Positions 1 to 64,000 of a stretch of 64,000 bases of DNA are shown one piece after another. A model generated the notes under the pieces. That model had not been told where the DNA came from. It did no database searches and was given only the letters and a program-made list of their open reading frames with translations. Where the stretch lies: positions 62,001 to 126,000 of the forward strand of contig NZ_SSCL01000007.1 in NCBI RefSeq assembly GCF_005876955.1, read 5' to 3'. A program made the translations under genes and the position numbers. The stretch is from Sinomonas gamaensis. Lineage in GTDB: Bacteria > Actinomycetota > Actinomycetes > Actinomycetales > Micrococcaceae. How positions within the stretch are numbered: the first letter of the stretch is position 1; every line of letters begins with the position of its first letter.

Positions 1-987
1 AACGTTCTCCGCAACGGGCACGAGCACGAGGGCACCGAATTCCGGGTCAATGGCGAGGGCCACCGGATCGACTTCAAGGGACTCACCGGCCAGTCCGTGT
101 GGCTGTACCCGCAGAACGATGTGTTCGACGATCTCGCCGCCCAGCGCGAGGCCGACGGCGGCGACATCCGCTACTCGTGTTCCGACACGGAAGTGTTCGA
201 CCTCCTCGATCGCCCGAAGGTGCGCTTCCGCGACGTCGACGGCCAGGACTGGGAGATCGAGGCCGAGATTCTGGTGGGCGCCGACGGCTCGCGCTCGCAC
301 TGCCGCTTCCAGATTCCCGAGGCAGAGCGCACGTGGTACTTCAACGAGTACCCGTTCGCGTGGTTCGGCATCCTGACCGACGCCCCGCGGAGCGCGCCCG
401 AGCTGATCTACGCGAACTCCGCGCACGGCTTCGCGCTCATCAGCCAGCGCACCGACACGATGCAGCGCATGTACTTCCAGTGCGACCCGAAGACTAACCC
501 AGCCGACTGGACCGACGAGCAGATCTGGGAGCAGCTGCGGCTGCGCGTGAACGGCAACGGCTTCGCGCTCAAAGAGGGGCCGATCACTGACAAAGTCGTC
601 CTGCCGTTCCGCTCGTTTGTCCAGACGCCGATGCGCTACGGGAACCTCTTCCTCGCCGGCGACGCGGCACACACCGTTCCGCCCACCGGAGCCAAGGGCC
701 TCAACCTCGCGCTGCACGACGTGAAGCTCCTGTTCGAGAGCCTCGACTCGTACTTCAAGACGGGCTCCTCCGCGCTCATCGACACGTATTCCGATCGGGC
801 GCTCGACCGGGTGTGGAAGGCGCAGTACTTCTCCTACTGGATGACGACCCTGCTCCACACCGTTCCCGGCGAGGACAACCACGCGTTCTTCCGGGCGCGC
901 CAGCTCGGCGAGCTCCGGTCCCTCCTCGAGTCGGAGCACGGCCGCGCGTACATCGCCGAGTGCTACACGGGGTGGCAGGGGAAGTAG
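1..987 (+). CDS. pobA: 4-hydroxybenzoate 3-monooxygenase, 5' end cut by the window
   Basis: FAD-dependent aromatic hydroxylase that converts 4-hydroxybenzoate to protocatechuate with NADPH and O2, feeding the beta-ketoadipate pathway. The frame is open from base 1, so about 328 C-terminal residues are present; family members have about 390, so roughly the first 65, including the N-terminal FAD-binding GxGxxG, lie outside. Visible marks are the DG motif (LVGADGSRS) and the second FAD motif NLFLAGDAAHTVPP, followed by GAKGLNLALHD, all typical of PobA. It ends in TAG and is followed by a short inverted-repeat element. Other aromatic monooxygenases of the same fold are possible but the GDAAHTVPPTGAKGLN region fits PobA well. 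Confidence 0.88.
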   Translation, partial: NVLRNGHEHEGTEFRVNGEGHRIDFKGLTGQSVWLYPQNDVFDDLAAQREADGGDIRYSCSDTEVFDLLDRPKVRFRDVDGQDWEIEAEILVGADGSRSHCRFQIPEAERTWYFNEYPFAWFGILTDAPRSAPELIYANSAHGFALISQRTDTMQRMYFQCDPKTNPADWTDEQIWEQLRLRVNGNGFALKEGPITDKVVLPFRSFVQTPMRYGNLFLAGDAAHTVPPTGAKGLNLALHDVKLLFESLDSYFKTGSSALIDTYSDRALDRVWKAQYFSYWMTTLLHTVPGEDNHAFFRARQLGELRSLLESEHGRAYIAECYTGWQGK

Positions 988-1002
988 GCGCACCGCTTCC
1001 CG

Positions 1003-1073
1003 TTGCGCCGTCAGCTTTGCTGGGTGTGGAGGGGCGACGGCGGCCGGGGCCCAGCGCTGACGTGACGGCGCAA
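1003..1073. repeat. short inverted-repeat element with TTGCGCCGTCA ends
   Basis: TTGCGCCGTCA at 1003-1013 and its exact reverse complement TGACGGCGCAA at 1063-1073 bound a 71-bp GC-rich segment between pobA and the next gene. The left flank and first bases (cttcccG + arm + NctttgcNgggt) match the left end of the 208-bp units at 35846-36437, so this looks like a short relative of the same family. No transposase is nearby. It could be a MITE-like remnant or a palindromic intergenic repeat. Confidence 0.7.
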
Positions 1074-1098
1074 GCTGGGGCAGTGAAAGGATGCGACT

Positions 1099-1572
1099 AT
1101 GACCGACGCAACCAGCACCCGCACGTCCTTCTATCTCGACAAAGCCGACCCGGCCTCGTGGAAGGCGCTCAACGCCCTGGCGGCCGCCGTTCGCGAGGCG
1201 ACGGCTGCGGCAGGGGTGGGGCGCGACGTCGTCGAACTCGCGAATGTCCGGATATCCCAGCTCAACGGATGCGCTTACTGTCTTGACCTCCACATTCGCC
1301 TCGCGGAGGAGGCTGGCGTCGCCCCGGTGAAGTTGAGGGTGCTGACGGCGTGGAGGGAGACGTCGATCTTCACCGAGGCTGAGGAGGCTGCGCTCACCAT
1401 CGCGGAGGCGGTGACGCTCCTGCCCGACGAGGATGAGCGTGTCGCGTCGTTGGAGTCGGCGCGGTTTGTCCTCGGCGACCAGGCCTACTCGGCGCTGTGT
1501 TGGGCGGCGTCGACCATGAACACGTTCAATCGTGTCTCCATCGTGAGTCGGCACAGGGTGCGGAAGCCCTGA
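1099..1572 (+). CDS. carboxymuconolactone decarboxylase / AhpD-family protein
   Basis: 157 residues, an all-helical AhpD-like fold. The redox/catalytic pair is C58-A-Y-C61 in NGCAYCLDLH, matching the CxxC plus distal His arrangement of alkylhydroperoxidase AhpD proteins. These are usually peroxidase or reductase partners; true 4-carboxymuconolactone decarboxylases lack the CxxC, so a redox role is more likely than a ring-cleavage role despite the neighbouring pobA. The ATG is preceded by a weak GAAAGGA Shine-Dalgarno. A strong hairpin terminator follows at 1585, so it appears to be a single-gene unit. Confidence 0.85.
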   Translation: MTDATSTRTSFYLDKADPASWKALNALAAAVREATAAAGVGRDVVELANVRISQLNGCAYCLDLHIRLAEEAGVAPVKLRVLTAWRETSIFTEAEEAALTIAEAVTLLPDEDERVASLESARFVLGDQAYSALCWAASTMNTFNRVSIVSRHRVRKP

Positions 1573-1584
1573 CCTTCCTGCTTT

Positions 1585-1621
1585 GAGGCCCCGCATGCTC
1601 CAGCGCGCGGGGCCTCTTCTT
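1585..1621 (+). terminator. rho-independent terminator after the AhpD-like gene
   Basis: A perfect 10-bp stem, GAGGCCCCGC at 1585-1594 pairing with GCGGGGCCTC at 1607-1616, has a 12-nt loop and a T-rich run after it (TTCTTT). It ends the transcript of the gene at 1099-1572 and insulates the PadR gene downstream. Confidence 0.8.
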
Positions 1622-1644
1622 TGCCCTTGTTCTTCGACAGTCAG

Positions 1645-1654
1645 CGATATATCG
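1645..1654. promoter_or_regulatory. palindrome CGATATATCG upstream of the PadR gene
   Basis: A perfect 10-bp palindrome, AT-rich in a GC-rich setting, sits 55 bp upstream of the PadR start codon. PadR-family repressors often autoregulate through AT-rich dyads of this kind; assignment as the PadR operator is inference from position and symmetry. Confidence 0.45.
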
Positions 1655-1708
1655 TTAATTACCGGTGCTCGACCGAGGCCGGTTGACTATCGATCACAGG
1701 AGGACGCC

Positions 1709-2335
1709 ATGCATGGGCATCCAGAACATCACCATCACGAAGGCCGCGGCTTCGGGCCCGGCGGCCCGGGCGGACCCGGAGGCTTTGGGCCTGGCTTCGG
1801 AGCCGGCGGCTTCGGGCCTGGCTTCGGCCGCGGATTTGGCCGTGGCTTCGGGCCCGGCCGCGACTTCCCGCCGGGCTTCGGGCCGCGCGGGGGACGTCGG
1901 GCGAGCCGAGGGGACATCCGGGCAATGATCCTGTCCCTCTTGTCCGAGAGCCCGTCGACGGGCTACGGCATCATCCAGGCCGCCGCGGAGAAGACCAACG
2001 GCGAGTGGAGGCCAAGTCCCGGCTCGGTCTACCCCACGCTTCAGCAGCTCGTCGACGAGGAGCTCGTGGAGCAGGCCGGCGAGGGCAAGCGCACGGAGTA
2101 CAGGCTGACCGAGGCGGGCCATGCCTATGTCGCCGATCACGCCGAGGAGCTTCAGCGGGCGTGGGAAGCGGCGTCGGGGCGCAGCGAGGCCTCGGACGCA
2201 CTCATCGAGAGCGCCAAGAAGTTCATGGGCGTGCTGCACCAGTTCCGGGTCGCCGCTACCGACGAGCAGCGCGCAAAGGCGGCCGGCGTGCTCGACGATG
2301 CCCGCAAAGCGCTCTACCTCATCCTTGCCGAATAG
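1709..2335 (+). CDS. PadR-family transcriptional regulator with His/Gly-rich N-terminus
   Basis: 208 residues. The first ~60 are a low-complexity tail: a His-rich start (MHGHPEHHHHEG) and then repeats of GFGPGFG. The winged-helix PadR domain follows, with the family landmarks AMILSLLSESPSTGYGI, SPGSVYPTLQQLVDEELVE and TEYRLTEAGHAY, then a short C-terminal helix region. An in-frame open stretch runs further upstream, but the ATG at 1709 has a perfect AGGAGG six bases away and is preferred. It sits upstream of an ABC exporter, the classic PadR-efflux pairing, so repression of that pump is likely. The His cluster suggests metal contact but that is untested. Confidence 0.9.
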   Translation: MHGHPEHHHHEGRGFGPGGPGGPGGFGPGFGAGGFGPGFGRGFGRGFGPGRDFPPGFGPRGGRRASRGDIRAMILSLLSESPSTGYGIIQAAAEKTNGEWRPSPGSVYPTLQQLVDEELVEQAGEGKRTEYRLTEAGHAYVADHAEELQRAWEAASGRSEASDALIESAKKFMGVLHQFRVAATDEQRAKAAGVLDDARKALYLILAE

Positions 2336-2360
2336 GCGCACTATCAATCTGTGGCCGGAT

Positions 2361-2411
2361 CCCTTATGTAGCAGCAACCCTTAATTAGCCACATCCCTTA
2401 AGTAGCCACAT
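2361..2411 (+). repeat. three tandem 17-bp repeats in the exporter leader
   Basis: Three adjoining 17-mers start at 2361, 2378 and 2395 and share CCCTTA-N-N-TAGC-N-(C/G)-CA. Copies two and three differ only in the middle bases; copy one is more diverged. They end just before the AAAGGAGG ribosome-binding site of the ABC exporter. They may be operator repeats or an expression-tuning leader; function is unknown. Confidence 0.75.
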
Positions 2412-2427
2412 CCCCCAAAGGAGGCCC

Positions 2428-4323
2428 ATGGCCCAGATGGCACCCGGGCGACCGCCTGTCGTCGGGCGCGGCGGTCGCATCTCCGGCGGCGACGTGGCGC
2501 TCCAGAAGAAGCTCAACGCCGAGGCGCCGCGCATCCCGCACCTGCTCCGGCGCATCGCGGAGCTCTTCAAGCCACATCGTGGCTCGCTCGTGCTCACGGT
2601 TGTCCTCGTGCTGGTCGGGGCCGCGCTCTCCGTGGCCCCGCCGCTGCTCACCCAGAGGACGTTCGACGACGGCCTCTTCCCTCGCGCTGGGCACCCTGAC
2701 GTCCCGCGGTTGGTTGAGCTCGTGGGACTCATGGTGGCGGTCTACATCCTTTCCGCGCTCCTCGGCGTGTGGCAGACCTACCTGACGTCGACGGTGGGCA
2801 ACTCGGTCATGGGCTCGCTCCGCGTCCGGCTGTTCAGCCATCTCCAGTCCATGGAACTGAGCTTCTTCACCCGTACGAAGACGGGCGTGATCCAGTCGCG
2901 GCTCCAGAACGATGTCGGAGGGGTGGCCAATGTGCTGTCCAATACGGTGTCGGGAGTCGTGGGGAACATCGTGACCGTCATGGCCGCCTTCGTCGCCATG
3001 GTCGCGCTCAATTGGCAGCTGACGGTCATCGCCGTCGTCCTCATGCCGTTCCTGGTGATCGCGCAGCGGAGGGTGGGCCAAGTGCGCGCGCGGATTGCCA
3101 CCAAGACGCAGGAATCGCTCTCCGACATGACGGCGATTACGCAGGAGTCGCTCAGCGTGTCCGGAATCCTGCTGTCCAAGAGCTTCAACCGGCAGCCGGA
3201 CGAGATTCAGAGGTACTCGGCCGAGAATCAGAATCTCGTGGGACTGCAGGTGCGGCAGGCGATGAGCGGGCAGTATTTCTTCGCATTGGTGAGCATCTTC
3301 CTGTCCTCGATCCCGGCGCTCGTGTACCTCGTGTCGGGGATCCTTCTCGCCGGCGGGACCGTCAGCATCACGGCCGGCACGATCGTCGCGTTCACCACGG
3401 TCCAGGCGCGGCTCCTGTTCCCGCTCATGGCGCTCATGCGGGTTGCCCTCGACCTTCAGACGTCGGGCGCGCTGTTCGCGCGCATCTTCGAATACCTCGA
3501 CCTTCGCCCCGCAATCACCGATGCCCCAGACGCCGTGCCGCTTCCCGCTGGCTCCCCACGGCTCGGCGAGGTGGAGTTCGACGGCGTGACCTTCCGTTAC
3601 CCTGATGCGCGCGGCGAGGAGCGGGCCACCCTGCAGGACGTCTCGTTCCGGGTGGAGCGCGGGCAGTTCGCCGCCTTCGTGGGGCCGAGCGGCGCCGGGA
3701 AGACGACGGTCTCCTATCTCATCCCGCGCTTCTACGAGGCAACTTCGGGGACGGTGAGGTTCGCCGGACGGGACGTGCGCGAGATCCAGCGCGAGTCCCT
3801 CATGAGCCACATCGGCGTGGTGAGCCAGGAGACCTACCTGTTCCACGCGACGATCGCGGAGAACCTCCGCTACGCGAAGGTCGATGCGACGCAGGCCGAG
3901 CTCGAAGCCGCCGCCCGGTCGGCGAACATCCACGACACGATCATGGCGTTCCCGGACGGGTATGACACGGTGGTCGGGGAGCGCGGCTACCGCCTCTCCG
4001 GTGGGGAGAAGCAGCGGATCGCGATTGCGCGGGTGCTGCTCAAGGACCCCGAGGTGCTGCTCCTCGACGAGGCGACGAGCTCGCTCGACACGATCTCCGA
4101 GCGCGTGGTCCAGAAAGCGCTCGACGCGGCATCCCACGGCCGTACCACCATCGCGATCGCGCACCGGCTCTCGACCGTGGTCGGCGCCGATGTCATCTAC
4201 GTCGTGGATGGCGGTCGGATCGTCGAGCACGGGACGCACTCCGAGCTCCTGGCGCTCGGGGGAGCGTACGCGAGGCTCTACGTGGAGCAGGCCGCGCAGC
4301 CCTCCCCGGCCCCCCGCCCCTGA
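2428..4323 (+). CDS. ABC exporter, fused membrane and ATPase domains
   Basis: 631 residues in the MsbA/MdlB half-transporter layout: a six-helix membrane domain (about residues 50-340) and a C-terminal nucleotide-binding domain. The ATPase motifs are complete: Walker A GPSGAGKTT near 419, signature LSGGEKQR near 523, Walker B LLLDEATSSLD with D547/E548, and the switch His in IAIAHRLST. It probably acts as a homodimer exporting lipids, drugs or peptides; the substrate cannot be read from sequence. It follows a PadR regulator and a set of 17-bp repeats, consistent with inducible efflux. AAAGGAGG precedes the ATG at short spacing. A long antisense open frame across it is a codon-bias shadow. Confidence 0.92.
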   Translation: MAQMAPGRPPVVGRGGRISGGDVALQKKLNAEAPRIPHLLRRIAELFKPHRGSLVLTVVLVLVGAALSVAPPLLTQRTFDDGLFPRAGHPDVPRLVELVGLMVAVYILSALLGVWQTYLTSTVGNSVMGSLRVRLFSHLQSMELSFFTRTKTGVIQSRLQNDVGGVANVLSNTVSGVVGNIVTVMAAFVAMVALNWQLTVIAVVLMPFLVIAQRRVGQVRARIATKTQESLSDMTAITQESLSVSGILLSKSFNRQPDEIQRYSAENQNLVGLQVRQAMSGQYFFALVSIFLSSIPALVYLVSGILLAGGTVSITAGTIVAFTTVQARLLFPLMALMRVALDLQTSGALFARIFEYLDLRPAITDAPDAVPLPAGSPRLGEVEFDGVTFRYPDARGEERATLQDVSFRVERGQFAAFVGPSGAGKTTVSYLIPRFYEATSGTVRFAGRDVREIQRESLMSHIGVVSQETYLFHATIAENLRYAKVDATQAELEAAARSANIHDTIMAFPDGYDTVVGERGYRLSGGEKQRIAIARVLLKDPEVLLLDEATSSLDTISERVVQKALDAASHGRTTIAIAHRLSTVVGADVIYVVDGGRIVEHGTHSELLALGGAYARLYVEQAAQPSPAPRP

Positions 4324-4324
4324 C

Positions 4325-4430
4325 CGTTTCGGGTACAGATAACTCCCCGTCACGGCGTTTCGGGTACGCGAACTGGGCCGTATCTGTACCTGAGTTGCGG
4401 GTGAGGCGCAGTATCTGTACCCGAGACGGG
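4325..4430. repeat. intergenic repeat cluster, core TTTCGGGTACAGATA
   Basis: Four related arms lie between the exporter and rlmN: CGTTTCGGGTACAGATA (4325-4341), CGTTTCGGGTACGCG (4356-4370), and two inverted copies, TATCTGTACCTGAG (4381-4394) and TATCTGTACCCGAGACG (4412-4428). They can fold as a nested hairpin. The same core recurs at 6840-6906. It resembles a REP/palindromic-unit family; it may also end transcription after the exporter. Confidence 0.7.
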
Positions 4431-4485
4431 GGCGAGAGAGCGGAATCATAGTGCCCCGATTGGGAAACACGAAAACCGGCGTGGG

Positions 4486-5715
4486 ATGATGGACAGGATG
4501 ACTTCACCCACGCGAACCCCGGACACCACCCCTGCCGATCGTGATGCGCGCCCCCAGGTACGCCCTGCAGCAGAAGGCTGGGAGCAGCAGCGCACCGCGG
4601 AGGGCCGCCCGCTGCTCCAGTTCGCGTCCCCGCGAGTCAAGCAGCCGCCGCAGCACCTCGCGGACCTCACGCTCGCGGAGCGCCAGGCGAAGCTCAAGGA
4701 GCTCGGCCACCCCGCGTTCCGGGCGAAGCAGCTGAGCACGCATTACTTCCAGCACTGGACCACCGATCCGGAGCGCATGAGCGACTTGCCGAAGGCCGGC
4801 CGCGAGGAGCTCGTCGAGGCCATGTTCCCGCCGCTGCTCACGGAAGTCCGCCGCCTCCGCACGGACGACGGCAACACCATCAAATTCCTCTGGCGCCTCT
4901 TCGACGGCGCGCTCGTCGAGTCCGTCCTCATGCGCTACCCGGGCCGCATCACGCTGTGCGTGTCGTCCCAGGCTGGGTGCGGCATGAACTGCCCCTTCTG
5001 TGCGACCGGTCAGGCCGGGCTCACGCGCAACATGTCGACGGCGGAGATCGTGGACCAGGTCGTTGCCGCGAACCGGGTCATCGCGGCGGGCGACCTTGGC
5101 GTCACCGAGCACCCTGATGAAAGGGTGACCAACATCGTCTTCATGGGCATGGGCGAGCCCCTCGCGAACTACAAGCGCGTCATGGCCGCGGTCCACCGCT
5201 TCGTGGACGCCTCGCCCGAGGGCCTTGGCATGTCGGCGCGCAACATCACCGTCTCGACGGTCGGCCTCGTCCCCGCGATCCGCAAGCTCGCCGAGGAGGA
5301 CCTGCCCGTCACCTTCGCGCTGTCCCTCCACGCGCCCGACGACGAGCTCCGCGACGAGCTGATCCCCGTCAACAACCGCTGGAAGGTCGACGAGGCCATC
5401 GACGCCGCCTACGACTACTTCCGCAAGACGGGCCGGCGCGTGAGCATCGAGTACGCCCTCATCAAGGACATGAACGACCACGCGTGGCGCGCGGCGCTAC
5501 TGGCCAAGAAGCTCAACCAGCGCGGCCGCGGCTGGGTTCACGTCAACCCGATCCCGCTCAACCCCACCCCCGGGTCAATCTGGACGTCGTCCGAGCCTGA
5601 GGTTCAGGACGAGTTCGTCGAGACCCTTCGCGCGGCCGGCATCCCGACGACGCTCCGCGATACGCGCGGCAAGGAAATCGACGGCGCCTGCGGCCAGCTC
5701 GCCGCAGCAGAGTAA
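4486..5715 (+). CDS. rlmN: dual-specificity 23S rRNA/tRNA adenine-C2 methyltransferase RlmN
   Basis: Radical-SAM enzyme that methylates C2 of A2503 in 23S rRNA and A37 of some tRNAs. The iron-sulfur motif CxxxCxxC is at C165, C169 and C172 ([15 protein letters not shown]). The [12 protein letters not shown] segment, the SLHAPDD segment and the C-terminal catalytic Cys in DGACGQL are all present, so it should be active. Length 409 is somewhat longer than E. coli RlmN because of a ~45-residue disordered actinobacterial N-terminus. ATGs at 4486, 4489 and 4498 are all possible; none has a strong Shine-Dalgarno. Housekeeping gene. Confidence 0.95.
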
Positions 5716-5722
5716 GGGCCAA

Positions 5723-6880
5723 GTGACGGGTCCCAAGGTTTCGGGCACTCCGGCACGAGCGAACGACGGCGTAGCTCGCCAGCGCGGGCCGCTCGCCGTC
5801 GTCGGACGCTTTCTTCATGAGCTGCTGTTCAGCATCGGCCCCGCGAAGAACGACCACCAGGCAGCGCTGCGCGCGGCGGCGGGTCTGTTCATCCCGCTCC
5901 TGGCGCTCACGATCACCCAGCGGCTCGACCTCGCGATCTTCGCGAACTTTGCCGCGTTCACCGGGATCTACGGGCGGAACGAGCCTCATCGGGTCCGCGT
6001 CGTGGCGCAGATCCGAGCCGGCCTGCTCATGATCGGCGTCCTCCTCGCGGCAACCATCTCAGCCCGACTCAGCCCGGGCGGAGCGCTCGGCCCGTGGGGG
6101 ATCGTCGTGGGCACCACGCTCGTGGCATGGGGGTGCAGCGTTGTTGTCGGGTACTGGAGGCTTCGGCCCGCGGGCTCGCTGTTCCACATCTTCGCGTTTG
6201 CTGCGATTGCCTCCCTTCCGCACCAGCCGCCGCTCTTGGACGCCGGGGTGACTGCCGTCGCGACGTCGCTCCTGTGCCTCGCCATCGGCCTCGCGTCCCG
6301 CGTTCATCCCGCGCGCCGCACCCCGCTCGGCTGGCAGCAGGTGCGGGCGGCGTGGCGGGTGCGCCTCTGCCCGACCGAGCGCCGCGTGCTGTGGCTCGAG
6401 TCCATCGGGTACTTCGTCGCGGCGGCCGTCGCCGGTGCGGCAGCCACGATCGTCGGCCAAGCGCTCGGCTTCGGGCACAACTATTGGGCCATCGTGGCCG
6501 CCGTGGTGCCGCTCGTCGGCCACTCGACCCGCCACCGCGTGAGCCGCGGCCTCCAGCGTGTGCTGGGGACCGTCGTCGGCCTCGCCCTGCTCGCGGGGAT
6601 CGCGGCGCTCCGGCCTGACCCTTGGATCATGGTCGTGCTTATCGGCCTCTGCCAGTTCGTCGTGGAGATGCTCATCGCACGGCAGTACTTCCTCGCGCAG
6701 GTGTTCGTCGCGCCGCTCGCGCTGCTCTCGACCCTCCTGGTCGCGCACACCGACCCCGGCGCCTTGCTGCATGACCGGTTCATCGACACGGCCATCGGCT
6801 CCGGGGTCGGCGTGCTGGTGGTGCTCGCCCCTCTTCTCTCGTCTCGGGTACAGATGATGCGTACCCGAAACGCTGTTTGA
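5723..6880 (+). CDS. FUSC-family (fusaric acid resistance-like) membrane protein
   Basis: 385 residues with two blocks of hydrophobic helices separated by a cytoplasmic stretch, the pattern of FUSC/aromatic-acid exporter proteins. The second block contains GFGHNYWAIVAAVVPLVGHSTRHR, the characteristic family segment. Role inferred as efflux of aromatic or weak acids. It begins with GTG 7 bp after rlmN, so the two are probably co-transcribed. Its last dozen codons (SRVQMMRTRNAV) are read from an intergenic-type repeat that starts at 6840, so the native C-terminus seems to have been replaced or extended by repeat DNA. Confidence 0.8.
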   Translation: MTGPKVSGTPARANDGVARQRGPLAVVGRFLHELLFSIGPAKNDHQAALRAAAGLFIPLLALTITQRLDLAIFANFAAFTGIYGRNEPHRVRVVAQIRAGLLMIGVLLAATISARLSPGGALGPWGIVVGTTLVAWGCSVVVGYWRLRPAGSLFHIFAFAAIASLPHQPPLLDAGVTAVATSLLCLAIGLASRVHPARRTPLGWQQVRAAWRVRLCPTERRVLWLESIGYFVAAAVAGAAATIVGQALGFGHNYWAIVAAVVPLVGHSTRHRVSRGLQRVLGTVVGLALLAGIAALRPDPWIMVVLIGLCQFVVEMLIARQYFLAQVFVAPLALLSTLLVAHTDPGALLHDRFIDTAIGSGVGVLVVLAPLLSSRVQMMRTRNAV

Positions 6881-6906
6881 GGGGGAGTTGGTGCACCCGA
6901 AACGGG
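6840..6906. repeat. second copy of the GTTTCGGGTACAGAT repeat, overlapping a gene end
   Basis: CGTCTCGGGTACAGAT (6840-6855), GCGTACCCGAAACG (6859-6872) and TGCACCCGAAACGGG (6892-6906) match arms of the repeat at 4325-4430. TCGGGTAC at 6844-6851 pairs with GTACCCGA at 6861-6868 to form a hairpin over the stop codon region of the FUSC gene. It lies between two convergent genes and may help end both transcripts. Confidence 0.65.
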
Positions 6907-6920
6907 GGTGGGGCTGGGGG

Positions 6921-8345
6921 TCAACAGGCCGGGCGGCTCCTGACATCTGCTGAGACGCGCTGCTCCTGGAGCGTCCCGAGCGGACCTGTCTTGAGCTCGC
7001 GGTCCTCGACCACGACCTGCCCGCGCAGCACGGTCATGGTTGCCCAGGCCGCGACCTCGTAGCCCTCCCACGGCGTGTAGTCGGCCTCGTGCAGATCGCT
7101 CGAGGTCACGACGCGCGCCTCGGTCGTGTCCAGGACGGCGAGGTCGGCGTCGCTCCCGATCGCGATCGCGCCCTTCCGGGGGTACAGCCCCAGGATCTTC
7201 GCGGCGTTCGCCGAGGTGAGGTCCACGAACCGCGTGAGGTCGAGTCCCCGCTTCGCGACGCCCTCGGTGTAGGCCACAGCCATCCGCATCTCCACTCCGG
7301 CGTGGCCTCCCGTCGCGTCGAGGATGGTCTTCCCGCGCGTCTTGACGTCGAGGTCCGTGCAGACGCCGTCGGTGGCGAGCGTGCTGAGCGCGCCCTCGAG
7401 GAGCGCGTCCCACATGGAGTCGCGGTCGTCGGCCGACTTGAGCGACGGGTAGGTGTGGTAGATCGCGCCGTTCTCCTGCCGGTAGTCGTCGGCGGTGAAG
7501 TGCGCATAATGCGGCAGCACCTCGCCGTAGACCGGCAGTCCGCGTCCGCGGGCCTCGCGGATGGCGTCGACGCCCTCCCGTGCGCTCACGTGCATGATGT
7601 AGATCGGGGCGCCCACGTGCTCGGCGAGCGTGATCGCGCGCTGGAACGAGAGCTTCTCCGACAGGTTGTTGTGCGCGTGGGACATGTACTCGAGGCCGAT
7701 CTTGCCCTCGCGCTGGAGCCGCTTGTACGAGTACATGACGATGTCGTCGTCCTCAGCGTGGATCGCGAGCATCGCGCCCGCGGCCGCGGTCTGCTCCATG
7801 AGGCCCCACATGTTGCCCAGGTCGGTCTTCTGCCGGGGGCGGGTGGGGGTCGTGTTGGTCATCCAGACCTTGTAGCTCCCGTGGCCCGCGGCGACAGCGT
7901 CGGGGATCTGCTCGAGCACCTCGAACGGGATCTCGGGCTCCTTGAACGTCCCGTGGAGGGCGTAGTCCGTGTAGGTGTTGCCAGCCCACTCGGCGGACTT
8001 CCGCGCAAACGACTGGGACAGTTCGTCCCCGGGCTGCCAGTGGGCGAAGTCGACGAGGGTGGTGGTTCCGCCGTAGATCGCGCCCTCGCTGACGCGGTCC
8101 GGACCGAAGCATTTGATGCCGCTCTCGGCCGCGGTTGGCAGCACGCTGTTCGTGTGGACATGGGGGTCGACGCCGCCTGGCACCACGAGCTGGCCGCGCA
8201 CGTCGATCGTGCGGCGGGCTTCCGCCGGTGCGCCGAACTCGGGGGCGGTCAACGAGACAATCGTGCCATTGGCGATGCCGACGTCGAGACGGCGGGGGCC
8301 GGACGGAGTGACGACGAGGCCGTTGGCGAGGAGAAGGTCGAGCAT
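6921..8345 (-). CDS. dihydropyrimidinase / hydantoinase-type amidohydrolase
   Basis: 474 residues of the cyclic-amidohydrolase (hydantoinase, dihydropyrimidinase, allantoinase) group, which open cyclic ureides or amides at a binuclear metal centre. Metal ligands are visible: H62 and H64 in DPHVH, the carboxylated Lys candidate K159 in GSYKVW, H196 in AIHAEDD, H252 in IMHVSA, and D326 in ATDGVCTD. All ligands are intact. A GGAGG lies just before the ATG. It is the last gene of a leftward unit with a formamidase and an aminotransferase, 22 bp after the former. Substrate preference within the family cannot be read from sequence. Confidence 0.88.
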   Translation of the reverse strand: MLDLLLANGLVVTPSGPRRLDVGIANGTIVSLTAPEFGAPAEARRTIDVRGQLVVPGGVDPHVHTNSVLPTAAESGIKCFGPDRVSEGAIYGGTTTLVDFAHWQPGDELSQSFARKSAEWAGNTYTDYALHGTFKEPEIPFEVLEQIPDAVAAGHGSYKVWMTNTTPTRPRQKTDLGNMWGLMEQTAAAGAMLAIHAEDDDIVMYSYKRLQREGKIGLEYMSHAHNNLSEKLSFQRAITLAEHVGAPIYIMHVSAREGVDAIREARGRGLPVYGEVLPHYAHFTADDYRQENGAIYHTYPSLKSADDRDSMWDALLEGALSTLATDGVCTDLDVKTRGKTILDATGGHAGVEMRMAVAYTEGVAKRGLDLTRFVDLTSANAAKILGLYPRKGAIAIGSDADLAVLDTTEARVVTSSDLHEADYTPWEGYEVAAWATMTVLRGQVVVEDRELKTGPLGTLQEQRVSADVRSRPAC

Positions 8346-8367
8346 GGGTAACCTCCGGTTTTCTGGA

Positions 8368-9300
8368 TTAGACGGAGAACGGGTGTCGAAGGAAGTAGCG
8401 CTCGGCGAGGCTCACCTTCACCGAGGCACGCGGGTTGACGAGCTGCGAGACCGCGACGTCGGCAGAAGAGCTGAGCAGCATGGCCGCCTTCTCCGGTGGC
8501 CACCCGCGGTCGGCGACGACGAGGCCGAGCATGTCGTCGAGCGCCGCCTTCGCCGCTTGGTCCAGATCATCGCCGTCGCCCATCGTGATCACCCGGCCGT
8601 CAGCGAGGACCACGGGCCGATGGAGGGAAACGCCGGGCAGCACGCGGCACGAGAGCGTCACGGCGCCCTCGACCTCGACGCCCGTGAGCGAGCACTCCCC
8701 GTCGCCCTGGGCGGCGTGGAGGTCGCCCGCGAACAGGAGCGCGCCCGGCACCTCGACGGGGAGGACGACGGCGGCGCCCTCCGCCACATCGTTGCAATCC
8801 ATATTGCCGCCGAAGGGACCGACGGTGCTCGAGCTCGGCTCGCCGTCGGCGGGCGCCACGCCGAGCTTGCCCACCATGGGGCGCACCGGGATGGCGACGC
8901 CCTCGGCGAAGTGGACCACGCCGTCGTCGATCTCCACGACGTGGCCGAAGCGCTCAAGCGGCTCGCCGAACCCTCCTCGCCCGGGGAGCGTCACCATTGC
9001 GCCGCGATCCGCGATGCGGATGTCGTGGATCTCGACGTGGAGCGCGTCACCGGGGCGCGCTCCACGGACCAGGACGGGCCCGGTCACCGGGATGGAACAC
9101 TTCTCGTACTCGCCGGCCTCGAAGAAGCCGCCGGTGAGGAGACTGCGTGCCTCGAGCGTGAACCGCTCGCCCTGGTCGACCTCGAGGACGGGTTCGGCGA
9201 GGGCGGTGAACACCGGCGAGGCATGAGTGAATCCCGCACGGGCTAAGCCGGCAGAGGCGACACCACTGTGCGCGGATGCCGAGGCAGGGAAACCGTTCAT
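8368..9300 (-). CDS. acetamidase/formamidase family protein
   Basis: 310 residues of the FmdA/AmdA family, zinc-dependent amidases that release ammonia from formamide or small amides. Family landmarks are PFGGNMDCND, GDLHAAQGDGE and the VNPRASVKV segment near the C-terminus. The frame is open further upstream, but the ATG at 9300 overlaps the TGA of the aminotransferase by four bases (ATGA), so translational coupling fixes the start. With the hydantoinase just downstream it could remove a formyl or carbamoyl-derived fragment, but this is inference. Confidence 0.85.
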   Translation of the reverse strand: MNGFPASASAHSGVASAGLARAGFTHASPVFTALAEPVLEVDQGERFTLEARSLLTGGFFEAGEYEKCSIPVTGPVLVRGARPGDALHVEIHDIRIADRGAMVTLPGRGGFGEPLERFGHVVEIDDGVVHFAEGVAIPVRPMVGKLGVAPADGEPSSSTVGPFGGNMDCNDVAEGAAVVLPVEVPGALLFAGDLHAAQGDGECSLTGVEVEGAVTLSCRVLPGVSLHRPVVLADGRVITMGDGDDLDQAAKAALDDMLGLVVADRGWPPEKAAMLLSSSADVAVSQLVNPRASVKVSLAERYFLRHPFSV

Positions 9301-10259
9301 CGCGGATAGACCGGCTGCGCCCAGCTCTGGTCCGCGGCGACGCGCCCGACGACGGCGTCGAGGTACAGCCGCTGGAGCTGCCCGGTGATCTCGCCTGCCG
9401 CACCCGACCCGATGGGAGTCCGGTCCACCGACTTGACGTGGTTGACCTCGGCGGCGCTTCCGCACACGAACACCTCGTCCGCCGAGTAGAGCTCCGTGCG
9501 GTCAATCGGGCGGATGTCCACGTCGAGGCCGAGCTCGGTGCGGGCGAGGTGCAGGACGCTGTCGCGCGTGATGCCCTCGAGGATGCTGTCCGTCGTCGGC
9601 GGCGTGCAGAGCCTGCCCTTGCGCACCATGAAGACGTTGTAGCCGGCGCCCTCGGCCACATGCCCGGACTCGGTCATGAGGAGTGCGGCGTCGTAGCCGT
9701 TGCGCCGGGCCTCCAGCATCGCGAGCCGGCCGTTCTGGTAGTTGGCGATGGACTTGATGCGCGGCGGCATCGAGCGGTCGGAGAGGCGAGCCCAGCTGCT
9801 GATCTGCACGTCGAGTCCCGTGGCGCCGAAGTAGTTGCCCATCGGGATCGCGGCCATGAAGACCGTGGCCGGACCCGTGTCTTCGGGCTTGCCGTCGCTC
9901 GAGTCGACGAAAACCTGAGCGCGCATGTGGAGGTTGCTGCGCAGCCCGTTCGCACGGACGAGCCCGAGGAGCTGCTCGCTCAGCACGTTGACATCCTGCG
10001 GCCCGTCGATCTCGACGACGCGCATCGAGTCGACGAGGCGCCGCATGTGGTCGCCCACCCGGAACGCGTAGAGCTGCTGCTCGTCTTCGCTCCAGTAGGC
10101 CCGGAAGCCCTCGAAAACTCCGACGCCGTACTTGAGCGTGGTGCTCAGGACGTGCAGCCTGGCGTCGGCGTATTCGACGAGCTCGCCGTCGTGGAGGAGA
10201 TACCGCACCTTTGCGGCCGCCGGTGTGGTGATCGGTACTTCTTCGCTCAGCGTGGACAT
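9297..10259 (-). CDS. class IV aminotransferase, IlvE-like
   Basis: 320-residue PLP enzyme of fold type IV (branched-chain or D-amino-acid aminotransferase group). The PLP Lys is in RIKSIANYQNGRL, and the EGAGYNVFMVRKG and LEGITRDSVL segments are typical. It resembles IlvE, but its place at the head of a formamidase-hydantoinase unit suggests a catabolic transamination role rather than housekeeping valine/leucine synthesis; 4-amino-4-deoxychorismate lyase or D-amino-acid transaminase are weaker alternatives. It diverges from the ABC importer operon, and the shared 196-bp intergenic DNA carries an ATTGAAG motif 57 bp from its start. Confidence 0.85.
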   Translation of the reverse strand: MSTLSEEVPITTPAAAKVRYLLHDGELVEYADARLHVLSTTLKYGVGVFEGFRAYWSEDEQQLYAFRVGDHMRRLVDSMRVVEIDGPQDVNVLSEQLLGLVRANGLRSNLHMRAQVFVDSSDGKPEDTGPATVFMAAIPMGNYFGATGLDVQISSWARLSDRSMPPRIKSIANYQNGRLAMLEARRNGYDAALLMTESGHVAEGAGYNVFMVRKGRLCTPPTTDSILEGITRDSVLHLARTELGLDVDIRPIDRTELYSADEVFVCGSAAEVNHVKSVDRTPIGSGAAGEITGQLQRLYLDAVVGRVAADQSWAQPVYPR

Positions 10260-10455
10260 CCCTCGTGGCTCCTCTTCCCAGATCTACTTCAACAACGTAT
10301 GGTGTGTATCACTATATTGAAGACGCCCGGAGGACGTGTCAACGGTCGCCTTCCTGCAATAACTGAACCCCTCCCTGAAAAGACCAGAACGCACTAGAGT
10401 TGCGATTTCAATAAAGTGACGACGCTTTGATTCAGGAATAACCGAGGAGCCTCAT
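10260..10455. promoter_or_regulatory. divergent promoter region with ATTGAAG motif
   Basis: This AT-rich stretch separates the leftward aminotransferase unit from the rightward importer operon. It holds CTATATTGAAG at 10312-10322, an inverted half-site CTTCAA at 10287-10292, and TTTCAAT near 10406-10412. The same ATTGAAG word recurs before other units of the cluster (14062, 19773, and GTGAAG at 25123). It is a candidate binding region for the cluster's XRE-cupin regulator. Confidence 0.5.
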
Positions 10456-11343
10456 ATGTCCGTTCAAGGACTTCCCGGAACGTCGCCTGGGCTAAGAGCC
10501 GCCGGATGGGCCCAGCGGGGGCGCGCCCTTGTGCTCTCACGATCGAACAATGCACTGACGGTGGCGGCAGCGGTGGTCATCATCGGACTCCCGCTCCTCG
10601 CGCTCGTGATGCCGTACCCGCACAGCCCGCTCGCGCCCAACCCGAACGCGGTCGCCGTCGCCCCCAACGGCACCTACTGGTTCGGCACCGACGGAAACGG
10701 GATGGACATCTTCTCCCGCACCATCGAGGCCGCGAAGCTGGACCTGCCGATCTCGCTGGCAGCGACGGCCCTTGCGCTCGTGGTAGGCGTCCCGCTCGGC
10801 CTGTTCGCGACCAGCGGCCGCGTGGGGGACGTCCTGATGCGCGTCGTGGACGCGTTCGCCGCGCTCCCCACGATCGTGATCGCCGTCGTCGGCATCCAGC
10901 TCATGGGCGGCAGCGCGCTCGACGTCGTGTTCGCCATCGCGGTCGTGGCCGCCCCCCGCTTCGTGCGGCTTTCCCGGGCCGCCGCGCTGTCGCTGCGGTC
11001 GGCGCGATACGTCGAGGCCGCCGTCGCCATCGGCTGCTCCCCGCTGCGGGTCGCGTTCAACCACGTCTTCCGCAATGCGTACGGGGTGGTCTTGGTGCAG
11101 GCCACGCTGACGGCGGCGAACGCCCTCGGCACGATCGCCGCGCTGAATTTCCTCGGGGTCGGCGCCAAGCCCCCGCAGCCGAGCTGGGGCGGCATGATCT
11201 CGGAAGGGTTCAGCATGCTCATCCGCGGCGAGTGGTGGGCATCGGCCTACCCGACTCTGGCGATGCTGCTGGCCATCGGCTCGCTCAACATCCTTGCGGG
11301 CGCCCTGGAAACCCGGATCGAGCGAGTGGAGCGGGCGCGATGA
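10456..11343 (+). CDS. ABC importer permease, DppC/OppC type
   Basis: 295 residues, inner-membrane component of a dipeptide/oligopeptide/nickel-type ABC importer. An N-terminal helix (TVAAAVVIIGLPLLALVM) is followed by the FGTDGNGMDIFSR motif characteristic of DppC, then five helices with the EAA loop (EAAVAIGCSPLRVAFNHV) that contacts the ATPases. GAGGAG precedes the ATG. It opens the operon, with gene order permease-ATPase-ATPase-permease and the solute-binding protein 1.8 kb further on, after two MBL-fold genes, which is unusual. Confidence 0.9.
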   Translation: MSVQGLPGTSPGLRAAGWAQRGRALVLSRSNNALTVAAAVVIIGLPLLALVMPYPHSPLAPNPNAVAVAPNGTYWFGTDGNGMDIFSRTIEAAKLDLPISLAATALALVVGVPLGLFATSGRVGDVLMRVVDAFAALPTIVIAVVGIQLMGGSALDVVFAIAVVAAPRFVRLSRAAALSLRSARYVEAAVAIGCSPLRVAFNHVFRNAYGVVLVQATLTAANALGTIAALNFLGVGAKPPQPSWGGMISEGFSMLIRGEWWASAYPTLAMLLAIGSLNILAGALETRIERVERAR

Positions 11344-12188
11344 GCCTCAAGGTCAATGATCTCGTCACTGAATTCGCGACGCGGAGGGGCGTGGTCGAGG
11401 CGCTCCACGGCATCTCGTTCGAGGTCGGGGAAAACGAAGTGGTCGGCATCGTCGGAGAGTCCGGATCCGGGAAGTCCACGGTGGTCCGCTCGGTGATCCG
11501 CCTCCTCGTCCCGCCGGGACGGGTCGCTTCGGGAACAGTCGAGTTTGCCGGCCGCCCCCTCCTCGAGCTCCGCGAGAGCGAGCTGCGGGCCATCCGCGGC
11601 AAGGACATCGGCTTCATCGCGCAGAATCCGTTCAGCGCGCTGAATCCGGTGCTCCGCCTCGAGAAGCAGTTCGCCAACATCGCCAAGGCGCATGGAGTGA
11701 AAGCCGACGACGGCGCTCGCCGCCGCGCCGTCGACCTCCTCGCGGCGACGGGCGTGAGCGATCCCGAGCGCGTGATCCGCGGCTACGCCCACGAGCTGAG
11801 TGGCGGCATGGCCCAGCGCGTCGTGATCGCCATGGCGCTCTACCTCAACCCACGGCTGGTCATCGCCGACGAGCCGACGACGGCGCTCGACCTCACCGTT
11901 CAACGCCAGGTCCTCGATACGTTGCGGCGGCTGACCGTGGAGAGCGGGCGATCGATGCTGATCGTCACGCACGACCTCGGGGTCGTCAACGCGTACTGCC
12001 AGCGTGTGCTGGTGATGTACAAGGGCAGCATCGTGGAGCAGGGCCGGGTCGCCGAGGTCTTCACGGCGCCCCAGCACCCGTATACCGCGTCGCTCCTGAG
12101 CTCGGCCTCACCTCCGATCGAGCCGGCCGAAGCCGAAGTGGTTCCCTCACAACCCTTGGAGGTGGCAACGTGGCCATCATCGAAGTGA
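11340..12188 (+). CDS. ABC importer ATPase, DppD/OppD type
   Basis: 282 residues. Walker A GESGSGKST, the Q-loop IAQNPFSALNP, signature LSGGMAQR, Walker B LVIADEPTTALD and the switch His in IVTHDLG are all present. The C-terminal extension after LLSSASPPIEPAEAE is the OppD-type tail but lacks the usual Cys cluster for iron-sulfur binding. The ATG overlaps the permease TGA by four bases. It should pair with the next gene as a heterodimeric ATPase energising solute import. Confidence 0.92.
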   Translation: MSLKVNDLVTEFATRRGVVEALHGISFEVGENEVVGIVGESGSGKSTVVRSVIRLLVPPGRVASGTVEFAGRPLLELRESELRAIRGKDIGFIAQNPFSALNPVLRLEKQFANIAKAHGVKADDGARRRAVDLLAATGVSDPERVIRGYAHELSGGMAQRVVIAMALYLNPRLVIADEPTTALDLTVQRQVLDTLRRLTVESGRSMLIVTHDLGVVNAYCQRVLVMYKGSIVEQGRVAEVFTAPQHPYTASLLSSASPPIEPAEAEVVPSQPLEVATWPSSK

Positions 12189-12988
12189 ACGATCTGCGCA
12201 AGACGTTCCAGACGCCGCAAGGACGGAAGGTCCTGGCCGTCGACGGCGTCTCCTTCTCGGTCGAGGCAGGAGAGTGCCTCGGGATCATCGGTGAGAGCGG
12301 CTCGGGGAAGTCGACGCTCGGCCGCCTGCTGCTGAGGCTGCACGAGGCAGATTCGGGCTCCATCCTCTTGGACGGACAGGACATCCGGGCTCTGGTGCCG
12401 CGAGCGCTCCGCAAGCAGCGTCGGCACTGGCAGATCGTCTTCCAGGAACCGTTCGCCTCGCTCAATCCGCGGCTGTCGATCCAGCAGATCGTCGAGGAGC
12501 CCCTGATCGTCGCAGGGACCTACGGCTCGCGGACTGAACGGCGCGAGCGGGTGGCGCGGACGCTTGAGGAGGTCGGCCTGTCTGCCGAGTTCCTCGACCG
12601 CCGCCCCGCCAACCTCAGCGGCGGCCAGCAGCAGCGCGTCGGCATCGCTCGCTCGCTCGTCACCGATCCGAGCATCGTGGTCCTCGACGAGCCCACGGCC
12701 TCGCTCGACCTGACGATTCGCGCCTCGATCCTGCGGATGCTCGGTGACCTCCAAAGGGCCCGTGGCCTCACGTACCTCTTCATCTCCCACGACATCGAGA
12801 CCGTGCGGAACTTCTGCTCGCGCGTGGCGGTGATGCATCACGGCCGCTTCGTGGAGGTCGGGACGGCGCGGGACGTGCTCGAGGATCCGCAGCAGCCCTA
12901 CACGCAGCGGCTCATGGCCGCGGCGATGCCGCCCCTGCCCTTCGCGGCATCGGTCGGAACCATGTCGACGCAAGCGGGGAACTCATGA
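12170..12988 (+). CDS. ABC importer ATPase, DppF/OppF type
   Basis: 272 residues with Walker A GESGSGKST, Q-loop VFQEPFASLNPRL, signature NLSGGQQQR, Walker B IVVLDEPTASLD and switch His FISHDIE. Second ATPase of the importer. It starts at a GTG inside the end of the preceding gene (19-bp overlap); GGAGG eight bases upstream supports this start. The TGA overlaps the ATG of the next permease gene. Confidence 0.92.
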   Translation: MAIIEVNDLRKTFQTPQGRKVLAVDGVSFSVEAGECLGIIGESGSGKSTLGRLLLRLHEADSGSILLDGQDIRALVPRALRKQRRHWQIVFQEPFASLNPRLSIQQIVEEPLIVAGTYGSRTERRERVARTLEEVGLSAEFLDRRPANLSGGQQQRVGIARSLVTDPSIVVLDEPTASLDLTIRASILRMLGDLQRARGLTYLFISHDIETVRNFCSRVAVMHHGRFVEVGTARDVLEDPQQPYTQRLMAAAMPPLPFAASVGTMSTQAGNS

Positions 12989-14061
12989 TCCGGTACATCG
13001 CCTCCCGATTGGCCATCGCCGTCGGCCTCCTCCTCGGGCTGATGACCCTCAGCTTCGGGCTCGTTTCCCTCCTGCCGGGGGATCCCGCCGTCGCCCTCCT
13101 CGGCGAGTATGCGACCCCCGCCGACATTGCGCGGATCCACGGCGAGCTGGGGCTCGACAAGCCGCTCTGGGAGCGCTACGTCGAATACATCGGCCGCACC
13201 ATCAGCGGCGACCTCGGGCATTCGTTCTTCACGGGAAGCTCGGTATCCCAGGAATTGTGGACTCGCCTGCCGAATACGCTCGTCTATCTGGTCCCGGGAC
13301 TCATCCTGGCGCTCCTGCTGGGGCTTGCGATGGGCACCTTCGCGGCCTACCGGAGCGGGCGGCTGCCGGACAAGACCTTCACCGCCGGCGTCTCGGTGCT
13401 CATGGCGATGCCCGAATTCGTCCTTGCGCTCCTCCTCCTGTTTGTCTTCTACCAGCAGCTGCACATTGCCCCCGCGCCGTTGGGAATGCTCTCGAGCTCG
13501 GATATCCCCCCGCCGAAAGTCACCGGCTCGGTGGTATTGGACGCAGTCATCGCCGGCAAATGGAAGGTCTTCGGCTCGATTTTCAGCCGGGCCGTGCTTC
13601 CGATTGTCACGATGGGTCTATTCTTCGCGGCGCCCTTCGGAAAAACAGTGCGCACTGGCCTGCTGCAGATTCTCCATTCGCCGCAGATCGAATTCGCGCG
13701 GGCGTGCGGGCTGCGTCCGTTCCAGGTCTACCGCTATGCCTTGAGCGACGTGCGAGCTGCGCTCATGACGTACATGGTGCTGCTGTTCGCCGCCGCTTTG
13801 AGCGGCGCTGCGATCGTCGAAAGCGTCTTCTCGTGGCCCGGCATCGGTGGCTGGTCCCTCGACGGCGTGCTGAAGGGCGATATGCCCGTGATCCAAGGCT
13901 TCGTGTTCGTCATGGGCGCTACGAGCCTCCTCGGCTACGTGGTCCTGGACACCCTCATCACGCTACTGGATCCCCGGGCGCGAGCCGTCGCCATTCGTGG
14001 CCGAAGCTCCCGCTCATCCCTCGACACCCCATCCCTTGACACCCCCATCCCTCACCAATAG
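12985..14061 (+). CDS. ABC importer permease, DppB/OppB type
   Basis: 358 residues, first-type permease of the importer. The N-terminal helix and GDPAVALLGEYAT segment and the LGLDKPLWERY motif are typical of DppB. The EAA-loop counterpart is EFARACGLRPFQVYRY. Between helices three and four there is a longer periplasmic insert (about residues 155-185, HIAPAPLGMLSSSDIPPP) than in E. coli DppB. Coupled to the ATPase gene by a four-base overlap. Confidence 0.9.
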   Translation: MIRYIASRLAIAVGLLLGLMTLSFGLVSLLPGDPAVALLGEYATPADIARIHGELGLDKPLWERYVEYIGRTISGDLGHSFFTGSSVSQELWTRLPNTLVYLVPGLILALLLGLAMGTFAAYRSGRLPDKTFTAGVSVLMAMPEFVLALLLLFVFYQQLHIAPAPLGMLSSSDIPPPKVTGSVVLDAVIAGKWKVFGSIFSRAVLPIVTMGLFFAAPFGKTVRTGLLQILHSPQIEFARACGLRPFQVYRYALSDVRAALMTYMVLLFAAALSGAAIVESVFSWPGIGGWSLDGVLKGDMPVIQGFVFVMGATSLLGYVVLDTLITLLDPRARAVAIRGRSSRSSLDTPSLDTPIPHQ

Positions 14062-14070
14062 ATTGAAGCT

Positions 14071-14940
14071 ATGTTCACTAAATTGAAGAACGACAAACTA
14101 GTCGTCCTGGGTGGGCTCATTCCCCTCGACGGCCGCGTGAGCTGGGTCCCCGCTGGCTCCACAGGGTTCCAGCCTTCGAACTGCTACCTGCTCTCGGAGC
14201 GCGGCGAAGGTGCCGCAGCCACCGACTCCCACCTCCTCATTGACTCGGGAGTTGCACTCCACGCGGAGCAGATCCTCGGAGATCTCGCCGCCCTGATCGG
14301 TGACGGAGGAGCCCTTTCGGTCTTCTTCACCCGGGCGGAGATGGACTGCGTCTCGAACCTTGAGCCGATCGCTCGCAGCTTCGACATCCAGCGGCTCTTC
14401 ACCGGCGGCGTGATCAACCCGTTCGACGCCTTCGAGGACCTCAACCTCATGGCGCTCCGCGGCCGCCGGCACCAGATCGACGCGATGCGCTCGGGGGAGG
14501 GCGATTCCCTGGCCCGCGCTGCCTCAATCGACATCGGGGCTGGCCGCGTCCTCGAGATCGAGGCGCCGCTTCTGCGCCTCCTCATGACGTTCTGGGGCTG
14601 GGACGCCGAGACCGGCACGCTCTTCACCTCGGACACGTTCACGCACGGCACCATTCAGCACCCGCACGACTCGCGGATCATCGACTCGACCGTTGAGGAC
14701 ACGACGACGCCGGAACAGGTGGCGGGCCACCTGTTCGCGAAGTACGAATGGCTCCCGCGCGCCACGTGCGAGCCCCTGCGCGAATGGCTTGCGGCGAAGT
14801 TCGACGAACTCGACCCCGAGATCATCGCTCCCTCGCGAGGCTGTGTACTGCGCGGACGCGACGTGGTCCGGCGTCACCTCGACTACATGCTCGCCGCGCT
14901 CACGCCCCAGCACGCCGGCCTCGTCAGCCAAGGCGCATAG
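14071..14940 (+). CDS. MBL-fold protein with RxEMDC in place of the metal motif (pair 1, member A)
   Basis: 289 residues. The fold is recognised from LLIDSGVALHAEQIL, the FTSDTFTHG segment and overall order of motifs, closest to the flavodiiron (ODP) branch of metallo-beta-lactamase proteins. Where those have HxExDH, this has T87-R-A-E90-M-D92-C93: Glu and Asp remain, both His are replaced by Arg and Cys. It is probably not a normal dinuclear hydrolase; it may bind one metal, be a non-catalytic partner, or have a new chemistry. It follows the permease by 9 bp, with ATTGAAG just upstream. A paralogue at 18169 has the same substitution (RTEMEC). Function unknown. Confidence 0.7.
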   Translation: MFTKLKNDKLVVLGGLIPLDGRVSWVPAGSTGFQPSNCYLLSERGEGAAATDSHLLIDSGVALHAEQILGDLAALIGDGGALSVFFTRAEMDCVSNLEPIARSFDIQRLFTGGVINPFDAFEDLNLMALRGRRHQIDAMRSGEGDSLARAASIDIGAGRVLEIEAPLLRLLMTFWGWDAETGTLFTSDTFTHGTIQHPHDSRIIDSTVEDTTTPEQVAGHLFAKYEWLPRATCEPLREWLAAKFDELDPEIIAPSRGCVLRGRDVVRRHLDYMLAALTPQHAGLVSQGA

Positions 14941-14948
14941 GAGAAATC

Positions 14949-15764
14949 ATGGAACAGCTTGTTGAGACGATGAGCAGCGACCTTCCGCGCAGCGTGGCCG
15001 ACGGCGTCACCTGGATGAGCTCCTGCCTCCCCTTCCACCTGGCGGACCGGGTGATCCACGGGCACAACTCGACCTTCCTCGTCCGAGGCGAGTCGTCGTC
15101 GCTGCTCGTGGACACAGGGAACCCCTCGAGCTGGCCGATCATCTCGCAGAAGCTCGACGAACTGCTCGACGGCGAGCCTCTCACCTACGTGTTTCCGACT
15201 CACCCCGAGCTCCCGCACACCGGGAACCTGCCCCGGCTCGTGCAGAAGTACCCCGAGATCCAGATCGTGGGCGACGTCCGCGACTACCACCTGTTCTATC
15301 CACAGATCGAGCCGAACCTGCACGCTCGCGTCCCGGGCGATCGCATCGATCTGGGCGGCGGGTACGAATTCGTTGTCGTCGAGGCGCTCATCCGCGACCT
15401 GCCGAACACGCAATGGGGATTCGTTCCCAAAGCCGGCGTGCTCTTCACCGCGGACGGGTTCTGCTACATGCACCGACCCGAGCTCGACGACGAGGATCCC
15501 GTCCACCTTCCCGGTGAGTGCGGTCTCGTGACGACTGAGCTCTCCGGGCCAATCGCCGTCGAGAACGCGGCCTTCTTCACGGGAAGCGCCCTCTATTGGG
15601 CGCGATTCTGCAACGACGCCGACCAGGTGTACGACCGCGTCCTCCGGCTGATTGACGACCTCGATGTCCGGACCGTCGCCCCCACCCACGGCAACGTCAT
15701 CACCAACGTCCGCGACGTCGAACCCATCATCCGCACCGGGCACCAGCGCGCCTACCGGTACTGA
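14949..15764 (+). CDS. MBL-fold protein with HPELPH motif (pair 1, member B)
   Basis: 271 residues, start ATG 8 bp after the previous gene with AGGAGAA before it. Flavodiiron-like MBL domain: SSLLVDTGNPSSW, then H85-P-E87-L-P89-H90-TGNLP, i.e. the HxExDH motif with Pro instead of Asp. Later positions GDVRDYHLF, FTADGF and the terminal APTHGN could supply Asp and His ligands. There is no flavodoxin or rubredoxin domain, so it is not a complete flavodiiron protein. The paralogue at 18924 shares HPEIPH, VFPTHPE and GDVRDY. Likely metal-dependent hydrolase or oxygenase; substrate unknown. Confidence 0.75.
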   Translation: MEQLVETMSSDLPRSVADGVTWMSSCLPFHLADRVIHGHNSTFLVRGESSSLLVDTGNPSSWPIISQKLDELLDGEPLTYVFPTHPELPHTGNLPRLVQKYPEIQIVGDVRDYHLFYPQIEPNLHARVPGDRIDLGGGYEFVVVEALIRDLPNTQWGFVPKAGVLFTADGFCYMHRPELDDEDPVHLPGECGLVTTELSGPIAVENAAFFTGSALYWARFCNDADQVYDRVLRLIDDLDVRTVAPTHGNVITNVRDVEPIIRTGHQRAYRY

Positions 15765-15777
15765 CAGCACCCGCTTT

Positions 15778-15840
15778 TTCACCCACCCCGCCACCCCGCC
15801 ACCCCAACCACCCACCCCACCACCCGCATCCCCCTTCTGC
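15778..15840. repeat. C-rich CCACCC tract, G-quadruplex-prone on the minus strand
   Basis: Between the MBL gene and the solute-binding protein gene, the plus strand is almost all C, A and short runs of the word CCACCC. On the complement there are at least eight runs of three or four G in about 60 bases, which can form G-quadruplexes. It lies in the leader of the lipoprotein gene, so it may tune its expression relative to the upstream operon. Confidence 0.55.
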
Positions 15841-15871
15841 ACCATCCCTCAAAGAAAAAGGTGTTAGGACC

Positions 15872-17464
15872 ATGAATCGCTTGCGTCTGCTCTCCGGCGG
15901 TTTGGCCGCCGCCCTCGCGCTCTCGGTCACGGGCTGTGGAGGCAGCTCCGACGCGTCCTCGACCCAGCAGCCGGACAACGTCGTCGTGGCGGTCGGGGCC
16001 CTCCCGGACAGCCTCACCCCAGCGCCCTGGGGCGGCAGCGCCTCGCACGTCGTCCTCAGCGGCCTGGGCTCCCAGCTCCTGCAGTACAAGACGACGGCGA
16101 CGGCGAGCGACCCCTGTGGTCAGCCGACCACCGAAGTCTCGGGTCGCCTCGCCGAGAGTGCGACGCCGGCGCCCGACGGCAAGGGCGTCGTCGTCAAGCT
16201 CAGGAAGCTCACCAGCCAGTTCGGCCACACCCTCTCGGCCGAGGACGTGCGCTGGAGCCTGCAGATCGGCATGCAGCGCCAGCCGGTCATGAAGGGCACG
16301 CTGTCGAGCAGTGGCTTCGACGTCAACAACCTCGTCAAGGTCATCGACGACAGCACGGTCGAGCTCAACACGACCTCGCTCACCTCGTTCAGCGTCGAGT
16401 CCCTCCAGAACAACCTCTTCTACATCCACGACAGCGTGGAGGCGAAGAAGCATGTGACGCCCGATGATCCGACGGCGAACAACTGGCTCTCCAAGAACCT
16501 CGCCGACTACAGCGGCTGGGCCCTCGAGGAGTTCACGCCCGGCACGTCCCTCACCGTGACCGCCGACCCGAAGTGGGAGGGGAAGCGCGGCCCCGTCAAG
16601 CGCGTGGTCGTCAAGGCCGTCCCCAACACCTCGACGCGGAGCCAGCTCGTGCAGACGGGTGAGGCCCAGGTGGCGAACGGCTTCGAGTACGACCAGTACG
16701 CGTCGCTCGGCGATTCGCCCAACGTGAGCATCCTGAACTGCCCGAGCGCGACCCGAGACACCCTGATGTTCAGCACGAAGTCGGGACCGCTCGCGGACGC
16801 CCGCGTGCGGCACGCCATCTCTGAGGCCATCGACCGCGCCGCACTCGTCAAGGGTGCCTACGCCGGCTACGGCAAGGCCTCGCAGGCCACCTTCCCCGGT
16901 GGGGACCCGTCGTCGTTCTACTCGTTCAACCTCGACGACGCGAAGAAGCTCATGGCGGACGCCGGGTATGCGAACGGCTTCAAGCTCGACCTGAGCTACA
17001 GCGCGACCCGCCCCGGACCCGTCGCCGCCAAGTCGGCCGTCCTCATCCAGTCGATGCTCAAGCAGATCGGGATCGACGTGCAGCTCCAGAACATCGCCAG
17101 CTCCACGGACTTCTCGAGCGCGCTGATCCAGGGCCGCTTCCAGGCGGTGCTCTACTCGGAGCCGATCGTCATCGCCGACCCGGCGTTCTACAGCTACGCG
17201 TACTACGCCGGAGACGCCCCGAGCAACACCACGGGCTGGAAGGACGCCAAGTTCGATCAGCTCCGCACGCAGCTCGCCGCCACACCGCAGGACAAGACCG
17301 CCCAGCGGAATGACCTCATCAAGCAGATGACCGCCGTCGTCGACGCCGGCGCACCGATCCTGTCCCTCGTCGAGACTCGCGGCATCATCGCGACGAAGAA
17401 GGGGCTGAGCGGGGCGACGCCGCTCTCGAACGGCCAGATCTACTTCAACGCCCTCGGCAGCTGA
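15872..17464 (+). CDS. ABC importer solute-binding lipoprotein (SBP family 5)
   Basis: 530 residues. The N-terminus is a lipoprotein signal with lipobox LSVTGC (Cys at about 22), so it is anchored outside the membrane. The mature part follows the DppA/OppA family 5 plan, with SAEDVRWSL, PLADARVRHAISEAIDRAALV and LIQSMLKQIGIDVQLQN segments. It should capture the substrate for the importer at 10456-14061. Placement behind two MBL-fold genes ties those genes to the transported compound. TTAGGA precedes the ATG. Confidence 0.9.
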   Translation: MNRLRLLSGGLAAALALSVTGCGGSSDASSTQQPDNVVVAVGALPDSLTPAPWGGSASHVVLSGLGSQLLQYKTTATASDPCGQPTTEVSGRLAESATPAPDGKGVVVKLRKLTSQFGHTLSAEDVRWSLQIGMQRQPVMKGTLSSSGFDVNNLVKVIDDSTVELNTTSLTSFSVESLQNNLFYIHDSVEAKKHVTPDDPTANNWLSKNLADYSGWALEEFTPGTSLTVTADPKWEGKRGPVKRVVVKAVPNTSTRSQLVQTGEAQVANGFEYDQYASLGDSPNVSILNCPSATRDTLMFSTKSGPLADARVRHAISEAIDRAALVKGAYAGYGKASQATFPGGDPSSFYSFNLDDAKKLMADAGYANGFKLDLSYSATRPGPVAAKSAVLIQSMLKQIGIDVQLQNIASSTDFSSALIQGRFQAVLYSEPIVIADPAFYSYAYYAGDAPSNTTGWKDAKFDQLRTQLAATPQDKTAQRNDLIKQMTAVVDAGAPILSLVETRGIIATKKGLSGATPLSNGQIYFNALGS

Positions 17465-17488
17465 GCGCAGCCAGACAAGGACAGCATC

Positions 17489-18172
17489 ATGATTGAACTC
17501 TGCGGAAAACAGGTCCGCGACACCCTCGACGAGCTGCTCGACCCCGCGACAACGGCCCTCGTGGTCATCGACATGCAGAAGGGCGCGGTGTTCCCGGGCG
17601 CTGCGATCGGCGACTCTGGCCACGACCTGAGCATGATGCCGCGAGTGCGCGAGCGGTGCCAGGCGGCGATCGAGGGAGCCCGGCGCAACAACGTCCCCGT
17701 GTTCCACATTCGCGTGGAGAACCTGCCCGACGGTGCGAGCTCGCCGGCCGCCTGGCTCCGGGCCCTCTACACGGCGGCGAACGGACGGCCGATCGACCTC
17801 GGCAAGCTGAGCCTCAAGGGTGACCCGGCCACCGATTTCTGCGACGAGTGCCTCCCGCTCGACGGCGAAGTGGTCATCACCAAGCGCCGTCCCAGCGCGT
17901 TCGTCGCGACAGAGCTCGGGCTCCTGCTCCGGAGCCAGGGGATCGAATCAGTGGCCCTCGTGGGCGTCTCGACCGGCGGCTGCGTTGAGGCGACGCTCCG
18001 CGACGCCGTGCACAACGACTTCTACGCCGTTCTGCTCGAAGACGCTGTGGGCGCCTACGACACGGCGGTCCACGACGCGGCGCTGACGGTCATGCGTGCC
18101 AGGCACGACCTCTGCACCGTTGACGAAGCCGTCGCGGTCTGGGACCGAGCACAGGGCGCGACCCGGCCATGA
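17489..18172 (+). CDS. isochorismatase-like cysteine hydrolase
   Basis: 227 residues of the family that includes N-carbamoylsarcosine amidase, maleamate amidohydrolase, ureidoacrylate amidohydrolase and nicotinamidase. The catalytic triad is complete: D28 in VVIDMQKG, K132 in ITKRRPSAF and C165 in STGGCVEAT. The cis-peptide VSTGGCV context matches amide hydrolases rather than true isochorismatase. It lies 24 bp after the binding-protein gene and its TGA overlaps the next MBL gene. Best guess: hydrolysis of a half-amide or carbamoyl intermediate released from a ring by a partner enzyme. Confidence 0.88.
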   Translation: MIELCGKQVRDTLDELLDPATTALVVIDMQKGAVFPGAAIGDSGHDLSMMPRVRERCQAAIEGARRNNVPVFHIRVENLPDGASSPAAWLRALYTAANGRPIDLGKLSLKGDPATDFCDECLPLDGEVVITKRRPSAFVATELGLLLRSQGIESVALVGVSTGGCVEATLRDAVHNDFYAVLLEDAVGAYDTAVHDAALTVMRARHDLCTVDEAVAVWDRAQGATRP

Positions 18173-18927
18173 GCACCACGGTTCCGGCGGTCGCCCGGCC
18201 CGAGCCCTTGGCCGGAGGGAGGGTGTACCGCCTCGGCGGCGAGATCCTTCTGGACGCGCGCGTGAGCTGGTGCCCACCGGGGGTCCGCCGGAACCAGCCG
18301 GTCAACGCGTACCTCATTCGAGGCGATGGGGGATCGGTCCTCGTGGACGCCGGCGTCCGGCTCCACGAGGTGGAGATGCTCGCCCAGCTCGGGGAACTCC
18401 TCGAGCCGGGGGAGCCGCTCTCGATCCTCCTGACCCGTACGGAGATGGAGTGCTGCCTCAACATTCCTGCGATCGAGGAACGATTCACCGTCGGCTCGGT
18501 CTGGTATACCGGGGGCATCACGGTGCCGCGATCGAGTGCGCCCGTGCGCAGAGTCTCGGTGGACCCAGGCACCTCCCGGGAGGTCGAGGTCGCCGACGGC
18601 CTGGTCCTCGAACTCGTCTCACCGCTGCTGCGGCTGCTTCCCACGCTGTGGGTCTTCGAGCCATCCTCGGGCGTTCTCCTGACGTCGGACGCATTCACGC
18701 ACCGCGCCAGCCCGGAGGAGGCCGATCCGGCCGACGGCCTCGTCAAGTTCGCCTGGTTCGCCAACGCGGACACGGCGCCGATCGCCGCTGACATCCGACG
18801 GATCGTCGAAAGCCGTGAAGTCACGGCGATCGGCCCAGGCTATGGGCTGCCTTTCGTGGGCCGCGACGAGTGCCTGCGGGCGGCCGAGCAGCTCGCCGCC
18901 CACCTCGAGGAGGTGGGACGGGGATGA
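18169..18927 (+). CDS. MBL-fold protein with RTEMEC motif (pair 2, member A)
   Basis: 252 residues, paralogue of the protein at 14071. Shared elements are LxGxIxLDxRVSW near the N-terminus, a VLVDAGVRLHEVEML strand, T89-R-T-E92-M-E94-C95 at the metal-motif position, an SPLLRLLPTLW segment, and LTSDAFTHR. Compared with flavodiiron MBL domains (HxExDH), both His are lost; the Asp is Glu here. ATGA overlaps on both ends couple it to the isochorismatase-like and the next MBL gene. Conservation of R, E, M and C between two diverged copies suggests the altered site is functional. Confidence 0.7.
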   Translation: MSTTVPAVARPEPLAGGRVYRLGGEILLDARVSWCPPGVRRNQPVNAYLIRGDGGSVLVDAGVRLHEVEMLAQLGELLEPGEPLSILLTRTEMECCLNIPAIEERFTVGSVWYTGGITVPRSSAPVRRVSVDPGTSREVEVADGLVLELVSPLLRLLPTLWVFEPSSGVLLTSDAFTHRASPEEADPADGLVKFAWFANADTAPIAADIRRIVESREVTAIGPGYGLPFVGRDECLRAAEQLAAHLEEVGRG

Positions 18928-19760
18928 ACGACGACGTCATCACCCCCGCGCGCCGCATTGCCGAGGGCGTCTTCTGGCTGGGCGGGTGCCTCTCGGCCTA
19001 CTCGGCGGGCGAGGAAGTGCACTACCACGTCTCCTCGTACTTGATCGTGGGCTCGAAGGCCACGATCCTGGTGGACACCGGCGACCCTGCCCACGCCCCG
19101 CTGGTCTTGGCCCAACTCGAACAGGCGCTCGACGGCCGCACCCTCGACTACGTCTTCCCCACCCATCCCGAAATCCCGCACGCAGGCAACCTGCCGGCCC
19201 TGCTGCAGCGCTACCCGGGGGCCGTCGTCGTCGGGGACGTGCGGGACTACGCGCTTCACTTTCCCGAGTTCGAGGGAAGGTTGGAGCCGCGCCGCCCCGG
19301 CGAGTCGATCGAGCTCGGCACGGACGCGGACAGCCGTCCCTTCCGCTTCGTCCCCGCGTACATCCGGGACCTCGAGAACACGCTCTGGGGCTACGACGGC
19401 GGGTCGGGGACCCTGTTCGTCTCCGATGGGTTCTCGTTCATCCACGACGTCCCGGCATCGGACGCCGGATCGCTGGACGACGACGAGCCCGTGCACCGCC
19501 CCGGGCAGTGCCGCCTCACCTCGGGCGAGATGCCTCTGCCGCCGACCGTCGAGCAGGCGGCCTACGGGACGGGCCGAGCCCTGTACTGGACCAAGTTCGT
19601 CGATGTCAGCGCCGCCTTCGAAGCCATCGAGCGCACGCTCGAGGAGCTGCCGACGTCGTTCATCGGCCCAGCGCACGGCAACGTGATCGACGACGTCGAC
19701 GGGATGCTCAGGACCTCGCTCGCGGCACATCGCCGGGTTTACGAAGGCCCAGCCGGGTAG
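18924..19760 (+). CDS. MBL-fold protein with HPEIPH motif (pair 2, member B)
   Basis: 278 residues, paralogue of the protein at 14949. Key segments are TILVDTGDPAHAP, H81-P-E83-I-P85-H86-AGNLP, VGDVRDYAL, LFVSDGF and IGPAHGN. Pro replaces the Asp of HxExDH as in its paralogue, and the late Asp and His are retained. It begins by an ATGA overlap with member A, the same A-then-B order as in pair 1, so the two proteins are probably made in equal amounts and may act together. Substrate unknown. Confidence 0.75.
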   Translation: MNDDVITPARRIAEGVFWLGGCLSAYSAGEEVHYHVSSYLIVGSKATILVDTGDPAHAPLVLAQLEQALDGRTLDYVFPTHPEIPHAGNLPALLQRYPGAVVVGDVRDYALHFPEFEGRLEPRRPGESIELGTDADSRPFRFVPAYIRDLENTLWGYDGGSGTLFVSDGFSFIHDVPASDAGSLDDDEPVHRPGQCRLTSGEMPLPPTVEQAAYGTGRALYWTKFVDVSAAFEAIERTLEELPTSFIGPAHGNVIDDVDGMLRTSLAAHRRVYEGPAG

Positions 19761-19824
19761 AAACCTAGAGATATTGAAGATCGATCAAAAAAATGAAGCT
19801 TTGCGAATTGCGAGGAGAGAGCTG

Positions 19825-20748
19825 ATGCGAGACCTCATCGGATACGGGGAGAACCCGCCCGTCGTCGGGTGGCCAGGCGGCGCCAAAGTCGCCGTGTCCC
19901 TCGTGGTCAACTACGAAGAGGGCGCCGAGCGATCCATCGCGGCAGGCGACGAGCGGGATGAGGACATCGTCATCTTCGGCGGCTGGTCCTCCGATCCCGC
20001 CCGCCGGAATCTCATGAAGGAATCGTTCTTCGAGTACGGGAGCCGCGCCGGGATCTGGCGTTACCTCGCGATGCTCCGGGAGCGCGGTCTCAGGGCCACG
20101 TTCATGGCGTGCGGCGAGGCCCTCGAGAAGAATCCCGAGGCGGCGCGCGCGATCGCCCGCGACGGCCACGAGATCTGCGGGCACGGCTACCGCTGGCGGG
20201 GCATGGCGGGGATGACGCCTGAGGAGGAGCGGGCCGAGATCCGCGCCTGCAAGGCAGCCATCGAGGCGACGGCCGGAGTCACTCCCGTGGGCTGGTACGT
20301 GCGCGAGGACATCACCGAGAAGACCAGGGCGATCCTCGTGGAGGAGGGCTTCCTCTACGACTCGAATTCGTATGCTGACGACCTTCCATATTTCGTGTCC
20401 GCCGGCGGCGCCAAGCACCTCGTGCTCCCGTATTCCGGGGACACGAACGACGGTCGCTTCTGGGGCCCCGGCAGCCTCGGCACCGGCGAGGACTTCTTCA
20501 CCGTGCTGAAGGACACCCTCGATTGCCTCGTTGCCGAGGGAGAGACCGTGCCGAAGATGATGTCCGTGGGGATTCACCTCAGGATCGGCGGCCGGCCGAG
20601 CGTTGCGAACGGGGTCCGGAAGTTCCTCGACTACGCGCAGAGTGTCGACGGCGTGTGGTTCGCAACGCGCGAGGAGATCGCCCGGTGGTGGCTCGCCCAT
20701 GCGCCGGCCGAGCTCCCGGGCGAGGTTTTCGAGGAGGTCGCCTCGTGA
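19825..20748 (+). CDS. PuuE-like polysaccharide-deacetylase-fold hydrolase
   Basis: 307 residues. Opens with RDLIGYGENPPVVGWPGGAKVA-type PuuE signature, followed by NYEEGAE, the metal-site segment CGHGYRW, LPYSGDTND and MMSVGIHLRIGGRP. This branch of the NodB fold contains allantoinase PuuE and cyclic-imide hydrolases; it opens N-containing rings rather than deacetylating sugars. An open frame reaches upstream to 19774, but the ATG at 19825 has AGGAG at good spacing and starts the conserved RDLIGYG block. ATTGAAG occurs at 19773, 52 bp upstream. A second copy lies at 24202-25074. Confidence 0.82.
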   Translation: MRDLIGYGENPPVVGWPGGAKVAVSLVVNYEEGAERSIAAGDERDEDIVIFGGWSSDPARRNLMKESFFEYGSRAGIWRYLAMLRERGLRATFMACGEALEKNPEAARAIARDGHEICGHGYRWRGMAGMTPEEERAEIRACKAAIEATAGVTPVGWYVREDITEKTRAILVEEGFLYDSNSYADDLPYFVSAGGAKHLVLPYSGDTNDGRFWGPGSLGTGEDFFTVLKDTLDCLVAEGETVPKMMSVGIHLRIGGRPSVANGVRKFLDYAQSVDGVWFATREEIARWWLAHAPAELPGEVFEEVAS

Positions 20749-21149
20749 AGACCTCGAACCTGACCCGCCTCGTCCACAACGTCCACGAACAGGGCTTCCA
20801 GGAGCTCGACCGCCTCGGCCTCAACGGGCAGCGGGACCAGGGCCTCGTCTCGACGCTCATCTCCCGTGACCTGAGCGGATCGGACGACCTCTGCGTGAGC
20901 TGGGGCCGGATCCTTCCCGGCCAGCGGCACCTGTGCCACCACCACCCCGACGCGTCGGAGTTCTACGTGGTGGTTGCGGGAAGCCCCCTGGTGTTCCTCG
21001 GCGACGAGGAGTACCGGGCGAAACCGGGGGACGGCATCTACATTCCCCGCGGCCTCAAGCACGGCGCGTGGAACGACACGGACGAGCCGGTCGAGCTCGT
21101 GGTCGGAGTCAGCAAGCCCGCGGACTGGGAGTTCGTGCACGATGAGTGA
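20745..21149 (+). CDS. single-domain cupin protein
   Basis: 134 residues forming one cupin barrel: HHHPDASEFYVVVAG gives the first motif and IPRGLKHGAWN the second, with metal-ligand His and Glu in place. GTG start overlaps the PuuE-like stop by four bases and has GGAGG upstream. Cupins in such clusters can be isomerases, ureidoglycolate-type lyases or binding proteins; no specific activity can be assigned. It overlaps the aldolase gene by eight bases. Confidence 0.78.
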   Translation: MKTSNLTRLVHNVHEQGFQELDRLGLNGQRDQGLVSTLISRDLSGSDDLCVSWGRILPGQRHLCHHHPDASEFYVVVAGSPLVFLGDEEYRAKPGDGIYIPRGLKHGAWNDTDEPVELVVGVSKPADWEFVHDE

Positions 21150-21855
21150 CAGAGAAGCCAGCTGCGTCGGCCTCATCACCGCCGATCCCAGCCCCACCCT
21201 GCTCGCCGTCTGCGCCCAGGCCCAGGTCGGCTTCGTGGTCCTCGACGCCGAACAGACCGGTCTCACAACCCGGGACTGCGCGGACGCCGTCCAACGGCTG
21301 CGCGGGACTGTGGTCGAGGTGTCGGTCCGCGTCCCTGACCTCGCCCCGAACACGCTCGTCTCCTTCGCCAACACCGGGGTGCACGAGCTCGTGCTCCCGC
21401 ACCTCCGGCGACCCGACGAGCTCGAGGAGGCAGCCGCCATCGTCCGCTACGCCCCGCAGGGGCTGCGTTCCCGCCAAGTCTCGCCAGCCTCGGCATTCGG
21501 AACGGACTATGCGGGCGGACCCCGGCTGAGCGTCCTCTTCGAGACGGTCGAGGCGGTCGAGCGCGTCGAGGAGTTCGTCGCGTCGGAGTCGTTCGCGGGC
21601 GGCTGGCTGGGGCCCACGGACCTCTCCGCGGACTTGCAGCGCCACGGCCGGCACGAGCCGGAGCAGCTCGACAAGGCGGTGCAGTCCGTTGTCGATGCCC
21701 TCCGTGCATCCGGGCACAGCGTGGGCCTGCCCGCGCCGTCGATGGCCCGGGCCGACGAGGTGTTCGCGCGCGGAGCCGACCGAGCTGCCGTCTACTGGGA
21801 ACGCGAACTCGCAGCGCTGATGACTGGATTTGCCGAGATGGGACGCATGTCATGA
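21142..21855 (+). CDS. HpcH/HpaI-type aldolase
   Basis: 237 residues of the class II metal-dependent aldolase family (HpaI, 2-keto-3-deoxy-rhamnonate aldolase). Typical pieces are FVVLDAEQTGLT, VSVRVPD, ELVLPHLRRP, VLFETVEAVERVEEF and GPTDLSADL. Such enzymes split 2-keto-acids to pyruvate and an aldehyde, suggesting that the carbon skeleton of the substrate is finally cleaved here. Start ATG overlaps the cupin gene by eight bases; the TGA overlaps the regulator's ATG. Confidence 0.82.
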   Translation: MSDREASCVGLITADPSPTLLAVCAQAQVGFVVLDAEQTGLTTRDCADAVQRLRGTVVEVSVRVPDLAPNTLVSFANTGVHELVLPHLRRPDELEEAAAIVRYAPQGLRSRQVSPASAFGTDYAGGPRLSVLFETVEAVERVEEFVASESFAGGWLGPTDLSADLQRHGRHEPEQLDKAVQSVVDALRASGHSVGLPAPSMARADEVFARGADRAAVYWERELAALMTGFAEMGRMS

Positions 21856-22580
21856 AGAAGCTCACCACCGCCGAGGCACCCGGATATAATTCCGCGAACC
21901 CGGAAATAATGAAGGAGCCCTTGGTGGGAGACTCTCCGAACGGTGTCATCAACGGCGGGGCCGCCAACGGCGGTGCCGGCAACGGCGCTGCCGTCAATGG
22001 CAACGGCGACCGCGATTTCTGGATCTCGCGCATCGGCGCCACGATCCGCGAACAGCGCGTAGGGCGCTTCACCGTCGAGGAGCTTGCCGAGCGCGCCGGT
22101 GTCAGTGCTGGGCTCATCAGCCAGATCGAGCGCGGCATCGGCAATCCGTCGTTTGCCACGCTCCTGCGGCTGGCGAGCTCCTTGGATCTTCCGCTGGCCA
22201 CCATGTTCAATGACCCCAGCGAAGGCCGGCACAACATGCTCGTGAGGCGTGCCGATCGCCGCCGGATCGAGATCCCGTCGCAGGGCGTGGTCATGGAGCT
22301 CATCGTTCCGGACACCGAGCGCAAGCTGGGCGTGGTGAGCATGACCATTCCCGCCCATTTCGACGGCGCCAACTCCTCCGATTCCCATGAGGGGGAGGAG
22401 TGCGTCATCGTGCAGTCGGGGTCCCTCGTCGCGACGGTCGGCGGCCAGGAGTTCCACCTCGAGGCGGGCGACAGCCTCACCTACGACGCCTCCCTCCCGC
22501 ACTGGTGGCACAACCGCACCGACTCGGCCGCCGTCATGCTCGCCGTCTCGACCCCACCCTCGCTCGGGCGGGCGCACTGA
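21852..22580 (+). CDS. XRE-family regulator with C-terminal cupin domain
   Basis: 242 residues. An N-terminal disordered tail rich in Asn-Gly (about residues 33-53) precedes an XRE helix-turn-helix (TVEELAERAGVSAGLISQIERG) and a cupin effector domain (HEGEECVIVQSG ... SLPHWWHN). This PuuR-like architecture senses a small ligand and controls catabolic genes. It is the only regulator inside the 6.9-28.1 kb cluster, so it probably governs it. The ATG at 21852 is coupled to the aldolase stop; a second in-frame ATG at 21909 would remove 19 residues. Confidence 0.88.
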   Translation: MKKLTTAEAPGYNSANPEIMKEPLVGDSPNGVINGGAANGGAGNGAAVNGNGDRDFWISRIGATIREQRVGRFTVEELAERAGVSAGLISQIERGIGNPSFATLLRLASSLDLPLATMFNDPSEGRHNMLVRRADRRRIEIPSQGVVMELIVPDTERKLGVVSMTIPAHFDGANSSDSHEGEECVIVQSGSLVATVGGQEFHLEAGDSLTYDASLPHWWHNRTDSAAVMLAVSTPPSLGRAH

Positions 22581-23299
22581 TGCCCGCCCCCGGGCCGGCG
22601 GTACGGCTCGGGGTGCTCGTGCCGTCGTCGAACTCCAACGCCGAGACCCTCACTGCCGCGCTGCTCGCCACCAGGAGCGATATCGGCGTCCACTACAGCC
22701 GCTTCCGCCTGCCGCCTGACCTCGGCGACCCGATCGACGCGTCGGTCCTGGGCGAGGCGCCGAGTCTCCTGGCCGACGTCGAGCCGGACGCCGTTGCCTT
22801 CCACGGCACCTCCGGGACCTGGGTGGGGCTCGACGGCGACCGACGCCTCTGCGCCGAGCTCGCCGAGGGCACCGGGGCCCCGGCAACGACAGCGTCCCTC
22901 GCCGTCGTCGAGGCGCTCGCCGCGCTCTCGGTGACGCGCGTCGCCGTCGTCTTCCCGGGGCCTGCGTCGATCCTGCCGCTCATCTCCGACGAGTATGCGC
23001 GCCATGGCCTCGACGTTGTCGCAACGTCGAGCCCGGAGGCGGTGCTGGCCAACCCCGAGATTGCCCGGCTGGGCGCCGACGACATCGGGGCGCTCTTGCG
23101 TCCGGCCTTCGTCCCCGACGCCGAAGCCGTGGTGTGCATCGGGACAAACCTGCGCTCGGCGTATCTCGCTGCGGCGTTCGAGCGGGAGCTCGGCCTTCCG
23201 GTCGTGGACAGCGCCGTGGCCACCCTGTGGGAGCTCCTGCGACTGGCGGGCGCCGCAAAGCCGGTGAGCGGCTGGGGCCGCCTTATGGAGACGGTGTAG
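22580..23299 (+). CDS. arylmalonate decarboxylase / maleate isomerase-like protein
   Basis: 239 residues of the Asp/Glu racemase superfamily, opening with LGVLVPSSNSNAE as in maleate isomerases and AMDases. Racemases and maleate isomerases use two Cys; here the first position is G76-T77-S78, the dioxyanion-hole triplet seen in arylmalonate decarboxylase, and only C186 (VVCIGTNLRS) remains. The C-terminus GWGRLMETV resembles AMDase GYGRL. This points to a one-Cys decarboxylase-type chemistry on a malonate-like or related acid rather than cis-trans isomerisation. TGATG overlap with the regulator gene. Confidence 0.78.
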   Translation: MPAPGPAVRLGVLVPSSNSNAETLTAALLATRSDIGVHYSRFRLPPDLGDPIDASVLGEAPSLLADVEPDAVAFHGTSGTWVGLDGDRRLCAELAEGTGAPATTASLAVVEALAALSVTRVAVVFPGPASILPLISDEYARHGLDVVATSSPEAVLANPEIARLGADDIGALLRPAFVPDAEAVVCIGTNLRSAYLAAAFERELGLPVVDSAVATLWELLRLAGAAKPVSGWGRLMETV

Positions 23300-23312
23300 C
23301 CGAACCCGGACG

Positions 23313-24209
23313 CTACCCCTCGAGGCCGCACTGCAGGAGGGCCGCCTCGACGTCCGCGCGCGAGGTCTCGTCGAGGCCGAGCAGGGGCCGCGGCAGGGAA
23401 GACTGTTTCACGAGGCCGAGGACCTCGGCCGCAGTCGCCACAACCCTCAGGCTCCCGTGCTTCCGGAAGAGCGCCCACATCGGTTCGAGGGCCTCCGAGA
23501 GGGCGAGGGCCTTGTCGCGGTCACCCGCTGCCGCGGCGTCCGTGATGGCCTTGGCCCTCTCGGGGAAGAGGCCTCCGAGGACCGAGTACCAGGCATCGGC
23601 ACCGGACACGAGGGCCTCCGCGGCGACCCAGTCGCCGCTGATGCCGAGCGACACTCCGGACGGGAGAATACGCCGCACGGCCGCGGCGCGATTGGCGACC
23701 GTCCCCGCCGGCGGGGGCGGGATCTTCACGGAGCCGACGCGGGGCAGTTCGGCGACCCTCGCGTAGAGCGCCTCGCTGAAGGTGAAGCCGGTGGTGGTGG
23801 GGTTGTCGTACAGGACGATCGGCACGGAAGCGGCCGAGTCCAGGTCAGCGAAGAGGCGGTACACCTCCTCTTCCCCAAGGCGGTGGTACGAGACCGGTGC
23901 CACGAGCAGCCCGGCAGCGCCGGCGCTCTGGGCGTCGTCGGCATACTGCAGGACGTCACGGGTGCGCAGTGCGCCCACCCCAGCCACGACGGGGACGCCG
24001 CCTGCTGCTCCCACTGCAGCGTCCAAGGCGGCCCGCCGTTCGTCCCGGTTCAGGTACGGATACACGCCGGTCGAGCCGAGGACCCCGAGCGAATCGGCCC
24101 CGCCTGCCACTGCACGGGCAACGAGGGCGGCCAGGGCCGATTCGTCGAGGACATCATCGGCCAGCGGGGTCAGCGGAAACGCGCAGAGGGAAGTGAACAC
24201 GTCAGCCAT
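23313..24209 (-). CDS. DapA/N-acetylneuraminate-lyase family aldolase
   Basis: 298 residues of the dihydrodipicolinate synthase superfamily, (beta/alpha)8 Schiff-base aldolases acting on pyruvate. Family marks: LGSTGVYPYLNRDERR, VPIVLYDNP with the catalytic Tyr, and the Schiff-base Lys in GSVKIPPP. The usual GGT(G)E of true DapA is LGSTG here, so it is a catabolic paralogue rather than lysine biosynthesis. An upstream open frame exists, but ATG at 24209 overlaps the PuuE-like stop by eight bases. It converges on the AMDase-like gene. Confidence 0.82.
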   Translation of the reverse strand: MADVFTSLCAFPLTPLADDVLDESALAALVARAVAGGADSLGVLGSTGVYPYLNRDERRAALDAAVGAAGGVPVVAGVGALRTRDVLQYADDAQSAGAAGLLVAPVSYHRLGEEEVYRLFADLDSAASVPIVLYDNPTTTGFTFSEALYARVAELPRVGSVKIPPPPAGTVANRAAAVRRILPSGVSLGISGDWVAAEALVSGADAWYSVLGGLFPERAKAITDAAAAGDRDKALALSEALEPMWALFRKHGSLRVVATAAEVLGLVKQSSLPRPLLGLDETSRADVEAALLQCGLEG

Positions 24210-25074
24210 ACTGGCAAGTGTCAGCCTGTCGTGGGTACTCGGCGTGAGGTGGACCTGCGTGCCGATCGAGCCACCACTCGACGATCTCGAGGCGCGTCGC
24301 AATCCAGGCGCCCCGTTCGAGCGCGTGGTTCAGGAACCGGTCCAGAGCGCCCGCATAGGCAGGCCTGCCGATGACTCGGGGATGCAGCCCCACGCTCATG
24401 ACCGACGGACCGGGCCGCGGGTCGTCGAGGTGCAGGTCGAGGGAACCGACGAGATGTTCCGCGAAGGCGCGGCCCGTGGGGTAGGGGCCCATCAGGCTTG
24501 AGTCGTTCGTGTCGCCGGCATAAGGCAGGACTGGCAGATGGACTCCGTCCATGCCCCAATGCGGCAGGTCGTCGTTGAAGCTGTTCGACTCGTACAGGAA
24601 CCCTTCCTCGAGGAGCGTCTTGCGCGTGTCCGGGTTGAGCCCGTCCTTCGAGTACCAGCTGGTGGGCCGCACCCCGGTTGCCTCTGTGATGGCATTGCGG
24701 GACGCCACAATGAGCGCCCGCTCCTCCTCGACGCCCAGCCCTGCGTGGGTGTCCCAGTGGTAGCCGTGGTCCGCGATCTCGTACCCGCGCTGCACGAGCG
24801 CGGCTGCGACGGGCGGATTCCGCTGCAAAGCGACAGCGCAGCAGAACGCCGTCGCCCGAACGCCGTGGCCGTCGAGGATCCTGAGGATGCGCCAGATGCC
24901 GGCTCTCGCGCCGTAATCGAAGGTGGTCTCCTGCCCCGGAGCCGCATGCGTCTCCGCGCCTTCTTCGACGTTGATCACGAGGGAGACCGCCACACGAGCG
25001 TTGCCTGGCCAGAGGTAGGCGGGCGCCTCGGCGCCGTAGCCGACGTAGTCGCGGGCGAGGGGCTGCTGGAACAT
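24202..25074 (-). CDS. second PuuE-like polysaccharide-deacetylase-fold hydrolase
   Basis: 290 residues, paralogue of the gene at 19825 with the same plan: ARDYVGYGAEAPAYLWPG, NVEEGAE, ADHGYHWDTHAG, LPYAGDTND and VMSVGLHPRVIGRP. The first metal-site segment differs (DHGYHWD versus GHGYRWRG), so the two copies may open different rings or act at successive steps. The ATG at 25074 has GAAGGA at good spacing; an extension to 25143 is possible but would cross the regulatory motif. It leads a two-gene unit with the DapA-like aldolase. Confidence 0.82.
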   Translation of the reverse strand: MFQQPLARDYVGYGAEAPAYLWPGNARVAVSLVINVEEGAETHAAPGQETTFDYGARAGIWRILRILDGHGVRATAFCCAVALQRNPPVAAALVQRGYEIADHGYHWDTHAGLGVEEERALIVASRNAITEATGVRPTSWYSKDGLNPDTRKTLLEEGFLYESNSFNDDLPHWGMDGVHLPVLPYAGDTNDSSLMGPYPTGRAFAEHLVGSLDLHLDDPRPGPSVMSVGLHPRVIGRPAYAGALDRFLNHALERGAWIATRLEIVEWWLDRHAGPPHAEYPRQADTCQYG

Positions 25075-25117
25075 CTGAGCATCCTTCAAAAGGGATTCCG
25101 GCGCGGAACGTGGAACG

Positions 25118-25134
25118 CTATAGTGAAGCAACTT
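25118..25134. promoter_or_regulatory. CTATAGTGAAG motif between divergent genes
   Basis: CTATAGTGAAG (25118-25128) differs by one base from CTATATTGAAG at 10312-10322 and is followed by CAACTTC, giving a GAAG-CAA-CTTC dyad (25124-25134). It lies between the leftward PuuE-like gene and the rightward amidohydrolase gene and is a candidate operator of the cluster's regulator. Confidence 0.4.
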
Positions 25135-25166
25135 CGATATCATGAAACTAGTGCACAGGGAGGACG

Positions 25167-26537
25167 ATGTCCACGCTCATCCATGGCGGCACCCTCGTCA
25201 CCGGCACCGGGCAGGCGCTGGACAACGGAGCGATTGTCCTGAAGAGCGGGCGCATCGCCGAGGTTCTCGAACGCTGGGATCGCCGGCTGGGGTTCGAGGG
25301 CGAGACCATCGATGCATCGGGCTCCATCGTGATGCCCGGCCTCATCAACTGCCACGCCCACGGCGTCACCTCGGGCCCGCTGTTCCCCAGCGCCGCCCCG
25401 GCACTGCCCGACGACGCATGGCTCGGCAATCTCGACCGCCACCTCCTCGCCGGGACCACGACCGTCCTGAACCTCTGCGGCTTCGCCACGATGGATCAGG
25501 TCCGCGAGGCAAACAAGCGCCATGCCGTCCGCGTCGCCGGTGCGACCACCCACCTCCCCTCCGCGCTGCTCGCGGCGCAGAGGGCCGACGGCGGAGGCCT
25601 CACCCAGCGCGAAGCCCACCTGAGCGTCGAACGGATGCTCGACGACGGCGCCGTCGCCATCGGCGAGCTCGGCGGCGGCCAGACGCTCGGCGGGGGAGGG
25701 CAGGACCTCGTCTACCTCCCCGCGACGATCGAGCGGCGGACGGGCGTGCGGATCTCCCAAGCGCAGGCGCGTCGCCTCAAGGAGGCGGTGCTCGGGCGGT
25801 TCGTCGACGCGACCCATGCCGACGTCGAAGAACTTGGCCGGGCGGCCGCGGACGCAGGTTTGACCGGCCTGATCGGGAACGCCGAACTGGCAAAGCTCGT
25901 CTTCGATACGGTCATGCCGTCCGTGGGCCCGGCGATCGAGGGGATCCGTGAGGGGGTGAGGGCAGCCCGGCGCTTCGGGGTGCCCGCCCTCGTGCACAGC
26001 GCATCGGCAACCGCCGCGGTCCTGCGCGAGCTCATGGAGGACCCAAGCGCACGCGGGGCGAGCGTCATCGCGGCCCACGTCAACCACCCCTCTCACACGC
26101 CCGACGAAGCGCTCAACCTAGCCGAGCGCGGCCGCCGTCGCGGTTGGGCCAGCGAGGCCTCGGTCTTCGATCTCCTGCACCGTCGCCACACCGTCACGAC
26201 CCGTGAACACTGGGACCGCCTCCTCGCTGAGCCCGCCGTCGTCGACGTCCTCGGGACCGACTACGGCCACGGTGGCGACCACGACGAGCTCATCTCGGCC
26301 GTCCAGGACCTCGTCGCGCGCGGTCACCGCAGCCTCGGCGACGCCGTCGCGATGGTGACCTCCGCCGTCGTCCGTCTCATCCCCGGCCTCGCGCCCGAGC
26401 GCGGCGAACTGCGCAAGGGCCTCGTCGCGGATGTCGTCATCGCGGACGCCGGTGACTTCCGCAAGGTCCGCGACGTCTTCGTCGCCGGGGAGCGCGTGGT
26501 GCGCGGCGGCGAGCTGGCCGCAGGGGCGCGGCGATGA
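25167..26537 (+). CDS. amidohydrolase family protein
   Basis: 456 residues of the metal-dependent amidohydrolase superfamily. An N-terminal small beta-sandwich part precedes the barrel with NCHAHGVT (two His ligands near residues 57-59), a Glu in IGELGGGQ that may bridge metals, VHSASA and AAHVNHPSH for further His, and GTDYGHGG for the terminal Asp. It resembles enamidase- and isoaspartyl-type members that act on N-heterocycle or amide bonds; exact substrate is unknown. Divergent from the second PuuE-like gene; coupled to a tiny ORF downstream. Confidence 0.82.
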   Translation: MSTLIHGGTLVTGTGQALDNGAIVLKSGRIAEVLERWDRRLGFEGETIDASGSIVMPGLINCHAHGVTSGPLFPSAAPALPDDAWLGNLDRHLLAGTTTVLNLCGFATMDQVREANKRHAVRVAGATTHLPSALLAAQRADGGGLTQREAHLSVERMLDDGAVAIGELGGGQTLGGGGQDLVYLPATIERRTGVRISQAQARRLKEAVLGRFVDATHADVEELGRAAADAGLTGLIGNAELAKLVFDTVMPSVGPAIEGIREGVRAARRFGVPALVHSASATAAVLRELMEDPSARGASVIAAHVNHPSHTPDEALNLAERGRRRGWASEASVFDLLHRRHTVTTREHWDRLLAEPAVVDVLGTDYGHGGDHDELISAVQDLVARGHRSLGDAVAMVTSAVVRLIPGLAPERGELRKGLVADVVIADAGDFRKVRDVFVAGERVVRGGELAAGARR

Positions 26538-26689
26538 TGGCGCGACTGAACGCGGAGGAACTGGCAACGCTCATAGCCCTCGTGGGCGAGGAGACCGCCC
26601 TCGAGGACGAGGCAGCCGTCGCGGTGGCCTACGCAGACTTCCGGACCGGGATGAACACGCTGAAGGAGGCCTTCCATGGGCGGAGGTGA
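26534..26689 (+). CDS. 51-residue protein between amidohydrolase and amidase, possibly GatC/AtzG-like
   Basis: ATG at 26534 overlaps the amidohydrolase stop (ATGA), and the TGA at 26687-26689 lies 14 bases inside the amidase gene, so the three are translationally coupled. The product is acidic and helical (LNAEELATLIALVGEE, then DEAAVAVAYADFRTGMNTL). Small two-helix proteins directly before amidases include GatC and AtzG, which stabilise GatA and AtzE. Similarity is by size, position and predicted helices only. A start at 26537 is equally possible. Confidence 0.55.
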   Translation: MMARLNAEELATLIALVGEETALEDEAAVAVAYADFRTGMNTLKEAFHGRR

Positions 26690-28076
26690 ACCCTGGGAGC
26701 TCGGTATTGCGGACGCCGCCGCACTCATCCGGGCAGGCGAGCTCTCCGCCGTCGAACTCCTGACCTCCGTCCTGGACCGCATCGAGGAGACCGAGGACTA
26801 CGCGCAGGCGTGGGTCCACGTCGATGCCGAGGGCGCGATGGCGGCAGCGCGCGCCGCGGACCGCGGCGCGGGAACGGGTCCGCTCGTGGGGGTCCCCGTC
26901 GCCGTCAAGGACGTGATCGATGTCCGGGGCCTGCCTACGGAAGGCGGGTCCGCGGCGCTGCGAGGGCAGATCGCGCAGGCGGACGCGGGCGCGGTCGCCC
27001 GCCTGCGAGAGAGCGGCGCGCTGATCCTCGGGAAGCTGCGGACGCACGAATTCGCCTTCGGCCAGGGCACGCCGCCCACCCGCAACCCGTGGGACCCGGA
27101 GCGGTACGCGGGCGGATCGAGCGTCGGCTCCGGGGTGGCGGTCGCGGTGGGCAGCGTGCCAGGCGCGCTCGGCACCGACACAGGCGGCTCGGTGCGAAAC
27201 CCGGCCGCGGTCAATGGCCTCGTGGGGCTCAAGCCCAGCACCGGCCTCGTGGACGGCTCGGGCGTCCTCAACGTGAGCCACTCGCTCGACCACATCGGAC
27301 CCATCGCCCGCAGCGTCGCCGACTGCGCCCTGTTGTTCGAGGGAATGCTGTCCGAATCTGCGCTGACGCGGGTCGGCGGCGCCGTCGCCGAGCGCGTCGA
27401 ATGGTCGACGGCGCCCGCTCGCCTTGCCGTCGACCGTGCAGCCTGGGACTCGTGCGGCGTGCACGACGACGTCCGGTCACTCGTCGAGGCGGCGCTCGCC
27501 TGCCTCGGAGGATTGGGATTCGAAATCGTCGAGCTGGCGCTCCCCGAACTCGACTTCGCCCTGCCCGCGAGCCTCGCCGTCTCGCTCTCGGAGGCCGCGG
27601 AGCACCACCGTGCGCTGCTGCGGCAGGCAGCGCGGGATTACCTTCCGGGGACCCGCGTGATGATCGAAACCGGGGCCCTCGTGACTCGGGAGGACCTGCG
27701 GCTCGCGGGGGAGGTTCGGATGTATCTCCGGGAGCTGCTCGCACGCGCCTTCGCGCGGACGGGGACGTGCGCCCTCCTCGCGCCGACCCTGCCCGCCGTC
27801 GCACCCCTCGAAGCCCGCATGTCCCACGAGCTGACCGGCTCGACCGACACCGACTCGCTCGCGTCCGCCCTCCGGATGCTCTCGCCCGCGAACCTCTTGG
27901 GGCTTCCGGCCGTGAGTGTCCCCTGCGGCTTGGCCTCGGGCCAGCCCGTGGGGCTGCACATCATGGGCCGGGAGTTCGACGATGCCCGGGTCCTCGGAAT
28001 CGCCCGCGCCTACGAGGCGGCATCCCCGTGGAGCTCACTCGTCCCCGTGCTGAAGCTCCCGGCGCGGGTCCCCTGA
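26676..28076 (+). CDS. amidase signature family hydrolase, AtzE/GatA-like
   Basis: 466 residues. The Ser-cisSer-Lys triad is present: K78 in GVPVAVKDVID, the GGSSVGSG segment with S149, and the nucleophile S172 in GTDTGGSVRNPAA. Members hydrolyse amides or biuret-type intermediates (AtzE) or transfer ammonia (GatA); without GatB here a hydrolase is likely. AAGGAGG precedes the ATG. The coupled 51-residue ORF upstream is the position AtzG occupies for AtzE. It is the last gene of the catabolic cluster; the next gene converges on it. Confidence 0.88.
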   Translation: MGGGEPWELGIADAAALIRAGELSAVELLTSVLDRIEETEDYAQAWVHVDAEGAMAAARAADRGAGTGPLVGVPVAVKDVIDVRGLPTEGGSAALRGQIAQADAGAVARLRESGALILGKLRTHEFAFGQGTPPTRNPWDPERYAGGSSVGSGVAVAVGSVPGALGTDTGGSVRNPAAVNGLVGLKPSTGLVDGSGVLNVSHSLDHIGPIARSVADCALLFEGMLSESALTRVGGAVAERVEWSTAPARLAVDRAAWDSCGVHDDVRSLVEAALACLGGLGFEIVELALPELDFALPASLAVSLSEAAEHHRALLRQAARDYLPGTRVMIETGALVTREDLRLAGEVRMYLRELLARAFARTGTCALLAPTLPAVAPLEARMSHELTGSTDTDSLASALRMLSPANLLGLPAVSVPCGLASGQPVGLHIMGREFDDARVLGIARAYEAASPWSSLVPVLKLPARVP

Positions 28077-28096
28077 GGTCCCTTCGCGATACCGCG

Positions 28097-28600
28097 TCAC
28101 CCCGCGATCGCGTGAACCCTTACCGGCGCCATGATCGGCTTCGCGTAGCAGACCGAGTCCTCGACCTCCTGATACGGCCCGAAGTTCGGAACCGGCCGAT
28201 AGCCGGCGGCCTCGTAGAACATCTTCCCGTCGGGCTGGGCCGACCCGGCCTCGGCCATGACGAGCGTGATCCCGGCCTCGTGCGCCTCGGCCTCGAGCGC
28301 GAGCAGGATCGAGCTCGCGACGCCGGCCCCCCGCGCATAGGGGAGGACGTAGACGCGCTTGACCTCCGCCGTCGTCCGGTCGACCCAGCGCAGGCCGCCG
28401 CAGCCGAGGGGCTGGCCGGTCGCGCGCTCGTAGGCGATGAGGAATACGGCGATGTCGGACGCGCTGGGCGGTTCGCCGGCCTCGTGGTCGCGGCGTCCGA
28501 AGCGCGCGTCGAGCTCGGCCTGCTGGGCTGCCCGGAGGTCGCGGCCCACAGGGTTCGCCCAGGACGTCCGCCGGATCGTCAGCTTCGGATGGGTCTGCAT
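28097..28600 (-). CDS. GNAT-family N-acetyltransferase
   Basis: 167 residues with a GNAT core: EVKRVYVLPYARGAGVASSIL is the acetyl-CoA loop (R/Q-x-x-G-x-G/A form) and FYEAAGYRPVPNF the final strand. The ATG at 28600 has AAGGAGG at good spacing; an upstream in-frame ATG is less likely. Acceptor unknown. It converges on the amidase and precedes egtD on the same strand reading, but is separated by ~90 bp. Confidence 0.82.
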   Translation of the reverse strand: MQTHPKLTIRRTSWANPVGRDLRAAQQAELDARFGRRDHEAGEPPSASDIAVFLIAYERATGQPLGCGGLRWVDRTTAEVKRVYVLPYARGAGVASSILLALEAEAHEAGITLVMAEAGSAQPDGKMFYEAAGYRPVPNFGPYQEVEDSVCYAKPIMAPVRVHAIAG

Positions 28601-28689
28601 GCCGCCTCCTTGCTCGAAAGGGTATGCCTTCAAACGGTAGGCCCGTGCCGTTTCCGCCCAGTTACGGGTGTGTGAGTTTCAGGGAACGC

Positions 28690-29676
28690 TTACCGCGGCT
28701 CCGCGAGTGTGAGCGCGAATCTCCCGGCGGCATCCGTCCACTGGCCGACGACGGCGAACCCCGCTTCGCCGAGTTCCTCGCCGAAGCCTTCGGGCCGGAA
28801 CTTCGCGGAGATCTCGGTGCGCAGGTCTTCGCCGGGTGCGAAGTCGATCTCGAGACCGACGGCGGGCAGCCGCACGTGCATGGCACGCGTGGCGCGCAGT
28901 CGCATCTCGATCCACTCCTTGCGCTCGTTCCACACTGCGACGTGCTCGAACGCGTCGACGTCGAAGTCCGCCCCGAGCTCGGCGTTGAGGACGCGCAGGA
29001 CGTTGCGGTTGAAGTCGGCGGTGACGCCTTGGGCGTCGTCGTACGCGGGGACCAGGACGGACGGCGACTTCACAAGATCGGTGCCCACCAGGAACGTCCC
29101 CTCGCCGGGGCCGAGGAAGCTGCGTAGCTCGCGAAGGAAGGCGATCCGGGCGTCCGGCTCGAAGTTGCCGATGGTCCCGCCGAGGAACGCGACCATCCGG
29201 CGGCCCTCGTGCGGGAGGAGGTGCAGCTGGTGCTCGAAGTCCGCTGCGACGGCCTGAAGGTCGAGCTCGGGGTAGAGCCCCGCGAGGCCCTCGCGGGCGG
29301 AGATGAGCGCGCTGTCGCTCACGTCGACCGCGACGTACCGCCGCAGCGGCCCGGCCTCGGCGAGGGCGTCGAGGAGGAGCGGCGTCTTCCGGGACGAACC
29401 GGACCCGAGTTCCATGAGCGTCTCGGCGGGACCCGCGGCCGCGATCTCCGCGGCGTGGAGTTCGAGCGCCTCCCGTTCGGCCCGCGTGGGGTAGTACTCG
29501 GGGAGTTCGGTGATCTGCTCGAAGAGGCCGCTGCCGCGCTCGTCGTAGAACCACTTGGGCGGGAGGGTCTTCGGCGTGGACTGGAGCCCGGCCAGGACGT
29601 CGCGGCGCAGGCTCTTCGCAAGGAAGTCCGGCGGAAGGTAATGGGTGATGTCGGCGGGGGTGAACGCGGTGCTCAC
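28690..29676 (-). CDS. egtD: L-histidine N-alpha-methyltransferase EgtD
   Basis: 328 residues. Trimethylates histidine to hercynine with SAM, the first committed step of ergothioneine synthesis. The EgtD family marks LPPKWFYDERGSGLFEQITELPEYYPTRAE and the SAM motif LMELGSGSSRKT are present, as are FLGGTIGNF and the MRLRA segment. It starts with GTG overlapping the egtC stop by four bases; GGAG lies upstream. Last gene of the egtABCD operon. Confidence 0.95.
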   Translation of the reverse strand: MSTAFTPADITHYLPPDFLAKSLRRDVLAGLQSTPKTLPPKWFYDERGSGLFEQITELPEYYPTRAEREALELHAAEIAAAGPAETLMELGSGSSRKTPLLLDALAEAGPLRRYVAVDVSDSALISAREGLAGLYPELDLQAVAADFEHQLHLLPHEGRRMVAFLGGTIGNFEPDARIAFLRELRSFLGPGEGTFLVGTDLVKSPSVLVPAYDDAQGVTADFNRNVLRVLNAELGADFDVDAFEHVAVWNERKEWIEMRLRATRAMHVRLPAVGLEIDFAPGEDLRTEISAKFRPEGFGEELGEAGFAVVGQWTDAAGRFALTLAEPR

Positions 29677-30437
29677 GGTGCTGCGGTCTCCTTCCGGGCG
29701 GGGCGAAGGGGTTCGACGTCGACGCCGTCGCGGCTTGCTATGAGCACACTCCGGTCCGGCGCCTCCCTCCACTCGGGACGCTCATCGTACGGCTCGCTCG
29801 CCACCACGGTGCCGTGTTCGCCGGCCCGCCAGAACAGCGTGTCGCCGTATGCCGTGGCCCAGATCCGGTCTCCGTTGGTGAGGAGGAAGTTGTAGCGGCC
29901 GGTTGCGGCGGCGGAGGCGTTGAGGACGACGGCGGAGAGGGCCTCCGCGGGATCGTCGCCTTCGTCGAGGCGGGCCAGGACGAGTGCCCACAGGAGCGCC
30001 GAGTCGACCGTGGACTCGCGGGCCAGAAGCCGTCCGGGCGGAAGCGTCGCGGCGAGGCGGGCAAGGCTTTCCGGCCACCCTGAGACGGCGCCGTTGTGGC
30101 TGAACAGCCACCGGCCCGAGGAGAACGGAGCGGCCGCCGACTCATCCGCCGTCATGCCGGGCGTCGCCGAGCGGACGGCGGCGAGCAGGCAGCGCGTCCT
30201 GGTGACCCGCGCGACGTCGGCGAACGAACTGTCGGCCCACATCGGGACGGCGCGCCGATAGCGGGCGGGGAGGTCGTCGTCGTCCGCGTACCAGCCGACG
30301 CCGAAGCCGTCGGCGTTGACGGTCCCGTAGCGTTGAAGCCGTGGTGCCCACGCCTGCCGGAAGAGGCTGTGCTCGGGCTCCATGACTACCGATGCGAGGG
30401 TGGCTCTCTCACCGAGGTACGCGAGGTGGCGGCACAT
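29673..30437 (-). CDS. egtC: gamma-glutamyl hercynylcysteine sulfoxide hydrolase EgtC
   Basis: 254 residues, class II glutamine amidotransferase-like hydrolase that removes glutamate from the ergothioneine intermediate. The N-terminal nucleophile follows the initiator Met (MCRHLAYLG), and NADGFGVGWY, SHNGAVSGW and EPYDE match the family. The ATG shares one base with the egtB stop (TGATG). Order egtB-egtC-egtD supports the assignment over other Ntn hydrolases. Confidence 0.94.
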   Translation of the reverse strand: MCRHLAYLGERATLASVVMEPEHSLFRQAWAPRLQRYGTVNADGFGVGWYADDDDLPARYRRAVPMWADSSFADVARVTRTRCLLAAVRSATPGMTADESAAAPFSSGRWLFSHNGAVSGWPESLARLAATLPPGRLLARESTVDSALLWALVLARLDEGDDPAEALSAVVLNASAAATGRYNFLLTNGDRIWATAYGDTLFWRAGEHGTVVASEPYDERPEWREAPDRSVLIASRDGVDVEPLRPARKETAAP

Positions 30438-31771
30438 CAGGCGACCTCCGCCGTCGTCGCATCCCGCGCGGTGCGGAACCCGGCGAAGATCTGGCGGCGA
30501 ATGGGATAGTCCCAGTTGCGGAACGTGCCACGGCAGGCGACCTGGTCCGCAGCCCACGAGCCGCCGCGGAGCACCTTGTAGTCCGTGCCGAAGAAGACCT
30601 CGCTGTACTCGCGGTAGGGGAACGCGCGGAAGCCGGGGTACGGCTGGAAATCGCTCGAGGTCCACTCCCATACGTCGCCGATGAGCTGTCGAACGCCGAG
30701 CGCCGAGGCTCCCTCGGGGTACGAGCCAGCCGGTGCTGGGCGGAGCGCGCCGCCGCCGAGGTTGGCGCGAACCGGGGTGGGGTCGTCGTCGCCCCACGGG
30801 TACCGGCGGGACCTCCCGGTGGCGGGGTCGAAGCGTGCGGCCTTCTCCCACTCGGCCTCAGTCGGCAATCGGCGCCCCGCCCACCGCGCATAGGCGTCGG
30901 CCTCGTGCCAGCACACGTGCTGCACCGGCTCGTCCTGGGGCACCGGCTCAACGGCTCCGAAGCGGCGCCGGAACCAGTCGTCGCCCTCGCGGGTCCAGAA
31001 CAGCGGCGCCTCGAGGCCGGCCTTCTGCCGGTACGCCCACCCCTCGGCGCTCCACCAGCGTGGGTCGTCGTACCCGCCGGCGTCGAGGAAACGCGTGAAG
31101 TCCGCGTTCGTCACCGGCACTGTGTCGATCCAGAACGGCCGGACGTCCACGGTGTGCGACGGCCGTTCGTTGTCCAGGGCCCACGGCTCGATTGACGTGC
31201 CCATCGCATACTCGCCGCCGGGGACGAGAACTTCCGAGGGCAGGCCCCTGCGGGTTCCGACGACGCCCGCGGGCAGCGGCTCCGGGAACAGGACCGGCTC
31301 GCCCTTGCGCAACTGATGGGTCGCGAGCATCGTCTCGGCGTGCTGTTGCTCGTGCTGGACGATCATGGCGAACGCGAAGCCCTGGTCGATCAGGGCCGAG
31401 CCCTCGAGCGGCGACTTCTCGAGGACGTCGAGCGCCTTGTCCCGCACTTCGGCGATGTACTTCCGCGCCTCGTCCGGGCCGAGCAGCGGCAGTGCCGGCC
31501 GCTCGGCGCGCGGGTGCTGGAACGCGTCGTAGAGTTCGTCGAGGTCGCAGCGCAGGGGGACCCGGTGGCCCACGTCCCGCACGAGCCAGATCTCCTCCTG
31601 GCTCCCCACGTGCGCAAGGTCCCACACGAGCGGGGACATGAGCGGCGAGTGCTGGGCCATGAGCTCCCGGTCGTCGCAGGAGGTCAGGGCGAGCGTGCGC
31701 CGACGGGAGCGCTCGAGGCGGTCCGCGATCGCCGTGCGGAGCTGCTCGATGGGCAGCGGGTCGTGGCTCAC
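30437..31771 (-). CDS. egtB: hercynine oxygenase EgtB
   Basis: 444 residues. Iron enzyme that joins hercynine to gamma-glutamyl-cysteine and oxidises the sulfur. An N-terminal DinB-like domain carries the metal motif VQHEQQHAETMLATH, and the C-terminal formylglycine-generating-enzyme-like domain shows VPGGEYAMGT, RLPTEAEWEKAA and the GDVWEWTSSDF to RGGSW block. GTG start overlaps the egtA stop by four bases. Long upstream open frame is a shadow of egtA. Confidence 0.95.
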   Translation of the reverse strand: MSHDPLPIEQLRTAIADRLERSRRRTLALTSCDDRELMAQHSPLMSPLVWDLAHVGSQEEIWLVRDVGHRVPLRCDLDELYDAFQHPRAERPALPLLGPDEARKYIAEVRDKALDVLEKSPLEGSALIDQGFAFAMIVQHEQQHAETMLATHQLRKGEPVLFPEPLPAGVVGTRRGLPSEVLVPGGEYAMGTSIEPWALDNERPSHTVDVRPFWIDTVPVTNADFTRFLDAGGYDDPRWWSAEGWAYRQKAGLEAPLFWTREGDDWFRRRFGAVEPVPQDEPVQHVCWHEADAYARWAGRRLPTEAEWEKAARFDPATGRSRRYPWGDDDPTPVRANLGGGALRPAPAGSYPEGASALGVRQLIGDVWEWTSSDFQPYPGFRAFPYREYSEVFFGTDYKVLRGGSWAADQVACRGTFRNWDYPIRRQIFAGFRTARDATTAEVA

Positions 31772-33036
31772 GGGGCCTCCCCGGAGGTGGGTTGAAGGCG
31801 TCTGTCGTCCGCCGGGCAGCGGGCGCGGAGCGGGTACGACTCGGCGAACCGCTCGACCCGTCGCCTTGCCGCGTCCTCGAGGCCGAGCCGCGGGAGGGCG
31901 GCGAGCGCTGCGCGTGCGCACTGGGCGGCCGCGCGGGCGAGGCGGGGGTCTTCGAGCCCACGGCGGGCGGCGTCGTCGATCGTTGCGGGAGTGGGGGAGA
32001 AGCGCTCGCAGGCGTCGTCCGCAGCGGCGGCTGCGCCGTCGTCGTCCATGAGGGCGGCGGTGATGACGGCGGCCGCCTCCCATTCGTCGCCCGCCTGCGC
32101 GTCGAGGGCACGGAGCTCGAGGAAGCCGCGCGGGCGGATTGGCGGGAAGAGGGTGGTGAGGTGATAGTCGACGTCGTCCAGGGTAGCGGGCCGGGGCGAG
32201 CTGGAGCGGAGCCAGCCGCGCAGCGTGAGTCCGGCGGGCGCGTCCCACCGGCCGGCCTCGGCGGGCACGCACAGAACGGGGGCGTCGAGGGCGTAGCGTG
32301 CCCAGGCCTCGGCCGGTTCGACTCCGGAAACGCGGTGGAGGACCGCCTGCGTGCGTTCGGGTTCGATCGCCGACCATACCCGTTGGCGGGCGCTCTTCCA
32401 CCTGCTCTTCCGGGGAGCGCGACGGCTGTATTCGAACGGCGAGTTCGCGAACATCGCGACCAGCACGGGAAGGAGGCGGTGCGCACGCTCCCAGCGCTCG
32501 CGGGCCTCGCGCTCGCTCCCGCCGGACTGAAGGCAGACCTGGAGCGACGCCGTCGAACACATCATGGTCCTGCCGGCCTCGCCGGCGGCGTCGAAGTGCC
32601 GCTGCATCGCTGCATAGCGCGGATGGTCGAGGGTGCGTCGTGGCGTGCGGTGTGCGTCGAGGGCAGCGGGGCTGGTGGCCAGCCCCGCTGCGTCGAGGAG
32701 GCGGTCGACGGCGGTGAGGTCGGCTCGGACGCGGGGGAGAAGCTCGCCGAGATGGGGCGCACAGGCGCTGCTGATCTCGACTTGGCCGCCGGGCTCGAGG
32801 GTCAGAATGCCGCCGCCCGGCAGACGGTCCCCGAGGGGGTCCAGAACCCGGCGGAGCTCGGGGACGGTCACGGGCGCTGCGGGGTTTCCGCGCCGGTGGA
32901 CGATGTGCTCGACTTCAATACCCACCGCCTTCGGTGGCCCCGTCTTGAAGCAGACAGACGCAACGTAGGCCTCGGCGTCCTCCTCCGAGACCGGTTCCAC
33001 CTCCGTGAGAAGGCCCGGACCAACGTGCAGGCTCAT
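31768..33036 (-). CDS. egtA: glutamate-cysteine ligase EgtA
   Basis: 422 residues. ATP-dependent ligase making gamma-glutamyl-cysteine for ergothioneine. The family segments VGIEVEHIVHRRG, LTLEPGGQVEISSA and MMCSTASLQVCLQ are visible. Two ATGs lie close together; the one at 33036 is chosen because AAGGAG sits seven bases before it, whereas the ATG at 33042 is too near. First gene of the egtABCD run, 48 bp after an FAD/Rieske gene in the same direction. No egtE (PLP lyase) is present in the operon. Confidence 0.93.
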   Translation of the reverse strand: MSLHVGPGLLTEVEPVSEEDAEAYVASVCFKTGPPKAVGIEVEHIVHRRGNPAAPVTVPELRRVLDPLGDRLPGGGILTLEPGGQVEISSACAPHLGELLPRVRADLTAVDRLLDAAGLATSPAALDAHRTPRRTLDHPRYAAMQRHFDAAGEAGRTMMCSTASLQVCLQSGGSEREARERWERAHRLLPVLVAMFANSPFEYSRRAPRKSRWKSARQRVWSAIEPERTQAVLHRVSGVEPAEAWARYALDAPVLCVPAEAGRWDAPAGLTLRGWLRSSSPRPATLDDVDYHLTTLFPPIRPRGFLELRALDAQAGDEWEAAAVITAALMDDDGAAAAADDACERFSPTPATIDDAARRGLEDPRLARAAAQCARAALAALPRLGLEDAARRRVERFAESYPLRARCPADDRRLQPTSGEAP

Positions 33037-33084
33037 ACGCATGCTCCTTGACCGGCGGTGCGGACCGCCCGATGTCCGCCGATG

Positions 33085-34587
33085 CTACCAGAGCAGCTTT
33101 GACGTGGGCTGAACGGAAATGTCCCTGTGGGCGAGGTCCTTTTCGGCCGGTCCCTGGATCACCGTGCCGTCCAGAGCGAACCTCGATCCGTGGCACGGGC
33201 AGTCCCAAGTGCGGGCTCGGCCGTTGAACTCGACGGTGCAGCCGAGGTGCGTGCAGATGGCGGTGAGCGTGCGGAGCGAGCCATGGTCGTCCCTATAGAC
33301 CGCCGTCGGCTCGCCCCCGATCTCAACGACGATTCCTTCGCCTGGACCAAGGGCTTTGTCCGGCTCGGGCGCTTCCGTGGGGGCGTCCGACGACGGCGCC
33401 GCGGCTTTCGCTGTCACCTCTCGGTTAGTGTCGAACAGCTCGCTCCACGGGTTGTCGCCTCCGGTGATCAGATCCGCGACGACGAGCGCACCCGCAGTGC
33501 CGTTCGTGAGCCCCCACTTCCGCAGTCCCGTGATCGCGTAGACGTGCTGGGAGTCGGGCAGCATCGGCCCGGCGAAGGGCAGCCCGTCAACCGGCATGGC
33601 GTCCTGGGTCGACCAGCGGTACGCCGGCTCCTCCGCGCCGAGGCGTTCCTTCGCGAAGCCCGCGAGGCGATCAAAGCGCGCGGAGGTGTCTCCGCCGCCC
33701 GGGACAAGGTGCCCTTCGCCGCCCACGAGAACGTAGTCCGTGCCGCCGAGGTTCACCGCAAGGAGGGAACGCATGGGCTCGTCGACGCTGATGAAGGTGG
33801 CATCTGCCGGGAACCCACGTGCCGGGCTCGCGACGATGTACGACCGATGCAGGGACAGCCGCTCGGCGAAGCGCCCGCCGTCGTCCAAGGGGACGTTCGT
33901 CGCGACGATGACATCGCGCGAGCGGACCGTCCCGCCCTCGGTCACGACCTCGGCGGGCGAGCCATCCTTGATGCGCCGCACCCGGGTGCCCTCGACGACG
34001 AAGCTGCCCTCGCCGTCGACCGCTCTCCCGAGCCCCTGAAGGTAGTTCACGGCGTGAATCTGCGCCTGGTGGTCGAAGCGGACGGCACCCTTGGCCGCAA
34101 AGGGGAGCGGGACGTCGGTGGTGAAGGTCGCGGGGAGGTCGAGCGAGGCGGTGAGCTCTGCTTCGGCGCGGACCTTGGCCAGGGTGCTGTCGGACTCGGC
34201 GTACGTATAGTTCGCGACCCGCCGGAAGCTGCACTCGATCCCTTCGGCGGCTACCGTTCGGGCGACGTGCTCGATCGCCGCCTGGTTCGCCTGTCCGTAG
34301 GCACGGGCCTTGGCGCGGCCGTGCTGGTCCGCCAGCTGGGAGTAGGCGAGGCGGTGCAGCGAGGTGACCTTCCCGGTCGTGTTGCCCGTGACGCCGGTGG
34401 CGACCCGGGCTGCCTCGAGGACCGCGACCGTCAGCCCGCGTCGCTTGAGTTCCAGCGCGGCGCTGAGGCCGGCGATGCCGGCGCCCACGACGGCGACGTC
34501 CACTTCCACGTCCTCAGTGAGGCTCGGGTAGCTGGTCGCCGGCGAGGTGGCTAGCCAGATTGATCCGGACTGAGCGGTGTGCGCCAT
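33085..34587 (-). CDS. FAD-dependent oxidoreductase with C-terminal Rieske domain
   Basis: 500 residues. Residues ~28-380 form a DAO-type FAD domain (VAVVGAGIAGLSAALELKRRG; AITGLRKWGLTNGTAGA near its end). After an acidic linker (about 390-415) comes a [2Fe-2S] Rieske domain with CTHLGCTVEFNGRARTWDC and PCHGSRF as cluster ligands (two Cys, two His). Such fusions are common in actinobacteria with poorly defined substrates. GGAGG precedes the ATG. It lies upstream of egtA on the same strand; co-transcription with the ergothioneine operon is possible. Confidence 0.9.
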   Translation of the reverse strand: MAHTAQSGSIWLATSPATSYPSLTEDVEVDVAVVGAGIAGLSAALELKRRGLTVAVLEAARVATGVTGNTTGKVTSLHRLAYSQLADQHGRAKARAYGQANQAAIEHVARTVAAEGIECSFRRVANYTYAESDSTLAKVRAEAELTASLDLPATFTTDVPLPFAAKGAVRFDHQAQIHAVNYLQGLGRAVDGEGSFVVEGTRVRRIKDGSPAEVVTEGGTVRSRDVIVATNVPLDDGGRFAERLSLHRSYIVASPARGFPADATFISVDEPMRSLLAVNLGGTDYVLVGGEGHLVPGGGDTSARFDRLAGFAKERLGAEEPAYRWSTQDAMPVDGLPFAGPMLPDSQHVYAITGLRKWGLTNGTAGALVVADLITGGDNPWSELFDTNREVTAKAAAPSSDAPTEAPEPDKALGPGEGIVVEIGGEPTAVYRDDHGSLRTLTAICTHLGCTVEFNGRARTWDCPCHGSRFALDGTVIQGPAEKDLAHRDISVQPTSKLLW

Positions 34588-34681
34588 GGCTGCCTCCGAA
34601 CTCCAAAACCGTGATACGTTATTTTAGAGAGGATCGCCGAGGGAAACCAGTGTTCCCGCGTCCAGCGCAAAGGAGCCCCGC

Positions 34682-35338
34682 ATGCCAGAGAACTCGTCGC
34701 CCCAGCCGCTGGAAGCACGAGTCCGGACGCAGGTGCAGGTCCCGCTCCGCTTCGCGGACGGCTTCACGGCCAGCGCCGACGTCTTCACGTTCCGGAATCT
34801 GGCCGACCGCAAAGAGCACCTCCTCCTCGGCCTCGGCGACTGGCAGGAAAGTCTTGCCCGCGCCCGTGAAGGCTTCGAAGCGCCGCTGGTCAGACCTCAC
34901 AGCGAGTGCCTCACCGGTGACGTCCTCGGCTCCGAGCGCTGCGACTGCGGTCCCCAGCTGCGGGAAGCAGTCGAGCGCATCTCGAAGGCTGGCGGATTCC
35001 TGCTGTACCTGCGCCAGGAGGGACGCGGAATAGGCCTCTACGCAAAGCTCGACGCCTACGCGCTGCAGGACGACGGCCTCGACACCTACGCCGCGAACGT
35101 GGCGCTCGGCCGCGGGGAGGACGAGCGCGACTACTTCGTGGCGGCCCAGATGCTGCGCGCCGTGGGTGTCGGCTCGATCAGACTGTTGAGCAACAATCCC
35201 GACAAGGCCCGGCAGCTCGGTGCGTACGGCATCACGGTCACAGAGCGGGTGCCCACGGCGGCGCATGTGTCCGCCGCGAACGTCCGTTATCTGGCCGCCA
35301 AACGCGACCACACTGCGCACACGCTCGACCTCGCCTAG
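34682..35338 (+). CDS. ribA: GTP cyclohydrolase II
   Basis: 218 residues. Opens the imidazole ring of GTP in the first step of riboflavin synthesis. Zinc Cys residues C76, C87 and C89 are in HSECLTGDVLGSERCDCG; the catalytic RQEGRGIGLYAKL and the LLSNNPDKARQL segment are intact. It is a stand-alone RibA without the DHBP-synthase domain usual for actinobacterial RibBA, so it may be a secondary copy. AAAGGAG lies before the ATG; it diverges from the FAD/Rieske gene. Confidence 0.93.
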   Translation: MPENSSPQPLEARVRTQVQVPLRFADGFTASADVFTFRNLADRKEHLLLGLGDWQESLARAREGFEAPLVRPHSECLTGDVLGSERCDCGPQLREAVERISKAGGFLLYLRQEGRGIGLYAKLDAYALQDDGLDTYAANVALGRGEDERDYFVAAQMLRAVGVGSIRLLSNNPDKARQLGAYGITVTERVPTAAHVSAANVRYLAAKRDHTAHTLDLA

Positions 35339-35342
35339 AGGC

Positions 35343-35387
35343 TAGTCGCGACTGGGGTAGTCGCGACTGGGCTAGTCGCGGCAGAGG
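35343..35387. repeat. 15-bp tandem repeat across the VOC stop codon
   Basis: TAGTCGCGACTGGGG (35343-35357) and TAGTCGCGACTGGGC (35358-35372) are followed by a partial third copy starting TAGTCGCG. The last copy encodes the final Arg-Asp-stop of the leftward VOC gene, so the gene end has been tandemly duplicated into the gap between convergent ribA and VOC. Confidence 0.7.
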
Positions 35388-35728
35388 CAGAACGGGTGGC
35401 CAGCCGGGTCGAGGAAGACTCGGAACGTCTCTCCCGGCTGATGGTCCGCCTTCGTGGCACCGAGCGACAGGACCGCTGCCTCTGCCTCGTCGAGGTCGTC
35501 GACTGACACATCGAGGTGCATCTGCTGGGGCACGTCCTGGCTCGGCCAACGGGGCGGGTTGTAGTCCTCGACCTTCTGGAACGAGATGACCTGCCCGTAG
35601 TCGGCGCGAAGGTCGATCCAGTCCTCTGACGGCTCGGCCTTCCAGTCCAGCAGGGCTCCGTAGAAGTCCGCGAGTTGCTGCGGGTCAGGGCAGTCGATGA
35701 CGACACTGGGAAAACGTGCGATAGCCAT
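35372..35728 (-). CDS. VOC-superfamily (glyoxalase/bleomycin-resistance-like) protein
   Basis: 118 residues with two beta-alpha-beta-beta-beta units: FPSVVIDCPDPQQLADFYGALLDW and QMHLDVSVDDLDEAEAAVLSLGA, ending DPAGHPFCLC, the common actinobacterial VOC form. Usually annotated as a lyase, dioxygenase or resistance protein; no activity can be fixed. An upstream open frame exists but the ATG at 35728 begins the conserved domain. Convergent with ribA. Confidence 0.82.
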   Translation of the reverse strand: MAIARFPSVVIDCPDPQQLADFYGALLDWKAEPSEDWIDLRADYGQVISFQKVEDYNPPRWPSQDVPQQMHLDVSVDDLDEAEAAVLSLGATKADHQPGETFRVFLDPAGHPFCLCRD

Positions 35729-35750
35729 GGCCCACAATCTAGCCCCCACT

Positions 35751-35775
35751 GCGGACAGGGTGCGTCCGCTTTTTT
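35751..35775 (+). terminator. hairpin with T6, rightward
   Basis: GCGGAC (35751-35756) pairs with GTCCGC (35764-35769) around a seven-base loop and is followed by six T on the plus strand. It has terminator form in the rightward direction, just upstream of the leftward VOC gene, so it may stop ribA read-through before the repeat array. Confidence 0.5.
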
Positions 35776-35845
35776 GCCGTCGTCCCCGGCTCCCTCGCCG
35801 ACGGGCCGGCCCTTCCCGCCGACGGGGGGGGTCCGGCCCTTCCCG

Positions 35846-36437
35846 TTGCGCCGTCACCTTTGCAGGGTGCGTGGGCGACGACGGGGCGTTCCCACCTTCA
35901 TTCGGACTGGCCGTCGGCGTGTCGGCACCGGCACGCCGTTGACAGCCCGATTGGGGCGCCGAAAGCTGGTGGGAATCCTGCGGGGATGCGACGCAGGGAC
36001 CGTGCGGATCTGGCAGCGCAACGCGAGGGGCTTCGGGGGTCCGGCCCTTCCGGTTGCGCCGTCACCTTTGCAGGTGCGTGGGCGACGACGGGGCGTTCCC
36101 ACCTTCATTCGGACTGGCCGTCGGCGTGTCGGGACCGACACGCCGTTGATAGCTCGATTGGGGCGCCGAAAGCTGGTGGGAATCCTGCGGGGCTGCGACG
36201 CAGGGACCCTGCGGATCTGACGGCGCAACGCGAGGGGGCTTCGGGGGTCCCGCCCTTCCGGTTGCGCCGTCACCTTTGCAGGGTGCGTGGGCGACGACGG
36301 GGCGTTCCCACCTTCATTCGGACTGGCCGTCGGCGTGTCGGGACCGACACGCCGTTGATAGCCCGATTGGGGCGCCGAAAGCTGGTGGGAATCCTGCGGG
36401 GCTGCGACGCAGGGACCCTGCGGATCTGACGGCGCAA
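35846..36437. repeat. three tandem 208-bp units with TTGCGCCGTCA inverted ends
   Basis: Units of 175-176 bp at 35846-36021, 36054-36228 and 36262-36437 repeat with an exact 208-bp period. Units 2 and 3 start with TTGCGCCGTCA and end with the reverse complement TGACGGCGCAA; unit 1 has a degenerate right end (TGGCAGCGCAA). Each holds an inner dyad around TGTCGGGACCGACA (altered in unit 1). No transposase is present; open frames in the array shift between units and lack ribosome sites. The whole gene-poor stretch 35729-36484 is otherwise featureless. Related to the short element at 1003-1073. Confidence 0.8.
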
Positions 36438-36484
36438 CGGGAGGGAGATTCGGAAGTCCGGCTGGAGGGGGCGCGAGGGGAGGA

Positions 36485-37585
36485 TCAGCCGACGGCGGCG
36501 AGGGTCTCCTCGAGCGCCCCGAGGACAAGCGTCACAGAGGCGGGGCTCGCGTTGGGACCCATGAGGCCGATCCGCCAGATCTTGTCGCGATACGCGCGAA
36601 CGCCCGCCCCGATCTCGATGTCGAACCGCTCGAGGAGGTGCGCCCGGACGCCGGTGGAGTTGACGCCGTCGGGCACTTTGACGGTGGTGAGGCTCGGCAA
36701 CCGGTGACCGTCGGCGGCGAACAGTTCGAGGCCCATGGCCTCGAGCCCGTCGCGCAACGCTGCACCAGCGGCCTCGTGCCGAGCCCAGACGGCGTCGAGG
36801 CCTTCGGCGAGGATGCGGTCCAGACCGGCCTCGAGCCCCGCGACCATGGTCACAGGTGCAGTGTGGTGGTACGTGCGGGTGTGACCTTCGGCGGCTCCGA
36901 CGTAGCCGCCGAGGAGCCCGATATCGAAGTACCACGACCGCGGATCCTTCACTCGCCGCTCGAACGCCCGCTCGGAGACCGTGAAAGGCGAGAGCCCGGG
37001 CGGCACACCTAGGCACTTCTGCGTTCCGGCGTAGCCGATGTCGATGCCCCAGTCGTCGGCGCGGAGCTCGAGTCCTCCGATAGAGGTCACGGCGTCGACG
37101 AGCAGGAGGGCGTCGCCCTTGCCGGCCCCGAGCGTCGCGATGTCGGAACGGACGCCCGTCGAGGTCTCCGCGTGGACGGCCGCGATGACCTTCGGGTTCG
37201 GGTGCGCGGACAGGACGCGGTCGACGTCGATCGGCTGCCCCCACTCATGGTCCACTTTGATAACCTCGGCCCCGCAGCGCCGGGCGACCTCGCACATGCG
37301 CTCGCCGAAGAGACCGTTGACGGCGATGACCGCGACGTCCCCGTCGGACACCATGTTCAGGAAAGCTGCCTCCATGCCGCCCGATCCCGTCGCGCTGACC
37401 GGCCACGTGCGCGGATTCCCCGTGCCCCACACCTGGCGGAGGTCCTCGGAGACTCTATCCAGCCGATCGATGAAGGCCGGGTCGAGATGGCCGATCACGG
37501 GGTGGGACAGCGCGGCCATGACCTCGGGATATGCGTTGCCCGGGCCGGGGCCGAAGAGGTAGCGGAACGGCAGGATCTCAGGCAT
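36485..37585 (-). CDS. class V aminotransferase, alanine-glyoxylate/serine type
   Basis: 366-residue PLP enzyme. FGPGPGNAYPEVMAAL at the start, the ATGSGGMEAAFLNM phosphate-binding block, DAVTSIGGLELRADDWGID and the PLP Lys in GTQKCLGVPPGLSP match alanine-glyoxylate or serine-pyruvate aminotransferases. It follows an APC permease by 85 bp on the same strand and may belong to the polyamine/amine module, moving the amino group to pyruvate or glyoxylate. The EgtE lyase is of the same fold class, but this sequence fits AGXT better. Confidence 0.85.
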   Translation of the reverse strand: MPEILPFRYLFGPGPGNAYPEVMAALSHPVIGHLDPAFIDRLDRVSEDLRQVWGTGNPRTWPVSATGSGGMEAAFLNMVSDGDVAVIAVNGLFGERMCEVARRCGAEVIKVDHEWGQPIDVDRVLSAHPNPKVIAAVHAETSTGVRSDIATLGAGKGDALLLVDAVTSIGGLELRADDWGIDIGYAGTQKCLGVPPGLSPFTVSERAFERRVKDPRSWYFDIGLLGGYVGAAEGHTRTYHHTAPVTMVAGLEAGLDRILAEGLDAVWARHEAAGAALRDGLEAMGLELFAADGHRLPSLTTVKVPDGVNSTGVRAHLLERFDIEIGAGVRAYRDKIWRIGLMGPNASPASVTLVLGALEETLAAVG

Positions 37586-37670
37586 GCTTCACTTTCCCAC
37601 AAGCACGGCCGACGGCGGCACTCGCCCGCCCAAGGGGTGAGTACCGCCGTCGGCCATTAGTGTGGCGGGA

Positions 37671-39077
37671 CTATGCGGTGACGGACTCGCCGTCGAGCTC
37701 GACCGCGTCCTCCTCCCGCATGCTCACGTTGATCGGGCGGCGGAAGCCACGCGTCATGACGAGCAGGCAAGCGATGCCGATCCCGAGCCAGATGACGCCG
37801 TAGGTCAAAGCGTCGATGTTCAGGTTCGCCCACAGGATGCCGGTGAACGCCATGCCCACAACAGGCAGCACGATATTCGTGACGACCTGGCGGGGCGTGC
37901 GGAATTCCTTGCGGCGGAACACGAACAGGACGACCACCGTGAGATTCACGAAAGTGAACGCGATGAGCGCCCCGAAGTTGATCATCGACGAAATGAATTC
38001 GAGCGTGAACGGGATGGCGAGCATGGAGACGGCTCCCACGAACACCACGGCGAACGAGGGCGTCCGGTGCTTCGGGTGGACGAACGAGAAGAAACGCGAG
38101 ACTGGCCCAGCTCCATTCCGGCCCATGACGTAGATCATGCGGGAAACGGAGGCGTGTGAGGAAAGGCTCGAGGCGACCGTGGCCGCGAAGGCCGCAGAGG
38201 TGAAGAGGATCTTGAAGAATTCGCCGCCGACCTTGAGTGCCATTTCGGGCAGGGTGTCGTCGGTGTTCTCGAAACCGTCGAGTGTCGGGAAGACCGACTG
38301 GCCGAACCAGGCGGCGGCGAAGAAGATCGCGCCTCCGATGATGAGGGCCAAGACAATGGCCTTCGGCACAGTGTTCGTGTCCTTGGCCTCTTCGGTGTAC
38401 ATCGTGATTGCGTCGAAGCCGATGAAGGAGAAGCAGACAACAGTGGCGCCGCTGATGACCGCCGAAGCGTCCACGCCGTCGTGGAAGAGCGGGGCAGAGG
38501 TGAAGGCGGAGCCGTTCCCGTCGCCGTGGGTGAGGGCATTCCAGGCGAGCACGATGAAGACGCCGATGAGGACCACTTCGAAGACCACGAGAATGCCGTT
38601 GATCTTCGACGTCGAATTCATGCTCCACAGGTTCAGCGCCGTGATCGCGAGGACGTACCCCACCACCCAGATCCAGGCAGGAACGTCCGGGAAGAACGAC
38701 TCCATGTAGATCCGGATGAGAAGCGCGTTGACGAGGGGAAGCAGAAGGTAGTCGAGGAGCGACGTCCAGCCGACCAGGAAGCCGAGACTCGGGTGGATCG
38801 TCTGGGACGTATACGTGTACGCGGAACCGGCCGAAGGGTAGATCCGGGTCATGCGGCCGTAGCTGATGGCCGTGAAGATCATCGCGACGAGCGCCACCAG
38901 ATAGGCGAGCGGGACCACGCCGTTCGTCTCGTCCGAGACGATGCCGAACGTGTCGAAGACGGTCGTGGGCGTCATGTAGCCCAGGCCGAGGCCGACGATC
39001 GCCCAGAGGCCGAGCGATCGCTTGAGCACAGTGTGATTCTGGGCGCCCGAATGGGACGCGGAGGAGATCTGAGGCAT
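37671..39077 (-). CDS. APC-family amino acid/polyamine permease
   Basis: 468 residues with about 12 membrane helices. Opening GLWAIVGLGLGYMTPTTVFDTFGI, SYGRMTRIYPSAGSAYTYT and CFSFIGFDAITMYTEEAKD are classic APC motifs. It lies 18 bp after the agmatine deiminase gene, so putrescine, agmatine or a related amine is the likely cargo. A paralogue sits at 40127-41518. Confidence 0.9.
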   Translation of the reverse strand: MPQISSASHSGAQNHTVLKRSLGLWAIVGLGLGYMTPTTVFDTFGIVSDETNGVVPLAYLVALVAMIFTAISYGRMTRIYPSAGSAYTYTSQTIHPSLGFLVGWTSLLDYLLLPLVNALLIRIYMESFFPDVPAWIWVVGYVLAITALNLWSMNSTSKINGILVVFEVVLIGVFIVLAWNALTHGDGNGSAFTSAPLFHDGVDASAVISGATVVCFSFIGFDAITMYTEEAKDTNTVPKAIVLALIIGGAIFFAAAWFGQSVFPTLDGFENTDDTLPEMALKVGGEFFKILFTSAAFAATVASSLSSHASVSRMIYVMGRNGAGPVSRFFSFVHPKHRTPSFAVVFVGAVSMLAIPFTLEFISSMINFGALIAFTFVNLTVVVLFVFRRKEFRTPRQVVTNIVLPVVGMAFTGILWANLNIDALTYGVIWLGIGIACLLVMTRGFRRPINVSMREEDAVELDGESVTA

Positions 39078-39095
39078 TGGAAAGATTCTCTTTCG

Positions 39096-40130
39096 TCAGG
39101 CCCTTGCGGGGCCAGCCTTTGGCTGCTGCTGCGTGATGCAGTGGATGCCGCCGCCGCGTGCATACAGGGGGCGGGCGTCGACGGCGGTGACGTGGCGCCC
39201 GCGGTAGGCGTCGGCGAGGATACGGAGTGCCTTCTCGTCATAGGGGTCGTTGAAGGAGCAGGCGACGAGGCCGCCGTTGAGGGCCACGTGGTTGATGTAG
39301 CTCCAGTCCACCCAGTCCTCGCCGTCGTGCAGCTGCTGGGGTGCGGGGACCTCGATGATGTTCCACGGCGTGCCGTTTGCCGTGCGCGAGCTGCGCAGGA
39401 TTTCCAGCAGTTCGCCGCTCACCTCGTAGTCCGGGTGCTCCGGGTTGTACTGGACGTGGACGAGCAGGGTGCCGGGTGACGGGATCGCTGCGACGAGGTC
39501 CACGTGGCCCCGTGTGCCGAATTCCTTCGAGTCCCGTGTGAGCCCCCGCGGGAGCCAGACCGCGTGGCGGGCCCCGATCGTTCTGGCGAACTCGGCCTCC
39601 ACCTCGGCCCTCGTGAGGCCTGGGTTGCGGAACGGGTCAAGCTGAACGGTCTCCGTGAGGAGCACAGTGCCGAGGCCATCGGTCTGGAAGCCGCCGCCCT
39701 CATTCACGAGCTCGCTCGCCACGACGTCCGCGCGGGCCGCTTCCGCGACCGTCCGGCCGATCTTCGCGTCGTGCTCCCAGGACGCCCAGCTCTGCTGCCC
39801 CCAGCCGTTGAAGACCCAGTCGACCGCCCCCAGCCGCCCGTCGTCGTCCGTGACGAAGCTCGGGCCGATGTCGCGCATCCAGGCGTCGTCGAGCCCTGCT
39901 TCGACGACGGTGATGCGTCCGTCGAGGTAGGCCTTCGCAATGGCGCGGTCCTCGGGACGGACCACCATGGTCACCGGCTCGTAGCGGAGGGCCGCGTGGG
40001 CGACGGCGGCCCAGGCCGAGCGCGCCTCGTGGGCGTCCGCGTCGGTCGCGCCGAGCGTGTAGCCGGCGGAGGGCCACGCCATCCAGAGGCGCTCGTGCGG
40101 GTCGGTCTCTGCGGGCATGCGCCAGCTCAT
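39096..40130 (-). CDS. aguA: agmatine deiminase family protein
   Basis: 344 residues of the guanidino-modifying PAD family; converts agmatine to N-carbamoylputrescine. AETDPHERLWMAWP at the start, WMRDIGPSFV, NEGGGFQTDG and the catalytic Cys (about residue 331) in GGGIHCITQQQP are all conserved. ATG at 40130 overlaps the upstream permease stop (ATGA). With the nitrilase at 41542 it forms the two-step AguA-AguB route from agmatine to putrescine. Confidence 0.93.
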   Translation of the reverse strand: MSWRMPAETDPHERLWMAWPSAGYTLGATDADAHEARSAWAAVAHAALRYEPVTMVVRPEDRAIAKAYLDGRITVVEAGLDDAWMRDIGPSFVTDDDGRLGAVDWVFNGWGQQSWASWEHDAKIGRTVAEAARADVVASELVNEGGGFQTDGLGTVLLTETVQLDPFRNPGLTRAEVEAEFARTIGARHAVWLPRGLTRDSKEFGTRGHVDLVAAIPSPGTLLVHVQYNPEHPDYEVSGELLEILRSSRTANGTPWNIIEVPAPQQLHDGEDWVDWSYINHVALNGGLVACSFNDPYDEKALRILADAYRGRHVTAVDARPLYARGGGIHCITQQQPKAGPARA

Positions 40131-41518
40131 GCGGCTGCTCCTTCCAAGTCGAGTTGGGGAGTGGGGCGGCGGAAGCCGCGGGTGAGGACGGCGAGGTACG
40201 CGAGGCCGACGACGGCCCACGAGACGCCGAGGATGAGGGCCTGGCCGGTCAGGCTCGTCCAGAGCCACAAGGTGAGCCCGAAGCCCACACCTGGGAGGAC
40301 GAGGCTGTTGAGCACCGCCGCGGCTCCGCGCTCCTTGCGGTCGACGAAGAAGTGCTTGATGACCGACAGGTTCACCACGGAGAACGCGACGAGCGCGCCG
40401 AAGCTGATGAGCGAGGAGACGGTCGCGAGGTCGAGGACCAGGGCGAGGAGCGCTACTGCTGAGGTTACGAGGATCGGGACGACCGGCGTGCCGAGCTGCG
40501 CGTGAAGCCTGCCGAAGACGCGCGTGGGGAGGACGCCGTCGCGGCCCATCGAGAAGATGATGCGGGACACCGAGGCCTGCGAGGTCAACGCCGAGCCGAG
40601 GCTTCCGGCGATGTAGCCGGCGGTGAACAGGGCGACGAACAGGTCCCCGCCCACACGGCCCACCACTTCGAGGGCCGCCGAATCGACGTTCTCGAACGTG
40701 GCGACGGGCAGCACGAGCTGGCTCACATACGCGAGGCCGAGGAAGAGCAGCCCCGCCACGAGCGTGGTGAGCATGATGGCCCGGGGAATAGTGCGTCGGG
40801 GATCCCTGGCCTCTTCGGCGAAGGTGGAGACGGCGTCGAATCCGAGGTAGGAGAGACAGAGAATTGCGGAGCCTGTGAAGATCGGCGACAGTCGGAGGTC
40901 ATTGCCGACGCCCGTGAAAGGCGCGAGGAGGTCAGTCGCGGGGCCGCCGGAAATCGATGTGGCAGCGAAGACGACGAAGAGCACGATGAAAATGCCCTGA
41001 AGCCCGACGACCACGATATTCGCGCGCGCAACCGTGGTAATGCCGAGGATATTCAAAACCGTCACGACGGCGATCGACGAAACGACGAAGGCCCACGGGG
41101 GAACCGCCGGAAACGCTGCGTTGAGATAGATGCCGATCAGCAGGTAGTTGATCATCGGCAGCAGGAGGTAGTCGAGCATGAGCGACCACCCGGTGAGGAA
41201 GCCGAGGCCGGGACCGAACGACTTGGCGCCGTAGGTGTAGGCCGAGCCGGCCGCCGGGAAGACGCGGGCCATGCGGCCGTACGAGCGGGCCGTGAACAGC
41301 ATCACGACGAGCGTCACTGCATAGGCGTCCGTCAGGCGGCCGCCGGTGAGCTCGACGACGATGCCGTACGTGCTGAAGATCGTGAGCGGCACCATGTAGA
41401 CGAGGCCGAGCAGCACGAGCGACGGGACGCCGAGGACGCGCTTGAGGCCCTTCTCGGCCGCGTGCCCTGATTCGGTGGGAGGCCGCGCCACATTCTGGCG
41501 GGGGGAGAGCTGGATCAT
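40127..41518 (-). CDS. APC-family permease (second copy)
   Basis: 463 residues, ~12 helices, paralogue of the protein at 37671. VLLGLVYMVPLTIFSTYGIV, SYGRMARVFPAAGSAYTYG and CLSYLGFDAVSTFAEEARD match. Located between aguB (24 bp downstream of it) and aguA (four-base overlap), so it probably imports agmatine or putrescine. The upstream open extension is a shadow; ATG at 41518 begins the protein. Confidence 0.9.
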   Translation of the reverse strand: MIQLSPRQNVARPPTESGHAAEKGLKRVLGVPSLVLLGLVYMVPLTIFSTYGIVVELTGGRLTDAYAVTLVVMLFTARSYGRMARVFPAAGSAYTYGAKSFGPGLGFLTGWSLMLDYLLLPMINYLLIGIYLNAAFPAVPPWAFVVSSIAVVTVLNILGITTVARANIVVVGLQGIFIVLFVVFAATSISGGPATDLLAPFTGVGNDLRLSPIFTGSAILCLSYLGFDAVSTFAEEARDPRRTIPRAIMLTTLVAGLLFLGLAYVSQLVLPVATFENVDSAALEVVGRVGGDLFVALFTAGYIAGSLGSALTSQASVSRIIFSMGRDGVLPTRVFGRLHAQLGTPVVPILVTSAVALLALVLDLATVSSLISFGALVAFSVVNLSVIKHFFVDRKERGAAAVLNSLVLPGVGFGLTLWLWTSLTGQALILGVSWAVVGLAYLAVLTRGFRRPTPQLDLEGAAA

Positions 41519-41541
41519 GGGGGGTCCTTGGAGTCGCGCGC

Positions 41542-42558
41542 TCAGCGGTGAGCGAGGGAAGCGGCGGGCGTGCCGAACGGGGCGGCGGGATCGACGGGCG
41601 CCGTGAGCGCTGCGTAGGTCTCCGGGCGGCGCGTGGTGAGGAACGGGAAGAGGGTGAGCCAGTCGCGCCGCTGGTCCAGATCGAGGTCGGCGACGACGAC
41701 GGCGGAGCCCTCCCTGGGTGCGCGGGCGAGGATGCGGCCGTAGGGGTCGGAGATGAAGGACGAGCCGTAGAAGGTCACGAGGCCTTCGCTGCCCCAGCGG
41801 TTGGGGACGACCATGAACAGGCCGTTTGCGATGCCGTTGCCCACGATGACCTGCCGCCAGAGCGGTTCGGTGTCGAAGCCGGGGTGGCCGGGCTCGGAGC
41901 CGATCGCGGTGGGGTAGGCCAGGATTTCTGCGCCGTTGAGCGAGTAGATGCGGGCGAGCTCGGGGAACCACTCGTCCCAGCAGGTCGGGAGGCCCAGGCG
42001 GGCGCCGTCGAGTTCGGCGGGGGTGTGGATCGGGTAGCCGTTGTTCTCGGCCTGGGGCTGGCCGGTCTGCGGGCCCTGGTGGAAGAACTTGTCCTCGTAG
42101 TAGCCCTCGGTGACCGGGATGTGGAGCTTGTCGGTGGCGGCGAGGAGCGTTCCGTCCGGGGAGACGAGGATCGCGGTGTTGAAGCCGCGGTCGTCGCCGG
42201 CCTCGCCCTTGCGGTAGAGGCTCGCGTGGACGCAGATGTTGTTCTGCTGTGCTGCGCGGCGAGCGAAGGCGAGGGTGGGTCCGGTCTCTAGGTCCTCGGC
42301 GATGCTACTGGGCGTGTACTCCGGGAGAGTGTCCGCGGGGTAGCGCGAGAGCGTGAGCTCGGGGAGGAAGACCACGTTCGCGCCTCGGGCCGCGGCGCGG
42401 CGGATTCCCTCCTCGAGCTCGGCCTCGGTCTCGGCCGGATCCTCGTGCCAGCGGTGCTGGACGAGGGCCACGCGCAACGGCTCGCGGCTGTGGCCTTCGG
42501 CCGCGTCGCTCGTGCGGGCCCACGACACCGGGGGCTGCAGGGCAAGGATCTCGTGCAT
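41542..42558 (-). CDS. aguB: nitrilase-family hydrolase, probable N-carbamoylputrescine amidase
   Basis: 338 residues. The carbon-nitrogen hydrolase triad is complete: E67 in LPELTLSRY, K144 in TDKLHIP and C193 in PTCWDEWFPE. The CWDEWFPE context is that of N-carbamoylputrescine and beta-ureidopropionate amidases. It leads the leftward amine operon containing aguA and permeases. The first ~28 residues are an extra tail. A palindromic operator lies 47-67 bp upstream. Confidence 0.88.
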   Translation of the reverse strand: MHEILALQPPVSWARTSDAAEGHSREPLRVALVQHRWHEDPAETEAELEEGIRRAAARGANVVFLPELTLSRYPADTLPEYTPSSIAEDLETGPTLAFARRAAQQNNICVHASLYRKGEAGDDRGFNTAILVSPDGTLLAATDKLHIPVTEGYYEDKFFHQGPQTGQPQAENNGYPIHTPAELDGARLGLPTCWDEWFPELARIYSLNGAEILAYPTAIGSEPGHPGFDTEPLWRQVIVGNGIANGLFMVVPNRWGSEGLVTFYGSSFISDPYGRILARAPREGSAVVVADLDLDQRRDWLTLFPFLTTRRPETYAALTAPVDPAAPFGTPAASLAHR

Positions 42559-42604
42559 GGGGGTCCTTCTGGTGGGGATCTGGGACGGGCTCCGATGCGG
42601 CCCG

Positions 42605-42625
42605 TAAATGAATGACGTTCGTTTA
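42605..42625. promoter_or_regulatory. TetR-type operator upstream of aguB
   Basis: TAAATGAA-N5-TTCGTTTA, a 21-bp dyad with one mismatch, 47 bp before the aguB start. Identical left arm, spacing and near-identical right arm occur at 43381-43401. AT-rich dyads of this size are typical TetR-family sites; the regulator gene lies between the two copies. Confidence 0.72.
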
Positions 42626-42675
42626 TTAGAGCAGTGACGCAGGCCACGGTCAAGAGCATGAAGCGAAGTCGGGCG

Positions 42676-43344
42676 TCAGCCGCGCGTCGCGAGGTGCGCC
42701 GCCAGGGTTGCCCGTAGCCCTGCAATGAAGGCGTTGAGTCCGAGTGCAAAGGCCTGATCTGCTGCGGGGCGCCCCCGACGCGGTCGCGCCGATACGGCGT
42801 CGGCGAACGTCGGCGCCAGATCCCGCCGGTCGCCCACGTCGAAGATCCATTCCGGCGCGGACACGTCCATGGCCGAGCCGAGGACGAATGACTCGAGCGC
42901 CACGATGGTGTCGACGATGAGATCCTCCGGCCATCCGCCCGCTCGCAGTCCTTCGGCGACGTGCTCGTACATCTCGAGCGTGTGCGGCGCTCCGGTGATG
43001 GGCAGGACGGCGATGACTGGGATCAGCGGCGAATGCTTCGCGAAGGCGTCCCGGTACGAGTACGCCCACCGCGTGAGCGCAACATCCCACGGGTCTCGGC
43101 CGAACCCGGACGTGTCGATCGTCTCGTTCACGTCGTCCTGGACCCAGTTGAGCACCTCGTCCTTCGAGGCGACGTGGTTGTAGAGCGCCGACGGCGCGGT
43201 CTTGAGTTCCCGGGCGAGGGCCGCCATGGTGAGCCCCTCGTAGCCGGCGCGGCCGATGATGGCGAGTGCCGCCGTCGTGATCTTCTCGCGGGAGAGCACG
43301 GGGCGCGACGGGCGACCGCGCCGCCGCGGCTCGGGAGAGTCCAT
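42676..43344 (-). CDS. TetR-family repressor of the amine cluster
   Basis: 222 residues. N-terminal HTH: REKITTAALAIIGRAGYEGLTMAALARELKTAPSALYNHVASKDEVL (residues ~20-66), then a TetR_C-type ligand domain. ATG at 43344 is preferred because an earlier in-frame ATG at 43398 lies within the operator. It sits between the aguB operon and putrescine oxidase; matching palindromes flank it, so it likely represses both and itself, released by agmatine, putrescine or a product. Confidence 0.88.
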   Translation of the reverse strand: MDSPEPRRRGRPSRPVLSREKITTAALAIIGRAGYEGLTMAALARELKTAPSALYNHVASKDEVLNWVQDDVNETIDTSGFGRDPWDVALTRWAYSYRDAFAKHSPLIPVIAVLPITGAPHTLEMYEHVAEGLRAGGWPEDLIVDTIVALESFVLGSAMDVSAPEWIFDVGDRRDLAPTFADAVSARPRRGRPAADQAFALGLNAFIAGLRATLAAHLATRG

Positions 43345-43380
43345 GCAACGAAGTCTAGGTGGCGGTCTTGCGGTTCCAGA

Positions 43381-43401
43381 TAAATGAACTATATTCATTT
43401 A
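43381..43401. promoter_or_regulatory. TetR-type operator between tetR and putrescine oxidase
   Basis: A perfect dyad, TAAATGAA-N5-TTCATTTA. It is 37 bp upstream of the TetR start on one side and 33 bp upstream of the oxidase start on the other. Same spacing and arms as 42605-42625. Confidence 0.75.
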
Positions 43402-43433
43402 GAGATCTGCACCACTTTCCAGAAGGGAACACC

Positions 43434-44801
43434 ATGTCAGAGCAGAAGCGGCAGCTCCAGGCCGACGTCGTCGTCGTCGGGGCCGGACCCGCGGGGCTGA
43501 TGGCGGCGCGCACGCTGACGAATGCGGGGGAGAAGGCCATTGTCCTCGAGGCGCGCGACCGAGTGGGCGGCCGCACCTGGAGCGACACGGTCGACGGCGC
43601 GTGGCTCGAGATCGGCGGCCAATGGATCAGCCCCGACCAGACCGAGCTTCTTGGGCTCATCGACGAGCTCGGCAAGGAAACGTACCAGCGCTACCGCGAG
43701 GGCAGCAGCGTCTTCGTGGCGGGAGACGGCGAGCGCATCGTGTACGAGGGCGGGGACTTCCCGGTTTCGCCCGGCACGCTCGCCGAGGTCGAGCGCGTCA
43801 CGGCCATCCTCGACGAGCTCGCCGCAGAAATCGGGGCCGAGGAGCCGTGGGCCCACCCCAAGGCCCGCGAGCTCGACACCATCTCGTTCCACCACTGGCT
43901 CCGTGCCCAATCGCCAGATGAGGACGCCTGCGAGCTCATCGGCATGTTCATCGCCGGCGCCATGCTCACCAAGCCCGCTCACGCATTCTCCGCGCTGCAG
44001 GCCGTTCTCATGGCAGCGTCGGCGGGTTCGTTCAGCAACCTCCTCGACGAGGACTTCATCCTCGACCGTCGCGTCGTGGGCGGCATGCAGTCCGTGAGCC
44101 TCGCGATGGCCGCGGAGCTGGGGGACGCCGTCGTCCTCAACGCTGCGGTGCGCACGCTCGCGTGGGGCGAGGATGGGGTGCGCGCGGAGGCCGACGGCGT
44201 CACGGTCACCGCCCGCCGCGCGATCCTCGCGGTCCCGCCGACCCTGTACAGCCGCATCTCCTACGAGCCGCCGCTGCCGCGCCGCCAGCACCAGCTGCAC
44301 CAGCACCTCTCGATGGGCCTCGTCATCAAGGTGCACGCCGTCTACGATCGCCCGTTCTGGCGCGAGGCGGGCCTGTCCGGAACGTGCTTCGGCGTGGGGC
44401 AGGTTGTCCAGGAGGTCTACGACAACACCAACTACGGCGACGAGCGCGGAACCCTGGTGGGCTTCGTCTCCGACGAATACGCCGACGCGATGTTCGAGCT
44501 CAGCGCCGAGGAGCGCAAGGCGAAGATCCTCGGTTCGATCGCGCATTACCTCGGCCCCGAGGCCCTGGATGCCGAGGTCTACTACGAGTCCGACTGGGGC
44601 TCGGAGGAATGGACTCGCGGCGCCTACGCGGCGAGCTTCGACCTCGGCGGCCTCTCGCGCTACGGCGCGGACCAGCGCACGCCCGTGGGCCCGATCCACT
44701 TCGCGTGCTCCGACATCGCGTCCGAGGGATACCAGCACGTGGACGGCGCCCTCCGGATGGGTCGGTGGGCAGCCGAGGAGATCCTCGCGGCGCGGGTGTA
44801 A
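43434..44801 (+). CDS. puo: flavin amine oxidase, probable putrescine oxidase
   Basis: 455 residues of the monoamine-oxidase family. FAD dinucleotide fold VVVVGAGPAGLMAARTL at the start, the GGRTWSDTVDG and EIGGQWISPDQ segments, and YGDERGTLVGF plus RGAYAASFD near the end match actinobacterial putrescine oxidases. It oxidises putrescine to 4-aminobutanal with H2O2 and ammonia, the step after AguA/AguB. ATG at 43434 has AAGG upstream; an earlier in-frame start overlaps the operator and is rejected. Confidence 0.87.
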   Translation: MSEQKRQLQADVVVVGAGPAGLMAARTLTNAGEKAIVLEARDRVGGRTWSDTVDGAWLEIGGQWISPDQTELLGLIDELGKETYQRYREGSSVFVAGDGERIVYEGGDFPVSPGTLAEVERVTAILDELAAEIGAEEPWAHPKARELDTISFHHWLRAQSPDEDACELIGMFIAGAMLTKPAHAFSALQAVLMAASAGSFSNLLDEDFILDRRVVGGMQSVSLAMAAELGDAVVLNAAVRTLAWGEDGVRAEADGVTVTARRAILAVPPTLYSRISYEPPLPRRQHQLHQHLSMGLVIKVHAVYDRPFWREAGLSGTCFGVGQVVQEVYDNTNYGDERGTLVGFVSDEYADAMFELSAEERKAKILGSIAHYLGPEALDAEVYYESDWGSEEWTRGAYAASFDLGGLSRYGADQRTPVGPIHFACSDIASEGYQHVDGALRMGRWAAEEILAARV

Positions 44802-44809
44802 AGAGAGTC

Positions 44810-45466
44810 CTAAAGGCGGGCAGCGCCAACCACCCGCCACAGAGGCCCGCTCCAGTGATACGCGGGTTCGAGGCCCCTGCTGCGGACGACGTCGAGCATG
44901 GCCTTCGGCGAATGGATGTAGCCCCGGAACGAGAGATTCGAGGCGCCGATGAGCGCGTTCATGCTCCTGATGAACACCCGCGAGAACACATTGGCCGGCG
45001 GGTAGCTGAACACCAGCGCTCGCCGGGCATGCTCGGCGGCGGCGCCCAGGAGCTTCTCGTAGTCCGGATAGCAGCACACCACTCGGTGGAGGACGACGAC
45101 GTCCGCCGGCTCCACGTCGTCCGGCGCCTCGGCGAGATCCACGCCGAGGCGCCGGTCCACGCGGCTCAGCAGGCCGGCGTCGCCCAGGAGCCGTGCGGCA
45201 TCGCGCTCGTATCCGGCGGAGAGCTCGAGGTTCACCGCACGCGCCGCGCCCCGCTTGAGCAGCTCGAGCTGGATCTCACCCACGCCGCCGCCGACCTCGA
45301 GGACCGAGGCGTCCTCGATTCCCATGCCCGTCAAGAAGTCGACGATGTGCTGTTCGGCCGGGCGCAGTCCTTTGCGCCCATACCTTCGGGCGATTGCTCC
45401 GGAGAAGCGTTCGTCGAAGACGGCGTCGTAGCGGTGCGGATCCTCGGGCCCGCAGCAGGAGTCCAT
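44810..45466 (-). CDS. class I SAM-dependent methyltransferase
   Basis: 218 residues. SAM motif I is VLEVGGGVGEIQLELLKRG, with acidic strand-2 end (VNLELSAGYERDA) and VVVLHRVVCCYPDY as post-motif. The N-terminus has a CC pair (MDSCCGPEDP). Resembles Mg-protoporphyrin-type and generic small-molecule methyltransferases; acceptor unknown. Converges on putrescine oxidase with 8 bp between. ATG at 45466 chosen because it begins the conserved DSCCGP start. Confidence 0.8.
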   Translation of the reverse strand: MDSCCGPEDPHRYDAVFDERFSGAIARRYGRKGLRPAEQHIVDFLTGMGIEDASVLEVGGGVGEIQLELLKRGAARAVNLELSAGYERDAARLLGDAGLLSRVDRRLGVDLAEAPDDVEPADVVVLHRVVCCYPDYEKLLGAAAEHARRALVFSYPPANVFSRVFIRSMNALIGASNLSFRGYIHSPKAMLDVVRSRGLEPAYHWSGPLWRVVGAARL

Positions 45467-45522
45467 GGCACGAGTATCGCCCCTTCGTTGACGCATTTGT
45501 CCCGGTCCGACAGGCTGGCCAC

Positions 45523-47163
45523 ATGCAGGCTGACGTCATGGTGGTCGGGGCGGGGCTCGCGGGACTGGTTGCCGCGACGGAGGCCGCGGACGCGGGCCGC
45601 AACGTGGTCATCGTGGACCAGGAGGCGGTGCAGTGCCTCGGCGGTCAGGCCTTCTGGTCGCTCGGTGGCCTGTTCCTGGTCGATTCGCCCGAGCAGCGGC
45701 GCATGGGAGTTCGGGATTCGCGGGAGCTGGCGGCGCAGGACTGGTTCGGGAGTGCCCAATTCGACCGGCCCGAAGACTACTGGCCGAGGAAATGGGCGGA
45801 GGCGTATCTCGCCTTCGCTGCCGGCGAGAAGCGCTCGTGGCTCCACGGGCTCGGAGTGCGGTTCTTTCCCGTGGTCGGCTGGGCCGAACGCGGGGACGGC
45901 CGTGCCAACGGGCATGGCAACTCTGTGCCGCGGTTCCATATCGCGTGGGGTACGGGGCCCGGTGTGCTCGAGCCGTTCATTCGCCGGGCACGCGAGCACG
46001 CCGCCGCCGGCCGGCTCCGATTCCTGTTCCGTCATAGAGTTGATGAGCTGCTGACGCAGGGCGGCGCGGTGGTGGGCGTGCGCTGCTCGGTGCTCGAACC
46101 GTCGTCCGCCCCGCGCGGCTCGGCGAGTTCACGGGTTGTCATGCACGACGTCGAACTCCGGGCTTCCGCCGTCGTCGTCGCCTCTGGCGGGATCGGCGGA
46201 AATCATGACCTCGTGCGGTCCCTGTGGCCCGCACGGCTGGGCAGACCGCCGTCGACCATGGTGGCCGGCGTGCCCGCCCACGTGGACGGCCGCTTGCTCG
46301 GAATCGCGGAAGCGGCAGGCGGACGGATCATCAACGGCGACCGGATGTGGCATTACGTGGAAGGCCTGCGGAACTGGGAGCCCGTGTGGGAGAACCACGG
46401 GATCCGGATCCTTCCCGGCCCCTCCTCGGTCTGGCTCGATGCCGTGGGACGCCGCCTGCCTCCGCCCTTCTTCCCAGGGTTCGACACCCTCGGCACACTC
46501 CGCCACCTACGCGGCACGGGGTACGACTATTCGTGGTTCGTGCTCACCCAGAAGATCATCGAGAAGGAATTCGCGCTCTCCGGATCCGAGCAGAACCCCG
46601 ATCTGACAGGGAAGGACCTCCGCCTGCTCCTCGGGCGGGTGCGTGGAGGGGCGCCAGGACCGGTCGACGCGTTCATGCGGCACGGGGCCGACTTCGTCGT
46701 GGCCTCGACTCTGGGGGAATTGGCCGAGGGGATGAACCGCGTAGGGGAGCCCGGCCTCATTTCCGAGGCGGAGCTGCAGGAAGTGCTCGAAGCGCGGGAT
46801 CGCGAGATCGAGAACCCTTTCGGCAAGGACGCCCAAGTGACGTTCATCCGGGGACATCGCCAGTACCGCGGTGATCGGTTCATCCGTGTGGCGCCGCCCC
46901 ACCGCATCCTCGACCCTTCGAACGGACCGCTCATCGCCGTTCGGCTCAACATCCTCACCCGCAAGACCTTGGGCGGCCTCGAGACCGACCTCTCCGGCCG
47001 ATGCCTCTCACCCTCGGGGCGCGAGGTGTCCGGCTTGTTCGCGGCGGGGGAGGCGTCCGGCTTCGGGGGCGGGGGAATGATGGGCTACAACGCCCTCGAA
47101 GGGACGTTCCTGGGTGGCTGCCTCTTCTCGGGGCGGGTGGCCGGTCGGGCGGCGGCAGGTTGA
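45523..47163 (+). CDS. FAD-binding dehydrogenase, KstD/fumarate-reductase fold
   Basis: 546 residues. N-terminal FAD fold VMVVGAGLAGLVAATEAADAGRNVVIVDQE, an internal SAVVVASGGIGGNHDLVR strand and C-terminal GLFAAGEASGFGGGGMMGYNALEGTFLGGCLFSGR are typical of the 3-ketosteroid delta1-dehydrogenase-like group often annotated as FAD-binding dehydrogenase. True KstD is only distantly related, so substrate is open. The frame extends upstream, but the ATG at 45523 starts the FAD fold; it diverges from the methyltransferase by 56 bp. Confidence 0.87.
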   Translation: MQADVMVVGAGLAGLVAATEAADAGRNVVIVDQEAVQCLGGQAFWSLGGLFLVDSPEQRRMGVRDSRELAAQDWFGSAQFDRPEDYWPRKWAEAYLAFAAGEKRSWLHGLGVRFFPVVGWAERGDGRANGHGNSVPRFHIAWGTGPGVLEPFIRRAREHAAAGRLRFLFRHRVDELLTQGGAVVGVRCSVLEPSSAPRGSASSRVVMHDVELRASAVVVASGGIGGNHDLVRSLWPARLGRPPSTMVAGVPAHVDGRLLGIAEAAGGRIINGDRMWHYVEGLRNWEPVWENHGIRILPGPSSVWLDAVGRRLPPPFFPGFDTLGTLRHLRGTGYDYSWFVLTQKIIEKEFALSGSEQNPDLTGKDLRLLLGRVRGGAPGPVDAFMRHGADFVVASTLGELAEGMNRVGEPGLISEAELQEVLEARDREIENPFGKDAQVTFIRGHRQYRGDRFIRVAPPHRILDPSNGPLIAVRLNILTRKTLGGLETDLSGRCLSPSGREVSGLFAAGEASGFGGGGMMGYNALEGTFLGGCLFSGRVAGRAAAG

Positions 47164-47292
47164 GCGCCGCTGTCGCGCTCCTGTCCGTTTCTTCGGCGCC
47201 CTGCACCGTGTCGGGCCGCGCCACGCCGTAAATCGAGTGATTGGAAAATCACAACCGGACTGGAACGCAGGCGGGTCCTGCGCTCGGACATG

Positions 47293-47322
47293 AAAAAGCC
47301 CCGGATCCATTGGATCCGGGGC
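47293..47322 (-). terminator. terminator of the initiator tRNA
   Basis: An 11-bp perfect stem, GCCCCGGATCC (47298-47308) and GGATCCGGGGC (47312-47322), has a three-base loop and a T5 tail on the minus strand (47293-47297). It sits just downstream of the leftward tRNA. Confidence 0.85.
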
Positions 47323-47328
47323 CTCATC

Positions 47329-47405
47329 TGGTTGCGGGGACAGGATTTGAACCTGCGACCTCTGGGTTATGAGCCCAGCGAGCTACCGAACTGCTCCACC
47401 CCGCG
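47329..47405 (-). tRNA. initiator tRNA-fMet (CAT)
   Basis: 77 nt with encoded CCA. The anticodon loop is CTCATAA (CAT anticodon). Initiator features are present: the unpaired C1-A72 at the top of the acceptor (5' CGCGGGG against CCCCGCA) and three consecutive G-C pairs (GGG/CCC) in the anticodon stem. T-arm GGTTCAAATCC is standard. Followed by a strong terminator. Confidence 0.96.
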
Positions 47406-47481
47406 GCGCTTGATCAACTATACACGGTTACGTATGCCGGCACGAATCGGGGGTGTTCTGTCCTGCCCGCAGTCCTGCGGC

Positions 47482-48921
47482 TCAGCCGAGGTGATCGACG
47501 AGCTGGTCCGCGATGCCGTTGTACGTGGACGGAGTGAGAGCGAGCAGACGTGCCTCGGCGTCGGCTGAGAGCCCGAGGCCGGAGACGAACTCCTTCATGC
47601 GGGCCCGATCAACCCGGTGGCCGCGCGTGAGTTCCTTGAGCCGCTCGTAGGGGTTGTCCATGCCTGGCACCCCAGCGATGGCCTCGGCCCGCATGGCCAT
47701 CTGGATCGCCTCGGCGAGGACTTCCCAGTTTTCGTCGAGATCGGCAGCGAGGACAGATTCCGCGACATCAAGCCGCTCAAGGCCCTTCGCGACGTTGCTG
47801 ATGGCCAGCAGCGAGTGGCCGAACGCGACCCCGATGTTGCGCTGGCTCGAGGAGTCGGTGAGGTCGCGCTGCCAGCGGCTCGTGACGAGGGTCGCGCCGA
47901 GGGTGTCCAGAAGTGCGGACGAGATCTCGAGGTTTGCCTCGGCGTTCTCGAAGCGAATGGGGTTGACCTTGTGGGGCATGGTCGATGAACCGGTCGCGCC
48001 GGCGACGGGGATCTGGGCGAAGTAGCCGATGGAGATGTAGCTCCACACGTCCGTGCAGACGTTGTGCAGGATCCGGTTGAACCTCGCCATGTCCGCATAG
48101 AGCTCGGCCTGCCAGTCGTGGCTCTCGATCTGGGTGGTGAGGGGATTCCACGTCAGGCCGAGGCTTTCGACGAATGACTTCGAGACCTGCTGCCAATCGG
48201 CGCTGGGGACTGAGGCCACGTGCGCGGCGAAGTCCCCGGTGGCGCCATTGATCTTGCCCAGGAACTCGGTCCGCTCGATCCGCGCGAGCTGACGGCCGAG
48301 GCGATGGGCCATCACGGCCAACTCCTTGCCCAGCGTGGTGGGGGTCGCCGGCTGCCCGTGGGTGCGGGAGAGCATCGGGACAGCCCGGTTCTCCTGAGCC
48401 ATGGTGGTGATCTGGCGAACGAGGTCGCGGGCGGCAGGCAGCCAGACGTCCTCGACGGCGCCCTTGACGCCGAGCGCGTAGGAGAGGTTGTTGATGTCCT
48501 CCGACGTGCAGCCGAAGTGGACCAGCGCGGTCAGGTGCGCGAGTCCCAGTGCCTCCAGCCGGCGGCCGATGTAATACTCGACGGCCTTCACATCGTGGAC
48601 CGTCACGGCCTCGATCTCCGCGAGCTCCTTCACTGCGTCGGCATCGAATTCCGTCACGATGGCACGGAGGCCGGCCTCCTGCTCGGCGGTGAGCGGTTCG
48701 GTGCCCGGGAGCACGGAATTCCGGGTCAGGTGAATGAACCATTCGACCTCCACAGCCACGCGGTCCCGGTTGAGCGCTGCCTCGGAAAGGTAGTCCACTA
48801 GCGGTGCGATCGCGGGCCGGTAGCGGCCGTCGAGAGGACCGAGCGCGATCTGCTCGGGCGAGTTCGCGAGGGACAGCCTGCCGGAAGGCGTACGTGCGGG
48901 GGTGTGAGCCATGGCCTCCAT
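47482..48921 (-). CDS. purB: adenylosuccinate lyase
   Basis: 479 residues. Cleaves SAICAR and adenylosuccinate to fumarate in purine synthesis. The superfamily signature SSTMPHKVNPIRFENAE and the HFGCTSEDINN and RTHGQPATPTT catalytic blocks are intact. ATGs at 48921 and 48912 both lie near GGAAG/GGAGG; the second would give MAHTPAR and 476 residues. Length is that of the long E. coli-type PurB. Housekeeping, downstream of no gene in its direction. Confidence 0.96.
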   Translation of the reverse strand: MEAMAHTPARTPSGRLSLANSPEQIALGPLDGRYRPAIAPLVDYLSEAALNRDRVAVEVEWFIHLTRNSVLPGTEPLTAEQEAGLRAIVTEFDADAVKELAEIEAVTVHDVKAVEYYIGRRLEALGLAHLTALVHFGCTSEDINNLSYALGVKGAVEDVWLPAARDLVRQITTMAQENRAVPMLSRTHGQPATPTTLGKELAVMAHRLGRQLARIERTEFLGKINGATGDFAAHVASVPSADWQQVSKSFVESLGLTWNPLTTQIESHDWQAELYADMARFNRILHNVCTDVWSYISIGYFAQIPVAGATGSSTMPHKVNPIRFENAEANLEISSALLDTLGATLVTSRWQRDLTDSSSQRNIGVAFGHSLLAISNVAKGLERLDVAESVLAADLDENWEVLAEAIQMAMRAEAIAGVPGMDNPYERLKELTRGHRVDRARMKEFVSGLGLSADAEARLLALTPSTYNGIADQLVDHLG

Positions 48922-49074
48922 TCTTCCAGATCAGAGAGATCCGCCGAGATCAGCGAGCCTCGCCGGCGGAGTTATCCACATACGACGTCGGTGAGCCTCC
49001 GGTCGGGGAGTTTCCCGCGTAGCGTCGACGACGGGAAGCGCGAGAGGCGCGCAGACCTCGGGACGGGGGGACCG

Positions 49075-49530
49075 ATGCGGGGGGAGGATCTGCAGCCGTG
49101 GGGTACGCCAGCGGGGTGCGGCCACGATGAGGCACTGCTCAGGAATGCGGGTGTGTGCCTTGAGAGGGCCCAGTCCGAGGTGAACGTAGGGCAGGGTGCA
49201 TCTGATCGTGCCCGCCAGGCCGAGTGGTCAGGGGCTGCCGGGGACTCCTATCGAGCCAGGACCGCTTACATCGCGGCTGAGCTCGCGGCCATCGCAGCAG
49301 GCCTCGTCGCACTCGGGGCCCTGCTGAGTTCCGTCGAGGGCGAAGCCCGGGAGTGCGAGGCAGCGCGGTCGGTGGCATCCGCAGCGTCCCCTTCCTCGGA
49401 CCCTCCCCGCTTCCCGATCACGCCGTACCAGGGTCCGGCCATCCCGCACCCTCCGGCCGAGCCCGTTCTTCCCTATGAATCCCGGCCGAAACTGCTCCCG
49501 TACCAGATCAGTCAGGAGGCCTGCCGATGA
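49075..49530 (+). CDS. WXG100-like small secreted-type protein
   Basis: 151 residues. A helical hairpin with W-S-G turn (AEWSGAAGDSYRAR) followed by a long Ala-rich helix fits the WXG100/ESAT-6 group exported by type VII secretion; the remaining ~65 residues are Pro-rich. GGGGGG lies before the ATG. The last four bases overlap the next gene (ATGA), suggesting a substrate/effector pair. The TTATCCACA word at 48972-48980 lies ~95 bp upstream. Confidence 0.6.
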   Translation: MRGEDLQPWGTPAGCGHDEALLRNAGVCLERAQSEVNVGQGASDRARQAEWSGAAGDSYRARTAYIAAELAAIAAGLVALGALLSSVEGEARECEAARSVASAASPSSDPPRFPITPYQGPAIPHPPAEPVLPYESRPKLLPYQISQEACR

Positions 49531-50837
49531 TCCCGGGAAGCGATGACTTCGTCGTCACCGGCGGACGCGGATTCGAGGTTCGGCTTGACTCGCTCGAGCA
49601 GGCGGCCGCCGCGCTTTCCGTCTCGTCTGCCTCTCTGAGCAATGCTGAATACGCTCTGTACAGCATGAGACTGTCCGCCGAGGCCGGGTCATGCGGCGCA
49701 TCGAGCACGGCAGTCCAGCTCGACCAGGAATCATTGCGGCTCGAGGCCAGGGCGCGGCGAGCCGTTGACGAATGCCTCGGCGCCGCCGCCTCCGTCCGGC
49801 AGGCTGCAACGGCTTACGCGAACGAGGAGTCACGCCGCGCGTCGGCCGCGGACGGCCTTCAGAACCTCCTCATCGGGTCGAGCGCGGTCCCGGCCTTTCT
49901 TCGTCTGCTCGGAGCGAAAGGGATCGGGCGGGATCTGGACCTCTCTCCCGAGAGCGACGGGCGGACCCTCGCGCGCGCCCTCCGTGCCCGGGAGCAGGGG
50001 CATATCGAGGGCTCTCCCAAGGATCTCCTCGTGGGCCCGAGGGTTCAGGTCGCTGCTGGAAACGGCGACCCATCCACCTACTCCTACGCCCTGAGGAGCC
50101 TGCGTCAGGCTCAAGGCCACGAGGAGCTCGACGACGGCACCACCGTTCCGCCGTCGTCGATCCTCGTCGAGCGGTTTACGCGAGCCGACGGTTCTGTGGC
50201 CGTGATGGTCACGGTTCCTGGCACTCAGACCTGGGCTCTGGACTCCGCGGACGGCAACCTGTTCGACACGGAAGGGATTCTCGATGGCCTGGCCTCACGG
50301 GAAAGCCAGACGCGTGCGCTGATTCAGCAGGCGCTCGCAGACCAGAACCTTGGCGAGAACGCCGAGGTGGTCTTCAACTGCTACAGCCAAGGAGGGATTC
50401 AGGTCTTCGGCCTCCTTGAAGACGAGGAGTTTCGCGCGCGGCACCGGGTGGCCGCCGTGACGGCCGTCGGCAGCCCGGTTTCGGCGTTCGACCTTCCGGC
50501 CGAGGTCCCGGTTCTGAGCCTGACGAACGCTGATGACATCGTGCCGGCTGCGTCAGGGCGTCAGGTTGAGCCGAGCGGCGCGCTCGTCAATGTCCGCTCG
50601 CCGAGCCGGTTCGATCCGATCGCGAAGGCCCAATACCCGCAGGTCGTCGTCGCACAAGCCCACGATCTCGGCAACTACGCGCGCGACGCCGCGACTCTCG
50701 ACAGCTCGGGGAGCCCTGCGGTGCTCGAGCATTCCGGCAGCATCGGGGCGGCACTGGGGGCTGGTTCAGCGGCGTCGCGGGAGCGCTTTGTCTACACGGG
50801 GACCGATACGCGCACCAATCCCGGGCCCAAGCCGTGA
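49527..50837 (+). CDS. predicted secreted alpha/beta hydrolase with N-terminal helical domain
   Basis: 436 residues. Residues ~1-110 are helical and Ala/Ser-rich, like the WXG/LXG-type leaders of type VII effectors. The C-terminal half has an alpha/beta-hydrolase core: nucleophile S287 in NCYSQGGIQ (the GYSQG of cutinases with Cys for the first Gly), Asp in LTNADDIVP and His in AQAHDLGNY. Likely an esterase or lipase, possibly exported with the WXG-like partner encoded just before. No classical signal peptide. Confidence 0.68.
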   Translation: MIPGSDDFVVTGGRGFEVRLDSLEQAAAALSVSSASLSNAEYALYSMRLSAEAGSCGASSTAVQLDQESLRLEARARRAVDECLGAAASVRQAATAYANEESRRASAADGLQNLLIGSSAVPAFLRLLGAKGIGRDLDLSPESDGRTLARALRAREQGHIEGSPKDLLVGPRVQVAAGNGDPSTYSYALRSLRQAQGHEELDDGTTVPPSSILVERFTRADGSVAVMVTVPGTQTWALDSADGNLFDTEGILDGLASRESQTRALIQQALADQNLGENAEVVFNCYSQGGIQVFGLLEDEEFRARHRVAAVTAVGSPVSAFDLPAEVPVLSLTNADDIVPAASGRQVEPSGALVNVRSPSRFDPIAKAQYPQVVVAQAHDLGNYARDAATLDSSGSPAVLEHSGSIGAALGAGSAASRERFVYTGTDTRTNPGPKP

Positions 50838-50845
50838 GGGCAACT

Positions 50846-51280
50846 TCAGCGCCTCTTGCGGTTCGCGCCCAGGAGTCCGCCCATCACCGCGGAAACGATG
50901 GAAATGATGATGGCCCCGAGGATAGCGGTCCAGAAGAAGGAGTCGATCGTCAGATGAACGGGAGTATACGTACTGAGCCACGCCGTCAGCGCGAGCATTC
51001 CCGCGTTGATGACGAGCGCGAAGAGCCCAAGGGTCAGGCACGTGACCGGCAGGGCGAGCATTTCGATGATCGGGCGGACCAGGGCGTTGACCAGTCCAAA
51101 GATGAGGCCGATGAAGAGATAGGCCAGCACGATCCCCACAGTGTCGCTGCCCTTGCCTGCACCCGCATTGGCCGCGGCGTCGGCGACCGCGGTCGAGTTG
51201 ATCCGGATTCCCGGAAGGAACCAGCTCGCAACCCAGAGGGCAAACGCATTGACGACTACGCGGATCAGGAATCGCACCAT
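50846..51280 (-). CDS. phage-holin-family (four-helix) membrane protein
   Basis: 144 residues with four hydrophobic helices; FLIRVVVNAFALWVASWFLPGI and the AYLFIGLIFGLVNALVRPIIE segment are typical of the actinobacterial 'phage holin family protein'. These are chromosomal membrane proteins of unclear role, not phage lysis genes. ATG at 51280 starts the conserved block; ends RKRR. Convergent with the hydrolase gene. Confidence 0.82.
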   Translation of the reverse strand: MVRFLIRVVVNAFALWVASWFLPGIRINSTAVADAAANAGAGKGSDTVGIVLAYLFIGLIFGLVNALVRPIIEMLALPVTCLTLGLFALVINAGMLALTAWLSTYTPVHLTIDSFFWTAILGAIIISIVSAVMGGLLGANRKRR

Positions 51281-51376
51281 GCGCCTATCGTTCCAGCCAG
51301 ACGCCGCTCGTTCCATACCGGGCGCCCTCGCAGTGCTGGGCTTGGCCTGTGGCCTCCCCCGGCTACGCTTGAAGCC

Positions 51377-52552
51377 ATGACTTCAGCACTCAATAGTCAC
51401 GACGGCGTCGAAGCAGCCGCCGTCGTCAACGGTCCCGAGAGCACCACCCCTCGCCTCGAGACCGTCGACCCCCGACCCATCATCGGCCGTCTCCCCAAGT
51501 ACGCTGCGGGCAAACCCCCAGCTCCGGTACCGGGACTCGAGAGCTTCAAGCTCGCCTCCAACGAGAATCCGCTCCCTCCCATCCCGGCAGTTCTCGAGGC
51601 CATCGCTGCGCAGACCGCTGTGAACCGTTACCCGGACCCGGTGGCCACTGCGCTCCGGAACCGGCTGGCCCAGTTCCTCGACGTGCCCGCCGAGGACATC
51701 GTGACGGGGGGCGGAAGCCTTGGGGCTCTCAACCAAGTGCTGGCCGCGTTCGCTGGCCAGCAGGACGACGGCACGCAGGACGAGGTCGTCTACGCGTGGC
51801 GCTCCTTTGAGGCCTACCCGATCTCCGTGGGCCTCGCCGGCGCAAGAAGCGTCCAGGTTCCGGTGGCCGCCGATGGTCGCCATGATCTGGACGCGATGGC
51901 TGCAGCCGTGACCGACCGTACGCGCGTGGTGCTCCTCTGCACGCCGAACAACCCCACAGGCCCTGCGCTCCGCCGCGAAGAGACGGAGCGGTTCATCGAG
52001 TCAGTTCCGCGCAGCGTCGTGGTGGTCATAGACGAGGCGTATCAGGAATTCGTCCGGGACGAGGCGGCCGTCGACGGGCTCGCGATGTACAGGAAGCATC
52101 CGAATGTCGTGGTTCTGAGGACCTTTTCAAAGGCGCATGGCCTCGCCGGACTGCGCGTAGGGTATTCCATTTCGCATCCCGAGATCACCCAGCACTTGCG
52201 GGTTGCCGCCGTGCCTTTCGCGGTTTCTTCTGTTGCCGAACGGGCGGCAATTGCATCCCTCGACCACTTCGACGCGGTTGTAGAAAGGGTACAAAGCCTC
52301 GTGGACGAGAGGGACCGCGTGGTGGCGGGGCTGCGTGAGCTGGGCTGGTCTGTGCCGGACGCCCAAGGCAACTTTGTGTGGCTCGAACTGGGCGAAGCCA
52401 CCCCGGAGTTCGCCGCACTCGCTGCGTCCCAGGCGCTCTCTGTGAGGGCCTTCGGGACGGAAGGGGTGCGGGTCAGCATCGGCGAAGTCGAGGCCAACAC
52501 CCGCTTCCTCGACCTCTGTAGGACCTTTACAAAAGCCCCCGCCGCTTCCTAG
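51377..52552 (+). CDS. hisC: histidinol-phosphate/aromatic aminotransferase
   Basis: 391 residues, class I/II PLP enzyme. FKLASNENPLPPIP at the start, LLCTPNNPTGPALRREE, VVVIDEAYQEFV and the PLP Lys in RTFSKAHGLAGLRVGY are HisC/Pat features. Actinobacteria carry both HisC in the his operon and this stand-alone type, often annotated as aromatic aminotransferase (Pat); position next to a branched-chain keto-acid dehydrogenase fits a role in amino-acid breakdown. ATG at 51377; the longer upstream frame is a shadow of the holin gene. Confidence 0.85.
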   Translation: MTSALNSHDGVEAAAVVNGPESTTPRLETVDPRPIIGRLPKYAAGKPPAPVPGLESFKLASNENPLPPIPAVLEAIAAQTAVNRYPDPVATALRNRLAQFLDVPAEDIVTGGGSLGALNQVLAAFAGQQDDGTQDEVVYAWRSFEAYPISVGLAGARSVQVPVAADGRHDLDAMAAAVTDRTRVVLLCTPNNPTGPALRREETERFIESVPRSVVVVIDEAYQEFVRDEAAVDGLAMYRKHPNVVVLRTFSKAHGLAGLRVGYSISHPEITQHLRVAAVPFAVSSVAERAAIASLDHFDAVVERVQSLVDERDRVVAGLRELGWSVPDAQGNFVWLELGEATPEFAALAASQALSVRAFGTEGVRVSIGEVEANTRFLDLCRTFTKAPAAS

Positions 52553-52569
52553 CGGATTGGCTGAACTCT

Positions 52570-52608
52570 GCGGCCCAGCCGAACTCTGTAGAGTTGCAGC
52601 TGGGCCGC
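52570..52608 (+). terminator. hairpin after hisC
   Basis: GCGGCCCAGC (52570-52579) pairs with GCTGGGCCGC (52599-52608), and AACTCT/AGAGTT form an inner stem. There is no T tract, so it may be a weak or factor-assisted terminator between hisC and the bkd operon. Confidence 0.55.
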
Positions 52609-52616
52609 AGGCCTAT

Positions 52617-52650
52617 ATTCCGAAAGAGGAATACATTCCGAATTTGGAAT
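52617..52650. promoter_or_regulatory. double palindrome ATTCC-N6-GGAAT upstream of bkd
   Basis: Two copies, 52617-52632 and 52635-52650, separated by two bases, lie 50-83 bp before the E1-alpha start. The spacing (18 bp centre to centre) places both on nearly the same helix face. AT-rich against the local GC. Candidate site for an Lrp/AsnC- or TetR-type regulator of branched-chain keto-acid breakdown; no such gene is in the window. Confidence 0.6.
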
Positions 52651-52699
52651 ATGAATGACCCGAGCTTGAGCAGGAACAACGACCACGGCAGGAGGCGGT

Positions 52700-53917
52700 A
52701 TGGCAGGAGAGCTGCCCACCACCGAGTTCGACGAGATCCCTGATGAACTGCTCGACGAGCTCGAGGCAATCGCCCACAACCGCACCGAGGGCCATGTCCA
52801 GATGGTGCAGCTCGTTGACGAGGAGGGGCATTTCCACAACGGGACCCGCTTCTCCGAGCGCGCGAGACGCCTCTCCCGCGACGAGTTGCGCGGCCTGTAC
52901 CGCGACATGGCCATCATCCGTCGATTCGATGTCGAGGCGACGGCGCTCCAGCGTCAGGGACAGCTGGCCCTGTGGCCGCCCGGACGGGGCCAAGAGGCAG
53001 CCCAGATCGGGTCTGGGCGCGCTACGCGCCCGCAGGACTACATCTTCCCGACGTATCGCGAGCACGGCGTCGCACTGACCCGCGGCGTGGAACTCGGGGA
53101 GCTACTTCGCCTCTTCCGCGGAGTCTCGAACGGTGGATGGGACCCGACGGAGACGAACTTCCACCTCTACACCCTCGTGCTTGCAGCTCAAGTTCCGCAT
53201 GCCGTCGGCTACGCCATGGGCATCCAGCGCGATGCGGCCCGCGCGAAGGCGACGGGCCAGGAACCAGGCGACCCTGCCGCCGTCGTCGCCTATTTCGGCG
53301 ACGGCGCAAGCTCCGAAGGCGACATCCACGAGTCCATGGTGTTTGCGGCGAGCTTCAAAGCCCCGGTGGTCTTCTTCTGCCAGAACAACCAGTGGGCCAT
53401 CTCGATCCCCACTCAGGTGCAGTCACGCATTCCACTTCACAACCGGGCCAAGGGTTATGGCTTCCCGGGCCTGCGGGTGGACGGGAACGATGTTCTCGCG
53501 GTCAAGGCCGTGACCGAGTGGGCGCTCGAACGGGCGCGCAGCGGCAAGGGTCCAGTGCTGATCGAGGCCTACACGTACCGTCAGGGCGCCCACACCACTG
53601 CTGACGATCCCACCAAGTACCGTCTCACCGAGGACGAGCAGGCGTGGCTCGAGAAGGACCCGATCGCGCGCTTCGAGAAGTTCCTGCGGGCTGAGGGCCA
53701 CGCGGACGATGAGTTCTTCGCCTCGGTCGTCGACGAGGGGGACGCCCTCGCTGCCAAGTCCCGCAAAGAGGTGCTCGCGTTCGAGCCGCCCACGCTGGCC
53801 GGGGAAATGGCGAACGTGTACGCCGAGGCCCACCCGCTCGTCGAAGAAGAGCGTGCGTGGCATCTTCAGTACGAGGCCGGCTTCGCCGACGCCGAGACGC
53901 AGGAAGGCGGCCACTGA
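52700..53917 (+). CDS. bkdA: branched-chain 2-oxoacid dehydrogenase E1 alpha
   Basis: 405 residues. Thiamine-diphosphate E1 alpha: YRDMAIIRRFDVEATALQRQG at the start, the ThDP motif GDGASSEGDIHESMVFAASF...NN, and EAYTYRQGAHTTADDPTKYR. It oxidatively decarboxylates branched-chain (or pyruvate-like) keto acids. The three-gene E1a-E1b-E2 order without E1-E2 fusion is the Bkd type. GGAGG before ATG; TGATG overlap with E1 beta. Confidence 0.92.
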   Translation: MAGELPTTEFDEIPDELLDELEAIAHNRTEGHVQMVQLVDEEGHFHNGTRFSERARRLSRDELRGLYRDMAIIRRFDVEATALQRQGQLALWPPGRGQEAAQIGSGRATRPQDYIFPTYREHGVALTRGVELGELLRLFRGVSNGGWDPTETNFHLYTLVLAAQVPHAVGYAMGIQRDAARAKATGQEPGDPAAVVAYFGDGASSEGDIHESMVFAASFKAPVVFFCQNNQWAISIPTQVQSRIPLHNRAKGYGFPGLRVDGNDVLAVKAVTEWALERARSGKGPVLIEAYTYRQGAHTTADDPTKYRLTEDEQAWLEKDPIARFEKFLRAEGHADDEFFASVVDEGDALAAKSRKEVLAFEPPTLAGEMANVYAEAHPLVEEERAWHLQYEAGFADAETQEGGH

Positions 53918-54897
53918 TGCCCACGATGACCCTGGCCAAGGCCATCAACTCCGGCCTGCGCGACGCCCTCGCCGCCGACGAGACCGTCATGCTCATGGGC
54001 GAGGACATCGGTTCGCTAGGCGGCGTCTACCGTGTGACCGAGGGGCTCAAGGCGGAGTTCGGCGGGGATCGCGTCATCGACAGCCCGCTCGCCGAATCCG
54101 GGATCGTCGGAACGAGCATCGGCCTGTCGCTGCGCGGCTATCGGCCCGTGGGGGAGATCCAGTTCGACGGCTTCGTCTTCCCGGCCTTCAACCAGATCAC
54201 CACCCAGCTCGCCAAGATGCATTCCCGAAGCGCTGGTCGGCTCACTGTGCCCGTGACGATCCGCATCCCGTACGGCGGCGGCATCGGCTCGATCGAGCAC
54301 CACTCGGAGTCGCCCGAGGCGCTCTTCGTCCACACGGCGGGACTGCGCGTCATCACGCCGTCGAACCCGCATGACGCGTACTGGATGACCCGTCACGCGA
54401 TCGAGTGCGAGGATCCCGTCATCGTGTTCGAGCCGAAGCGTCGCTATTGGCTCAAGGGCGAGGTCGACACGGAGAATCCCGGAGCCTCCGCAGATCCCTT
54501 CCGCGCGCACATCGTGCGCGAGGGTACGGACGCAACCGTTGTGGCCTATGGGCCGCTCGTGCCAGTCGCGCTGGCGGCCGCCCAATCGGCGAGCGAGGAC
54601 GGGCGGACTGTCGAGGTTGTGGATCTGCGCTCTCTGTCGCCGATCGACTTCGACACGGTGATTGCGTCTGTCGAGAAGACCGGCCGGCTCATCGTCGCCC
54701 ACGAGGCGCCCACGTTCGGTGGCCTCGGCGGTGAGATCGCTGCGCGAGTCTCCGAACGCGCCTTCCTTTCCCTTGAGGCGCCGGTGATCCGCGTGGGCGG
54801 ATTCCACATGCCCTATCCCGTGGCAAAGGTTGAGGGGCAGTATCTCCCGGACATCGACCGCATCCTCGAGGCCCTCGACCGGGCCTTTGCGTACTAG
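53917..54897 (+). CDS. bkdB: branched-chain 2-oxoacid dehydrogenase E1 beta
   Basis: 326 residues, transketolase-like E1 beta. [62 protein letters not shown] and [13 protein letters not shown] are standard. Forms the alpha2-beta2 E1 with the preceding gene (one-base overlap). E2 gene follows 7 bp later. Confidence 0.94.
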
Positions 54898-54904
54898 GAG
54901 CCCC

Positions 54905-56344
54905 ATGAGCAAGCAGATCTTCAATCTTCCGGACGTCGGCGAGGGGCTCACCGAGGCGGACATCGTCTCGTGGAAGGTCAAGCCGGGCGACACGGTGGCC
55001 ATCAACGATGTGCTCTGCGAGATCGAGACCGCCAAGAGCCTCGTTGAGCTTCCGAGCCCCTACGAGGGCACCGTCCTCGAACTGCTTGCGCCCGAGCACG
55101 AGACGATCGAGGTCGGCTCCCCGATCATCGCCATCGGTGCTGGGACGCCTAACCCTGCTGGAACCACGGACGACGGAGGTGCCACGCCCAGCGCTCCAGC
55201 GGCGGCGGACGCCGTGGCCGAGGCGGTCAACGCCCCCGTGCCGCAGCTCCAGGAGCCCGGTGTGGAGATTGCCCCCCTCGTGGGTTCCGGTCCCAAGGCC
55301 GACGCCGTCAAGCGGCGGCCCAGGAAGCAGCAAGCCGCCCCTGCAGCTTCGGCCCCGGCAGCTTCGGCCCCCCCGAAGGCGGCCCCGGCGAAGGCGGCCC
55401 CAGCTCCGGCGAGCGAAGAGACCGTGCCCGCGCCCGCCGTCGCCCGTCTTCTCACGCGGGTCCTCGCAAAGCCGCCTGTCCGGCGCATCGCGAAGGAGCT
55501 GGGGATCAACCTCGCCGAGGTTCCCGCCACCGGCCTGCGCGGCGAGGTGACGCGTGCGGATCTCGTGTCCTATCAGGCGCAGCGCGAGCAGGAGATCGCG
55601 GCGGCCCCGACGTTCTGGGAGGGCGCGAAGAAGCCGCAGGACGAGCGGATCGAGGTCATCCCTGTGCGCGGAGTCCGCAAGGCTACGGCGAAGGCCATGG
55701 TCGACTCTGCGTTCTCGGCGCCGCACGTGAGCATCTTCGTGGACGTGGACGCCTCGCGCACGATGGAGTTCGTGCAGCGGCTCAAGAAGTCCCGCGACTT
55801 CGAGGGGATCAAGGTCTCCCCGCTCCTGATCCTCGCCAAGGCCGTGATCTGGGCGGCGGCCCGAAACCCCAGCGTGAATTCGGAATGGGTCAGCCAAACG
55901 ACGGGCGACGAGATCCACGTCAAGCACTTCATGAATCTCGGCATCGCGGCCGCCACCCCGCGTGGCCTGCTCGTGCCGAACATCAAGAACGCCCAGGACC
56001 TCTCCCTCAAGGAACTGGCCGTAGCCCTCAACGATCTCGCCACGACGGCGCGTGCGGGCAAGACCAAGCCAGCCGACATGCAGGGCGGAACGCTCACGAT
56101 CACCAACATCGGGGCGCTCGGCATCGACATCGGCACGCCGATCATCAACCCAGGCGAGGTGGCGATCGTTGCCTTCGGGACGATCAAGCAGAAGCCGTGG
56201 GTCGTGTCCGGGGAAGTCATCCCTCGGTGGATCACGACGCTCGGCGGTTCCTTCGACCACCGCGTGGTCGACGGCGACCTCTCGGCGCGTTTCATGGCGG
56301 ACGTCGCCGCGATCATGGAGGAGCCCGCGCTCCTGCTGGACTGA
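54905..56344 (+). CDS. bkdC: 2-oxoacid dehydrogenase E2 (dihydrolipoamide acyltransferase)
   Basis: 479 residues. One lipoyl domain with lipoyl Lys K44 in [12 protein letters not shown], a long Ala-Pro linker (about 130-175), a peripheral-subunit-binding domain ([27 protein letters not shown]) and the catalytic core ending [17 protein letters not shown] with the active His and Asp. Completes the complex; E3 is expected elsewhere. Confidence 0.94.
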
Positions 56345-56362
56345 ATGTGTACCGCGCCTTGT

Positions 56363-56393
56363 ACCGTGCACGGTGCGGGCGCACAATGTGCGC
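56363..56393. promoter_or_regulatory. two palindromes before the MFS gene
   Basis: ACCGTGCACGGT (56363-56374) is a perfect 12-bp palindrome, and GCGCAC-AAT-GTGCGC (56379-56393) is a perfect dyad that ends right at the ATG. They occupy the whole space between the E2 stop and the transporter start. They could be operators, or a structure that hides the start. Confidence 0.5.
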
Positions 56394-57833
56394 ATGGACA
56401 CGGGTTCTGTAGGTGTCCCGACAGGTCAGCAGGTCATCGCCCGGCTCGAGCGCCTCGAGGTGTGGAGCCTCTCCTACCTCTTCATCGGCATCATCGGCCT
56501 CGGCTTCCTGTTCACCTTCTACGACATCTTCGACATCAACGTCTCATTCATCCAGACGTGCATTCAGCTCAACAAGGGGTGCACCCCTGAGAGCGCCCTG
56601 GAGGCCTTGCCGCTTCCGGTGCTGCTGAATCTCGTGGGCTACGTGGTGGGAACGCTCGTGCTGAGCCCGATCGCCGACAGGATCGGTCGGCGGAACATGC
56701 TCATGATCACGATGCTCATCACTGGTCTCGGGTCCCTCTACAACGCCTTCGTCGGCGACTACCTGAACTTCAACATCGCTCGGACGATCACCGGCATCGG
56801 CATCGGCGCGGATCTCGCGATCGTGAACACCTACATCAACGAGGTCGCGCCCCGGAAGGCGCGCGCCAAGTTCACCACGATCATCTTCATCATGTCTGCG
56901 CTCGGCGCGTTCGTGGGCATTTGGCTGGGGCTCATCCTGACCACACCCGCGACGCCATGGCCTCTCGGGCTGCCCTTCGCAGTGGCGGGTCCGTCCTTCG
57001 AGACGGGCTGGCGGTGGATGTACGGGGTTGGCGCGATCCTTGCCGTGATCGCGATCCTGCTGCGCTTCGAGCTTCCGGAATCGCCCCGCTGGCTCATCGG
57101 CCAGGGACGCTTCGCCGAGGCCGACGCCGTGGTCCGCTCGATGGAGGAGCGCGCCGCGAAGCACGGACCCCTCGCCGAGCCGCTGATGGCCGACGTCTAT
57201 GGCGCCGCCACGCCGCCGTCGCCCCTCCCATACCGCGACCTCTTCGGGCATGCGCTGTACGTCCGGCGGATCATCCTGCTCTTCGTGGTGTGGTTCGTCG
57301 GCTACATCACGGTCTATTCCTTCGCCTCGGGCTTTACCGCGGTACTGTCCGCTCTGCGCTACCCGCCGCCAGAGGCTGGAGTCATCGCCGCCGTCGGAAC
57401 GCTCGGCTTCGTGGCCGAGGCGGCCGTGATGAGCGTGATCGTGGAGAAGCTCGAGCGGCGCTACTGGCTGCCGATCGGGGCCGGAGTGACGATCCTCGGT
57501 TCCATCGTGGTGGCGATCGCGGGGACGAACATCTGGCTTTCGTTCCTCGGGGCGATCCTCATCTTCGCCGGCTTCAACCTGTGGGTCTCGCCGACGTACG
57601 CACTGACGGCCGAATGCTTCCCGACGCGTGCGCGTTCCACGGGCTTTGCCCTGGTCGACGGCGTCGGCCACATCGGCGGGGGAATCGGCGTCATGATCAT
57701 CGCGCCGATCCTCCCGCAGCTACCCGTCTTCTGGGCGCTGGGACTGATCTCGGTGTTCCTGGTGGTCGCGGCGATCCTCGTGCAGTTCGCGCCGCACACG
57801 AGGAATCGCCACTTGGATCACATTTCGCCGTGA
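56394..57833 (+). CDS. MFS transporter (sugar/metabolite:H+ symporter type)
   Basis: 479 residues with 12 helices. Loop 2-3 motif SPIADRIGRRNMLM, helix-4 RTITGIGIGADLAIVNTYINEVAP and loop LPESPRWLIGQGR are typical of the sugar/MHS porter branch. No strong Shine-Dalgarno; a palindrome ends at the ATG. Being 49 bp after bkdC it may share that operon and move a branched acid or sugar, but the palindromes suggest separate control. Confidence 0.85.
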   Translation: MDTGSVGVPTGQQVIARLERLEVWSLSYLFIGIIGLGFLFTFYDIFDINVSFIQTCIQLNKGCTPESALEALPLPVLLNLVGYVVGTLVLSPIADRIGRRNMLMITMLITGLGSLYNAFVGDYLNFNIARTITGIGIGADLAIVNTYINEVAPRKARAKFTTIIFIMSALGAFVGIWLGLILTTPATPWPLGLPFAVAGPSFETGWRWMYGVGAILAVIAILLRFELPESPRWLIGQGRFAEADAVVRSMEERAAKHGPLAEPLMADVYGAATPPSPLPYRDLFGHALYVRRIILLFVVWFVGYITVYSFASGFTAVLSALRYPPPEAGVIAAVGTLGFVAEAAVMSVIVEKLERRYWLPIGAGVTILGSIVVAIAGTNIWLSFLGAILIFAGFNLWVSPTYALTAECFPTRARSTGFALVDGVGHIGGGIGVMIIAPILPQLPVFWALGLISVFLVVAAILVQFAPHTRNRHLDHISP

Positions 57834-57839
57834 CGGGCG

Positions 57840-58403
57840 TCAGCCCAGGATCGCGAGAAGCGGCATCGCTGCGGCAACGAGGATGACCACCGCTTTGCGG
57901 CGCCCGGGCAGCCTGAACCAGTGGCTTCGGAAGGCGAACAAGAGGGCGGCCACGACGACGGGGAAGTAGACGTAGAAACCGGGAAGGGTCCTCGCGTCGG
58001 CGACCTGCGCGACGACCGCCGCGAGGTGCACCGGGACCGTGCTCGCGAGCGCGATGGTGAAATACAGGCCGACCTTCAGCCCGCCCACCGACGCCTTCGT
58101 CCTCAGCATTCGCTTGTCAAGGAACGCGACGAGCCACAGGTACAGGGCCATGACCACGGCGTAGGTGCCGACGAACGCGATTCCGGCGACGGTCGTCGCC
58201 ATGTCCAGGGCGTTGGCGCTCAGTTCGCGCTTGACGTCTTCGGGCATGTGAGCCGCCGCTTCGCGGATGACCAGCGGGACTCTGGCTGCGACAAGGCCCA
58301 TGGTGGCGAAGTAGGCGGCGAACCAGAGCCAGGGGGTGGTCCTCGGAGGCCGGTCGTCCTCGACGGCCGGCGCAGGCGGGGGCGGGGGCGTGAGTGTGCT
58401 CAT
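57840..58403 (-). CDS. unknown four-helix membrane protein
   Basis: 187 residues. A Pro-rich N-tail (TLTPPPPPAPAVEDDRPP) precedes four hydrophobic segments (WLWFAAYFATMGLVA; MATTVAGIAFVGTYAVVMALYLWLV; VGLYFTIALASTVPVHLAAV; YFPVVVAALLFAF) and a short fifth at the end. No enzymatic motif is seen. Converges on the MFS gene; stands alone on its strand before the adenylate kinase gene. Confidence 0.7.
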   Translation of the reverse strand: MSTLTPPPPPAPAVEDDRPPRTTPWLWFAAYFATMGLVAARVPLVIREAAAHMPEDVKRELSANALDMATTVAGIAFVGTYAVVMALYLWLVAFLDKRMLRTKASVGGLKVGLYFTIALASTVPVHLAAVVAQVADARTLPGFYVYFPVVVAALLFAFRSHWFRLPGRRKAVVILVAAAMPLLAILG

Positions 58404-58449
58404 GGTTCCTTCCTAGCCCCACGCGCACCGCCCTCCGTGGTCGCCCTCT

Positions 58450-58493
58450 CAGTGGCGCAGCCCCTTTCAGTGGCGCAGCTTCAGTGGTCCAGC
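58450..58493. repeat. triplicated CAGTGG-NN-CAGC at the adk stop
   Basis: CAGTGGCGCAGC at 58450-58461 and 58468-58479, and CAGTGGTCCAGC at 58482-58493; the last is the leftward adk 3' end with its stop codon. Looks like small tandem copies of the gene end, similar to those at 35343 and 62951. Confidence 0.55.
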
Positions 58494-59047
58494 GCCTCAC
58501 GGATCCGGGCCTCGACGACGTGCGGCAGCCCGGTCCCGTCGATGTGGAACACGAGCCCGCGGGCGTCGTACGCCGAGATGAGCTGCGCCGTTGCCTGGGC
58601 GTAGACCTCGAGGCGCCGGGCAACGACCTCGGGGGTGTCGTCCGAGCGCCCCTGTTCGGCGGCACGCAGGAGGATCCGCTCCTGGAGCTCTCCGTGGTCG
58701 GCTTCGAGCACGACGACGGCATCCAGTTGCGCTGACAGCTCGGCAAGGATGTGGTCGAGCGCGCGGACTTGATCAACGGTTCGCGGGTAGCCGTCGAGGA
58801 TGAAGCCGTCACGCGCGTCGGCCCACGCGAGGCGCTCGGCCACGAGCTCGTTCGTCACCTCGTCGGGGACGTAGGCGCCCGAGGCGACGATCTCCTTGAT
58901 CCGAACCCCGAGCGGCGTCTCGTTCCGGACCTCTTCGCGGAAGAGGTCTCCCGTCGAGATCGTCGGAATGCCCAGATGCTGCGCGAGCCGCTCGGCTTGG
59001 GTGCCTTTCCCCACGCCGGGCGGCCCCATGATCAGGATCCGGTTCAC
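58481..59047 (-). CDS. adk: adenylate kinase (short form)
   Basis: 188 residues. P-loop GPPGVGKGTQAERLA (residues ~8-22), STGDLFREEV and LDGYPRTVDQVRALD are intact; the lid is the short, Cys-free form. ATP + AMP to 2 ADP. Adk of actinobacteria normally sits beside secY; here it overlaps glutaryl-CoA dehydrogenase by four bases, so this may be a second copy. Confidence 0.88.
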   Translation of the reverse strand: MNRILIMGPPGVGKGTQAERLAQHLGIPTISTGDLFREEVRNETPLGVRIKEIVASGAYVPDEVTNELVAERLAWADARDGFILDGYPRTVDQVRALDHILAELSAQLDAVVVLEADHGELQERILLRAAEQGRSDDTPEVVARRLEVYAQATAQLISAYDARGLVFHIDGTGLPHVVEARIREALDH

Positions 59048-60201
59048 CTGAACGCCCCCTCTCCTGTCAGACGTTGCCCCAGGATCAGGGTATGGACCTC
59101 GTCCGTGCCTTCATAGGTCCGGACAGACTCGAGGTTGTTGGCGTGCCGCAGAGGCGAGTAATCCAGCGTGATGCCGTTGCCGCCGAGGATGGTGCGCGCC
59201 TCGCGGCAGATCGCGATGGCCTCGCGGCAGTTGTTGAGCTTGCCGACGCTGATCTGATGCGGCTCAAGGCCCCCGGCATCCTTGAGGCGACCGAGGTGCA
59301 GGGCCAGGAGGAACCCCTTGTTGATCTCCAGCGCCATGTCCACGAGCTTCTCCTGCGTGAGCTGGTAGCCCGCGAGGGGTCTGCCGAACTGCAATCTCTC
59401 CCGCGAATACTCAAGGGCGTCCTCGAACGCGTCGCGCGCGGCGCCCATCGCGCCCCAGACGATCCCGTACCGGGCCTCGTTGAGGCACGTGAACGGGCCG
59501 CGTAGGCCGACCGCGCCCGGGAGTACCGCGTCTTCGGGCACGCGCACGTCATCGAGGCCGAGGTCGCACTGGATGGAAGCTCGCATGGAGAGCTTCGGTT
59601 CGATCGGTGCCGCCGTGAAACCGTGGACGGAGGTAGGGACCACAAAGCCGCGGACGGCGTCGTCCGTCTGCGCCCAGATGACGGCGACGTCCGCCACCGA
59701 GGCAAGCCCGATCCAGCGCTTGGTCCCCGAGATGATCCAGTCGGTGCCGTCGCGCCGGGCGAAGGTGCGCATGGAGGATGGGTCCGAGCCCGCCGTCGGC
59801 TCCGTGAGGCCGAAGCACCCGATCGCCTCCCCTACCGCCATCCGGGGTAGCCACTCCTGCTTCTGCGCCTCGGAGCCGTGCCGCGAGATCGCGGTCATCG
59901 CGAGCGAGCCCTGGACCGAGACGAAGGTCCGGATGCCCGAGTCGCCCGCCTCGAGTTCCGCCGCGGCGAGGCCGTACTCCACCGCCGACCTCCCCGCGCA
60001 GCCGTACCCCTGAAGGTGCATGCCCAGAAGCCCGAGGCGGGCAAGCTCCGGCACCAGCTCGAGCGGAAAGTACGCGTCTTCGTACCAGCGGGCGACGTTC
60101 GGGCGGATCGCGCTGCGGACGAACGAGCGGACGCGGTCGCGGAGGTCGAGTTCCTCGGCGCTGAGGAGCGAATCGAACGAGACGAGGTCGGACGGGTCCA
60201 T
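59044..60201 (-). CDS. gcdH: glutaryl-CoA dehydrogenase-like acyl-CoA dehydrogenase
   Basis: 385 residues. CFGLTEPTAGSDPSSMRT, the FAD-contacting YGIVWGAMGAARDAFEDAL and the catalytic Glu (about 364) in RTYEGTDEVHTLILG match GcdH, which decarboxylates glutaryl-CoA to crotonyl-CoA in lysine and tryptophan breakdown. ATG at 60201 starts MDPSDLVSFDSLLS. Coupled to adk. Confidence 0.88.
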   Translation of the reverse strand: MDPSDLVSFDSLLSAEELDLRDRVRSFVRSAIRPNVARWYEDAYFPLELVPELARLGLLGMHLQGYGCAGRSAVEYGLAAAELEAGDSGIRTFVSVQGSLAMTAISRHGSEAQKQEWLPRMAVGEAIGCFGLTEPTAGSDPSSMRTFARRDGTDWIISGTKRWIGLASVADVAVIWAQTDDAVRGFVVPTSVHGFTAAPIEPKLSMRASIQCDLGLDDVRVPEDAVLPGAVGLRGPFTCLNEARYGIVWGAMGAARDAFEDALEYSRERLQFGRPLAGYQLTQEKLVDMALEINKGFLLALHLGRLKDAGGLEPHQISVGKLNNCREAIAICREARTILGGNGITLDYSPLRHANNLESVRTYEGTDEVHTLILGQRLTGEGAFR

Positions 60202-60234
60202 GTGCGCAAGGGTAGCGAGTGGGACGATGGGGCA

Positions 60235-60603
60235 ATGAGCGACGAGGCAGAAATGGTCCAGCGTGGCATCGGAGTCCTCACGGCGACCCTGTCATGGCAG
60301 CCGGACGACCCGGCGTCGGCACAGATGTTCAAGGAATCGCTGCGGGCCCTGGTGAGGCTCGACGATCCGGTGTCGATTTCCTTCTCGGGCGGCACGCCGG
60401 AGCAGACGGAGGTCCTCCGGGAGCTCCTGCCGAAGGTCGTCGAATCCGTGATCGGGGCACTGGCGCCGGACTACACGCGCCTGGTCCTGGGGATGGCCAC
60501 GGGCTTCAAGGCGGTCGCGGACGCCTATCAGCGGGATGTCCCCGAATCGGACATCGAGGGGATCCTCCAGGCAGCGGCCCTGCACTTGGCCGAGGACGAG
60601 TGA
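60235..60603 (+). CDS. conserved-looking hypothetical protein
   Basis: 122 residues, acidic, no membrane segment or known motif. ATG at 60235 begins MSDEAEMVQRGIGVLT; upstream open reading is a shadow of gcdH. The stop is immediately followed by the GH31 ATG (TGAC-ATG), so they are co-transcribed. Confidence 0.6.
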   Translation: MSDEAEMVQRGIGVLTATLSWQPDDPASAQMFKESLRALVRLDDPVSISFSGGTPEQTEVLRELLPKVVESVIGALAPDYTRLVLGMATGFKAVADAYQRDVPESDIEGILQAAALHLAEDE

Positions 60604-60604
60604 C

Positions 60605-62962
60605 ATGCACGCACCCGCTATCCCCGCCCACCTCCGTCTGGCGACCGCCCCGCGGGCCCAACCGGCCGCCGTCGTCCAAGGCCCCCACTATCGGTTCACG
60701 GTCCTGACCTCCCAACTCCTGCGCCTCGAATACAGCGCGGACGGCGAGTTCGAGGACCGGGCGTCCCAGGTGGTCCTCAACCGCGACCTCCCGGTGCCCG
60801 AGTTCCGCGTCTTCGACAAGCCCGAGGTGCTCGAGATCATCACGGAGCGCGTCCACCTGGTCTACGACAAGCGGGAATTCACGCCGCATGGGCTCTCCGT
60901 CAAGGTCCTCGGAAACGTCAGCAACTACCACAGCGTGTGGCACTTCGGCGAGGCCGACGATCAGAACCTCGGCGGCACGGCGCGGACGCTCGACATGGTT
61001 GACGGCGCGTGCGATCTGGAGCCGGGCCTCATGTCCCGCTATGGGTTCGCGGTGCTCGATGACAGCGACACGCTCGTGTTCGACGACGACGGCTGGCTCG
61101 ACACCCGGCGCCCCGGCGCGGGCGTGGACGTCTACTTCTTCGGGTACGGCCGCGACTACCGGGCGTGTCTCCGCGACTTCTACAGGGTCTCGGGGCCCAC
61201 TCCGCTCGTGCCGCGCTTCACCCTCGGCAACTGGTGGAGCCGCTACCACCGCTACACCGAGGACGAGTACCGCGGCGTGATCGAGCGCTTCGCAGCGGAG
61301 CGGATCCCGCTCTCCGTCGCGGTCTTGGACATGGACTGGCACCTCACCGAGATCGACCCCGTCCATGGGAGCGGCTGGACCGGCTACACCTGGAATCGCG
61401 AGCTGTTCCCGGATCCCGAGGGCTTCGCCCGCTGGCTCCACGACCGCGGCCTCGCGCTCACGCTCAACGTGCACCCGGCCGACGGCATCGCGGCTCATGA
61501 GGAGGTGTACGAGAGAACCGCGCTGGCGCTGGGCCTCGACCCCGAGGCCGGCGACGCGATCGCGTTCGACCCCACGGATCCGGAGTTCCTCCGCGCCTAC
61601 CTCGAGGAGGTCCACCACCCGCTCGAGGAGGCAGGGGTCGACTTCTGGTGGCTGGACTGGCAGTCCGGCCCCTACTCCCGCATGGAGGGCCTGGATCCGC
61701 TTTGGGTGCTGAACCACGTCCACTTCCTCGACTCGGCACGCGGCGGGCGGCTCCCGCTGACGTTCTCCCGCTACGCCGGGCCCGGGAGCCACCGGTATCC
61801 GATCGGCTTCTCGGGCGACACGATCGTGACGTGGGAGTCGCTCGCCTTCCAGCCGTACTTCACGGCTACCGCATCCAACATCGGGTACGGCTGGTGGAGC
61901 CACGATGTCGGCGGTCACATGTTCGGCTACAAGGACGACGACCTTGCGACCCGCTGGGTGCAGCTCGGCGTGTTCTCCCCGGTCAACCGGCTGCACAGCT
62001 CGTCACTGCCCTTCACGGGCAAAGAGCCCTGGAGATTCCGGTCCGAAGCGCAGGCCGCGATGACGGAGTTCCTCCGGCTCCGCCACCGCCTCGTCCCGTA
62101 CCTGCACACGATGAACCACCGGGCGTCTGCCGAGGGGCGGCCGATTGTCGAGCCGATGTACTACGAGTACCCGGAGGCGGGCGACGCGTACGAGGTCCCG
62201 AACCAGTACTTCTTCGGCAGCGAGCTCATGGTCGCGCCGATCGTTTCTCCTCGGACCCGGGCCCTGAACCGGGCCGCGGCCGACGCGTGGCTCCCGCCTG
62301 GGCAGTGGTTCGACTTCTTCACGGGCACCCGCTACCAGGGCGGTCGCCGGGCGCGGCTCTACCGGACGCTCGACTCGATCCCGGTGCTGGCACGGGCTGG
62401 CGCGATCATCCCGCTCGTGCACCCGGATGAGCTCGGCAATGGGGTCGCCGCGCCGGAACGGATCGAGCTACTGGTGTTCGGCGGCGCCTCGGGCGAGTTC
62501 ACGCTCATCGAGGACGACGGGACCGCCGCGGCGGGCGAACCCGCGCACCAAGTGCGGACCCGCATCGAGTTCGACTGGGGCACGGGCACGCTCCGGGTGC
62601 ACCCTGCGGAGGGAGCGGTCGACGGCGTTCCCCGCGTGCGCTCGTGGGAGGTTGCCTTCGTGGGCGTCGCCGATGGCGCGGGAACCTCGCCGCTGCGCGT
62701 GCGAATGGACGACGTCGATGCCTCCGAGGGCTTCTCGCTCACCCCCAGTGGTGGGCTGGCCTTGGCACCCAACCCGACGGTGGCCGCCGTCGAACGGCTC
62801 CTCGAGGACGTGCACGAGAAGTTCACGGTCAAGGGCGAGGTCTTCGCCCGCGTTGCATCGGGCGAGTCGCCCGCGGCGGTGGTCGCCGCGCTCGCGGGTC
62901 TGGGCCTCGATCCAGACCTGTTCGGCGCCCTCGTGGAGCTCATCCTCGCCGACGCGGGGTAG
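60605..62962 (+). CDS. glycoside hydrolase family 31 (alpha-glucosidase/xylosidase-type)
   Basis: 785 residues. N-terminal beta-sandwich, then the GH31 barrel with nucleophile D351 in FWWLDWQSG and acid/base D405 in GFSGDTIVTWESL, the RYHRYTEDEYRGVI and WWSHDVGGHMFG blocks, and C-terminal beta domains. No signal peptide, so intracellular. Hydrolyses alpha-glycosides; exact sugar unknown. A 20-bp repeat overlaps its stop. Confidence 0.9.
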   Translation: MHAPAIPAHLRLATAPRAQPAAVVQGPHYRFTVLTSQLLRLEYSADGEFEDRASQVVLNRDLPVPEFRVFDKPEVLEIITERVHLVYDKREFTPHGLSVKVLGNVSNYHSVWHFGEADDQNLGGTARTLDMVDGACDLEPGLMSRYGFAVLDDSDTLVFDDDGWLDTRRPGAGVDVYFFGYGRDYRACLRDFYRVSGPTPLVPRFTLGNWWSRYHRYTEDEYRGVIERFAAERIPLSVAVLDMDWHLTEIDPVHGSGWTGYTWNRELFPDPEGFARWLHDRGLALTLNVHPADGIAAHEEVYERTALALGLDPEAGDAIAFDPTDPEFLRAYLEEVHHPLEEAGVDFWWLDWQSGPYSRMEGLDPLWVLNHVHFLDSARGGRLPLTFSRYAGPGSHRYPIGFSGDTIVTWESLAFQPYFTATASNIGYGWWSHDVGGHMFGYKDDDLATRWVQLGVFSPVNRLHSSSLPFTGKEPWRFRSEAQAAMTEFLRLRHRLVPYLHTMNHRASAEGRPIVEPMYYEYPEAGDAYEVPNQYFFGSELMVAPIVSPRTRALNRAAADAWLPPGQWFDFFTGTRYQGGRRARLYRTLDSIPVLARAGAIIPLVHPDELGNGVAAPERIELLVFGGASGEFTLIEDDGTAAAGEPAHQVRTRIEFDWGTGTLRVHPAEGAVDGVPRVRSWEVAFVGVADGAGTSPLRVRMDDVDASEGFSLTPSGGLALAPNPTVAAVERLLEDVHEKFTVKGEVFARVASGESPAAVVAALAGLGLDPDLFGALVELILADAG

Positions 62963-62990
62963 CTCATGATGACGCGGGGTTGCCCATGAT
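62951..62990. repeat. 20-bp tandem duplication at the GH31 stop
   Basis: 62951-62970 and 62971-62990 are the same 20 bases with two changes. The first copy has the GH31 TAG; the second has TTG at that spot and supplies the ATG of the PAP2 gene (CCATGATG). Confidence 0.7.
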
Positions 62991-63591
62991 GCAGGCATCG
63001 GCACCGAGGGTCGCAGTGGCCCGCGTGATCACGGAGGTCTTCCAGCCTCCGGTGGTCGTGGCGGTCCAGATGATCGTGAGTCCGGCCGCCAGCCCCGGCT
63101 TCCCGGGCACGCTCTGGTACGGAGCGATCGCCGCGGCCCTCACCTGCCTGCTTCCCTTCGTCATGCTGCTCGCGCTCGTCCGCGCCGGCCGCGTCACCGA
63201 CCACCACGTGAGCGAGCGGCGCCAGCGGGGCCCGGTTCTCGCGGCGTCCCTCGCCTGCGTGCTCGTGGGGCTCGGCGTGCTCGCCGTGATCGGCGCGCCG
63301 CCCAGCGTCATCGCGATGGTCCTTGCCCTCGTCGGGGGCATTCTGCTGCTCGGGCTCGTAAGCCTCGTGTGGAAGATCAGCGGCCACGCTGCTGCGATTA
63401 CCTCGGCCGCCGTCTCGTTCGTCATCCTCTTCGGGCCCGCGTGGTGGGCCGCGCTCCTCCTCGTGCCCGCGGTCGTGTGGTCCCGCCTCGTGCTGGGCGC
63501 CCACACCCTCGCCCAACTCGTGGCGGGCGCGCTGTTCGGAGGTGCCGTCGTCGTCGGCCTCTGGCGCCTCCTCCTGCTCTGGCTGGGATAG
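62986..63591 (+). CDS. PAP2-superfamily phosphatase, membrane
   Basis: 201 residues, five or six helices. The PAP2 C2 and C3 motifs are SGHAAAITSA and SRLVLGAHTLAQLVAGALFGG. Such enzymes dephosphorylate lipid pyrophosphates; the Lys/Arg C1 motif is weak (WKISGH precedes C2). ATG at 62986 or 62989. Confidence 0.78.
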   Translation: MMQASAPRVAVARVITEVFQPPVVVAVQMIVSPAASPGFPGTLWYGAIAAALTCLLPFVMLLALVRAGRVTDHHVSERRQRGPVLAASLACVLVGLGVLAVIGAPPSVIAMVLALVGGILLLGLVSLVWKISGHAAAITSAAVSFVILFGPAWWAALLLVPAVVWSRLVLGAHTLAQLVAGALFGGAVVVGLWRLLLLWLG

Positions 63592-63625
63592 TCGCTGGGC
63601 CGCGCCGATTACCACATCCTTTCGC

Positions 63626-63829
63626 TCACCACATCCTGTGGTTCGTGGCGCCGGAGAGCCGCCAGGCGGCGTCCCGCATCTCGTCGACGGTCCGTGACAT
63701 CTCGCCCCCACGGCGCCACGTTGTCCGCAGGGCCTCGACCAGATGCGGAATCCTGCGTCGGCCGGGAGCTTGGCGTGGCCGGATGATTGCGGTGTGCTGG
63801 AACGTGCGGTGCCCGCTGATGGTGCTCAT
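63626..63829 (-). CDS. small hypothetical protein (67 aa)
   Basis: Basic protein with AAGGGA before the ATG at 63829; ends SGATNHRMW. No recognised domain. Diverges from the WYL regulator at 63922, so it could be its target, but the ORF might also be spurious. Confidence 0.4.
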   Translation of the reverse strand: MSTISGHRTFQHTAIIRPRQAPGRRRIPHLVEALRTTWRRGGEMSRTVDEMRDAAWRLSGATNHRMW

Positions 63830-63846
63830 GACGATTCCCTTCTCGG

Positions 63847-63888
63847 CTGATCCCTGTCCCTTTTCCAGTGTCCTCGGGGATCAGGACA
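63847..63888. promoter_or_regulatory. inverted repeats upstream of the WYL gene
   Basis: TGTCCT-N8-AGGACA (63869-63888), and CTGATCCC (63847-63854) with GGGATCAG (63878-63885), lie between the divergent small ORF and the WYL regulator. Possible autoregulatory site. Confidence 0.35.
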
Positions 63889-63921
63889 GTTTCGGTCCGC
63901 ATCCCGCGGCATGATGGAGCC

Positions 63922-64000
63922 ATGGGAGACACAACCCAGCGGGTCCTGAGCCTGCTCAACCTCCTGCAGCAGCGACCGGTCTGGACGGGGACCGAGCTCG
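63922..64000 (+). CDS. WYL-domain HTH regulator, 3' end cut by the window
   Basis: Only the first 26 codons are visible: MGDTTQRVLSLLNLLQQRPV then WTGTEL. This matches the start of the winged-helix domain of actinobacterial WYL regulators (DTxxRLLxLLxLLQxRxxWxGxEL). The ligand-binding WYL domain is outside the window. Confidence 0.75.
   Translation, partial: MGDTTQRVLSLLNLLQQRPVWTGTEL

Follow-up and report, generated by a model that had tools for sequence, protein, structure and literature searches.

The window analysed here is a stretch of 64,000 nt from Sinomonas gamaensis (contig NZ_SSCL01000007.1, positions 62,001 to 126,000), and contains four genes for MBL-fold proteins arranged in two tandem pairs, in each of which a member designated A is followed by a member designated B. 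The features, with positions in the window, are:

12170..12988, plus strand: ABC-transporter ATPase (its blast cluster contains a gene called ABC_tran)
14071..14940, plus strand: A1, MBL partner lacking the metal site, 289 aa
14332..14349, plus strand: A1 motif R88-A-E90-M-D92-C93, where HxExDH is expected (R in 81/81, E in 79/81 A sequences)
14949..15764, plus strand: B1, partner with an intact-looking metal site, 271 aa
15201..15218, plus strand: B1 motif H85-P-E87-L-P89-H90 (H, E and H in 79/79, P in 77/79 B sequences)
15872..17464, plus strand: SBP_bac_5 solute-binding protein, separating the two pairs (Pfam, 1.7e-54)
17489..18172, plus strand: isochorismatase-family protein, its end overlapping the start of A2 (Pfam, 1.4e-34)
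18169..18927, plus strand: A2, second copy of A, 252 aa
18436..18453, plus strand: A2 motif R-T-E-M-E-C
18924..19760, plus strand: B2, second copy of B, 278 aa (its start and the A2 stop overlap as ATGA)
19164..19181, plus strand: B2 motif H-P-E-I-P-H
19774..20748, plus strand: polysaccharide-deacetylase-fold protein, presumably PuuE-like (Pfam, 2.6e-17)
22457..23299, plus strand: arylmalonate decarboxylase/Asp-Glu racemase family protein (Pfam, 2.2e-18)

A recheck of the coordinates of A1, B1, A2 and B2 placed the four genes and their two tandem pairs where a sequence-only reading of the window had put them, and the motifs R-A-E-M-D-C (A1), R-T-E-M-E-C (A2), H-P-E-L-P-H (B1) and H-P-E-I-P-H (B2) were found as it had described. 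One SBP_bac_5 gene and one isochorismatase gene lie between A1-B1 and A2-B2, and we take the genes upstream of the pairs to be ABC permeases. The Pfam types among the neighbours in the window include SBP_bac_5, isochorismatase, FmdA, amidohydrolases, deacetylase, HpcH and the arylmalonate-decarboxylase/Asp-Glu-racemase family. Elsewhere in the window, the minus strand carries a gene for a protein with FGE-sulfatase and DinB_2 domains (30437-32560), presumably EgtB-like and involved in ergothioneine synthesis, and another for an FAD-dependent oxidoreductase (DAO) with a Rieske domain at its C-terminal end (33085-34587).

B1, B2 and A2 pass the gathering threshold (22.7 bits) of the Pfam family Lactamase_B (PF00753), with 44.7, 49.6 and 22.9 bits, respectively; A1 alone had no Pfam match, and was assigned to the MBL superfamily by its predicted model and by the A profile. 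ODP, the oxygen-binding diiron protein, is a single protein; B1 and B2 scored below the cut-off (27.2 bits) of its Pfam family (PF19583), with 24.3 and 24.2 bits, and A1 and A2 did not match it. The NCBIfam matches of B1 and B2 all stayed below threshold; they involved the MBL portion of flavorubredoxin and further MBL models. The best solved relatives of B1 by sequence were flavodiiron proteins (5e-8), and a profile of 55 A rows retrieved ODP and flavodiiron proteins (4.8e-10 and 2.6e-8), while A1 alone found no relative by sequence among solved structures. Flavodiiron proteins and ODP were also the fold neighbours of the predicted models of A and B; for B1, the values for this branch and for other MBL rows were close (ODP 20.1-23.6, others up to 21.0). 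Both A and B have the predicted MBL-domain fold of the flavodiiron branch, and neither has its ligand set (HxExDH, H147, D166, H227) or its C-terminal flavodoxin domain. As the sequence-only reading had remarked, Pfam detected no flavodoxin or rubredoxin domain in any of the four proteins (252-289 aa), and it detected no sensor domain in them either.

Seven ligand positions, whose numbering we take to be that of flavodiiron proteins (H79, E81, D83, H84, H147, D166 and H227), were read in 81 A and 79 B sequences after removal of identical ones. Position 79 was R in all 81 A sequences, position 81 was E in 79 and D in 2, and position 166 (D188 in A1) was D in 81/81; position 147 had R in 74 and K in 7, a placement that depends on the alignment. 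More variation was seen at position 83 (92 in A1; D 39, E 24, M 16, S 1, Q 1), position 84 (93 in A1; C 51, S 27, A 3) and position 227 (Y 36, R 20, H 16, L 6, F 2, V 1). These counts indicate that A has kept the acids of the first site and exchanged its histidines for basic residues, and that the second site is drifting. Columns with at least 90 % identity in A numbered 18 of 271 and included four of the seven former ligand columns (p 4e-4, calculated over sequences that are not independent); N96, W175, F190 and W227 were also near-invariant. The spacing R-x-x-E occurs in the A of loci L028, L029, L104, L105, L109, L112, L128 and L129. The altered sites are conserved, as the sequence-only reading had noted, and do not reflect chance, with R 81/81, E 79/81 and D 81/81 in A and the full set HEPHDDH in 75/79 B sequences. 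Among 38 candidate open reading frames placed on the A columns, of which two were A and two were B, none of the remaining 34 had Arg at the H79 position (33 His, one Ser).

The equation of A1 R169 with the H147 position is weakened by two alignments, in which this residue falls beside that position (one residue before it, with R149 of B), whereas in two other alignments it falls on it. In the predicted models, R169 of A and D150 of B are both situated five residues past the preceding strand and six before a shared Trp, a spacing that would favour the equation; the following strand begins six residues after R169 and five after D150, which would not.

The site of B is less altered than first stated. 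Gaps left out, B sequences showed H79 in 79/79, E81 in 79/79, P83 in 77/79, H84 in 79/79, D147 in 78/78, D166 in 78/78 and H227 in 77/77, and the four without the full set comprised one with L, one with A and two that are gapped. The P in place of D83 is B's own, but the D at H147 is common to B and its nearest non-paired MBL proteins, and HxDxDH-D-D-H was read in 22 of the 38 open reading frames mentioned above. Outside the usual ligand set, B also has near-invariant C26 (78/79), H37 (78/79), H175 (78/78), H186 (78/78), C191 (76/78) and E197 (numbered in B1); H186 and C191 occur as well in some tandem MBL pairs that keep both sites.

A genome scan with the B profile yielded 45 confirmed stretches, corresponding to 38 loci, and in 38/38 A lay next to B; in L067 the two genes are ca. 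1 kb apart. The order was A-B in 21 loci and B-A in 17, and the two genes overlap in many of them. The A profile had no stretch conserved enough for this kind of scan, which was thus unable to find A without B, a case covered solely by whole-genome searches with A queries. Starting from 25 of the 38 loci, we searched 24 whole genomes with both profiles. The A profile identified 43 genes at >=190 bits, the next score being no higher than 88 bits; with the B profile, 43 genes were identified at >=181 bits, one of them continuing in two further pieces; paired by eye from their coordinates, the 43 A and 43 B left no orphan of either kind in these genomes. One locus, L047 (Arthrobacter sp. Hiyo8, G774), has both B genes interrupted by a stop or a frame change and one A split over two frames, breaks that could be sequencing errors.

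In the order to which the Beijerinckiaceae MAG G783 belongs (347 genomes, limit 1e-15), 18 genomes besides G783 carry 19 A genes, all 19 beside B and all loci in the A-B order. Thirteen of these 18 carriers are small genomes, of 0.9-1.6 Mb, each with one A-B pair in what was found (L105, L106, L108-L118, L142). A search of the G813 class (337 genomes) added two more A-B pairs. Six plasmid records with A all have B adjacent; of the five regions fetched, one was without annotation, and in the other four the annotation calls B an 'MBL fold metallo-hydrolase' and A a 'hypothetical protein'. Closer to the window, the A1 query matched 3/15 genomes of the genus (in which G012 also carries A-B pairs), and B at 1e-18 was found in 5/216 genomes of the family and in 3/229 of the phylum of G775 (the centre itself and two unread matches at about 70 bits). 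With the A2 query, 11/396 genomes of the phylum matched: A was present in the window genome (G000), G114 and G060, five other matches were HxDxDH or flavodiiron-type MBL proteins, and the last three showed no open reading frame scoring with the A or B profile. The distribution of the pair is patchy.

In a further A-query search over 394 genomes, 53 gave a match at the 1e-3 level; of these, 30 had their loci fetched (the query's own genome among them) and 29 were read. The matches of the remaining 23, all at 3.7e-5 or weaker, and certain second matches lay outside this reading. Homologues of A without B, which the earlier reading had named as evidence against a partnership, were not found in the genomes searched; in the large samples (these 394 and the order of G783) the best 6 or 7 candidates per genome were scored, so that distant A orphans could be missed.

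In an unrooted tree of 82 rows that included 33 A and 33 B, the bootstrap not fully settled, all 33 A fell on one side of a branch supported at 100/98, and all 33 B likewise at 100/100. A might descend from a duplicated B, and grouped with the HxDxDH branch at a support of only 95/62. The A and B distance matrices of the 33 pairs were correlated (r 0.716), a value reached in 0/2000 permutations (maximum 0.203), and nearest neighbours were concordant for 19/33 pairs; these mirrored distances may come from shared inheritance and not from contact. The mean A-A distance was 1.46 times the mean B-B distance. In four comparisons of A1 and A2 with two congeners, dN/dS was 0.184, 0.215, 0.223 and 0.252, as compared with 0.121-0.212 for B1 and B2 and 0.057-0.233 for nine neighbouring genes. 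A is therefore constrained, at the loose end of its operon, and gave no sign of the decay considered in the sequence-only reading.

A solute-binding or tripartite-transporter gene (TctA included) was present in the fetched stretch of 34/38 loci, with SBP_bac_5 in 16, TctC in 16 and NMT1 in 2. Genes that recur near the pairs encode imide-, amide- and carboxylate-type hydrolases and lyases: arylmalonate-decarboxylase family in 16 loci, isochorismatase in 14, dihydropyrimidinase-like in 14, deacetylase in 13 and FmdA in 12; luciferase-like monooxygenases occur in 10, as the union of two clusters (7 and 5 loci). These counts are lower bounds weighted toward close relatives: cluster names are based on one or two scanned members, and the rough gene-calling script breaks down where DNA is AT-rich (as in L142) and overlooks some genes under overlapping open reading frames. 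The enzymes beside the pairs vary by lineage, and hence no single substrate follows from them. In L142, from a small genome, the neighbours are NeuB, UDP-GlcNAc 2-epimerase, a polysialyltransferase-like protein and EamA, which do not form a catabolic operon.

The obligate pairing, together with invariant residues in a site without metal, points to a heteromer with A as a maintained partner. We consider it probable that A and B are subunits of one heteromeric MBL hydrolase of the flavodiiron/ODP branch, with the metal on B and A as its partner. B would hold a mono- or dinuclear metal site (H85, E87, H90, D150, D169 and H247 in B1). A would have abandoned the metal, with Arg for H79, Arg or Lys at or beside H147, and E81 and D166 retained, and an ion-pair network would occupy its former metal site; its role might be in folding, dimerising or substrate binding. 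The module would hydrolyse an amide, imide, lactone or similar compound during catabolism of substances from the neighbouring importer, and the two paralogous pairs in the window probably correspond to two substrates or steps. The physical heteromer, already suggested in the sequence-only reading, is likely on genomic grounds (no orphans, both gene orders, separate tree branches, r 0.716 and dN/dS). A metal on B alone is also likely; the chances of hydrolytic and not redox chemistry are about even, a metallohydrolase acting on imported small molecules being our best guess from the context and the superfamily.

It is possible, if somewhat unlikely, that A and B make up a composite enzyme, in which the invariant Arg/Glu/Arg/Asp pocket of A would itself be a working site, anchoring the substrate or catalysing, and would complete B's metal site; they would then constitute an undescribed two-protein class of MBL enzymes, patchily distributed in operons of Actinomycetota and Alphaproteobacteria. 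A redox-active pair or a sensor of O2 or NO, with a diiron site on B like that of ODP and flavodiiron proteins and electrons supplied by a separate partner, seems unlikely: the predicted fold neighbours, the additional near-invariant C26, H37, H186 and C191 of B and the luciferase-like monooxygenases near 10/38 loci would agree with it, but Pfam detects neither a flavodoxin or rubredoxin domain nor a sensor domain, D83 is replaced by P in B, whose D for H147 is also found in a non-paired MBL branch, and the neighbours are chiefly importers, hydrolases and lyases. We find it rather unlikely that R88, E90, D188, R169 and residues 92-93 of A form a novel active site without metal that binds and converts a carboxylate or amide, A and B then running successive steps or sharing a composite site. 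Such a site would account for the R, the E or D, the D and the R or K present in 81/81 sequences each and for the near-invariant N96, W175, F190 and W227, but positions 92 and 93 vary, so that no nucleophile is strictly kept, and the kept charges are those that an ion-pair filler requires. Co-occurrence and mirrored trees would also fit two independent enzymes of one pathway that travel together without contact, which is improbable given that A and B share the same fold, are 1:1 in 24 genomes, overlap in many loci and keep two orders across unlike operons. Finally, that the A genes are decaying paralogues, as loss of the metal ligands and the 1.46-fold distance might suggest, is ruled out by dN/dS values of 0.184-0.252, by the invariant charges and by the presence of A wherever B is found, with no orphans in 24 genomes.

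Partners with and without metal ligands that are found together, as A and B are, have precedents, and the earlier statement that no described enzyme has this pairing was too strong in kind. Flv1 and Flv2 lost ligands that Flv3 and Flv4 kept (PMC4390876, PMC7785958), and INTS9/INTS11 is an MBL heterodimer of an active member and one without a metal site, INTS9 having NYHC for HxHxDH (PMC7980224). A partial coverage of the literature, by titles and the start of abstracts, gave no description of the A-B pair itself. The Flv1/Flv3 and Flv2/Flv4 pairs reduce O2 and contain both a flavodoxin and a flavin-reductase domain, whereas A and B have no flavodoxin domain, D83 and H147 are replaced by P and D in B, and hosts and operons are unlike; the loss of the site in A looks independent of that in Flv1. 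INTS9/INTS11 and CPSF100/CPSF73 resemble A-B as pairs of an active and a metal-site-less MBL protein, a heteromer being proposed for A-B, but they are eukaryotic RNA endonucleases with a beta-CASP domain from another MBL branch. The usual way to recognise an MBL protein is its motif of the HxHxDH type, and A, a seemingly obligate partner of B, is missed by this rule; should A turn out to be required, studies restricted to B would give a misleading picture.

Within the branch, ODP is a single diiron protein, in contrast to the two-gene A-B, and B1 and B2 fall below its Pfam cut-off. Outside the pair, the best matches of the A profile include non-paired MBL proteins with HxDxDH from the same class; like B they have D at H147, and unlike A they keep the ligands and have no Arg at H79. 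This family is common (L071-L088, L090-L092), with D at H147 where covered. The haloarchaeal plasmids of Natrinema and Halalkalicoccus and the genomes G833 and G813 have tandem MBL genes with H-x-[ED]-x-P-H, D, D and H, in which, unlike in A-B, both members keep the site; in G833 and G813, genomes of the G783 order, both read H-T-E-L-P-H. All these proteins are on the B side of the tree, and the haloarchaeal pairs adjoin TRAP or tripartite transporter genes. These two-site tandem pairs (L119 and L120, from G833 and G813; L133, L134) possibly represent the state before A lost its site. Since related pairs with two sites exist, a single family offers the chance to study how two sites gave way to one site and a partner.
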